Origin: Erysipelotrichaceae bacterium
Lineage (GTDB): Bacteria > Bacillota_I > Bacilli_A > Erysipelotrichales > Erysipelotrichaceae
Assembly (NCBI GenBank): GCA_029227155.1
Contig: JAQXZJ010000008.1
Span: 1-32,771 of the forward strand
Length of the DNA: 32,771 nucleotides
Direction of reading: 5' to 3'
Under the pieces are notes generated by a model. It saw only the letters and a program-made list of their open reading frames with translations, did no database searches and had not been told where the DNA came from. Below are positions 1 through 32,771 of this stretch, one piece after another; the first letter of the stretch is position 1; every line of letters begins with the position of its first letter. The translations under genes and the position numbers were made by a program.

Positions 1-1829
1 CATTTATTCATTTGTGGTATATTGCTATCCTGTTACAGTTTGAGTTGGTATATCCAATTGTCTTTTTGTTGTTGCAGAAAACTAGAAAGATTGCGAATCG
101 TCTTCCTTCCATTATCACTGGATTATTAACTCTCGGTTTTACTATTTGGTTCTTAGTTTGTTCCAATCAAGCTCCAATTACTGTTGTATACTACAATACC
201 TTCACTAGAATTTTTTCATTATTAATGGGAGTTACCACCTGTTTTATTCATCATTCGTTAGAAATAAAAGATTCATCAAATAACAAAGTACCTAGCATCA
301 TCTTTTATGGTAGTTTAGCACTACTGATTGCGCTATTCTTCTATATCGATTCAGCTAACAAATTATTTGCGGTTGTTATGGTTATTACTAGTATCATCAG
401 CTGCATTACGATTGAATGTGCAGTTGCTGTTGATACAACCAAAAATACTTTTATTAATAAATTCTTAAGAGGAATTTCTGATATCAGTTATGAAGTTTAT
501 TTGGTCCAGTATCCAGTTATTTATCTATACCAGATTCTAGCCACTAATCAGGAAGATATTTACTTAAGGGCATTGATAGTGTCGCTGATTACATTTGTTG
601 TTTCAATTCTTATTCATTTTGCTTTATCAAAGAGAAATAGTATAAAGAAGCTGCAGATTGCTTTGTGTGCTTTATTTGTGGTAGTTAGTTTATTTGGTGG
701 TTATCAATATGTGATAGCTGAAGATCATACAGCAGAAATGAAACTGTTGGAAGAAGAGTTGGCGGCTAGTGCTGCTGAAATGGAAACACAAAAAGCAGAA
801 TATGAAGAAAAACTGAAACAAGAAAATGATGCTTGGGAAACGTTGTTAGCTCAACTAGAACCGGATGAGGAAACAATCAAACAGACAGTATTACAGTTGC
901 CTGTTGTCTTTATTGGCGATTCTGTTATGTTAGGAGCTGCACCAGATTTAAGAGGAACTTTTGATAATGGATATGTTGATGCTAAAGTTTCAAGAACTGG
1001 TTGGGTAATGGCTGACATTGTCAAATCATTGCGTATTAAGGGACCGGTAGTCATACATGCAGGAACCAACGGAGATGTACCTGAGTATGTAAAAGATAAA
1101 ATTATGAGTTACTGTGGGGATCATGATGTATTTTGGCTTACGGTAACTAATGATAGGGATGTTCATGTAAATGATAAATTAAGGAAATTTGTTGAGAAAT
1201 ATGAAAATGCTTATTTAATTGACTGGCAACAGCATTCAAAGGGACATAACAACTGGTTTTATGGTGACAAAATTCATTTACAGTCTTCAGGAAGAAAAGC
1301 CTATACGGAGTTAATTTACAATTCAATTTATCAAGTTAAGCTAGATGAACTGAATCGTAAAAGAGAGGAAGCGATTCAAGAACACGAAAATCAACTTAAG
1401 AAAAAAATTAGTTTCTATGGTAATGATTTGTTGATAGGATTATATGAACAGTTAAGTGGCGAATATAGGGAAGCAAGCTTTGTTGCAGAGAAGTACGTGG
1501 ATGCTGAAACGTTATTAGTTCAATTAAAACAAGCAAAACAGGAAGAAACGTTAAACTATAACGTAGTACTGGTTCTTGATTCTTCATTTGAAATGGACAA
1601 TGAAACTTTGAAGAAGATAAAAGAATTCTGTGAAGATAAGGAAATCTATATTGTTACTACTGTGCATCGAAATGATTTGTCTGATGTCCATATGATTTCA
1701 TTCCAATCAGTATTGGATGAACATCCTGAATATTACAGCCCAGATAGGGTTCATTTGACTCAACAAGGAAATGTTGAACTATTTCATATAATTGTTAATT
1801 CACTGAACAAAGAGCGGAGCATTAAATAA
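1..1829 (+). CDS. Acyltransferase-3 membrane protein with tandem C-terminal SGNH domains (5' partial)
   Basis: OatA/OafA-like O-acyltransferase that moves acetyl groups across the membrane onto a cell-surface glycan, probably peptidoglycan or teichoic acid (family knowledge). The frame is open to base 3, and the first residues (FIHLWYIAILLQFELVYPI) match the internal acyltransferase-3 motif, so roughly the first 130-160 residues lie off the window. Counting from the TTG at base 12, membrane helices run to about residue 235. A charged coiled coil (about 240-285) leads to an extracytoplasmic SGNH hydrolase-like domain with GDS at 302-304 and DKIH at 419-422. A second, weaker copy of that domain follows (about 460-605): GND at 470-472 in place of GDS, but DRVH retained at 578-581. 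The first copy should be the transferase; the second has no serine nucleophile. Transcription probably stops at the short hairpin over the stop codon. Confidence 0.88.
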   Translation, partial: FIHLWYIAILLQFELVYPIVFLLLQKTRKIANRLPSIITGLLTLGFTIWFLVCSNQAPITVVYYNTFTRIFSLLMGVTTCFIHHSLEIKDSSNNKVPSIIFYGSLALLIALFFYIDSANKLFAVVMVITSIISCITIECAVAVDTTKNTFINKFLRGISDISYEVYLVQYPVIYLYQILATNQEDIYLRALIVSLITFVVSILIHFALSKRNSIKKLQIALCALFVVVSLFGGYQYVIAEDHTAEMKLLEEELAASAAEMETQKAEYEEKLKQENDAWETLLAQLEPDEETIKQTVLQLPVVFIGDSVMLGAAPDLRGTFDNGYVDAKVSRTGWVMADIVKSLRIKGPVVIHAGTNGDVPEYVKDKIMSYCGDHDVFWLTVTNDRDVHVNDKLRKFVEKYENAYLIDWQQHSKGHNNWFYGDKIHLQSSGRKAYTELIYNSIYQVKLDELNRKREEAIQEHENQLKKKISFYGNDLLIGLYEQLSGEYREASFVAEKYVDAETLLVQLKQAKQEETLNYNVVLVLDSSFEMDNETLKKIKEFCEDKEIYIVTTVHRNDLSDVHMISFQSVLDEHPEYYSPDRVHLTQQGNVELFHIIVNSLNKERSIK

Positions 1830-1837
1830 TGCTCTTT
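1817..1837 (+). terminator. Short hairpin at the end of the acyltransferase gene
   Basis: GAGCATT and AATGCTC form a 7-bp stem around a 4-base loop that contains the stop codon, followed by TTT. This is a weak terminator candidate. Confidence 0.4.
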
Positions 1838-1933
1838 ATGCATTACGAAACAGCACGAAATCAATTATTTCATAAATACATCTTGTTTATATGTTCAGAG
1901 GACAATATAAACTAAGAAATAAATTCCTGAGGA

Positions 1934-2572
1934 GTTGATCAAATTTTAGAGGTATATGTTTATGATACATGGTATAATCCAGATAAGTAATCTTCTTTAG
2001 ATCGACTAAAGATGAAAATGATTGCTTTCTAATGCGAATTGATCAATACATTGGAATAAATCATTCCTGCTGATACATTATGGAGTTTCTCCTCCATTCA
2101 AACATTATATGGTTTTTGGATCATTACCAATACCCTCATCGTACTATATAGCACTTCCGCCTTTTTAGCAGGAATTAGTTCGTTTTTATATATGTTTGGC
2201 ATGACACTTAGTTTCTATGTCTTACCGATAGTATTGGGATTGTTTATTCCTATGTTTTCCGGAGATTTTCGGTTTTCGTTGTTTATTCTCTATACAATTC
2301 TTGCCATTTTATGTGGTATTGCAACGCTTATCCTTTATGGCTGGAACAAAAATCATTCCTTTTCTTCCATATTATATGCATTGCCTGTAGGTGCTTTGGC
2401 TGCGGAAACATTTGCGGTTTCCATATATTTAGTCAAGTATCATACATTTTTGTTTCAGCTTCTTATGGATGGCGTAGGAACCATCGTTTTTGGCATTATG
2501 TTGTATCGAAAATCCCGAAATAAAATACTGTTTTTTGTTTCTTTCGTAGTAAGTTTCTTGGTGTTTTATTAG
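1934..2572 (+). pseudogene. Decayed gene for a multi-pass membrane protein
   Basis: One reading frame stays protein-like from about 1934 to 2572 but is cut by three TAA stops at 1988, 2030 and 2057. Each stop could be a former CAA (Gln) codon. The upstream piece reads LEVYVYDTWYNPDK, then SSLDRLKMKMIAF, then CELINTLE, and flows without frame change into IIPADTLWSFSSIQTLYGFW and at least four hydrophobic helices up to LVFY at 2569. The only sizeable open stretch with an ATG begins at 2192 and has no ribosome binding site, so it is probably not an independent gene. I do not recognise the family. The intact ancestor would have been about 210 residues with an N-terminal soluble segment of about 40 residues. 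Alternatively the 3' part is still translated from a non-ATG start after 2059. Confidence 0.6.
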
Positions 2573-2610
2573 CTTTTCTATGTTAGTATATTTAAGGAGT
2601 AAATGAAAAC

Positions 2611-3321
2611 ATGAAAACATTAAAAAAGATCATGACAATGATAGTAATTCTTATGGTTGTTGTTACAGTCGTTTTTCTAATAGGTCGTTTTGGGTGGAAA
2701 TTAGGCGGTTTCCATGCTTGTCAAGGAGCCGGTATTACTTCTTTGGAAGTCAACGAGAAGGATGTACATATTACTGGTTTCTATCCAGGCTCTTTCCCAG
2801 AAGGCTTCTGTGGCTATTATGCGAAAGAGGAAGATGGAACTCTCTATGTAGGATTCCACTTTAGTGCTGTGTTTGGCTTTTTTGAGACAGGAAACTTTGA
2901 TATCACGATCCCAGTGAAAAATAAAATTAACGAAGTTGTTATTAAAACGAAAATGAATGAATTCCCTATTTGGAATAAGGAAACTGGTTTGAATTTCCAG
3001 TCCGATCGTAATGGCGTTTATGTTAAATTGGAACGAAATGATGTGTACTCTATTTCTATGAGTTATGCGGGTAGCAGTGGAAGTATGAACTGTACAGATC
3101 ATACTGCTATGGATTGTGGAGTATACCATTTTATAGATAACGATATTATGATGGTTTCAAAGGATTTAGAGACTGTTATCCCTTTTACGATTTCTGTTAA
3201 AGATGCGGATGGAAAAGAATTAGTTTCTCAAGATTTTTCTTTTGATGCTAGTAAGGGAAATATGTATCTGCTTGTTACTGCGGAAGGAAAGATAATGGAG
3301 GATAACAATGGGGAAGAGTAA
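2611..3321 (+). CDS. Membrane-anchored extracytoplasmic protein of unknown function
   Basis: 236 residues. A basic N-terminus (MKTLKKI) and one hydrophobic helix at about 8-28 anchor a soluble domain outside the cell. The domain is beta-rich with many aromatic and Gly residues, and has paired cysteines (CQGAG near 37, CGYY near 67, and two in NCTDHTAMDCG near 160-170) that could form disulfides. No catalytic motif or known family is recognised. AAGGAG lies 11 bases upstream of the ATG, slightly far; a nearer ATG at 2603 stops after three codons. The next gene starts inside its last codons, so the two are translationally coupled. The four genes 2611-4824 probably form one transcript ending at the hairpin at 4825. 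Confidence 0.75.
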   Translation: MKTLKKIMTMIVILMVVVTVVFLIGRFGWKLGGFHACQGAGITSLEVNEKDVHITGFYPGSFPEGFCGYYAKEEDGTLYVGFHFSAVFGFFETGNFDITIPVKNKINEVVIKTKMNEFPIWNKETGLNFQSDRNGVYVKLERNDVYSISMSYAGSSGSMNCTDHTAMDCGVYHFIDNDIMMVSKDLETVIPFTISVKDADGKELVSQDFSFDASKGNMYLLVTAEGKIMEDNNGEE

Positions 3322-3706
3322 AAAAATAATCCTAGTAGGTATTTTGTTGTTGCTTGTTATAGGGGCTGTCGGATATCTTTTCAACTACAATCAAGAGGGT
3401 TTTACAGGAAGTCGAATTAAAAATCCAGATTTCTATTTACTAGATATTGAGAGAATGAATGGAACGGATTTACATACGATGGAGTTGCATGAGGATGACG
3501 TATTACAAATTCACATGAAAACAGAAAAGGGTTCTATGTATATGGAAATGAAAGCACCTGATGGTACAGCAATCTATCAAGGAAACGGAAAAGAAATAAC
3601 GGAATTTACGATTAAGATTCCGGAAAATGGAGTCTATACGATTGTTGCTGAAGCGAATCATGCCAAAGGATTGATTCGTATTCAACGAAAGGAGAAAATG
3701 GAATGA
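3308..3706 (+). CDS. Small single-helix membrane-anchored beta-sandwich-like protein
   Basis: 132 residues. A start KKIILVG, a hydrophobic helix at about 6-24, and then an external domain of alternating beta-strand-like stretches (LHTMELHEDDVLQIHMK, GSMYMEMKAPDGTAIYQG, TEFTIKIPENGVYTIVAEA). The last part (PENGVYTIVAEANHAKGLIRI) resembles the end of immunoglobulin- or GOLD-like sandwich domains, but I cannot name a family. GGAGG at 3297-3301 sits inside the end of the preceding gene, 14 bases of which overlap. The stop overlaps the start of the next gene (ATGA at 3703). The tight coupling suggests a complex with both neighbours. Confidence 0.75.
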   Translation: MGKSKKIILVGILLLLVIGAVGYLFNYNQEGFTGSRIKNPDFYLLDIERMNGTDLHTMELHEDDVLQIHMKTEKGSMYMEMKAPDGTAIYQGNGKEITEFTIKIPENGVYTIVAEANHAKGLIRIQRKEKME

Positions 3707-4251
3707 AATCTCTACAAACGATTCAGAAGACTTTTCGAATCTTTCAAAATCTCACAAAAATGGCTTATATTTTTTGTATTGTTGGAGCATCAGTCTGTGC
3801 GGTTGGTGTTTTATGTGTCATGATGTGGTATACGAAAGGTGAGGTGATCAGCCTTTTTGGGAAACCGGTGATTATGTTTGTCGGTAGTGAAAGCCAAAGT
3901 CAGATGTTAGCAGTATTGCTTTCTGAGATGGTTTTTCTGATTACGGACGCGGTTCTTTTGGGCTTTGTTAATTATTATTTAAAGATTGAACAAGCAGAAG
4001 GAACTCCTTTTACGAAAAATGGTGCTAATTTGATAAAGAAGATTGGAATTCGTTGTATCTATATGCCTATTGTGGCAACTATTATTTCTTCAGTAATCAT
4101 GGATTGTTTTGATGTACAGAAGAATTTCGATTTTAGTAATTTCTCTAGTGTGGCTACAGGAATTGCTCTGATACTGATTTCTTTTGTCTTCTGTTATGGT
4201 GCAGAGTTGGAACAAAGAATTCATTCCTTAGAGAGGAATGATCAGGAATGA
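3703..4251 (+). CDS. Four-helix membrane protein, DUF2975-like
   Basis: 182 residues. Four hydrophobic helices are visible at about 18-42, 65-88, 110-132 and 147-166. After helix 2 comes the cytoplasmic loop QAEGTPFTKNGANLIKKIG, whose EGTPFT...L.K.G pattern recalls DUF2975 membrane proteins, often found beside small HTH regulators (family recollection, moderate confidence). No regulator is adjacent here. The start overlaps the previous stop by four bases, and the next gene begins 7 bases after its stop. The tail (ELEQRIHSLERNDQE) is charged and helical. Function unknown; the context suggests a membrane complex with the two anchored proteins upstream. Confidence 0.7.
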   Translation: MKSLQTIQKTFRIFQNLTKMAYIFCIVGASVCAVGVLCVMMWYTKGEVISLFGKPVIMFVGSESQSQMLAVLLSEMVFLITDAVLLGFVNYYLKIEQAEGTPFTKNGANLIKKIGIRCIYMPIVATIISSVIMDCFDVQKNFDFSNFSSVATGIALILISFVFCYGAELEQRIHSLERNDQE

Positions 4252-4257
4252 GGAAAG

Positions 4258-4824
4258 ATGGTGGAAAAGAATAGAATGCAAGCACATAAATGGAATATTG
4301 CGGATACGATAACATCTATAAGGATTGGTGCTTCTGTTTTGTTGCTTTTGTTTCCTTTACACTCTATTGCATTTTTTGTTGCGTATACTTTAACAGGTAT
4401 TACGGATGTATTGGATGGCTGGATTGCCCGTAAAACAGGGACAGCTAGTGATTTTGGAGCACGGTTAGATAGTATTGCAGACTTGTTGTTTTACGGTATT
4501 GTATTGTTACGTTTGATACCATATTTATGGCAGCTGCTACCACTTGAAATCTGGTATTTTGTGATGGCTATTTTGCTGATTCGCTTGGCTGCATATGGTA
4601 CAGCCGCAATAAAATATCATCGCTTTGCGTCTTTACATACTTGGATGAACAAACTAACGGGAATGTCTGTGTTCTTATTACCGTATTTCCTAGTATGTAC
4701 AATAGGTGTTGTATATAGTTGGGTGGTATGTGCTTTGGCTTTTCTTTCTTCCTTAGAGGAACTCTTGATTCATCTGATTCATAGAAGTTACAATGCTGAT
4801 ACAAAGTCGATATTGCAAAAATGA
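4258..4824 (+). CDS. CDP-alcohol phosphatidyltransferase
   Basis: 188 residues. It transfers a phosphatidyl group from a CDP-linked lipid to an alcohol such as glycerol-3-phosphate, inositol or serine, in the inner membrane. The whole signature D-x2-D-G-x2-A-R-x8-G-x3-D-x3-D is present: D50, D53, G54, A57, R58, G67, D71, D75. Five to six hydrophobic helices surround it. Length fits PgsA-type enzymes (about 180-200). The alcohol acceptor cannot be read from the sequence; its position at the end of a run of uncharacterised membrane proteins, not with lipid-synthesis housekeeping genes, suggests a specialised or second copy. GAGGAATGATCAGGAATGAGGAAAG before the ATG supplies the ribosome binding site. 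Confidence 0.88.
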   Translation: MVEKNRMQAHKWNIADTITSIRIGASVLLLLFPLHSIAFFVAYTLTGITDVLDGWIARKTGTASDFGARLDSIADLLFYGIVLLRLIPYLWQLLPLEIWYFVMAILLIRLAAYGTAAIKYHRFASLHTWMNKLTGMSVFLLPYFLVCTIGVVYSWVVCALAFLSSLEELLIHLIHRSYNADTKSILQK

Positions 4825-4868
4825 TGTGAAGAATAAGTGTTATTGTAATACTTAATCTTCGCATTTTT
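4825..4868 (+). terminator. Rho-independent terminator of the 2611-4824 unit
   Basis: Long imperfect stem: TGTGAAGA-TAAGTGTTA pairs with TAATACTTA-TCTTCGCA around a TTG loop, followed by TTTTTATTT. It starts directly after the TGA stop. Confidence 0.85.
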
Positions 4869-4970
4869 ATTTCTATCTTATAGAAAGGATTATTTGGTTG
4901 TGTTAAAATATTCACAAGCAATGGATATCTCTTTAGGACTTTAAATTTTCATGAGAGAGGGGTAAAACAT

Positions 4971-5678
4971 ATGAGTTTTGAGAATAAAGTTGTAGTTATA
5001 ACAGGTGGTGCTCATGGGATTGGGAAAGCGATTGCTGAATCTTTTCGTAAGGAAGGAGCACTGGTTGAAGTCATTGATATTGCCTCTGGTGATCATTATA
5101 TCGGTGATATCAGCAAGAAAGATGCTTTAGAGGTGTTTGCTTCTTATGTGTTAGATAAGTATGGTCATGTAGATTATTTGATCAATAATGCTCTTCCTTT
5201 GATGAAGGGAATCGATGAATGTTCCTATGAAGAATTTCAATATGCTTTATCTGTTGGTGTTACAGCACCTTTCTATCTTAGTAAACTATTTTCTGAACAT
5301 TTTACAAAAGGTGGAGTTATTATCAATATTTCTTCATCTAGAGATCGTATGAGTCAGCCTCAAACGGAAAGCTATACTGCAGCAAAAGGTGGTATTGCGG
5401 CTTTGACTCATGCGCTTGCAGTTAGTTTTTCAGGTAAGGTGCGGGTGAATTCCATATCTCCGGGATGGATTGATACAGAATACCGTGAATATGAAGGTGC
5501 TGATGCTCTTCAACAGCCAGCAGGAAGAGTTGGAAATCCAATGGATATTGCGAATATGGTTTTATTTCTTTGTTCGGATAAGGCTGGATTCATTACGGGA
5601 GAAAATATCTGTATTGATGGTGGTATGACGAAGCAGATGATTTATCATGGGGATCATGGTTGGAAGATGGAAAGGTAA
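4971..5678 (+). CDS. Short-chain dehydrogenase/reductase (SDR)
   Basis: 235 residues, a classical-length cytosolic NAD(P)-dependent oxidoreductase. The cofactor motif TGGAHGIG lies at 11-18, with an acidic DIASGD after strand 2 that favours NAD(H). NNA follows strand 4 (INNALPL), catalytic Ser candidates are at 121-123 and YxxxK is Y135/K139. The C-terminus has SPGWIDTEYRE and the family ending TGENICIDGGM. The substrate (sugar, polyol, 3-oxoacyl group) is not evident. GAGAGAGGGGTAAAACAT gives a good ribosome binding site. The gene stands alone between terminators at 4825 and 5691. Confidence 0.88.
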   Translation: MSFENKVVVITGGAHGIGKAIAESFRKEGALVEVIDIASGDHYIGDISKKDALEVFASYVLDKYGHVDYLINNALPLMKGIDECSYEEFQYALSVGVTAPFYLSKLFSEHFTKGGVIINISSSRDRMSQPQTESYTAAKGGIAALTHALAVSFSGKVRVNSISPGWIDTEYREYEGADALQQPAGRVGNPMDIANMVLFLCSDKAGFITGENICIDGGMTKQMIYHGDHGWKMER

Positions 5679-5690
5679 GATGGTTTTACA

Positions 5691-5716
5691 AAGGTGCGCA
5701 AAACTGCGTACCTTTT
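5691..5716 (+). terminator. Terminator after the SDR gene
   Basis: AAGGTGCGCA pairs with TGCGTACCTT (one G-T pair) around an AAAC loop, followed by TT. Confidence 0.7.
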
Positions 5717-5765
5717 CAGTTCTATCCATTGTATTTGTTTCTCTTCATAAACAATATAAGAAAAC

Positions 5766-5796
5766 TGGACATTCTATTCTCATTTCATGCTATAAT
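5766..5796 (+). promoter_or_regulatory. Sigma-A promoter for the MATE gene
   Basis: TGGACA (5766-5771) and TATAAT (5791-5796) are 19 bases apart; the long spacer is offset by an extended -10 (TGC immediately before TATAAT). The start codon is 27 bases downstream. Confidence 0.65.
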
Positions 5797-5822
5797 TCAT
5801 ACATATTTTAATTGGAGGCAGT

Positions 5823-7190
5823 ATGAACAAGTTTTTTGTAAGAGATAAACAATTCTATTTGCTAGTATTATCCATAGCACTACCAGTAGCTCTACAACAA
5901 GTCGTAAACCTAGGAGTAAACCTAGCAGACCAGATCATGATTGGTAGTTTTGGAGAAACACAGATATCTGCTTGTTCATTAGCGAACCAGTTCTACTTTA
6001 TCTATAATGTTCTATGTCTTGGAATCAGTGGAGGTGCCTGTGTTCTTACGGCACAATATTGGGGCGCTAACAACAAACGAAGAGTAAAAGAGACGATTAC
6101 TCTGGCATTATGGATTGCAGTTGCGTTATCTATCTTATTCTCAATTTTATCGATTGCCTTTCCTATGGAAATCATGTCTTTATATACCAAAGATGTAAAT
6201 ATAATGATAGAAGGTAGTAAATATTTACGGATCATGGCTTTTGTTTACTTGATTCATGGAACCGCATTAATTGCGGTCGCAACCTTACGTACGGTTGGTG
6301 TAGTCAAACTAGGATTGCTAATATCTTGTATCTCATTTTTTGTTAATATCTTCTTCAATTATGTATTTATCTTTGGGGAATTTGGTTTCCCTAGATTAGA
6401 AATTGCTGGGGCAGCCTTGGGAACTTTTATCGCAAGATTGGTAGAATTTCTGATTACTTTTGGTTATATGATGATTTATGAAAAAGAGCTATGCTATCGT
6501 ATCAAAGATTTATTTGTTAAAGTAGATCAAGCATTAATGAAAGAATATATTCAAATTGGGTCTCCAGTTATTGTTAGTGATGGATTATTAACCTTTGGAA
6601 ATAATGCTCTAGCAATGATTATGGGAAGAATTGGAGCTAGTATGGTTAGTGCCAATGCTATTTGTAGTGTCATTGTACAAATCAGTACAGTGTTCATTAA
6701 TGGAGTATCTAGTGCAAGTGGAGTGATTACAGGCAATACAATTGGTAGAGGAGAAAGTGAAAAAGCTTTAGAACAGGGATATACCTTCTTCTCTTTAAGT
6801 GTCATAGTTGGCATCGTAGGAGCTGTTATTGTAGCTTTGATTCATCCGTATATTATTGGTCTTTACAATATAACTGAAGAAACAATTGCAGTTACTAACG
6901 AATTAATGTGGGCAGTAGAAGTGATCATTATCTTCCAATGCATACAAGGAGTTATGACAAAAGGAGTCCTAAGAGGTGGAGGAGATACTAAATTCTTGAT
7001 GTATGCGGATATTCTATTCTTATGGATCGCCTCCATTCCTCTAGGTTATCTAACGGGTTTAGTGTGGGGTATGTCACCATTTATAGTTTATATATGTTTA
7101 AAGATTGATTTTATTATCAAATCATTCTGGTGCTTACATCGTTTACATAGTAAAAAATGGATAAAGGTTGCGTCCTTGACACAAGAATAG
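5823..7190 (+). CDS. MATE-family multidrug/metabolite exporter
   Basis: 455 residues, the usual MATE length, with about 12 hydrophobic helices in two similar halves. The N-terminal half has family features: PVALQQVVNLGVNLADQIMIG in helix 1 and the ISGGACVLTAQYWGA stretch in helix 2. The second half has the equivalent ASGVITGNTIGRGE. Such proteins export cationic drugs or metabolites using Na+ or H+ gradients. The specific substrate cannot be assigned. GGAGG precedes the ATG (TTGGAGGCAGT). It is probably transcribed alone from the promoter at 5766, since the DUF362 gene downstream has its own promoter. Confidence 0.92.
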   Translation: MNKFFVRDKQFYLLVLSIALPVALQQVVNLGVNLADQIMIGSFGETQISACSLANQFYFIYNVLCLGISGGACVLTAQYWGANNKRRVKETITLALWIAVALSILFSILSIAFPMEIMSLYTKDVNIMIEGSKYLRIMAFVYLIHGTALIAVATLRTVGVVKLGLLISCISFFVNIFFNYVFIFGEFGFPRLEIAGAALGTFIARLVEFLITFGYMMIYEKELCYRIKDLFVKVDQALMKEYIQIGSPVIVSDGLLTFGNNALAMIMGRIGASMVSANAICSVIVQISTVFINGVSSASGVITGNTIGRGESEKALEQGYTFFSLSVIVGIVGAVIVALIHPYIIGLYNITEETIAVTNELMWAVEVIIIFQCIQGVMTKGVLRGGGDTKFLMYADILFLWIASIPLGYLTGLVWGMSPFIVYICLKIDFIIKSFWCLHRLHSKKWIKVASLTQE

Positions 7191-7218
7191 TTGACATTCT
7201 ATTTACTTTTACTATGAT
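7191..7218 (+). promoter_or_regulatory. Sigma-A promoter for the DUF362 gene
   Basis: Perfect TTGACA (7191-7196), 16-base spacer, TATGAT (7213-7218), immediately after the MATE stop codon. Confidence 0.7.
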
Positions 7219-7243
7219 AAAAATAGATAAGGAGATAACGACA

Positions 7244-8110
7244 ATGAAAGCAAAAGTCTATTTTTCTAGAACAATAACACCTGAAAAAGTATTAGAGTTA
7301 TACCAATTACTAAATGTTGAATTACCAGGAAATGTTGCAATCAAAGTACATTCTGGAGAAAAAGGAAATCAAAACTTCTTAAAACCAGATTTTTGGAAAC
7401 CAATTGTTGATCATGTAAAGGGTACAGTCGTTGAATGTAATACAGCATATGAAGGAGAACGGGATACGACGAAAAAACATATCAAACTATTCAAGGATCA
7501 TGGATGGAGTCAACTGTTCCCTGTGGAAATTCTAGATGCTGAAGGACCAGATTTGAAATTAGAGATTCCGGAAGGGAAAAGAATTAAAGAGAACTATGTG
7601 GGTAAGAGTATTGAAAAATATGATTCTATGTTAGTTTTATCTCATTTTAAAGGACATCCAATGGGAGGATATGGTGGAGCATTGAAACAATTATCGATTG
7701 GTGTTGCCTCTTCCTATGGTAAAGCTTATATTCATGGTGCAGGGAATCCATTGAACAAATGGACAGCGGATCATGATGCTTTCTTAGAGTCTATGGCAGA
7801 TGCTGCGAAAAGCGTTGTAGATTATTTCCATGGAAATATTGTGTATATTAATGTCATGAAAAATATGAGTGTGGATTGTGATTGTTGTGCAGTAGCAGAG
7901 GATCCATGTATTGCTGATATTGGTATCTTGGTTTCTACCGATCCAATTGCAATTGATCAAGCATGTGTGGATCTTGTATATGCTTGTTCTGATCCAGGTA
8001 GACCACATTTAATTGAACGTATTGAAAGTCGTAATGGAGTTCATACCATTGAAGCAGCATGTGATTTAGGATATGGAACACGTGAATATGAATTAATTGA
8101 AGTTGAATAA
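7244..8110 (+). CDS. DUF362 domain protein
   Basis: 288 residues. The layout is that of DUF362: IKVHSGEKGNQNFLKP early, then ECNTAYEGERDTTKKHIKLFKDHGW, a central LVLSHFKGHPMGGYGGALKQLSIG, and late VSTDPIAIDQACVDLVY. A Cys cluster VDCDCCAVAEDPC near residue 210 probably binds metal, perhaps an iron-sulfur centre. The true start is the ATG at 7244 (TAAGGAG 11 bases upstream), not upstream in-frame codons that run back into the MATE gene. DUF362 proteins have no settled biochemical role; some carry ferredoxin domains, this one does not. The kinase-like gene downstream starts 19 bases after the stop and is likely cotranscribed. Confidence 0.85.
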   Translation: MKAKVYFSRTITPEKVLELYQLLNVELPGNVAIKVHSGEKGNQNFLKPDFWKPIVDHVKGTVVECNTAYEGERDTTKKHIKLFKDHGWSQLFPVEILDAEGPDLKLEIPEGKRIKENYVGKSIEKYDSMLVLSHFKGHPMGGYGGALKQLSIGVASSYGKAYIHGAGNPLNKWTADHDAFLESMADAAKSVVDYFHGNIVYINVMKNMSVDCDCCAVAEDPCIADIGILVSTDPIAIDQACVDLVYACSDPGRPHLIERIESRNGVHTIEAACDLGYGTREYELIEVE

Positions 8111-8129
8111 AATACAGGAAGGATTATGT

Positions 8130-9143
8130 ATGCAAAATCAAGAATTATGGAAACAATATTTTGAGAAATATCCATTAGGAACGATGCAAGATTTTATAAA
8201 ATATCTGTATCAAGCAGTTCTTGGTTCAGCACACTTTGTTAGTAATCCAGAAGAAAATTATCAGTATTTATTCAAAGAATATCAAACATTAGAATGTGAT
8301 GAAAATCATGAATTAATAGAGGAAATCAGTGATGATTTGGTTCGCGTTCATTTAGAAGCTATTCCTGCTAAATATTTGAAGTATTATCATCATTTCTTCT
8401 TGTTAAGTGTGGATGTTGATGAAGATAAACAGAAATTGATTGATTTATTAATGAATATAGCAGAAGTTCCATTTGATAAGAATGAATGGAAAGCGTATGT
8501 TTCCAAATATATACAAAAGGGATGTCCTTTAGTAAGTCATAGTGATATTTTTAGAGAACACTATCATCCGCATTATCGTTTGATGAAAAAGAAGTATATC
8601 CCATATATTAAGTTGTTAAAACGAATTGAACAAATTCATTGTCCGATTCTTGCGATTGATGGAAATAGTGCAGCGGGTAAAAGTAGTTTAGCTGAGTTAT
8701 TATCAGAAACATTAGAATTACCGGTTATTTCCATGGATGATTTCTTTTTGCAAGCACATCAAAGAACGAGCCATCGTTTACAAGAGGTTGGTGGTAATAT
8801 CGATTATGAACGGTTTTACCATGAGGTAGTACAAGCAATCACGAATGGTACGAACATTGTTTATCAGGTGTTTGATTGTAGTTGTATGCAATTGGCGGAA
8901 ACTAAGTCGATCGATTGTAGGAAAGGACTTATTATAGAAGGATGTTATAGTCATCATCCATATTTCAAGGAATATGCAAATCTTAAGGTTTTTATGGGAA
9001 TTGACAAAATACAACAAAAAGAAAGAATTCTGAAAAGAAATGGTGAAAAGATGTTAAAGAGGTTTGTTGGAGACTGGATTCCTAAAGAGGATGCGTATTT
9101 TGAGATGTATCATATAAAAGAGAATGCTGATGTTGTATTGTAA
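8130..9143 (+). CDS. P-loop nucleoside-kinase-like protein with an unnamed N-terminal domain
   Basis: 337 residues. The C-terminal half is a uridine-kinase/phosphoribulokinase-like P-loop domain: IDGNSAAGKSS (Walker A at 178-186), MDDFFLQ as the substrate-side acidic motif, GGNIDYERF, and IIEGCYSHHPYF as Walker-B-like region. The first 160 residues hold a helical domain beginning WKQYFEKYPLGTMQDFIKYLYQ, then LGSAHFV; similar N-terminal regions occur on Firmicute kinase-like proteins, but I know no function. The start is ATG 8130, seven bases after AGGAAGG. Uridine kinases phosphorylate uridine/cytidine; this divergent form may have another substrate. The terminator at 9143 overlaps its stop. 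Confidence 0.8.
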   Translation: MQNQELWKQYFEKYPLGTMQDFIKYLYQAVLGSAHFVSNPEENYQYLFKEYQTLECDENHELIEEISDDLVRVHLEAIPAKYLKYYHHFFLLSVDVDEDKQKLIDLLMNIAEVPFDKNEWKAYVSKYIQKGCPLVSHSDIFREHYHPHYRLMKKKYIPYIKLLKRIEQIHCPILAIDGNSAAGKSSLAELLSETLELPVISMDDFFLQAHQRTSHRLQEVGGNIDYERFYHEVVQAITNGTNIVYQVFDCSCMQLAETKSIDCRKGLIIEGCYSHHPYFKEYANLKVFMGIDKIQQKERILKRNGEKMLKRFVGDWIPKEDAYFEMYHIKENADVVL

Positions 9144-9167
9144 AAGAACGGTCAATACCGTTCTTTT
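9143..9167 (+). terminator. Terminator of the DUF362-kinase unit
   Basis: AAAGAACGGT / ACCGTTCTTT, 10-bp perfect stem, CAAT loop, T-rich tail; begins at the last base of the kinase stop codon. Confidence 0.9.
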
Positions 9168-9173
9168 TAATAG

Positions 9174-9201
9174 AAAAAAAGTGACCCTTGTTTTGGGTCA
9201 C
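9174..9201 (-). terminator. Terminator of the NCS2 permease gene (minus strand)
   Basis: Read on the minus strand: GTGACCC, loop AAAACAA, GGGTCAC, then seven T. It lies back to back with the plus-strand terminator at 9143. Confidence 0.9.
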
Positions 9202-9217
9202 TAGAAACGAAGTTTTA

Positions 9218-10540
9218 TTAGAAACACAAGCTAATGAAGTAAATAATGAATAAGATATTCAAACCATAAATAATTGGATTCAATTCTTTTGTTCTTCCAG
9301 AAGCTACCATTCCAATTGTATAAACGATGAAACCACAAGCAATACCATCAGAAATAGAATACATCAAAATCATCATGATGATTGTTGTGAAAGCAGCAGC
9401 CGCAAATACCATTTCATTCCAATCAATGTTACCTAATTGTTGGGCCATCATAATACCTACAACAATTAATGCAGGAGCTGTAACAGCGTTAGTTGCGATT
9501 GATAAAATGAATGGTGAGAAAATAGTTGCTAATAGGAATAACACACCAGTAGTAACTGCAGTTAAACCAGTACGTCCACCAACACCAACTCCAGAAGTAG
9601 ATTCAACGAAACTTGTAACTGTTGAAGTACCTAAAGCAGCACCAGCAACTGTACCTACAGCATCTGCTAATAATGCTTTTTCTCCATTTTCTAATTCACC
9701 TTTTTCATTTACTAAACCGATATTGTTTCCGATAGAAATCAATGTACCAGCTGTATCAAAGAAATCGACAAATAAGAAAGAGAATAAAATAACAACAGCT
9801 TGGAAAGGATTTGAGAATAATTCACCAAAACCAGAAGCGAATTGACCTGCAGCTGAGAAATCAAAGTTCAAAGAAGCAATTTTACTTACAGCAGGCATTC
9901 CTTCGATTCCGAATAATCCTAATACAACACCAACTACTGCTGTACCAACCATTCCAACGAAAACTGCAGCAGGAACTTTTTTGATTACCATAGCGATTGT
10001 AACTAACAAACCGAAGATTGCTAATAATACACATGGATCTGTTAAGTTACCAATTCCTACGAATGTAGCTTCGTTGCTAACGATGATACCTGCATTTTTA
10101 AATCCGATAAAGGCAATGAAGAAACCAATACCTGCACCAATTGCAAATTTCATTTGTACAGGAATAGCATTGATAATTGCCTTACGAATACCTGTAACAG
10201 TAATTAAAACAAAGATCAAACCTGAAACGAAGACAGCAGCTAAAGCAGCTTGCCAGCTATATCCCATAGCACCACATACAGTATAAGCAAATAAAGCATT
10301 AACACCCATACCTGGAGCTAAAGCGACTGGATAGTTTGCAATTAAACCCATAACGATTGATGCAAATCCAGCTGAGATTGCTGTTGCCGTAAATACAGCC
10401 GTTGGGCTCATTCCAGAAGCGGATAACACACTTGGGTTAACTCCTAAAATGTAAGCCATAGCCAAGAAGGTTGTAATTCCGGCAAGAATCTCTGTTTTTA
10501 CATTAGATCCCTTTTCATTAAGCTTAAAAAATTTTTCCAT
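9218..10540 (-). CDS. NCS2-family purine permease (AzgA/PbuG type)
   Basis: 440 residues with about 12-14 membrane helices. Recognisable family motifs: MEKFFKLNEKGSNVKTEILAGITTFLAMAY at the N-terminus, the ANYPVALAPGMGVNALFAYT segment in helix 3, FLFVDFFDTAGTL in the scaffold, and TSTVTSFVESTSGVGVGGRTGL near helix 10. This matches the guanine/hypoxanthine/adenine branch of NCS2 (AzgA), which imports purine bases by H+ symport. AAAGGAGAAAAGAT gives a strong ribosome binding site. I found no purine riboswitch in the 160-base leader. The divergent neighbour at 10707 is a candidate regulator. Confidence 0.93.
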   Translation of the reverse strand: MEKFFKLNEKGSNVKTEILAGITTFLAMAYILGVNPSVLSASGMSPTAVFTATAISAGFASIVMGLIANYPVALAPGMGVNALFAYTVCGAMGYSWQAALAAVFVSGLIFVLITVTGIRKAIINAIPVQMKFAIGAGIGFFIAFIGFKNAGIIVSNEATFVGIGNLTDPCVLLAIFGLLVTIAMVIKKVPAAVFVGMVGTAVVGVVLGLFGIEGMPAVSKIASLNFDFSAAGQFASGFGELFSNPFQAVVILFSFLFVDFFDTAGTLISIGNNIGLVNEKGELENGEKALLADAVGTVAGAALGTSTVTSFVESTSGVGVGGRTGLTAVTTGVLFLLATIFSPFILSIATNAVTAPALIVVGIMMAQQLGNIDWNEMVFAAAAFTTIIMMILMYSISDGIACGFIVYTIGMVASGRTKELNPIIYGLNILFIIYFISLCF

Positions 10541-10624
10541 ATCTTTTCTCCTTTAAAAAATACTCTTCTATTTTATTCGCTTTGTAATTGTTATTCAATA
10601 AAAATTTTTATTTTAGAACATTTT

Positions 10625-10662
10625 AAGATTAATCTTTAATGTTTTTCATCTTTTTAGATTAA
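10625..10662. promoter_or_regulatory. Candidate operator between the permease and divergent regulator
   Basis: AAGATTAATCTT (10625-10636) is a perfect 12-bp palindrome, and its TTAATCT is repeated in inverse as AGATTAA at 10656-10662. A possible -10 (TATACT, 10678-10683) for the plus-strand gene follows. The position suits control of both divergent genes; the binding protein is inferred only. Confidence 0.4.
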
Positions 10663-10706
10663 AAAAAATTTATATTGTATACTAGAAACAAATAGAGGTG
10701 AAAGAC

Positions 10707-11408
10707 ATGACAAGACAAGATAAAAAGATTTATAAAACAAAATTTGAAAGAGAAATATTGATAATGAAAGATCTTCATGAGCCAAAAACTAGGGCAGAAA
10801 TCTGTGATATTTATGGGATTAATGATAGAACTTTTAGAAACTATTTTAATAACACGAATCCTATGGTTATTGGGAATATAAAATTCTCTCATAGTATTCA
10901 AGAAGAAAGACATTGGAATATTACAATGGATGGTGTTAATCAAAATGAAAAAAAAGGCGTAGAAAACAATTTGATTTATAAATCGAGTGTAAATCCGATT
11001 CTTTTGCCTTTAAATATGACAGAAGTCTATATGTTAACGAACGGATTGCTAGATACGTTTGATAAAAATAGTGAAATATATAAGAACTATAAGTATTTAG
11101 TGGAGAAAATTTATTCACAGTTATCTGATTATGCAATTAAAAAAATCGGAGGGAATCCGCATAATCTGAATAAACGAGAGACGATAGAATATGAGAGTGA
11201 ACTAAAAATGTATGATAAGATTCATTCATCGAAATTTATGTATGCTGAAAAAACAAGAGATAGGGTAAAGATAATTTTTGATGATGATAGTGAAGTAATA
11301 GGAAGAGTAACCAGAAAAGGAGGGGAACTTATTTTAACCGAGGAAGATTCTTACAATGAAAAAATGATAGATAATTTAGGCGCAATAAAAGAAATTATAA
11401 TTCTTTAA
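10707..11408 (+). CDS. Putative HTH DNA-binding protein, family not recognised
   Basis: 233 residues. Residues 28-47 (TRAEICDIYGINDRTFRNYF) look like a helix-turn-helix with a basic recognition helix. A middle helical region (MTEVYMLTNGLLDTFDKNSEIYKNY, then LVEKIYSQLSDYAIKKIGG) resembles the spacer of WYL-type regulators, and the C-terminal 45 residues (RVKIIFDDDSEVIGRVTRKGG and on) look like a small beta-barrel. I cannot place it in a named family. The start is ATG 10707, six bases after AGAGGTG; a GTG at 10698 is in frame but is part of that binding site. It is transcribed divergently from the purine permease across a palindrome-bearing region. Confidence 0.65.
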   Translation: MTRQDKKIYKTKFEREILIMKDLHEPKTRAEICDIYGINDRTFRNYFNNTNPMVIGNIKFSHSIQEERHWNITMDGVNQNEKKGVENNLIYKSSVNPILLPLNMTEVYMLTNGLLDTFDKNSEIYKNYKYLVEKIYSQLSDYAIKKIGGNPHNLNKRETIEYESELKMYDKIHSSKFMYAEKTRDRVKIIFDDDSEVIGRVTRKGGELILTEEDSYNEKMIDNLGAIKEIIIL

Positions 11409-11494
11409 TTTAGGAAAATAAATTTCCGTACTTTTTGTTTGCTTTCGATTAAACTGTGTTTGTAAGCTGAATTACAGCACAGGAGGAAATGAAA

Positions 11495-12826
11495 ATGAAA
11501 AAAATTAAAGAAATTGAATCAAAGGAAAATTTTGAAAAAATGAGTCGTATGACAAACTATATCATGAATCTAAATGAGTTAACAGCAGAGATTTTAGAGG
11601 ATGTACAAGGAATTGAAGAGGACGGATTTTATTGCCCACTTACAGAAGAAGCAATCCAGAAAGTTCCTATGGAAGAGAGATGGCATGTGAAGTATTACAT
11701 TACATATCATATGAGCACTTTATTACTGAAATATTATTTGCAAGGACATGAAGAGATGTATGAACAGTTGGTACGCACGATGCAAGTTTGTTTGTCAAAG
11801 CAGTATATTGGACATGGGTATGATGACTTATCAATGCAATTGCATTATCTAATTAAGCTATACGAGAATGGCTTGAATGGGTTCATTTGTAGTGAAGAAC
11901 ATAGTGAAATGGATAGACAGTTTACAAGCATAATTCATGAATATCGTAAAAAATTAGCTTCAGGAAACACAAAAGATGGTTGGGGTGATTTGAAGGAAGC
12001 AATCATGAGATTGCTCACATATGTTGATAAGGATGTCTTGTTTGTTTATGGTACATTGATGGATGGCGAAAGAAATGGCTTTTATTTAGATGATTGTCCA
12101 ATTTATGGACAAGGAGTTGTTCATGGATATCAACTATTTCAATTGGATGGATATCCAGGTATGGTTGTTGGTAATCAAGATGTTGTTGGAGAGTTGTATC
12201 ATATTAATGATGAGGTAAAGAGAAAAATTGATGTGCTTGAGAGTAGTCAATATAAGTATAGCCGAGACATTGTTTATATGAGCGATACTTGTTATTATGC
12301 GAATTTCTATGAGTTTCTTCCAGTAGAAGATAAAAGGTACACTTTAGCCATTTGTGTGAATCATAGGTGGGTGGATGTTTCCGATTATATTTGGTATGCA
12401 TGCTATGGCAGTAATCTATTTGCTGAACGTTTTCAACGTTATATTGAAAAAACAACGTCAAAAGCAAAACCGATTGCTTCAAAAGCAATCATGTTGCCAT
12501 ATGAATTGTATTTTGCACAGCACAGTAGACGGTGGAATCACGGAGGAGTAGCATTTATTGATACTGATAAAAAAGGGATGACATATGGCTGGATGTATCT
12601 AATAACGAAGGAGCAATTTGATGAAATTCAACAGATGGAGGGAACATGGTATCAAAAGAAAGTTACAGTTTCTAAAGATGATTTGGGTATTGAAATTGTG
12701 ACGTTTACTTCATTTGAACGATATAAGGAGGTAGAACCTTCCAAGAAATATTTAGATGCTATCAGAAGGGGCTTGAAGGAGAAGTATCATTTATTTGATT
12801 CAGAGATTGAAGAATATTTGAAGTAG
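11495..12826 (+). CDS. Protein with two gamma-glutamylcyclotransferase-like (AIG2/GGCT) domains
   Basis: 443 residues. After a 180-residue helical N-terminal region of unknown role come two beta-barrel domains of the GGCT fold. Domain 1 has FVYGTLM (G at 186), QLDGYPGMV, GELYHI and DVLESSQYKYSRD; domain 2 has CYGSNL (G at 305), HGGVAFIDTDKKGMTYGWMY and QMEGTWYQKKV. GGCT enzymes turn gamma-glutamyl amines into 5-oxoproline; each domain has the substrate loop (YGTL or YGSN) and an acidic residue (E in VLESS; E in QMEG) that could be catalytic. Substrate unknown. Start chosen at ATG 11495, eight bases after AGGAGG; the ATG at 11489 is only two bases from it. Confidence 0.8.
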   Translation: MKKIKEIESKENFEKMSRMTNYIMNLNELTAEILEDVQGIEEDGFYCPLTEEAIQKVPMEERWHVKYYITYHMSTLLLKYYLQGHEEMYEQLVRTMQVCLSKQYIGHGYDDLSMQLHYLIKLYENGLNGFICSEEHSEMDRQFTSIIHEYRKKLASGNTKDGWGDLKEAIMRLLTYVDKDVLFVYGTLMDGERNGFYLDDCPIYGQGVVHGYQLFQLDGYPGMVVGNQDVVGELYHINDEVKRKIDVLESSQYKYSRDIVYMSDTCYYANFYEFLPVEDKRYTLAICVNHRWVDVSDYIWYACYGSNLFAERFQRYIEKTTSKAKPIASKAIMLPYELYFAQHSRRWNHGGVAFIDTDKKGMTYGWMYLITKEQFDEIQQMEGTWYQKKVTVSKDDLGIEIVTFTSFERYKEVEPSKKYLDAIRRGLKEKYHLFDSEIEEYLK

Positions 12827-13038
12827 TGTTTTCCTCCTGTAGTTGTATGCATTTGATAAATGAATGACTGATAGGAAGAGCTATAGTGTATTGTATAAAT
12901 TCACTCTCTATATGATTTATGCTAAAATAGCAATGATAAATAGCGAATATAATGTGAGGTAATATGCAATTTTAAATACTTATAAGATTTAATGGCTTAA
13001 TTGTATCATTAAAAAAACGGAAGAATAGGAGAATAAAG

Positions 13039-13374
13039 ATGAAAATTATACATAATAAACTTATACGAGATAATATTCCAGAGATTATTGAAAAAGATGG
13101 AAAAAAATGTAAAGTACGAGTTTTGAATGATGGGGAATACTTACAATGCTTGAAAGAGAAACTTCTTGAAGAGAGTCTTGAAGTCAAAAACGCAATGGAG
13201 CGAAATGAGATGATAAAAGAAATTGCGGATGTATTGGAAGTATTAGATGGTATCAAGGCTTGTTATGACATCTCTGATGAAGAGGTGCTTACAATTAAGA
13301 ACAAAAAGGCATTGAGCAATGGTGCGTTTACCAAAAAGTTGTTTCTGGAGTATGTAGAGAAAGAGGATATGTAG
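13039..13374 (+). CDS. MazG-like predicted nucleotide pyrophosphatase
   Basis: 111 residues. It starts with the typical HNKLIRDNIPEII and carries the four-helix all-alpha NTP-PPase metal motifs EESLE (about residues 44-48) and EIADVLE (about 61-67). Proteins of this family hydrolyse non-canonical or damaged NTPs to NMP and pyrophosphate; the exact substrate is unknown. AATAGGAGAATAAAG is a good binding site. The gene stands alone; the 212 bases upstream (12827-13038) show no other gene. A hairpin over the stop codon ends it. Confidence 0.85.
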   Translation: MKIIHNKLIRDNIPEIIEKDGKKCKVRVLNDGEYLQCLKEKLLEESLEVKNAMERNEMIKEIADVLEVLDGIKACYDISDEEVLTIKNKKALSNGAFTKKLFLEYVEKEDM

Positions 13375-13389
13375 TGTACATATCTTTTT
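13366..13389 (+). terminator. Terminator of the MazG-like gene
   Basis: GATATGTA / TACATATC, 8-bp perfect stem with a GTG loop, followed by TTTTT. The stem includes the stop codon. Confidence 0.75.
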
Positions 13390-13403
13390 ATATGACAAAA
13401 ATA

Positions 13404-13429
13404 AAATCGCACTTGATATCGTGCGATTT
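13404..13429 (-). terminator. Terminator of the YbjQ-family gene (minus strand)
   Basis: AAATCGCAC / GTGCGATTT, 9-bp perfect stem with an 8-base loop. On the minus strand it is followed by TATTTTTG. Confidence 0.75.
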
Positions 13430-13440
13430 CACATGATCAA

Positions 13441-13752
13441 TTATTTAAATTTTACCGCTGTACCATAAGCCATAACTTCTGCAGCACCTTGCATAACTGC
13501 AGCTGAAGCATATCTGATATTAACAACTGCATCAGCACCAACAGCTTCTGCTTCTTCTACCATACGTTTTGTTGCTAAAGCTCTTGCTTCGTTCATCATT
13601 TCATTATAGGCCTTTAATTCTCCACCAACTAAAGTCTTAAAACCTTGAGTAATATCTTTACCTAAGTTCTTTGATTGAATAGTACTTCCTTTCACTAAAC
13701 CAATCATCTCTAATTCTTTACCATTAATGTAATCAGTATTTACTAAGATCAT
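13441..13752 (-). CDS. YbjQ/UPF0145 family protein
   Basis: 103 residues from the ATG at 13752, preceded by GGAG seven bases upstream; a GTG four codons further up is in frame but sits on that binding site. The family pattern is clear: ILVNTDYINGKELEMIGLVKG, FKTLVGGELKAYNEMMNEAR, and VGADAVVNIRYASAAV with a late GTAVKFK. These are small cytosolic pentamer-forming proteins once called heavy-metal-binding; true function is unsettled. It overlaps the 3' end of the small membrane-protein gene upstream, so the two are translationally coupled. Confidence 0.88.
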   Translation of the reverse strand: MILVNTDYINGKELEMIGLVKGSTIQSKNLGKDITQGFKTLVGGELKAYNEMMNEARALATKRMVEEAEAVGADAVVNIRYASAAVMQGAAEVMAYGTAVKFK

Positions 13753-13969
13753 CTTCTTCTCCACTCTTTATCTCCCGGATTCTAGAAACCAAAACACCAA
13801 TCATAACAGCAGCCAAAATCAATGGCACTCCAATAAATACGATTCGATACCCAATTGATAATTCTTCGATTGTTGATATGGATAATCCAATACCAACAAA
13901 ATATGCTACCAATAATCCCGTCACGATAATTGGAGCAATCATCTTCTTAAAATGTTTCAATTTCCTCAC
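13733..13969 (-). CDS. Small two-helix membrane protein
   Basis: 78 residues from a GTG at 13969. A basic start (MRKLKHFKKM), helices at about 10-32 and 42-62, and an acidic tail (KSGEEDDLSKY). No known domain. AAAGG lies only two bases before the GTG, so the start is uncertain; an ATG ten codons in (MIAPIIVTG) is the alternative. It overlaps the YbjQ gene by 20 bases, and the pair resembles other Firmicute loci where YbjQ proteins sit with a small membrane partner. Confidence 0.65.
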   Translation of the reverse strand: MRKLKHFKKMIAPIIVTGLLVAYFVGIGLSISTIEELSIGYRIVFIGVPLILAAVMIGVLVSRIREIKSGEEDDLSKY

Positions 13970-14021
13970 GGCCTTTCTTAATCAAATTATAGCATTGACC
14001 TATCCTAGTGTTAAGAAGAAA

Positions 14022-14420
14022 TTATGATTTCTCTAGTTGTGTTATAGCTAAACAAGCAAGACCTAGTCCTAACATAGGAATTGCAGCATCTGTATCTAAT
14101 TGGTTCATAGTTGAAAGCACAACAACAGCTACTCCCATGGCTAAGGCAACACCTTTCATTGCAAGATTGGCAATGGCATATATCTGGTTGACCACTTTAT
14201 TTCTGTTTCCATCTGTTTTTGTCTGCATAAGTTCATCAACGCTCACATTGAAGATTTCAGCTAGTTTTGCGATAGAATTGATATCAGGATAGGATAAATC
14301 TCGTTCCCATTTGGATACTGCTTTATCAGTAACTCCCATTTTTTCCGCTAGTTCAAGTTGTGTCATTCCATTTTCTTTCCGTAATCTTGCTATCGTATTT
14401 CCAAACGTTTGTTTATTCAT
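14022..14420 (-). CDS. XRE-family regulator with a C-terminal membrane segment
   Basis: 132 residues from ATG 14420, chosen because AAAGGAG lies eight bases upstream; an upstream in-frame ATG adds 11 residues that only encode the binding site. Residues 6-60 form a Cro/CI-type HTH (RLRKENGMTQLELAEKMGV, then TDKAVSKWERDLSYPDI) followed by the usual LAEIFNVSVDELM. A C-terminal pair of hydrophobic stretches (AIANLAMKGVALAMGVAVVVLS and AAIPMLGLGLACLAI) should anchor it in the membrane, as in many Firmicute membrane-tethered XRE proteins. Targets unknown; it is not obviously cotranscribed with the pair at 13441-13969. Confidence 0.85.
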   Translation of the reverse strand: MNKQTFGNTIARLRKENGMTQLELAEKMGVTDKAVSKWERDLSYPDINSIAKLAEIFNVSVDELMQTKTDGNRNKVVNQIYAIANLAMKGVALAMGVAVVVLSTMNQLDTDAAIPMLGLGLACLAITQLEKS

Positions 14421-14604
14421 TTCTGTTTTCTCCTTTTTTGATAATTGCATCATAACATCCTTTTTTTATATGCTCAACCGACTAGAAGTTTAGTTAACTC
14501 TCTTAATAGTTTATTCGTAGTTTCGTTATCATGTTCACTATACATATAATAAATCCATTCGTGTCGATTTTCTTTACGAATCGTCTTTCTTGCTAAAAAC
14601 AGTT

Positions 14605-14628
14605 TATAATGGTTTAAATGGTTAAACC
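14605..14628 (+). promoter_or_regulatory. -10 box and inverted-repeat operator for the ArsR gene
   Basis: TATAAT (14605-14610) is followed directly by GGTTTAA-ATGG-TTAAACC (14611-14628), a perfect 7-bp inverted repeat at the expected transcription start. Its position is typical for autorepression by an ArsR protein. No convincing -35 box is seen. Confidence 0.6.
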
Positions 14629-14643
14629 AAGGAGGTGGATGCC

Positions 14644-15000
14644 ATGAATATATCGAAAGAAACAATTCAAGATTTGGCAAATGAATTTGAAAACTGTCAG
14701 AAAATTCTGATCGCTCTTGGAGATGAAAATCGTCAACATCTGATCTTAGAAATGATTCGGCTGGGAAATTGTAATGGGGTGCGAGTAGGAGAGATTACTG
14801 CTAAGTCTCATTTGTCTCGTCCTGCTGTATCTCATCACATACAGATTCTGAAAGATGCAGGTTTATTGAAGGTGCGTCATGAAGGAACGAAAAACTTTTA
14901 CTATTTTGATGCTGATATGGATGTAATGAATCAATTGATTCATATGCTGATGCAAGCGAAAGAAATTATGAAACAATTGCCAGATCGAAGTGGCGAATAA
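14644..15000 (+). CDS. ArsR-family winged-helix repressor
   Basis: 118 residues from the ATG at 14644, seven bases after AAGGAGGTG. The winged helix spans about 15-95: IALGDENRQHLILEMIRL, VGEITAKSHLSRPAVSHHIQ (recognition helix), LKDAGLLKVRHEGTKNFYYF (wing). No CxC or other obvious metal site is visible, so the effector is unknown. Members like this usually sit directly before an oxidoreductase gene; here the following gene begins 16 bases downstream and starts as a nitroreductase but is rearranged. The inverted repeat over its promoter implies autoregulation. Confidence 0.88.
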   Translation: MNISKETIQDLANEFENCQKILIALGDENRQHLILEMIRLGNCNGVRVGEITAKSHLSRPAVSHHIQILKDAGLLKVRHEGTKNFYYFDADMDVMNQLIHMLMQAKEIMKQLPDRSGE

Positions 15001-15016
15001 AAAACGGAGGGATAAC

Positions 15017-15586
15017 ATGAATACAATAGAAACAATGAAAGAACGTCATAGCGTACGACAATATGCAGATCGTTTAAGTTCTATGATTGATGATCTGTTT
15101 GAAGTAAGCAAAATCAATAGTGGTACGATTCAATTAGAATATAGTGAACTGAATATCGTTGCTTTGATTGAACAAACACAGGCGGAATGTGTGGATTTAC
15201 TAGAAAAGAAGAATCTGAAGGTGATCTCTCATGAATCCAGTCGTAATATTATCCTAAATTTGGATGGTAATAAAACTTATCGTATCTTTGAGAATATCTT
15301 TACGAATATTGGGAAGTATGCGATGCCAAACAGTCGTGTTTATTTGAATATCGAAGAATATACAGATCGGGTAGAAATTGATATCAAGAATGTTTCAGAA
15401 ATGCAGATGGACTTTAGTGCAGAAGAAATCGTAGAACGGTTTATCCGAGGAGACAAATCTCGCCATGAAGGTGGCAGTGGATTAGGTCTTTCTATCATCA
15501 AAAGTTTTGTAGAAGTACAAAAAGGAAAATTCTTCTTGGATATTGATGGAGATTTATTTAAGACAAAGATTATATTTTACAAATAG
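15017..15586 (+). CDS. Chimeric gene: nitroreductase N-terminus fused to a histidine-kinase C-terminus
   Basis: 189 residues from ATG 15017 (GGAGG, six bases upstream). Residues 1-19 (MNTIETMKERHSVRQYADR) are the typical start of an FMN nitroreductase. From residue 20 the protein is the end of a sensor kinase: LSSMIDDLFEVSKINSGTI is the second half of the HisKA helix hairpin, and the ATPase domain follows, with N-box FENIFTNIGKYAMPNS and G-box RFIRGDKSRHEGGSGLGLS. The sensor, membrane segments and phosphoacceptor His box are missing, and so is almost all of the nitroreductase. The join is in frame, near base 15073. It is most likely a deletion scar producing a non-functional or dominant ATPase fragment; the signal for translation is intact. 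A response regulator is not adjacent. Confidence 0.8.
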   Translation: MNTIETMKERHSVRQYADRLSSMIDDLFEVSKINSGTIQLEYSELNIVALIEQTQAECVDLLEKKNLKVISHESSRNIILNLDGNKTYRIFENIFTNIGKYAMPNSRVYLNIEEYTDRVEIDIKNVSEMQMDFSAEEIVERFIRGDKSRHEGGSGLGLSIIKSFVEVQKGKFFLDIDGDLFKTKIIFYK

Positions 15587-15649
15587 CTGTGGTAACACAC
15601 CTTTTGTTCTAAAGGGGATAATAGATTGATATAGTATAATGGTGATGAA

Positions 15650-16339
15650 ATGAAAAAAGTGTTTGCACTAGTTCTTGTGGGTGTCCTATTATTCCTTGTG
15701 ATTCAAAAAACTGTTTCAAAAGAACAACATAACAAAGGAAAAAACCTAATCATTGTGATTGATCCAGGACACGGAGGCTGGGATCAGGGGGCATCACGAG
15801 AAAATATTGATGAAGAAGATATCAATTTAGCTGTAGCACTTTATTTAAAAGATTTCCTTGAAACAGCTGGTGTGAAGGTAATTATGACACGGACAACGGA
15901 TAAAGATTTAGCAGCTGTGGATGCGAAGAAAAGAAAGCGGGAAGACTTAAAAAATCGGGTAGAAATCATGAATCAGGATGAAGTTGATTATTTTGTGAGT
16001 ATTCATATGAATATTGATTCTTCGACAAATACGCATGGTTCTCAGTTGTTTTTTAAACAGGGAGACGATCAGTCGAAGGAGTTTGCAAATACGATTCAAA
16101 AGTCTTTAAAACAGCTTAATCAAACGAAATTTATTCCTGCTGTAGGAGATTACTATATATTAAATGAAACAAACCGAGTAGGAACATTGATTGAATGTGG
16201 GTTTCTATCGAATGCAGAGGAACGTACTTTATTAAATAGTGCCAAGTATCAACAAAAATTAGCTTATTATATCTGCAAAGGAATTCTAAATTATCATAAA
16301 TTGTATCAAAATAATGATAAAGTGATGAATAATACATGA
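15650..16339 (+). CDS. N-acetylmuramoyl-L-alanine amidase (Amidase_3, CwlD-like)
   Basis: 229 residues. An N-terminal hydrophobic helix (about 4-19) exports or anchors the protein. The zinc amidase domain then follows: VIDPGHGG with H41, EEDINLAVAL supplying the glutamate ligand (about E55), MTR, the third ligand His in VSIHMN, and the catalytic Glu region in GTLIECGFLSNAEE. It cleaves the amide bond between MurNAc and the stem peptide in the wall. No SPOR, LysM or SH3 binding domain is attached. TATAAT at 15635-15640 is a possible -10; the ribosome binding site (GGTG) is weak. Confidence 0.92.
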   Translation: MKKVFALVLVGVLLFLVIQKTVSKEQHNKGKNLIIVIDPGHGGWDQGASRENIDEEDINLAVALYLKDFLETAGVKVIMTRTTDKDLAAVDAKKRKREDLKNRVEIMNQDEVDYFVSIHMNIDSSTNTHGSQLFFKQGDDQSKEFANTIQKSLKQLNQTKFIPAVGDYYILNETNRVGTLIECGFLSNAEERTLLNSAKYQQKLAYYICKGILNYHKLYQNNDKVMNNT

Positions 16340-16400
16340 TTTTTTTGTAGATATCAGTTACAATAGTATCTATGAGAAGAGAGAGAATTGGAGAAGAAGT

Positions 16401-17552
16401 ATGTTTAGAGAAAATGAAGAAGTATTATTAGATCGTGATTTGGATGAAGAAATTCAAAAACGGAAAGATTTAGTTGAAGAAGTGAAACAACTAAGTGGGG
16501 ATAATTGGCAAGACACTTCAAAGAAATTGAATCAGTTAAAACGGAGATGGAAACAAATCTCATATTGGGAATCTGCATATGAAGATCAATTAGAGGAAGA
16601 ATTTAATTCATATGTTGATGCACTTTATAAGAAGAATCGTGAATCTAATCAAATGAATGCGGAAAAGAAGGAAGCATTAATTGCAGAAGCTCGTAAACTG
16701 ATGAATACGAGTGATTTTAAAGTTGGTACAAATGAGATGAATGAGTTGATGAACCAATGGAAAGCAGTTGGTTCAGCGGATAAAGAAACAGATGATGCTT
16801 TGTGGGCTCAATTTAATGAAGCGCGGCAAGTATTCTTTGATCGAAAACATCAAAATTGGGAAGAAACAAAAGCTAAATTTGCTCAAGCAAAAGAAAAGAA
16901 ACAAGAATTGATTGAAAAAGCACAGGCGTTACAAGAATCAACAGAATGGCAAAAGACAAATGATGCTTTGAAAGCATTATTAGAAGAATGGAAAACAGTG
17001 GGTAATGCTGGAAAAGAATTTGATCAAGAATTGTGGCAACAATTCCAAGCTGCTCGTCAGGTTTTCTATGAGCGTAGAAATCAATACTATGATGAATTAC
17101 ATGCTACACAAAATCAGCATTATGAAGCAAAAGCTGCTTTGGTTCAACAAGTGCAAGAAATTGTGGATGCGAAGAGTTATACAAAGGAACATACTGAACG
17201 TGTAAGAGAATTACAGGCTCAATGGAAAACAATTGGTTCTTGTGGGAAAGAAAAAGAAGATGAAATCTGGGGACAATTCCGTGGTTTGATGGATGAATAC
17301 TATAGCGGATTGAAACAGTGGAATGAAGAAAGACACAATCAATGGCGTCAAAGGATGTTGGATGCACGGAAACGGAAATTAGAGTTGATTGATAAGCAAA
17401 AACGTCAGTTGCAATATATGAAACAGGATATGGTTGGTTTACTAAGTCAACGTGCGATTGATGATATGCAAGAAAGAATGGCAGATAAAGAAGATTTTAT
17501 TGCTGAATTAGAAAACGATATTAAAGATATCGATGAGAAATTAGCAAAATAA
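16401..17552 (+). CDS. DUF349 repeat coiled-coil protein
   Basis: 383 residues, acidic/basic and almost wholly helical. Four tandem repeats of about 70 residues are visible, each with a W-K-x-[IV]-G/S core: LKRRWKQISYWESAYEDQLEEEF, LMNQWKAVGSADKETDDALW, LLEEWKTVGNAGKEFDQELW and LQAQWKTIGSCGKEKEDEIW, followed by Q-F-x2-A-R-x-V-F-[FY]-x-R. The last 60 residues form a plain coiled coil. DUF349 proteins are widespread in Bacteroidetes and some Firmicutes and have no established role. No signal peptide. GAGAAGAAGT supplies the binding site. A terminator follows. Confidence 0.85.
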   Translation: MFRENEEVLLDRDLDEEIQKRKDLVEEVKQLSGDNWQDTSKKLNQLKRRWKQISYWESAYEDQLEEEFNSYVDALYKKNRESNQMNAEKKEALIAEARKLMNTSDFKVGTNEMNELMNQWKAVGSADKETDDALWAQFNEARQVFFDRKHQNWEETKAKFAQAKEKKQELIEKAQALQESTEWQKTNDALKALLEEWKTVGNAGKEFDQELWQQFQAARQVFYERRNQYYDELHATQNQHYEAKAALVQQVQEIVDAKSYTKEHTERVRELQAQWKTIGSCGKEKEDEIWGQFRGLMDEYYSGLKQWNEERHNQWRQRMLDARKRKLELIDKQKRQLQYMKQDMVGLLSQRAIDDMQERMADKEDFIAELENDIKDIDEKLAK

Positions 17553-17559
17553 TACTGTT

Positions 17560-17592
17560 AGGGGTTCCAAATAGAATGGGACCTCCTTTTTT
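17560..17592 (+). terminator. Terminator of the DUF349 gene
   Basis: AGGGGTTCC pairs with GGGACCTCCT (one mismatch, one G-T pair) and is followed by TTTTTT. Confidence 0.75.
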
Positions 17593-17619
17593 AATATATT
17601 AATATATATGTAAAGATTA

Positions 17620-17648
17620 TTGAGAAATAAGCGCTTTCATGATAAAAT
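17620..17648 (+). promoter_or_regulatory. Promoter with an embedded cre-like site for the ABC/hydrolase operon
   Basis: TTGAGA (17620-17625), exact 17-base spacer, TAAAAT (17643-17648). Inside the spacer, reading the minus strand, ATGAAAGCGCTTATT fits the CcpA cre consensus WTGNAANCGNWNNCW except at one position. CcpA bound there would block RNA polymerase, so carbon catabolite repression is predicted. Confidence 0.7.
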
Positions 17649-17695
17649 TTTTACAACCAAATACATACAAATTTGGAAAGAAAGGAAACTAAAAA

Positions 17696-18964
17696 ATGAA
17701 AAAGATTACGATTATTTTACTTACTGTATTTATGTTCTTTGGACTAGTTGCTTGTGGTAACAAAGATACAGATACAGGAAATGATGGGCCTGTGGAAATT
17801 ACATTCTGGCATACATACACAGAGCATCATCAAGCATTCTTGAACGAAATGATTGATGAATTCAATAATAGCCAAGATCAGGTTAAAGTTGTAGCTGTTC
17901 AACAACCTTATCAAGATTATGATGCTAACTTATTACAAGCAATTCGTAATGGTGTTGGACCAGATATCTGCAGTCGTTTCGCAACCAATGTAGCTGATTA
18001 TATTGAGGATGATTTGTTGGTAGACTTTGCACCATATATCAATGATTCTAAGAATGGTATTCCTAATTTCAAGGAAAACCTAATTGGTAATTTGTATGGT
18101 GAGATTACACAATGGGGTGATGGTTCTATTTACATGATTCCTGTTATCGTTACTTCTGAAGTGTTATATTATAATAAAACTTTATTTGACAAATACAATC
18201 TAGAAGTTCCTACTACCTGGGAAGAATTAGAAACGGTAAGTCGTTTCCTATATGAAAAAACTGGTAAACCTGGTTTTGGTACGGACTCTGCTATTGATAC
18301 TTTCCAAGGTCTATTGATTCAAAATGGTTCTAATTACATCGATGCGAAAACAAAATCAATGGATGTAAATGAAACGATTGCTTTGGATCAATTGAATTGG
18401 TTAGCTGATGGAATTAAAGAAGGTATTTTCCGTCTTCCTGGTGATGATTACTATTTATCTGGACCATTTGTTTCTCAAGCTGTTGCTTCTTATATCGGTT
18501 CTAGTGCTGGTGTTGGTTATGCTATGGCTAACGATGGTGCTTTCGAAGTTGGCGTTGCTCCAATTCCTCAAGCTGATAAAAATAGCCAATACATTTCTTC
18601 TTGGGGTGGTGGATATGTATGCTTTAAATCTACTGATGCGAAAGCAAAAGCTGCTTATACATTCTTGAAGTGGTTTACAAGTGCTGAAAATGATGCAAAA
18701 TGGGCTACTTATTTTGGTGCTTTACCTGCTTATGAAGATGCATTAGAAACAGATACATTCAAGAATAGTTTGAATGATAATTTAGCAATCAAAGCGTTGT
18801 ATGAATCAAAAGATGCTGTTAACTGGTTGAATAGTATCAAAGGATCTGCAAGCGTTCGTACTGCAATTGATAAGATGATTTCTGAAGTTTGCTTAACTGG
18901 TAGAGATGCTAAGGCAGCTTATGATGAAATGATCGCTACTTCTAATAAAGAATTAGGACAATAA
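17696..18964 (+). CDS. Extracellular solute-binding lipoprotein, ABC sugar family (UgpB/MalE-like)
   Basis: 422 residues. A lipoprotein signal peptide ends at LVAC (lipidated C20), so the protein sits on the outer face of the membrane. The mature domain opens EITFWHTYTEHHQAFLNEM, has FDKYNLEVPTTWEELE and YYNKTLF in the first lobe and WGGGYVCFKS and AAYTFLKWFTSAENDAKW in the second, all standard for family-1 carbohydrate-binding proteins. The FWHTYT start and the FLKW segment are closest in pattern to UgpB, which binds glycerol-3-phosphate and glycerophosphodiesters, but I cannot confirm the ligand. GAAAGGAAAC precedes the ATG. The transport genes follow after a strong hairpin, so this protein can be made in excess. 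Confidence 0.9.
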   Translation: MKKITIILLTVFMFFGLVACGNKDTDTGNDGPVEITFWHTYTEHHQAFLNEMIDEFNNSQDQVKVVAVQQPYQDYDANLLQAIRNGVGPDICSRFATNVADYIEDDLLVDFAPYINDSKNGIPNFKENLIGNLYGEITQWGDGSIYMIPVIVTSEVLYYNKTLFDKYNLEVPTTWEELETVSRFLYEKTGKPGFGTDSAIDTFQGLLIQNGSNYIDAKTKSMDVNETIALDQLNWLADGIKEGIFRLPGDDYYLSGPFVSQAVASYIGSSAGVGYAMANDGAFEVGVAPIPQADKNSQYISSWGGGYVCFKSTDAKAKAAYTFLKWFTSAENDAKWATYFGALPAYEDALETDTFKNSLNDNLAIKALYESKDAVNWLNSIKGSASVRTAIDKMISEVCLTGRDAKAAYDEMIATSNKELGQ

Positions 18965-18979
18965 TAATATTTATATGTA

Positions 18980-19015
18980 AATTTAACCATACGCCTTTTG
19001 GTGTATGGTTAAATT
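18980..19015 (+). terminator. Intercistronic hairpin between binding protein and transporter genes
   Basis: A 16-bp stem (AATTTAACCATACGCC with its complement, one G-T pair) and a TTTT loop, but no U-tract afterwards. It is more likely a partial terminator or an RNA stabiliser that raises binding-protein mRNA over the downstream genes, as in mal and many other ABC importer operons. Confidence 0.8.
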
Positions 19016-19037
19016 ATATAAAAAGGGAGATTTTTAT

Positions 19038-20096
19038 ATGAAAGTAAGAGTTGAAAAGTTGACAAAGCGATTTAATGATGTGACTGCGGTTAATGAATTA
19101 ACGGCAGAGTTTGAGAGTGGAAAATTAATTGCTTTATTAGGCCCAAGTGGTTGTGGAAAAACAACGATGTTGAATATGCTTTCAGGTATTTTGCCAGTGA
19201 CTGATGGAAAAATATTTTTTGATGAAGAGGATGTTACTGATTTACCTCCAGATAAAAGAGAGGTTGGCCTTGTATTTCAAAACTATGCTTTGTATCCTCA
19301 TATGTCGGTTTTAGAGAATATTTGTTTTCCGTTGAAGATTAAAAAAGTTCCGAAAGCGGAAAGAATTAAAATTGCAAAAGAATATGCCAAAATGGTGCAT
19401 ATTGATGAATATTTAGATCGTAAACCAAAAGAACTTTCTGGTGGTCAACAACAACGGGTTGCGATTGCGCGTGCGTTAGTTAAGAAACCTAGATTGTTAT
19501 TATTGGATGAACCTTTGAGTAATCTTGATGCGAAGTTGCGTGTGGAAATGCGTGAAGAGATTCGTCGTATTCAAAGAGAATCAGGGGTTACTACGTTCTT
19601 TGTTACCCATGATCAAGAAGAAGCTTCTGCTATTTCTGATTACATTATGTTAATGAAAAAAGGAGTTATGCAACAATTTGATCATTCTCGACAATTGTAT
19701 AATGAACCATCCAATCTGTTTGTAGCAGATTTTATCGGGGCACCTACGATTAATCAATTGCATGGAGAATGGACCAAAGAAGGAATCAAATTAGACACAT
19801 ATGATACAGTGATTCCGTTTGCGAAAGGTAATAATATTCCAATTAATCAACGGATTGTTTTTGCTTGTCGTGCAGAAGCAATCATTGTTTCCAATCGTGG
19901 CACAGTAAAAGCAACTGTTGTGGATACCTATTTGAGTGGAAAAGATGTACTTGCAAATTTACAATTAGGTGAACAAATGTTGCGTACGTATATTGCGGAT
20001 GATATGAATCCAGAGGATGGTATGGAAGTATATCTAGCATTCAAAGAAGCTGGTGTCTTCGTATTTGATGAAGAAACAGGTGAGCGTTATGCTTAG
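19038..20096 (+). CDS. ABC importer ATPase (UgpC/MsmK/MalK type)
   Basis: 352 residues, the normal length for CUT1 sugar or glycerol-phosphate importers. Walker A GPSGCGKTT at 35-43, Q-loop in VFQNYALYPHMSV, signature LSGGQQQRVAIARAL, Walker B LLLLDEPLSNLDA, switch His in FVTHDQEEA. The last 120 residues form the TOBE/OB regulatory domain (RIVFACRAEAIIV). It energises the two permeases downstream. The ATG at 19038 is preceded by AAAGGGAG; an in-frame start further up lies in the hairpin. The following gene begins within its final codons (ATG in GTTATGCTTAG). Confidence 0.94.
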   Translation: MKVRVEKLTKRFNDVTAVNELTAEFESGKLIALLGPSGCGKTTMLNMLSGILPVTDGKIFFDEEDVTDLPPDKREVGLVFQNYALYPHMSVLENICFPLKIKKVPKAERIKIAKEYAKMVHIDEYLDRKPKELSGGQQQRVAIARALVKKPRLLLLDEPLSNLDAKLRVEMREEIRRIQRESGVTTFFVTHDQEEASAISDYIMLMKKGVMQQFDHSRQLYNEPSNLFVADFIGAPTINQLHGEWTKEGIKLDTYDTVIPFAKGNNIPINQRIVFACRAEAIIVSNRGTVKATVVDTYLSGKDVLANLQLGEQMLRTYIADDMNPEDGMEVYLAFKEAGVFVFDEETGERYA

Positions 20097-21000
20097 GTAT
20101 AAAACAAAAAATGATGAAGTGATTACACCTAAAACGTTTTTAAAGCCCACTTTGTATTTACTTCCATTTATGATTGGAGTTCTAATATTTACAGTCTATC
20201 CATTCTTTAACGCAATCTTGATTAGTTTTAAAGAAGATTTCAGAGTAATGACTGATGAATTTTCTGGTTATGGATTAGGGAACTATGCTCATATTTTAAG
20301 TGATTCTACTTTCATTTCATCTATTTACAATACAATTATTTATGTTGTAGTTGTTGTATCAATATCCTTGATTATTTCTTTATTCATTGCTGTGATGTTA
20401 AACAATATCAAAAGACTTCAAGGGTTGTATCAGACAGCATATTTTATGCCAATTGTTACTTCAAGTGCTGCCATTGGGCTTGTTTGGCGTTGGATTTTTA
20501 ACTATGACTATGGAATTTTGAACTACATTCTATCTATATTTGGACAGGATGCGATCAATTGGTTAAATAATCCAAAGTATTCGCTAGTTTGTCTTTGTAT
20601 TTATGGAATCTGGTCTATGTTACCAATGACGATTATTCTGTTATTATCGGGATTACAGAATATTGATCCTCAATATTATACGGCTGCTAAAGTTGATGGA
20701 GCGAAATCAAAAGATATCTTTACTAATATAACAGTTCCTTTATTAGCACCTACAATTGGTTTAGTTGCTATCATTAATATGATTTCAGCATTTAAGGTGT
20801 TTGAAGGCCTCTATGTATTGTTTGGTGGTAAGCCAGGTCCTGCTTACAATCTATATACTGTTATTTTCTATTTGTATGATCAGTTCTATACGAAGTTTAA
20901 GGTTGGTTATGCAGCAGCGAGTGCAATTATCTTATTCTTAATTATTTTAGTATTTACTGTGTTACAGAATAAGATTCAGAAGAAATACGATTATTATTAA
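20089..21000 (+). CDS. ABC importer permease, MalF/UgpA type
   Basis: 303 residues with six membrane helices. The ATG at 20089 overlaps the stop of the ATPase gene and has CAGGTGAG upstream; a longer reading frame would overlap the ATPase by more than 40 bases. The binding-protein-dependent transport motif (EAA loop) is YTAAKVDGAKSKDIFTNITVPLLAP at about 195-220, where the ATPase docks. The N-terminal segment KPTLYLLPFMIGVLIFTVYPFFNA is typical of the A subunit. It pairs with the next gene product as a heterodimeric channel. Confidence 0.92.
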   Translation: MLRYKTKNDEVITPKTFLKPTLYLLPFMIGVLIFTVYPFFNAILISFKEDFRVMTDEFSGYGLGNYAHILSDSTFISSIYNTIIYVVVVVSISLIISLFIAVMLNNIKRLQGLYQTAYFMPIVTSSAAIGLVWRWIFNYDYGILNYILSIFGQDAINWLNNPKYSLVCLCIYGIWSMLPMTIILLLSGLQNIDPQYYTAAKVDGAKSKDIFTNITVPLLAPTIGLVAIINMISAFKVFEGLYVLFGGKPGPAYNLYTVIFYLYDQFYTKFKVGYAAASAIILFLIILVFTVLQNKIQKKYDYY

Positions 21001-21014
21001 TAGAGGTGTGAACT

Positions 21015-21842
21015 ATGAAAAGGCAAGAGTATATTAAAAATATAGTTTTATATTCTTTATTAACAATTGGTGGAATTTTTATGATTTTTCCATTCTTCTG
21101 GATGATTGTTACTTCTTTAAAGACGGCGGCAGAATCGAATCATGTACCTCCAACTATTTTTCCAGCGGAGCCAATTATTGAAAACTATTTTAAAGCATTA
21201 GATATTGCACCATTTGGTACGTATTTTATGAATTCAGTAATGGTAACGGTTTGTTGTGTTGCGATTACGATGTTTACTACGATTTTAGCAGCATATGCAT
21301 TTTCAAAGTTAAAGTTCCCTGGAAGGGATAAGTTGTTCTTCTTGTTGTTATCGATGATGATGATTCCTTTTGAAATGTTGATCATTACCAACTATACAAC
21401 GATTGTTGATTGGGGACTATATGATAATTTGTTAGCATTAATTATTCCATTTACCAGTAGTATTTTCTATACGTATATCTTACGGAATTTCTTTATGTCG
21501 ATTCCGGATAGTTTGTATTATTCGGCGAAGGTTGATGGGGCTAGTGATTGGCAGTTCTTGTGGGAAGTTATGGTTCCTATGGCTAAGACTTCTTTGGTAA
21601 CCATTGGTTTGTTAAATGCAATTACTTGTTGGAATAGTTTCTTGTGGAGTATTCTGGTTATTAAATCGCAAGGAAATCGTACTCTTCCATTTGGATTGTT
21701 TGCGTTTACTAATGAAGCGGGTATTCATTATGAGTTATTAATGGCTGGAGCTACGATTGTTGTCATTCCAATGATTATTTTATTCTTGTTCTGTCGTAAG
21801 AGCATTGTAACAGGTGTTTCTAGAGGTGGATTAAAAGGCTAG
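21015..21842 (+). CDS. ABC importer permease, MalG/UgpE type
   Basis: 275 residues with six helices. The start FPFFWMIVTSLKTAAE is the standard MalG/UgpE opening, and the EAA loop is YYSAKVDGASDWQFLWEVMVPM (about 175-196). PFGLFAF near the end and a short basic tail complete it. The spacing to the first permease is 14 bases, with AGAGGTG before the ATG. The next gene starts 64 bases downstream after a hairpin, so this closes the importer part of the operon. Confidence 0.92.
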   Translation: MKRQEYIKNIVLYSLLTIGGIFMIFPFFWMIVTSLKTAAESNHVPPTIFPAEPIIENYFKALDIAPFGTYFMNSVMVTVCCVAITMFTTILAAYAFSKLKFPGRDKLFFLLLSMMMIPFEMLIITNYTTIVDWGLYDNLLALIIPFTSSIFYTYILRNFFMSIPDSLYYSAKVDGASDWQFLWEVMVPMAKTSLVTIGLLNAITCWNSFLWSILVIKSQGNRTLPFGLFAFTNEAGIHYELLMAGATIVVIPMIILFLFCRKSIVTGVSRGGLKG

Positions 21843-21850
21843 TGTTTATG

Positions 21851-21878
21851 ATTGGGAAGTATCATGGTATTTCCCAAT
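21851..21878 (+). terminator. Intercistronic hairpin between importer and hydrolase genes
   Basis: ATTGGGAA/TTCCCAAT plus four further inner pairs (two G-T), CATG loop, followed by CTTTG. The U-tract is weak, so it is a probable partial terminator or processing site within the operon. Confidence 0.6.
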
Positions 21879-21906
21879 TCTTTGTATTACTTAGAAAGGA
21901 GTATTT

Positions 21907-23382
21907 ATGTCAATCGTTAAATTAGATATTTTGAATCATGCGGATTATGGTGGAGAGTTTCGGGAACATGATATTGCTCCGGGATTGAGTCGTTTTTATA
22001 GTGCGATTGAATCGGTAAGAAGCTTAAATAGAGAGCATACACTTTTATTGGATGCTGGTGATAATATTAATCGTGTTCTATGGCATGGGAAAGAAGTGTT
22101 TGAAGGTTTAGCGTTGATTGGAACGGATGCGTATACGTTGGGAAATCATGAATTTGATCGTGGAAAAGAAGAACTAGAGGAGGCGATTGACTATGTTAAA
22201 GATCGTTTCCCGATTCTTTGCAGTAATATCTTGTTGAAAGATACGCAAGAATTGATTCAAGGGGTTCAACCATATGTCATCTTAGATAAAGGTGGTATTA
22301 AAATCGGTATCGTTGGTTGTACAACGGAATACACCCCATATATGGTGGAACAAGAGGCGTTCAAAGACTTTGTGGCTATTTCATCTGTAGAAGCTTTGCG
22401 TGCTTATATTCCTAAGATGCGTGAAGAAGGGGCTGAAGTAATTGTTGTTCTCACACATTTTCCATTCTATTTTACAGAAGATAGTGAGAGTGGTGAATTG
22501 TTAGATGTGTTCGAGGCGATTGAAGATCTGAAACCAGATGCGATGATTGGTGGACATATTCCTGGTGATTATGCTAGAGTTGTACGTAATTGTGCAATTA
22601 CAAAAGGTGGTTTTGGTGGTAAGTCATTACCACATATTGAGCTCTATTTTGATACGGAAACGCGCAAAGTAGTGGATCGTAAGTGTAGAATGATTGATGT
22701 ATGGCATGGTAACTTTGAAAAGAATCCCCGAATTGATGCTTTTGTGGAAAGAGTAACAGGCCCGTATGATTATTATTTTGAAGAAGTATTAGGAGAAGCC
22801 ATCGAAGATATTCCAATGCGTTTATCAAAAGAAAGTCCTATGGGGGATTTATTGAGTGATGCTGTACGAGAAATGATGAATGTAGACTTTGCATATTTTA
22901 ATTGTACCAGTTGTGGTTGGTCGATTCCGAAAGGGGATATTACTCGTTTTGTAATTAGTAAAGCCATGGGATTCAATGATCCTTTACAAGTAAGTGAGTA
23001 TACTGGACAAGATATTTGGAATTTGTTTACATTAGTCTATGAACCGGAACGGTTTGGTAATAATGGAAATTTGATGTTTTCTGGTTTGAAAGTTGAAATT
23101 GATAATACAAAACCATATCCAAATAAAGTAGTTTCAATTCAAGAACTTGATGGTAAGAATCTTGATTTGAAGAAGAAATATCGGGTAGTTACTAGTAAAT
23201 ATATGGCAAGTGGCGGTAATGATACGCGTATTATTTCTAGTCGTGTACAATGGTTAAATACAGAAATCCCAATTCATGATATTTTGGCAGCTTATGTTAT
23301 GAAACATAAGAAACTGAGTTGTCCACAATTGGGGCGTTATCCGATGATTGGTGAAATTGAGAATGATAATTCACCTTGGTAA
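21907..23382 (+). CDS. Cytoplasmic 5'-nucleotidase-fold metallophosphatase with an altered metal site
   Basis: 491 residues, no signal peptide, unlike most 5'-nucleotidases. The calcineurin-like domain has D13, GDN (D52), GNHE (N80, H81), H184 in VLTHF, and GGHIP (H217). The first motif reads DYGG where DxHG is normal, and the last reads GHIP where GHxH is normal, so both His ligands of metal site 1 are absent (G15, P219) while all site-2 ligands remain. The C-terminal 5_nucleotid_C domain is present (SPMGDLLSDAVREMM, FNCTSCGWSIPKGDIT, YTGQDIW, SGGNDTR), but the usual GGGIR substrate arginine is replaced by SCGWS. It may be a one-metal enzyme of new specificity or a binding protein. GAAAGGAG precedes the ATG. 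Confidence 0.85.
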   Translation: MSIVKLDILNHADYGGEFREHDIAPGLSRFYSAIESVRSLNREHTLLLDAGDNINRVLWHGKEVFEGLALIGTDAYTLGNHEFDRGKEELEEAIDYVKDRFPILCSNILLKDTQELIQGVQPYVILDKGGIKIGIVGCTTEYTPYMVEQEAFKDFVAISSVEALRAYIPKMREEGAEVIVVLTHFPFYFTEDSESGELLDVFEAIEDLKPDAMIGGHIPGDYARVVRNCAITKGGFGGKSLPHIELYFDTETRKVVDRKCRMIDVWHGNFEKNPRIDAFVERVTGPYDYYFEEVLGEAIEDIPMRLSKESPMGDLLSDAVREMMNVDFAYFNCTSCGWSIPKGDITRFVISKAMGFNDPLQVSEYTGQDIWNLFTLVYEPERFGNNGNLMFSGLKVEIDNTKPYPNKVVSIQELDGKNLDLKKKYRVVTSKYMASGGNDTRIISSRVQWLNTEIPIHDILAAYVMKHKKLSCPQLGRYPMIGEIENDNSPW

Positions 23383-23392
23383 AGGAGAATCT

Positions 23393-24799
23393 ATGAAAAC
23401 AAAAATCAAGTTTTATGGTGGCTTAGATACAATTGGCGGTGTAGTCATGAGTATTGTATATGGGAAAGAAAGAATTCTATTAGAAATAGGGACTGCTTAT
23501 GATCCGGCAACGGATGTGTTTGATGGTCATGTAAAACATCGGGATGATCATTATTTATATGATGAATTATGTCTACATCGAGCACCATTGGTTGAAGGAT
23601 TATATGCAAAAAAGGATATTGAGGATTTTCCTTTATTGGCACAAGAAGATTCTGATTTACATACATCAATCTTTATTACTCATATGCATTTGGACCATAT
23701 GTCATGTATGGGACTTGTTTCTGATGATGTGGATGTCTATTTAAGTGAACCAGCAAAACGTTTGGAAGAGGCTTTAGAAACGACTGGTAAAGGGGTGTAT
23801 ACTTTACGGACAAAAGGCTATCAAACATTGGATCCCAATAAGGAGTATCAGATTGGAAAGATGATACTCAAACCATTTCTAATAAATGATCAAAGCTATC
23901 AGGATTATTCGTTCTATATAAAAACACCGGATATGAAGTTACATTATACGGGTGATGTTGTTTTACATGGGAATTATGCTGAAAATGTCTGGAAGGAAAT
24001 GGAATACATTAAAAATGAACACGTAGATGTATTAGTTTGTGATACAACTTCACTAATGGATTCAACGATGATTATGATGTATCAAGATGTAAATGCTGAA
24101 ATAATAGGACAAAAAGAGATTCCTGAGGGTATGTTGAGTAAAGCAATGGTGAATGAAGCTCTCTGTGAACAACTGAAGAATGAACAAGGATTATGTGTTT
24201 TCAATTTCTATGAACGTGAGATGGAAGAAGTGCGTAATTTCCAAAGTATGGCTAAAAGATGTAATCGTATCATTGCGTTTGAACCAGAGACAGCATATTT
24301 AATATGGAAATTCTTTGATGAAATGGTAAATGTTTATGTTCCAGATAAAGAATATGATCAACAATGGTTTTATGATTTATTAGAGCACAATTCTGTAATT
24401 ACAAAAAAAGAAATATATGCAGAACCTAACAAATATTTAATTCAGAATACCTATGAACATCTATTAGAATTGTTAGATTTACCGAATCAGAATGCAAGTT
24501 ATTTACATTCAGGCGGTATGCCAATGGGTGCCTATGATCCAGCATACGAAAATTTACAAAGAGTCTTAAAATTAAGTGGATTTACTCATATTAATTTCTT
24601 TATGAACCGGTATTTTACGCACGCTTATCCACAACAACTGAAGTATTATTGTGATCAGATTGATGCAAAAGTTTTGATTCCAACTCATGGATATCAACCA
24701 GAGCGTTTATTGGCTACAAATGGTAGGATGCGCTTGTTGCCAAAGAAATATGCTACCTATGTTTTGGATGGTGAACAATTGGTGGAGGTAACAGAATGA
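23393..24799 (+). CDS. Metallo-beta-lactamase-fold protein 1, beta-CASP-like
   Basis: 468 residues, cytoplasmic. The fold signature HMHLDH lies at 97-102, and YTGDVVLHG with D188 is the bridging Asp motif. The region between strands normally holds a third-His motif (HS); here the matching position is Q167 (NDQSYQDYSFYI), so a metal ligand appears lost. Residues 220-380 form an inserted alpha/beta segment like a beta-CASP domain, and the C-terminal PTHGYQPERL (H432) resembles the RMMBL ending of RNase J/CPSF73 and related hydrolases. About a third of its residues match the next gene product along the full length. The start has AAAGGAGA five bases upstream, and the stop overlaps the next start. 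Confidence 0.82.
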   Translation: MKTKIKFYGGLDTIGGVVMSIVYGKERILLEIGTAYDPATDVFDGHVKHRDDHYLYDELCLHRAPLVEGLYAKKDIEDFPLLAQEDSDLHTSIFITHMHLDHMSCMGLVSDDVDVYLSEPAKRLEEALETTGKGVYTLRTKGYQTLDPNKEYQIGKMILKPFLINDQSYQDYSFYIKTPDMKLHYTGDVVLHGNYAENVWKEMEYIKNEHVDVLVCDTTSLMDSTMIMMYQDVNAEIIGQKEIPEGMLSKAMVNEALCEQLKNEQGLCVFNFYEREMEEVRNFQSMAKRCNRIIAFEPETAYLIWKFFDEMVNVYVPDKEYDQQWFYDLLEHNSVITKKEIYAEPNKYLIQNTYEHLLELLDLPNQNASYLHSGGMPMGAYDPAYENLQRVLKLSGFTHINFFMNRYFTHAYPQQLKYYCDQIDAKVLIPTHGYQPERLLATNGRMRLLPKKYATYVLDGEQLVEVTE

Positions 24800-26199
24800 A
24801 AACAAAGATCCAGTTTATAGAAGGACTTAAGGGTAGTGGAGTTGTCGTAAGTATAACTTATGGAAATGATCGTTTATTGTTTGACTTTGGTGCTCCATTT
24901 CGGCCGGATACACAGGTTTATGATGGTGTAATCTTACATCGGAAACAGAATGCTCTATTAGATGCGTTACGTTTGGGTGAAACTCCTAAAGTGGATGGTA
25001 TATATCCAAAAAATGATTTATGTTTGTTTGATGGTAGCGTTTATGAAAATATTGTGCCAAGTGAAGATTCTACAATCAAGACTGCTGTTTTGATTTCACA
25101 TTTACACTTAGATCATATGAGTAATATTTGTTATTTGGATCCTTCTATTCCTGTTTATATGCACAAAAATGGCAAGAAACTATTAACAGTATTAGAAGAT
25201 ATACAGGAAGGGACACCTCATGAACGGGTTGTTGGAATTGATTATGAAGTTCCATTTACCCATGGTCCATTTACGATTACTCCATATTTTAATGATCATC
25301 CATGTTTTGGCTCGACGAGTTATTATATCGACTGCCCAGATATGAAGATAATGTATAGTGGGGATATTCGTTTTCATGGTTTATCTCAAGAAAAAGCATT
25401 TGCGGAAATTGAGAAAATCAGCCATAGAGAGATTGATCTATTGATTGTGGATGGCACAAGTTATTCACCTAGTGAGTTTGTTCATGATCCGAATCAAATT
25501 GAAGAATTGTCAAAACCAAGTAAAGATGTATTACAAGGAATGTTTTTGGAGAAACATATTTATGAGGATGTCGTTTATCGCTTAAAGAGTTCACAGAGTT
25601 TGGGATTCTTTTGTACCTATCATCGAGATATGCAGTTGATTGAAGCTTTGATTGAATATCTTTCTAAGATTGATCGAGAGATTGTATTTGAAGTAGAAAC
25701 TGCTTATGTGGTTCAAAATGTATTGCATTGTCCTGTGAAGTTTTACTGTTCAAGTCATCAGCAAGATTCAAAGATTCTTGAATCTGTTCGAATAAACAAC
25801 GTAGAATTATCATTTGCGGATATCAATAACCATGCCAATCAATATGTAGTACAGGTTTCCTATAAGAATCTAATGAATTTGTTCTCGTTGAACACTCAAG
25901 GTGGAATTTATTTTCATTTATTTGGGGATCCTTTTCATAAGAGCGGTTCTAGGAATTTAGAAAAAATGTTAACGATGAATGAAATTGAGTATGTAGGTTA
26001 TTCGAATGTGTATTCGTTTAATCATGCGTTTCCGAATCATTTAAGTTGGATGTTAAATACCTTACAACCAAAAAATGTGGTTTGTGTACATTCGCGAAAT
26101 CCTGAGAAGTTGAATGCGATGGGTGCAAATCATGTATTACCGCATCAGAATGAAGTATATGTTTATGAAAATAATAAATTAAAATGCATTGGTGAATAA
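24796..26199 (+). CDS. Metallo-beta-lactamase-fold protein 2, beta-CASP-like paralogue
   Basis: 467 residues, colinear with the preceding protein (shared start MKTKI.F, LLFDFGAPF/LLEIGTAYD, and matching ending). Here the metal site looks complete: HLHLDH at 102-107, H168 in NDHPCFGSTSYYI, D190 in YSGDIRFHG, and a late His in VCVHSRNPEKL. The family includes nucleases and phosphodiesterases of RNA, DNA and small molecules; substrate not readable. ATGA overlap with the upstream gene means coupled translation, and the intact/defective pairing suggests a heterodimer with one active subunit. The final codons form part of the operon terminator. Confidence 0.83.
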   Translation: MKTKIQFIEGLKGSGVVVSITYGNDRLLFDFGAPFRPDTQVYDGVILHRKQNALLDALRLGETPKVDGIYPKNDLCLFDGSVYENIVPSEDSTIKTAVLISHLHLDHMSNICYLDPSIPVYMHKNGKKLLTVLEDIQEGTPHERVVGIDYEVPFTHGPFTITPYFNDHPCFGSTSYYIDCPDMKIMYSGDIRFHGLSQEKAFAEIEKISHREIDLLIVDGTSYSPSEFVHDPNQIEELSKPSKDVLQGMFLEKHIYEDVVYRLKSSQSLGFFCTYHRDMQLIEALIEYLSKIDREIVFEVETAYVVQNVLHCPVKFYCSSHQQDSKILESVRINNVELSFADINNHANQYVVQVSYKNLMNLFSLNTQGGIYFHLFGDPFHKSGSRNLEKMLTMNEIEYVGYSNVYSFNHAFPNHLSWMLNTLQPKNVVCVHSRNPEKLNAMGANHVLPHQNEVYVYENNKLKCIGE

Positions 26200-26220
26200 A
26201 CCAATGTATTTTAATTTATT
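26173..26220 (+). terminator. 21-bp terminator stem overlapping the last codons of MBL protein 2
   Basis: The arms 26173-26193 and 26200-26220 are complementary along all 21 positions (one G-T pair) around a 6-base loop that contains the stop codon. The arms are AT-rich, with TTTTAATTTATT on the 3' side. It ends the operon that starts at 17620. Confidence 0.8.
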
Positions 26221-26286
26221 GTGTGTTAAAGTAGGAATCTCTAAGCAAATTGTGTATAGGACAATTAAAAGGGATGTGTGCCTAAT

Positions 26287-26795
26287 ATGAATAAAAGAGA
26301 ATTGTTTATGAAAGACAAGATGCAAGAATTTCTGGATGAGATGACATGGGAAATAGCAGAATTATGTGCGATGTATGATAAATGGGCAGCGGAAGAAGAA
26401 AAAGAAGAATTCGAACGATTGAGAATAGAATATGAACAGTATAAGGTAAATAAAATCAAGTTTAATGCAGATTTAGAAAAGTTTAGAGTTTGATAAAGAG
26501 AAATTAAATGAAGAAAAGTTTAGAATCTGCAAAAGAGAAACTTGATACAGATAAGAAAGTGTTAGAATTCAGTAGAGAAAAGTTTGAACAAGAACAAGAG
26601 GATCTGAAATGCCTTGAAAAGAGTTTGAAAGATAAAGCAGTAAGATTGAATGAATGGGGAATGCAAATTAAGGATAAGAAATTATTGATGTTAAGAAAAA
26701 TCATACAGACAATGAAAGATAATGGATTATCTGTTGAACAGATTTCAATATATATGAATGTACAACCAGAAACGATTGAACAACTATTAAATTGA
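26287..26795 (+). pseudogene. Coiled-coil protein gene split by an out-of-frame duplication
   Basis: Two open pieces, 26287-26493 (68 residues) and 26508-26795 (95 residues), lie in different frames. The 15-base gap and both flanks keep coding for the same heptad-like helix in a third frame (EFDKEKLNEEKFRI at 26486-26527), so one long helix has been broken twice. GAAAAGTTTAGA occurs at 26476 and again at 26513: a 37-base period, which is not a multiple of three. Piece 1 has MQEFLDEMTWEIAELCAMYDKWAAEEE; piece 2 ends with a degenerate HTH-like helix pair GLSVEQISIYMNVQPETIEQLL, similar in look to the tails of Rpn-type (PD-(D/E)xK) proteins, but no nuclease domain is present. Piece 2 might be made on its own, but lacks a clear ribosome binding site. 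Confidence 0.6.
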
Positions 26796-26807
26796 TTCCA
26801 GAAGGCC

Positions 26808-26831
26808 AAGCGTAGTGCTTCGCTTTTTTGT
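26808..26831 (+). terminator. Terminator after the split coiled-coil gene
   Basis: AAGCG / CGCTT, 5-bp stem with an 8-base loop and TTTTTT tail; short but followed by a good U-tract. Confidence 0.55.
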
Positions 26832-26936
26832 TAATAATTACTAGGTCTTGTTAGAAATTATATACATATTTATGTAAACAATTATGCGTTCATGATAAAA
26901 TAAGAAAAAATCGTGAGGGTAGAAAAGAGGGTTAAA

Positions 26937-27560
26937 ATGAAAGTTTTAATGATTAATGGTAGTCCAAAAGTAAATGGGAATACAGCAATTGCGTTGAAGG
27001 AAATGGAAAAGGTATTTGTAGAAGAGAATATTGAAGTAGAAGTAGTACAAGTAGGATCAAAAGATATTCGTGGTTGTATTGCTTGTGGTAGTTGTTTTAC
27101 AACAGGTCAGTGTGTATTTCAGGATCTTGTCAATGAGTGTGCAAAGAAGTTTGAAGAGTGTGATGGATTGGTTATTGCTAGTCCAGTGTATTATGCTTCC
27201 GCTAATGGAACCTTAATTTCATTCTTGGATCGTTTATTTTATAGTACCCATTTTGATAGACGTATGAAGGTAGGAGCGAGTGTTGCTTGTGCTAGACGTG
27301 GTGGTTGTTCTGCGACGTTTGATGAGCTGAACAAGTATTTTACGATTAGTGGAATGCCTGTGGCTAGTAGTCAGTATTGGAATAGTATACATGGTTCAAA
27401 ACCTGGAGATGTTGCAGAAGATTTAGAAGGACTACAGACAATGCGTACATTGGCTAAAAATATGGTCTTTTTGATGAAGAGTATTGCATTAGGAAAAGAG
27501 GCTTATGGATTACCGGAAAAGGAACCTAAAGTATCAACTAGTTTTATTCGTAAATTATAG
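26937..27560 (+). CDS. Flavodoxin-fold NADPH-dependent FMN reductase
   Basis: 207 residues from ATG 26937, with AGAGGG six bases upstream; a GTG eight codons earlier is in frame but overlaps the site. The FMN phosphate loop is GSPKVNGNT (about 8-16), followed by the family stretch RGCIACGSCFTTGQCVFQD, a cysteine set seen in iron-sulfur flavoproteins and related NAD(P)H reductases, then ASPVYYASANGTLISFLDRL for the flavin ring and ARRGGCSATFDELN. It reduces flavin or quinone-like substrates in the cytosol; physiological substrate unknown. The phosphoesterase gene starts 8 bases after its stop. Confidence 0.9.
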   Translation: MKVLMINGSPKVNGNTAIALKEMEKVFVEENIEVEVVQVGSKDIRGCIACGSCFTTGQCVFQDLVNECAKKFEECDGLVIASPVYYASANGTLISFLDRLFYSTHFDRRMKVGASVACARRGGCSATFDELNKYFTISGMPVASSQYWNSIHGSKPGDVAEDLEGLQTMRTLAKNMVFLMKSIALGKEAYGLPEKEPKVSTSFIRKL

Positions 27561-27568
27561 GAGTGTTT

Positions 27569-28273
27569 ATGAAGATTGGCATTATTACAGATGTTCATAA
27601 CAATGTAATAGCGTTAGAAGCTATCCTAGATGTTTTTCATAAGCAATCTATTGATTGTATCTTTTGTTGTGGTGATGTAATTGGAATTGGACCTTTTCCA
27701 GAAGAAACGGTACAAAGAATGAAACAAATTGAGAATCTATATGCTGTTTGTGGGAATCATGAGAAGTATCTATTGGATGGATTAAAGGATACGATGTATG
27801 AGGAGGAGAAGGCTTTTCATAAGTGGGAGCATCAACTTTTATCACAAGATTCTATTCGCTTTTTAGCATCTTTACCCAATCAAATAGATTTGGAAGTAGA
27901 AGGTGTTTCTTGTACGATTTTACATTACGCAATGAAAGACACCACGAATTACCAGAAGATAATAAAGGAGCCTACAGGAAAACAATTATCTGAATTATTT
28001 AAGGGTATCAATAGTACGATTATTTTATATGGGCATGATCATAAAGGCTGTATAACGCAATATAATAACTGTTGGTATATTAATGTTGGTTCTTTGGGAT
28101 GTCCTGGTATAAATAGAAATGTAGCTTGTGGAGGGATTCTAACCATTGAGAAGGATAAAATAGATTTTGAAGATATTAAAGTTATTTATGATGCAAATCA
28201 GGTATTAGATGTTATGAATGAATTACAATGCCCGGCATTACATACGATTCAGAGGACATTTTATGGTAGATAA
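27569..28273 (+). CDS. YfcE/MJ0936-like calcineurin-type phosphoesterase
   Basis: 234 residues from ATG 27569, six bases after TAGGAG. All metal motifs are intact: DVHNN (D8, H10), CGDVIG, GNHEKY, an ILHYA histidine, and YGHDHKG. That is the full D-x-H / GD / GNH / GHxH set that the 5'-nucleotidase-fold protein at 21907 lacks in part. YfcE-like enzymes hydrolyse phosphodiesters such as bis-pNPP in vitro; the cellular substrate is generally unknown. Its last 11 bases overlap the next gene, so they are probably cotranscribed with the flavin reductase. Confidence 0.88.
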   Translation: MKIGIITDVHNNVIALEAILDVFHKQSIDCIFCCGDVIGIGPFPEETVQRMKQIENLYAVCGNHEKYLLDGLKDTMYEEEKAFHKWEHQLLSQDSIRFLASLPNQIDLEVEGVSCTILHYAMKDTTNYQKIIKEPTGKQLSELFKGINSTIILYGHDHKGCITQYNNCWYINVGSLGCPGINRNVACGGILTIEKDKIDFEDIKVIYDANQVLDVMNELQCPALHTIQRTFYGR

Positions 28274-28739
28274 AGAAGAAAAGTTACAAGTCTTATCTAA
28301 AATCGCAAGTATTTGTAATCAGGAAAAGATTACATGGGCAATTGGGGCTTCTCTTTTGTTGTATTTAAAAGGCTATGTGGATGATTTCCATGATATTGAT
28401 ATTATGGTAACGGAAACAGATGCTATTAAAATGAAGAATGTATTAGAATCTATGGGATATTTATTGCCTCAAAGCTATGATACTAGAAAGTATGGTACGA
28501 AGTGTTTTTGTGAATTTGTGATTGATGGTGTTGATGTTGATATGATGGGTGCTTTTTCGATTATAAAAGATGGTACTTTATATGATTGTGATTTAAAGAA
28601 ATCAGAAATTGTAGAATATATAAGGGCATATGATCAGATGATACCACTTCATTCTGTAGCTTTATGGCGTAGATATTATGCTTTGATGGGTAGAGATGAG
28701 AAAGTGGAGATCATTGATCGAAAGGGTTTTAAGAAATAG
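28263..28739 (+). CDS. Nucleotidyltransferase-fold protein
   Basis: 158 residues from ATG 28263, with CAGAGGACA upstream; it starts inside the previous gene. The sequence GASLLLYLKGYVDDFHDIDIMV is a compact form of the polymerase-beta-like fold motif (G-[GS]-x(n)-[DE]-x-[DE]), with DIDI as the metal-binding pair. A third acidic position probably lies in IDGVDVDMMG near residue 92. Small proteins of this type transfer nucleotides to antibiotics, proteins or sugars, but many are uncharacterised and no target can be inferred. No antitoxin-like partner is beside it. Confidence 0.72.
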   Translation: MVDKEEKLQVLSKIASICNQEKITWAIGASLLLYLKGYVDDFHDIDIMVTETDAIKMKNVLESMGYLLPQSYDTRKYGTKCFCEFVIDGVDVDMMGAFSIIKDGTLYDCDLKKSEIVEYIRAYDQMIPLHSVALWRRYYALMGRDEKVEIIDRKGFKK

Positions 28740-28766
28740 TATTTATAAATGAGTAAGGTGAATCGG

Positions 28767-29202
28767 ATGAAATATCGTGAATAAAAACTACTCCAGAGGT
28801 TTCAAAACGTATGAAGGCATTGAGTCATAAAAAAAGCAAAGTCGAGTCAGTGCTGTCTGCGTTATGGCATAGAGGGTATCGATGTAGACTCAATTATAAA
28901 GAACTACCTGGATCACCTGATATAGCGTTAACGAAGTATAGGATTGCAATATTTATTGATGGCGAATTTTGGCATGGGAAGGATTTTGAAGAAAACAAAG
29001 GCAAGATAAAAAACAATAAAGATTATTGGATAAAAAAATCGAGGAAAATCGTAAAAGAGATATGAAAAATGATAATTTGCTTAGGCGAATAGAGTGGACA
29101 CCAATACATTTTTGGAGTAGGGATGTTGAGAAACATCTTGAATACTGAATTGACGAAATTGAACAATGGATTGCAGATAGCGAATCAATTGTTCAGATTT
29201 GA
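28767..29202 (+). pseudogene. vsr: Broken very-short-patch-repair endonuclease gene (Vsr)
   Basis: The translated pieces give the Vsr order: TTPEVSKRMKALSHKKSKVE, ALWHRGYRCRLNYKELPGSPDIALTKYRIAIFIDGEFWHG, then KNNKDYWI, KIEENRKRDM, EWTPIHFWSRDVEKHL and DEIEQW. Intact Vsr nicks T-G mismatches created by deamination in a Dcm-like methylated site. Three lesions break it: a one-base deletion near 28781 (GAA then ATA share one A), a one-base loss in the A-run at 29032-29038, and an in-frame TGA at 29146 where Cys or Trp stands. An open stretch of 84 residues remains (28811-29065). No methyltransferase or restriction gene is next to it. The start may alternatively be the ATG at 28749. Confidence 0.85.
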
Positions 29203-29240
29203 TAAGGTTAGAGAAGAAATGTAATTAGATATAGATAAAA

Positions 29241-29292
29241 CCTCCTGTTGTTTTAGTAGCAGTGTATAAACAATTTCTACTAAAAGAGGAGG
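29241..29292 (+). repeat. Imperfect inverted repeat with CCTCCT/AGGAGG ends
   Basis: CCTCCTGTTGTTTTAGTAG (29241-29259) faces CTACTAAAAGAGGAGG (29277-29292): 9 inner base pairs (TTTTAGTAG/CTACTAAAA), a small internal loop, and 6 outer pairs that bury AGGAGG. It lies between the dead vsr gene and the sdpR promoter. It could be a terminator (weak CTTTAATAAT tail). Confidence 0.55.
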
Positions 29293-29319
29293 CTTTAATA
29301 ATCTCTAAAACACATAATA

Positions 29320-29391
29320 TTTAGAAATTTATCTAAATGCTATTGACTGAAAAAGAAATAGGAATATATTTTATTTAGATAATTATCTAAA
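29320..29391 (+). promoter_or_regulatory. sdpR-type promoter flanked by two 18-bp operators
   Basis: TTGACT (29343-29348), 16-base spacer, TATATT (29365-29370). Operator 1, TTTAGATAATTATCTAAA (29374-29391), is a perfect palindrome just after the -10 box. Operator 2, TTTAGAAATTTATCTAAA (29320-29337), just before the -35, is near-perfect. Their starts are 54 bases apart, about five helical turns, which suits cooperative repression by the ArsR-type protein encoded directly downstream. Confidence 0.8.
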
Positions 29392-29409
29392 TGAGAAGGT
29401 GGTGGTTAG

Positions 29410-29688
29410 ATGGGAATGTCGGAAACGTTAAAGGCTATTTCAGACCCGGTGCGACGAGAAATACTAGAGATGCTAAAAGAAGGAAAGAAAACAGCAGGAG
29501 AAATTGCTAGTAGATTTGATCTAACGGGTGCTACGGTTTCTTATCATTTATCAACCTTGAAAAAAGCAGGATTAATAGCAGAAACAAAATATAAGAAATA
29601 TATCTTTTATGAATTGAATATTTCTGTATTTGAAGAAGTATTGATCTGGATCAAAGGGTTAGGAGGGGATGAGCATGAAAAGCATTAA
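29410..29688 (+). CDS. SdpR-type autorepressor, ArsR family
   Basis: 92 residues. Compact winged helix: LKAISDPVRREILEMLKEGKKT (helix 1-2), AGEIASRFDLTGATVSYHLSTL (HTH with recognition helix), KKAGLIAETKYKKYIFYEL (wing) and a C-terminal helix. The SdpR branch regulates the SdpI immunity protein in Bacillus subtilis; here the same gene order and overlapping stop/start with the sdpI-like gene support the match. Twin palindromes around its promoter indicate autorepression. AAGGTGG is seven bases before the ATG. Confidence 0.88.
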   Translation: MGMSETLKAISDPVRREILEMLKEGKKTAGEIASRFDLTGATVSYHLSTLKKAGLIAETKYKKYIFYELNISVFEEVLIWIKGLGGDEHEKH

Positions 29689-30310
29689 TTGGAAACAAAT
29701 CATCATTACATCAGTTGTATGTTTGTTACCAATCGTTTGTGGTTTACTGTTTTATAATCAACTACCAGAACGTATAGCAATCCATTGGGGCATCAATAAT
29801 CAACCAGATGGATATTTCTCAAAACCAGCCTTTGTATTCGGTATGCCTATCATGATGCTTGCTTTACAACTATTTTGTTGTATAGTAAGTGATCGCTCAG
29901 ATGAAAATCCAGAAGCAAACAAAAAAGCAGTAACAGTTTACAAATGGTTGATTCCTACCATAACAGTTGTGCTATATATCGTCACAATAGCGATTGCATT
30001 AGGAAATCATTTAGATATCAGAAGAATAGTAGTTATCTTACTAGGAATCCTATTGATCATTTCAGGAAATTATATGCCAAAGGTCAGAAGTAACTATTAT
30101 ATGAAATCGAAAGTACTCTGGGTCAAAAACAGAGATGAACAACTTGTAAATAAAGCAATCAAAATCTCAGCGTATGTATTAATAGTTTTTGGAGCTTTAC
30201 TCATTTTAAGTATATTATTTCAGCCAATAGTCAGTGTGGCTATAGTAGTAGCATTGTTGTTATATAGCCTATATATCTATCTGCATGTATATATGAAAAG
30301 TTTAAAATAG
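29675..30310 (+). CDS. SdpI-family membrane protein (immunity/signalling)
   Basis: 211 residues from ATG 29675, six bases after AGGAGGGG; the ATG at 29669 is in frame but too close. The N-terminal DUF1648 segment is clear: YNQLPERIAIHWGINNQPDGYFSKP after the first helix, then several helices and the SdpI-type ILLIISGNYMPKVRSNYY. In B. subtilis SdpI protects the cell from the SdpC toxin and captures SdpR at the membrane. No sdpC-like or sdpAB gene occurs here, so this is likely an orphan resistance or sensing unit. It overlaps the regulator's stop. Confidence 0.88.
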   Translation: MKSINWKQIIITSVVCLLPIVCGLLFYNQLPERIAIHWGINNQPDGYFSKPAFVFGMPIMMLALQLFCCIVSDRSDENPEANKKAVTVYKWLIPTITVVLYIVTIAIALGNHLDIRRIVVILLGILLIISGNYMPKVRSNYYMKSKVLWVKNRDEQLVNKAIKISAYVLIVFGALLILSILFQPIVSVAIVVALLLYSLYIYLHVYMKSLK

Positions 30311-30324
30311 AAAGAGGGGTTTAT

Positions 30325-31203
30325 ATGATGGAAAAGAATATTCTAGAAATTCAAAATTTAACAAAGTATTACGGGAAAGTATTAGGTGTAGAAAATCTAT
30401 CTTTGAAATTACAAGAAGGAGAAATATTTGGTTTTATTGGTCCAAATGGAGCAGGAAAATCTACCACCATTCGTTCAATTATGAACTTAATCAATAAAAC
30501 GAGTGGCAGAGTATTGATTGACAATGAAGAATTTAATAAAGATGATAAAGCAATCAAAGAAAAAATTGGTTACTTACCAAGTGAGATTCATTTGTACGAT
30601 GATTTAACAGTGAAAGAAATGCTCGATTATCATGAAAACTTTTATAAAAGAGATATTCATGGTAGAAGAATGGAATTAGTAAAGAGATTGGAACTAGATG
30701 AGAAAAAGAAGATCGAAGACTTATCTTTAGGAAACTTAAAAAAACTAGGAATTGTATTGGCTTTTATGCATGAACCTAAAATCCTCATTTTAGATGAACC
30801 AACCAGTGGGCTTGATCCAATTATGCAGAATGTATTTTATGATTTATTAAAAGAAGAACGAGCAAAAGGAAATACGGTATTTTATTCCACCCATATCTTA
30901 ACGGAAGTATCTAAAATATGTGATCGAGTAGGAATTATTAAAAATGGACAGTTAATCAAAGTAGAAAAAGTAGAAGAATTGTCAAAAAAGAGTTTAACGT
31001 TTGTAACTGTGACATCAAAACAAGCACAAGAAATTATTAATGATTTAAATGTAAATACAGTATCAGAAGATGGAAATACAATTAAATTTGGAAATCATAT
31101 GCCACATGATGAATTGATTAAGAAACTGTCAAATTACACGATTGATAGAATATTAATTGAAGAGGCAACGCTTGAAGATATGTTCTTGCATTACTATAAA
31201 TAG
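30325..31203 (+). CDS. ABC transporter ATPase (ABC-2 exporter type)
   Basis: 292 residues. Walker A GPNGAGKST near 40-48, signature LSLGNLKKLGIVLAF (a looser form of LSGGQ), Walker B ILILDEPTSGLDP, and switch His in FYSTHILTEV. It closely follows the bacitracin/lantibiotic-type exporter ATPase pattern with a C-terminal 70-residue domain. AAGAGGGG precedes the start; ATG 30325 and 30328 are both possible. It lies 14 bases after the sdpI-like gene and 12 bases before the permease gene, so the three form an operon with the regulator. Confidence 0.92.
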   Translation: MMEKNILEIQNLTKYYGKVLGVENLSLKLQEGEIFGFIGPNGAGKSTTIRSIMNLINKTSGRVLIDNEEFNKDDKAIKEKIGYLPSEIHLYDDLTVKEMLDYHENFYKRDIHGRRMELVKRLELDEKKKIEDLSLGNLKKLGIVLAFMHEPKILILDEPTSGLDPIMQNVFYDLLKEERAKGNTVFYSTHILTEVSKICDRVGIIKNGQLIKVEKVEELSKKSLTFVTVTSKQAQEIINDLNVNTVSEDGNTIKFGNHMPHDELIKKLSNYTIDRILIEEATLEDMFLHYYK

Positions 31204-31215
31204 GAGGAAGATAGA

Positions 31216-32007
31216 ATGTTTAAAAGAGAGTTAAAAATAAATTTAAAGAATTTTATTATATGGGCATCCATTTTAGTAGGATTATTTCTAGTAGTGTTTC
31301 TAATCTATCCATCTATTATAAATAGCGAGAATATGGAAATGATTGATGAAATGATGGCATTGTTTCCAGAAGAAGTATTAAAAGCATTTAATATGGATAT
31401 TTCAAGTATTGATTCTGCTTTTGGATGGTTGAAAACAGAAGGCTTTGTCTTTGTGCTTTTACTAACGGGAATTTATAGTGGAATTCTAGGATCCAACATT
31501 TTATTAAAAGAAGAAAGTGATAAAACAATTGAATACTTGAATAGTGTACCAGTAACAAGAAGTGATATCGTATTAAGCAGAATATTTAGTGGATTGTTTT
31601 ATATCGTTTTATTGATTGTGACTATTGGAGCGTTTAACTATATTGGATTAGCTGTAAGCGGAGATTTCGATAGAAAATCATATCTATTATTGAGTGTTAC
31701 ACCATTATTCTCATCTATCGTTATTTTCTCAATCTGTTTATTCTTGTCAACATTTACACATAAAACAAAGAAAACATTGGGAATTAGTTTAGGATTAGTA
31801 TTTGTAAGCTACTTTTTAAATGTATTATCTGAAATGGGAGAAAGTACAAAGTTCTTAAAGTATATATCAGTCTTCACTTTGGCGGATATTCGTAATGTAA
31901 TAGTAGATGTAGCTATTAATCCATTGATGGTGGTAATATCAATTGGTATTACTGCAATCTTCTTGATCTTAACGTGGATTCGTTATGAGAAAAAAGAACT
32001 AGTATAG
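31216..32007 (+). CDS. ABC-2 type exporter permease
   Basis: 263 residues with six hydrophobic helices. It begins MFKRELKINLKNFIIWASIL, the usual start of ABC-2 permeases that pair with the ATPase just upstream, and shows a conserved periplasmic loop (about 35-75), EESDKTIEYLNSVPVTRSDIVLSRI in the cytoplasmic coupling region, and a hydrophobic C-terminus. Peptide, antibiotic or lipid export are all possible. GGAGGAAG precedes the ATG. The long hairpin at 32022 closes the operon. Confidence 0.9.
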   Translation: MFKRELKINLKNFIIWASILVGLFLVVFLIYPSIINSENMEMIDEMMALFPEEVLKAFNMDISSIDSAFGWLKTEGFVFVLLLTGIYSGILGSNILLKEESDKTIEYLNSVPVTRSDIVLSRIFSGLFYIVLLIVTIGAFNYIGLAVSGDFDRKSYLLLSVTPLFSSIVIFSICLFLSTFTHKTKKTLGISLGLVFVSYFLNVLSEMGESTKFLKYISVFTLADIRNVIVDVAINPLMVVISIGITAIFLILTWIRYEKKELV

Positions 32008-32021
32008 TAATTTAATTATGT

Positions 32022-32067
32022 AAGTGTTTAAGCATACCTTTTGAAGGGGTGCTTAAACACTTTTTAT
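32022..32067 (+). terminator. Terminator of the sdpRI-ABC operon
   Basis: AAGTGTTTAAGCA / TGCTTAAACACTT, 13 perfect pairs around a 15-base loop, then TTTTTAT. Confidence 0.9.
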
Positions 32068-32193
32068 ATTGCTGGCAAGCTTTCTAAAAGTCTTCTTCTA
32101 TTTGTATTAGAAAGGGTAACATTATTTTAGCTTTTACTTTACAATAAATACATAGTTATATCTAAATTATATATTATAAGGGGGTTGTTCATT

Positions 32194-32466
32194 TTGAATA
32201 AGAAATTTTCTATGAAAAAAAGTTTTTTAGATTGATGCTCGTGGTAGTGATAGTTTTAGTAGCTATCGTAGCAACACAATCGGCTTATGTGACAGAGGTT
32301 AATGTTACTAAGACAGCTAGAGAGTCATTTGAAGTGGATATTCCTTTTACGAAGTCACACTATGTTTATAGTTATGATTTTGTAATAAAAGCTGGCTTTG
32401 AAGTTGAAGACTAGCCAATTTGATCCAGCTGAATATGAATATAAATATATTTATGATGAGAATTAG
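32194..32466 (+). pseudogene. Broken gene for a small secreted or membrane-anchored protein
   Basis: From a TTG at 32194 (AAGGGGG upstream): MNKKFSMKKSFLD stops, while the next frame continues with RLMLVVVIVLVAIVATQ, a clear signal or anchor helix, and VNVTKTARESFEVDIPFTK. A third frame after the tag at 32412 finishes TSQFDPAEYEYKYIYDEN up to 32466. Two single-base frame changes, one in the AAAAAAAGTTTTTT stretch near 32215-32227 and one near 32408-32413, separate the pieces. The full protein would be about 90 residues. No family recognised. Confidence 0.6.
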
Positions 32467-32592
32467 ATTAATAATTTGTGTTACATATTAAACTAACGTA
32501 GTTTTTAGGTGTTGTATGTAAGGCTTATTTCTTGTTTATCATGAAATGATATTAAGCAATTAAGAAAATATTAAAAAAAATAAAAAAAGTTG

Positions 32593-32621
32593 TTGACATA
32601 TATATTTAGCAATGTTATATT
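32593..32621 (+). promoter_or_regulatory. Consensus sigma-A promoter for the tRNA
   Basis: Perfect TTGACA (32593-32598), 17-base spacer, TATATT (32616-32621). Transcription should start around 32628, about 14 bases before the tRNA. Confidence 0.85.
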
Positions 32622-32641
32622 ATTTAAGCAGTCGGTGATAC

Positions 32642-32718
<77 letters not shown>

Positions 32719-32771
32719 ATCGTTCCAAGCCCGGCTGCTTTGCAGATTGTTCTTCGGCTTCGCGCTGAAGG
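32719..32771. other. GC-rich stretch at the window edge after the tRNA
   Basis: About 57% G+C, well above its surroundings. CTTCGGC / GCTGAAG (one G-T pair) forms a 7-bp hairpin with a TTCGC loop at the very end. It may be the 5' part of a further stable RNA or a terminator whose T-tract is off the window; nothing more can be said. Confidence 0.4.

Follow-up and report, generated by a model that had tools for sequence, protein, structure and literature searches.

The window, i.e., the whole 32,771-nucleotide stretch of DNA from an Erysipelotrichaceae bacterium that was analyzed here, contains a co-directional gene cluster, in which the genes of an importer (solute-binding protein, ATPase and two permeases) are accompanied by a 5'-nucleotidase-fold gene and two MBL-fold genes:

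17696-18964, forward strand: solute-binding protein (SBP) of the importer, UgpB/sugar type (profile matches)
19005-20096, forward strand: UgpC/MalK-type ATPase (profile match)
20053-21000, forward strand: permease of the UgpA type (profile match); its start as listed falls within the ATPase gene, and an internal ATG is present near 20089
21015-21842, forward strand: permease of the UgpE type (BPD_transp_1)
21907-23382, forward strand: 5'-nucleotidase-fold protein of 491 aa without a signal peptide (ORF and translation, Pfam, AF2 model, Foldseek)
23393-24799, forward strand: MBL-fold hydrolase 1, with an ATG start and an intact HMHLDH motif (ORF, profile, motif)
24796-26199, forward strand: MBL-fold hydrolase 2, with an intact HLHLDH motif, related to the uncharacterised protein EF2904 (2az4) (profile, motif)

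In comparisons with NCBIfam models, the SBP reached 64.3 bits vs. a UgpB cut-off of 411 and the ATPase 347 bits vs. a UgpC cut-off of 432, so that both are related to these families and not certified as their members. The tandem MBL-fold proteins (23393-26199) share approximately 30% identity. Two terminator-like hairpins were distinguished: (i) one of 13 pairs (21850-21879), located between the second permease gene and the 5'-nucleotidase-fold gene, a possible partial terminator, and (ii) one of 20 pairs (26174-26219), located at the 3' end of the last MBL gene. No riboswitch that might give a clue to the substrate was found.

The 491-aa protein has a two-domain architecture, composed of PF00149 (Metallophos; E 1e-9) and PF02872 (5_nucleotid_C; E 9.8e-27). 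Its AF2 model, which is metal-free, is confident (pLDDT 90, pTM 0.88) and was matched by Foldseek to the T. thermophilus 5'-nucleotidase (2z1a), the closed state of CD73 and E. coli c4898 (3ivd), each with a TM of ~0.8, as well as to UshA. With UshA, CD73 and 3ivd (all PF00149 plus PF02872) the protein shares the fold, the GD and GNHE blocks, the first GHxH histidine, the catalytic His/Asp pair and the aromatic clamp positions, but it differs from them in lacking the signal peptide, the DxH histidine and the last GHxH histidine (Gln in UshA). Its N-terminus leads directly into strand 1, and no signal peptide was recognized, the best 15-residue hydropathy starting within the first 30 residues being 0.65. 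The residues of the metal sites and of the substrate pocket are located as follows:

21937-21951, forward strand: motif I, H11-A12-D13-Y14-G15, canonically (T/S)-N-D-x-H; G15 stands in place of the metal-1 His, and H11 is a clade-specific invariant residue (alignment)
22060-22062, forward strand: bridging ligand D52 of the GD block (invariant)
22144-22158, forward strand: N80-H81-E82-F83-D84, comprising the metal-2 Asn and the catalytic His/Asp pair
22456-22458, forward strand: metal-2 ligand H184 (invariant)
22552-22569, forward strand: G216-H217-I218-P219-G220-D221, GHxH turned into GHxP-G-D (alignment)
22603-22605, forward strand: K233, mostly Gln in canonical homologues (alignment)
22900-22923, forward strand: NCTSCGWS where (N/S)GGGIR is expected (alignment)
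22972-22974, forward strand: F356, an invariant Phe and first aromatic clamp residue, aligned with F429 of UshA and with CD73 F417
23200-23202, forward strand: Y432, an invariant Tyr and second aromatic clamp residue, aligned with F498 of UshA and with CD73 F500

Three hallmarks of UshA-type proteins are thus missing, i.e., the DxH of motif I (DYGG, with G15), the GHx(H/Q) of motif V (GHIP, with P219) and the GGGIR arginine of the C-terminal domain, whose column holds Gly, while the GD block, GNHE(D), the lone His and the catalytic His/Asp pair are retained (D52, N80, H81, D84, H184 and H217). The first-pass annotation had listed D13, D52, N80, H184 and H217 as kept, which is accurate residue for residue in the translation and the alignment; it had likewise correctly seen G15 and P219 in place of both metal-1 histidines and SCGWS instead of GGGIR, a motif whose Arg is present in 12 of the 13 canonical outgroup rows. 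Metal site 2, described there as complete, does keep each canonical ligand, together with the catalytic pair. Since each of the 22 canonical homologues that were aligned from related genomes has DxH and GHxH, the double departure of the window protein is not background variation. Gln254 of UshA is a metal-1 ligand. The assumption that the last GHxH position is generally a His ligand was too broad, as UshA carries Gln254 there, in a pocket list (1USH) that comprises His252, Ser253, Gln254 and Asp255 (PMC6765856). Two aromatic residues sandwich the base in UshA/CpdB (PMC10454023), and both have counterparts, by alignment only, in F356 and Y432.

The same bacterial family also encodes canonical 5'-nucleotidase-fold proteins of ~490 aa, possibly YunD-like, which resemble the window protein in length, domain order and an N-terminus close to strand 1, but keep DxH and GHxH, mostly have (G/S)xIR and share only ~22-27% identity with it.

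Homologues were searched for in genomes of the relatives of the window organism and of its family, order, class and phylum, as well as in GTDB contigs. Close relatives were found in 19 genomes, all belonging to one family (Erysipelotrichaceae or Erysipelotrichia by title); outside this family, among 395 genomes of the class and 392 of the phylum, the only match at E 1e-45 was one canonical multidomain protein. Motif V reads GHxP in 27 and GHxN in two of the 29 clade sequences, so the change of GHxH is fixed. Motif I is far more variable: among the 27 sequences in which it is readable, the DxH histidine is kept in eight and replaced in 19 (by G in 6, S in 6, C in 3, A in 2, and D and N in one each). 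The exact DYGG/GHIP pair, which the first-pass annotation had suggested looking for in homologues, was found in two further genomes (G770 and G771), and not in the wider clade with its fixed motif V change and variable DxH.

On a maximum-likelihood tree, built from an alignment without the motif columns, the GHxH change requires a single event and the DxH changes at least two. Most simply, GHxP had a single origin, on the stem of the clade, and DxH was eroded afterwards, more than once; this order leans partly on the outgroup states, because the deep forks of the clade are not settled by the tree. Less simply, the DxH histidine could have been lost early and then regained. Under either history, the motif distribution and the tree rule out a single coordinated double loss, and the notion of two coordinated losses put forward in the first-pass annotation must be abandoned.

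The remaining active-site residues are strictly conserved: N80, H81, D84, H184 and H217 in 29/29 clade sequences, D52 in 28/28 and D13 in 27/27 readable rows. Three further residues are invariant in the clade, and rare or absent in the 13 canonical outgroup rows: (i) H11 (27/27), two residues ahead of D13, where the outgroups have Ser, Thr, Leu or Ile, (ii) D221 of GHIPGD (29/29), two residues past the lost GHxH position, which is variable in the outgroups, and (iii) K233 (29/29), where the outgroups mostly have Gln. Judged by these sequence patterns, D221 and H11 suggest themselves as candidate replacement ligands, and K233 is a candidate for charge compensation. In the GGGIR arginine column, 27 of 28 clade members have Gly, and the remaining one has Asn. 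As both clamp aromatics are kept while this Arg is lost, the clade residue set suggests a ring-bearing ligand with different phosphate contacts.

A degenerating gene or an assembly error could be suspected, given the fragmentation of the window genome assembly (131 contigs), but this explanation is extremely improbable: the same motif state is present in independent genomes, the reading frames are open throughout, the gene order is conserved, and the dN/dS values in eight clade pairs (0.03-0.33) are far below 1, indicating purifying selection. Recent mutation, pseudogene formation and assembly error are accordingly ruled out by the independent genomes, gene order and dN/dS; a recent mutation would have undone the first-pass annotation, yet altered motif states recur in independent genomes. 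Its proposal of an altered centre under selection is supported by clade-wide fixation, dN/dS of that order and a conserved operon.

In 15 of the 19 genomes, the 5'-nucleotidase-fold gene, present in one copy or two, comes after importer genes, in the order SBP-[NPP or MBL]-UgpC-permA-permE-5NT or parts of it, which makes it the last gene, or a late one, of an uptake operon. G773 was counted among the 15 with a single permease gene (permE) visible before the contig end, and the operons of G003 and G712 are each divided between two contigs. The slot between the SBP and ATPase genes is occupied by an NPP-type phosphodiesterase gene (PF01663) in G002, G003, G712, G718, G720, G722, G048 and G772, by an MBL-fold gene in G025, G762 and G767, and by neither in G770 and G771; the NPP proteins of the sister operons scored 133.6-154.7 bits with PF01663 (cut-off 23). 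That NPP and MBL proteins share this slot in different genomes suggests that they are interchangeable phosphodiesterases. No importer is present beside the clade gene in G008, G711, G724 and G725; in G724 it is adjoined by an NPP gene, and in the other three by neither NPP nor importer genes. The operon resembles the Ugp system for uptake of sn-glycerol-3-phosphate and glycerophosphodiesters in having an SBP, two permeases, a UgpC-type ATPase and a gene for a phosphodiesterase (in E. coli, ugpQ), but its phosphodiesterases have the NPP or MBL fold and are not of the GlpQ type, and it contains the additional 5'-nucleotidase-fold gene. This usual location in an importer operon, the Gly in place of the GGGIR Arg and the invariant H11, D221 and K233 also set the clade apart from UshA, CD73 and 3ivd.

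Tandem copies of the 5'-nucleotidase-fold gene are present in seven loci: L039 (8386-11334), L078 (6546-9464), L079 (2901-5821), L080 (2731-5649), L083 (1077-3988), L084 (33-2944) and L040 (9594-12535). In L039, L078, L079 and L080 one copy has DxH and the other lacks it, whereas in L040, L083 and L084 DxH is lost in both copies, the second copy of L083 and L084 having GHTN. Mixed tandems of this kind are a possible pattern for enzyme/pseudoenzyme pairs, and, with the GGGIR Arg and two of the ligand positions lost, the window protein could be a non-catalytic cytosolic protein with a binding or regulatory role in the operon, which kept the fold and lost hydrolysis. We regard this as rather unlikely, since no copy deviates at H81, at D84 or at the ligand residues that are left, and the pairing is not obligate: the only copy is H-less in the window genome, G770 and G771, and H-retaining in G711, G724 and G725. 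An obligate heterodimer of H-retaining and H-less copies was rejected as well, because many genomes carry one type only.

As the change is shared by a whole conserved subfamily, usually encoded beside a transporter, the protein gives the impression of a functional enzyme that was reworked and not damaged. In the reading that we favour, and to which we give an even chance, the window protein, with its UshA/CD73 fold, is a phosphohydrolase that works in the cytosol on a phosphorylated compound brought in from outside, and its metal-1 site has been remodelled. In the G002 NPP protein, too, no signal-peptide-like stretch could be read at the start of the sequence, and as the window protein also lacks one, import followed by hydrolysis is the most economical order of events. 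A UgpBAEC-like ABC importer would take up the compound, probably a nucleotide-like or other ring-bearing organophosphate, the NPP-type or MBL-fold phosphodiesterase may cleave a diester, and the 5'-nucleotidase-fold protein would then remove the phosphate. Catalysis would retain the metal-2 site (D52, N80, H184 and H217) with His81 and Asp84; loss of the last GHxH ligand may have made the DxH histidine dispensable, and D221 and H11, possibly with K233, may now bind or replace metal 1.

Enzymes of the 5'-nucleotidase family are generally described as requiring a two-metal centre. A one-metal enzyme, an option already raised in the first-pass annotation, in which metal 1 is abandoned, metal 2 and His81 carry out hydrolysis and K233 perhaps supplies the lost positive charge, is unlikely in our judgement. 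It would agree with the invariance of K233 and of all canonical metal-2 ligands, and with position 15, which in several lineages has drifted to Gly or Ala, neither of them a ligand, as though it were no longer used; against it, the canonical metal-1 ligand D13 is invariant, the DxH histidine persists in part of the clade, and the fixed D221 could be a ligand. More broadly, we tentatively propose, as a possibility on the doubtful side, that the clade represents a 5'-nucleotidase-fold series in which metal site 1 was dismantled stepwise (GHxP, then DxH), leaving a centre either single-metal or rebuilt with Asp, His and Lys, for a phosphorylated compound imported whole by a dedicated and hitherto undescribed operon.

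In MPPED2, Gly stands in place of a GHxH histidine. Another superfamily member, LpxH, shows a lineage-specific change of the GNHE His to Arg (PMC3087551). Lineage-specific changes of a single block are thus already known in the superfamily; LpxH and MPPED2 have one block changed each, whereas in the window protein two positions of metal site 1 are affected. A search of the open-licence literature turned up no description of this operon or subfamily, and no case of metal site 1 being altered throughout a clade, with graded second losses and with tandems in importer operons. Routine annotation would label the clade genes "5'-nucleotidase". By its fold and catalytic residues the window protein may function in the manner of UshA-type enzymes, but given its failure in the three UshA-type sequence tests (DxH, GHx(H/Q) and GGGIR), it is better classed in a divergent subfamily (the "GHIPGD" clade) within the superfamily than as a 5'-nucleotidase. 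The operon points to an uncharacterised route of organophosphate uptake in gut and anaerobic-digester Erysipelotrichaceae, and tandem copies with different residues at one metal-1 ligand position, within the same operon and cell, constitute a natural experiment on the role of each metal.

Shortly downstream of the cluster, the window encodes a YfcE-like metallophosphoesterase (27563-28273; TIGR00040, 58.4 bits vs. a cut-off of 56.25). A second, homologous importer operon of the same genome is located on contig C102 (L088, G000:C102:1-15000; positions 1-5333); it lacks a 5'-nucleotidase-fold gene and has the order SBP-NPP-UgpC-permease-permease, followed by an aldo/keto-reductase-like gene.
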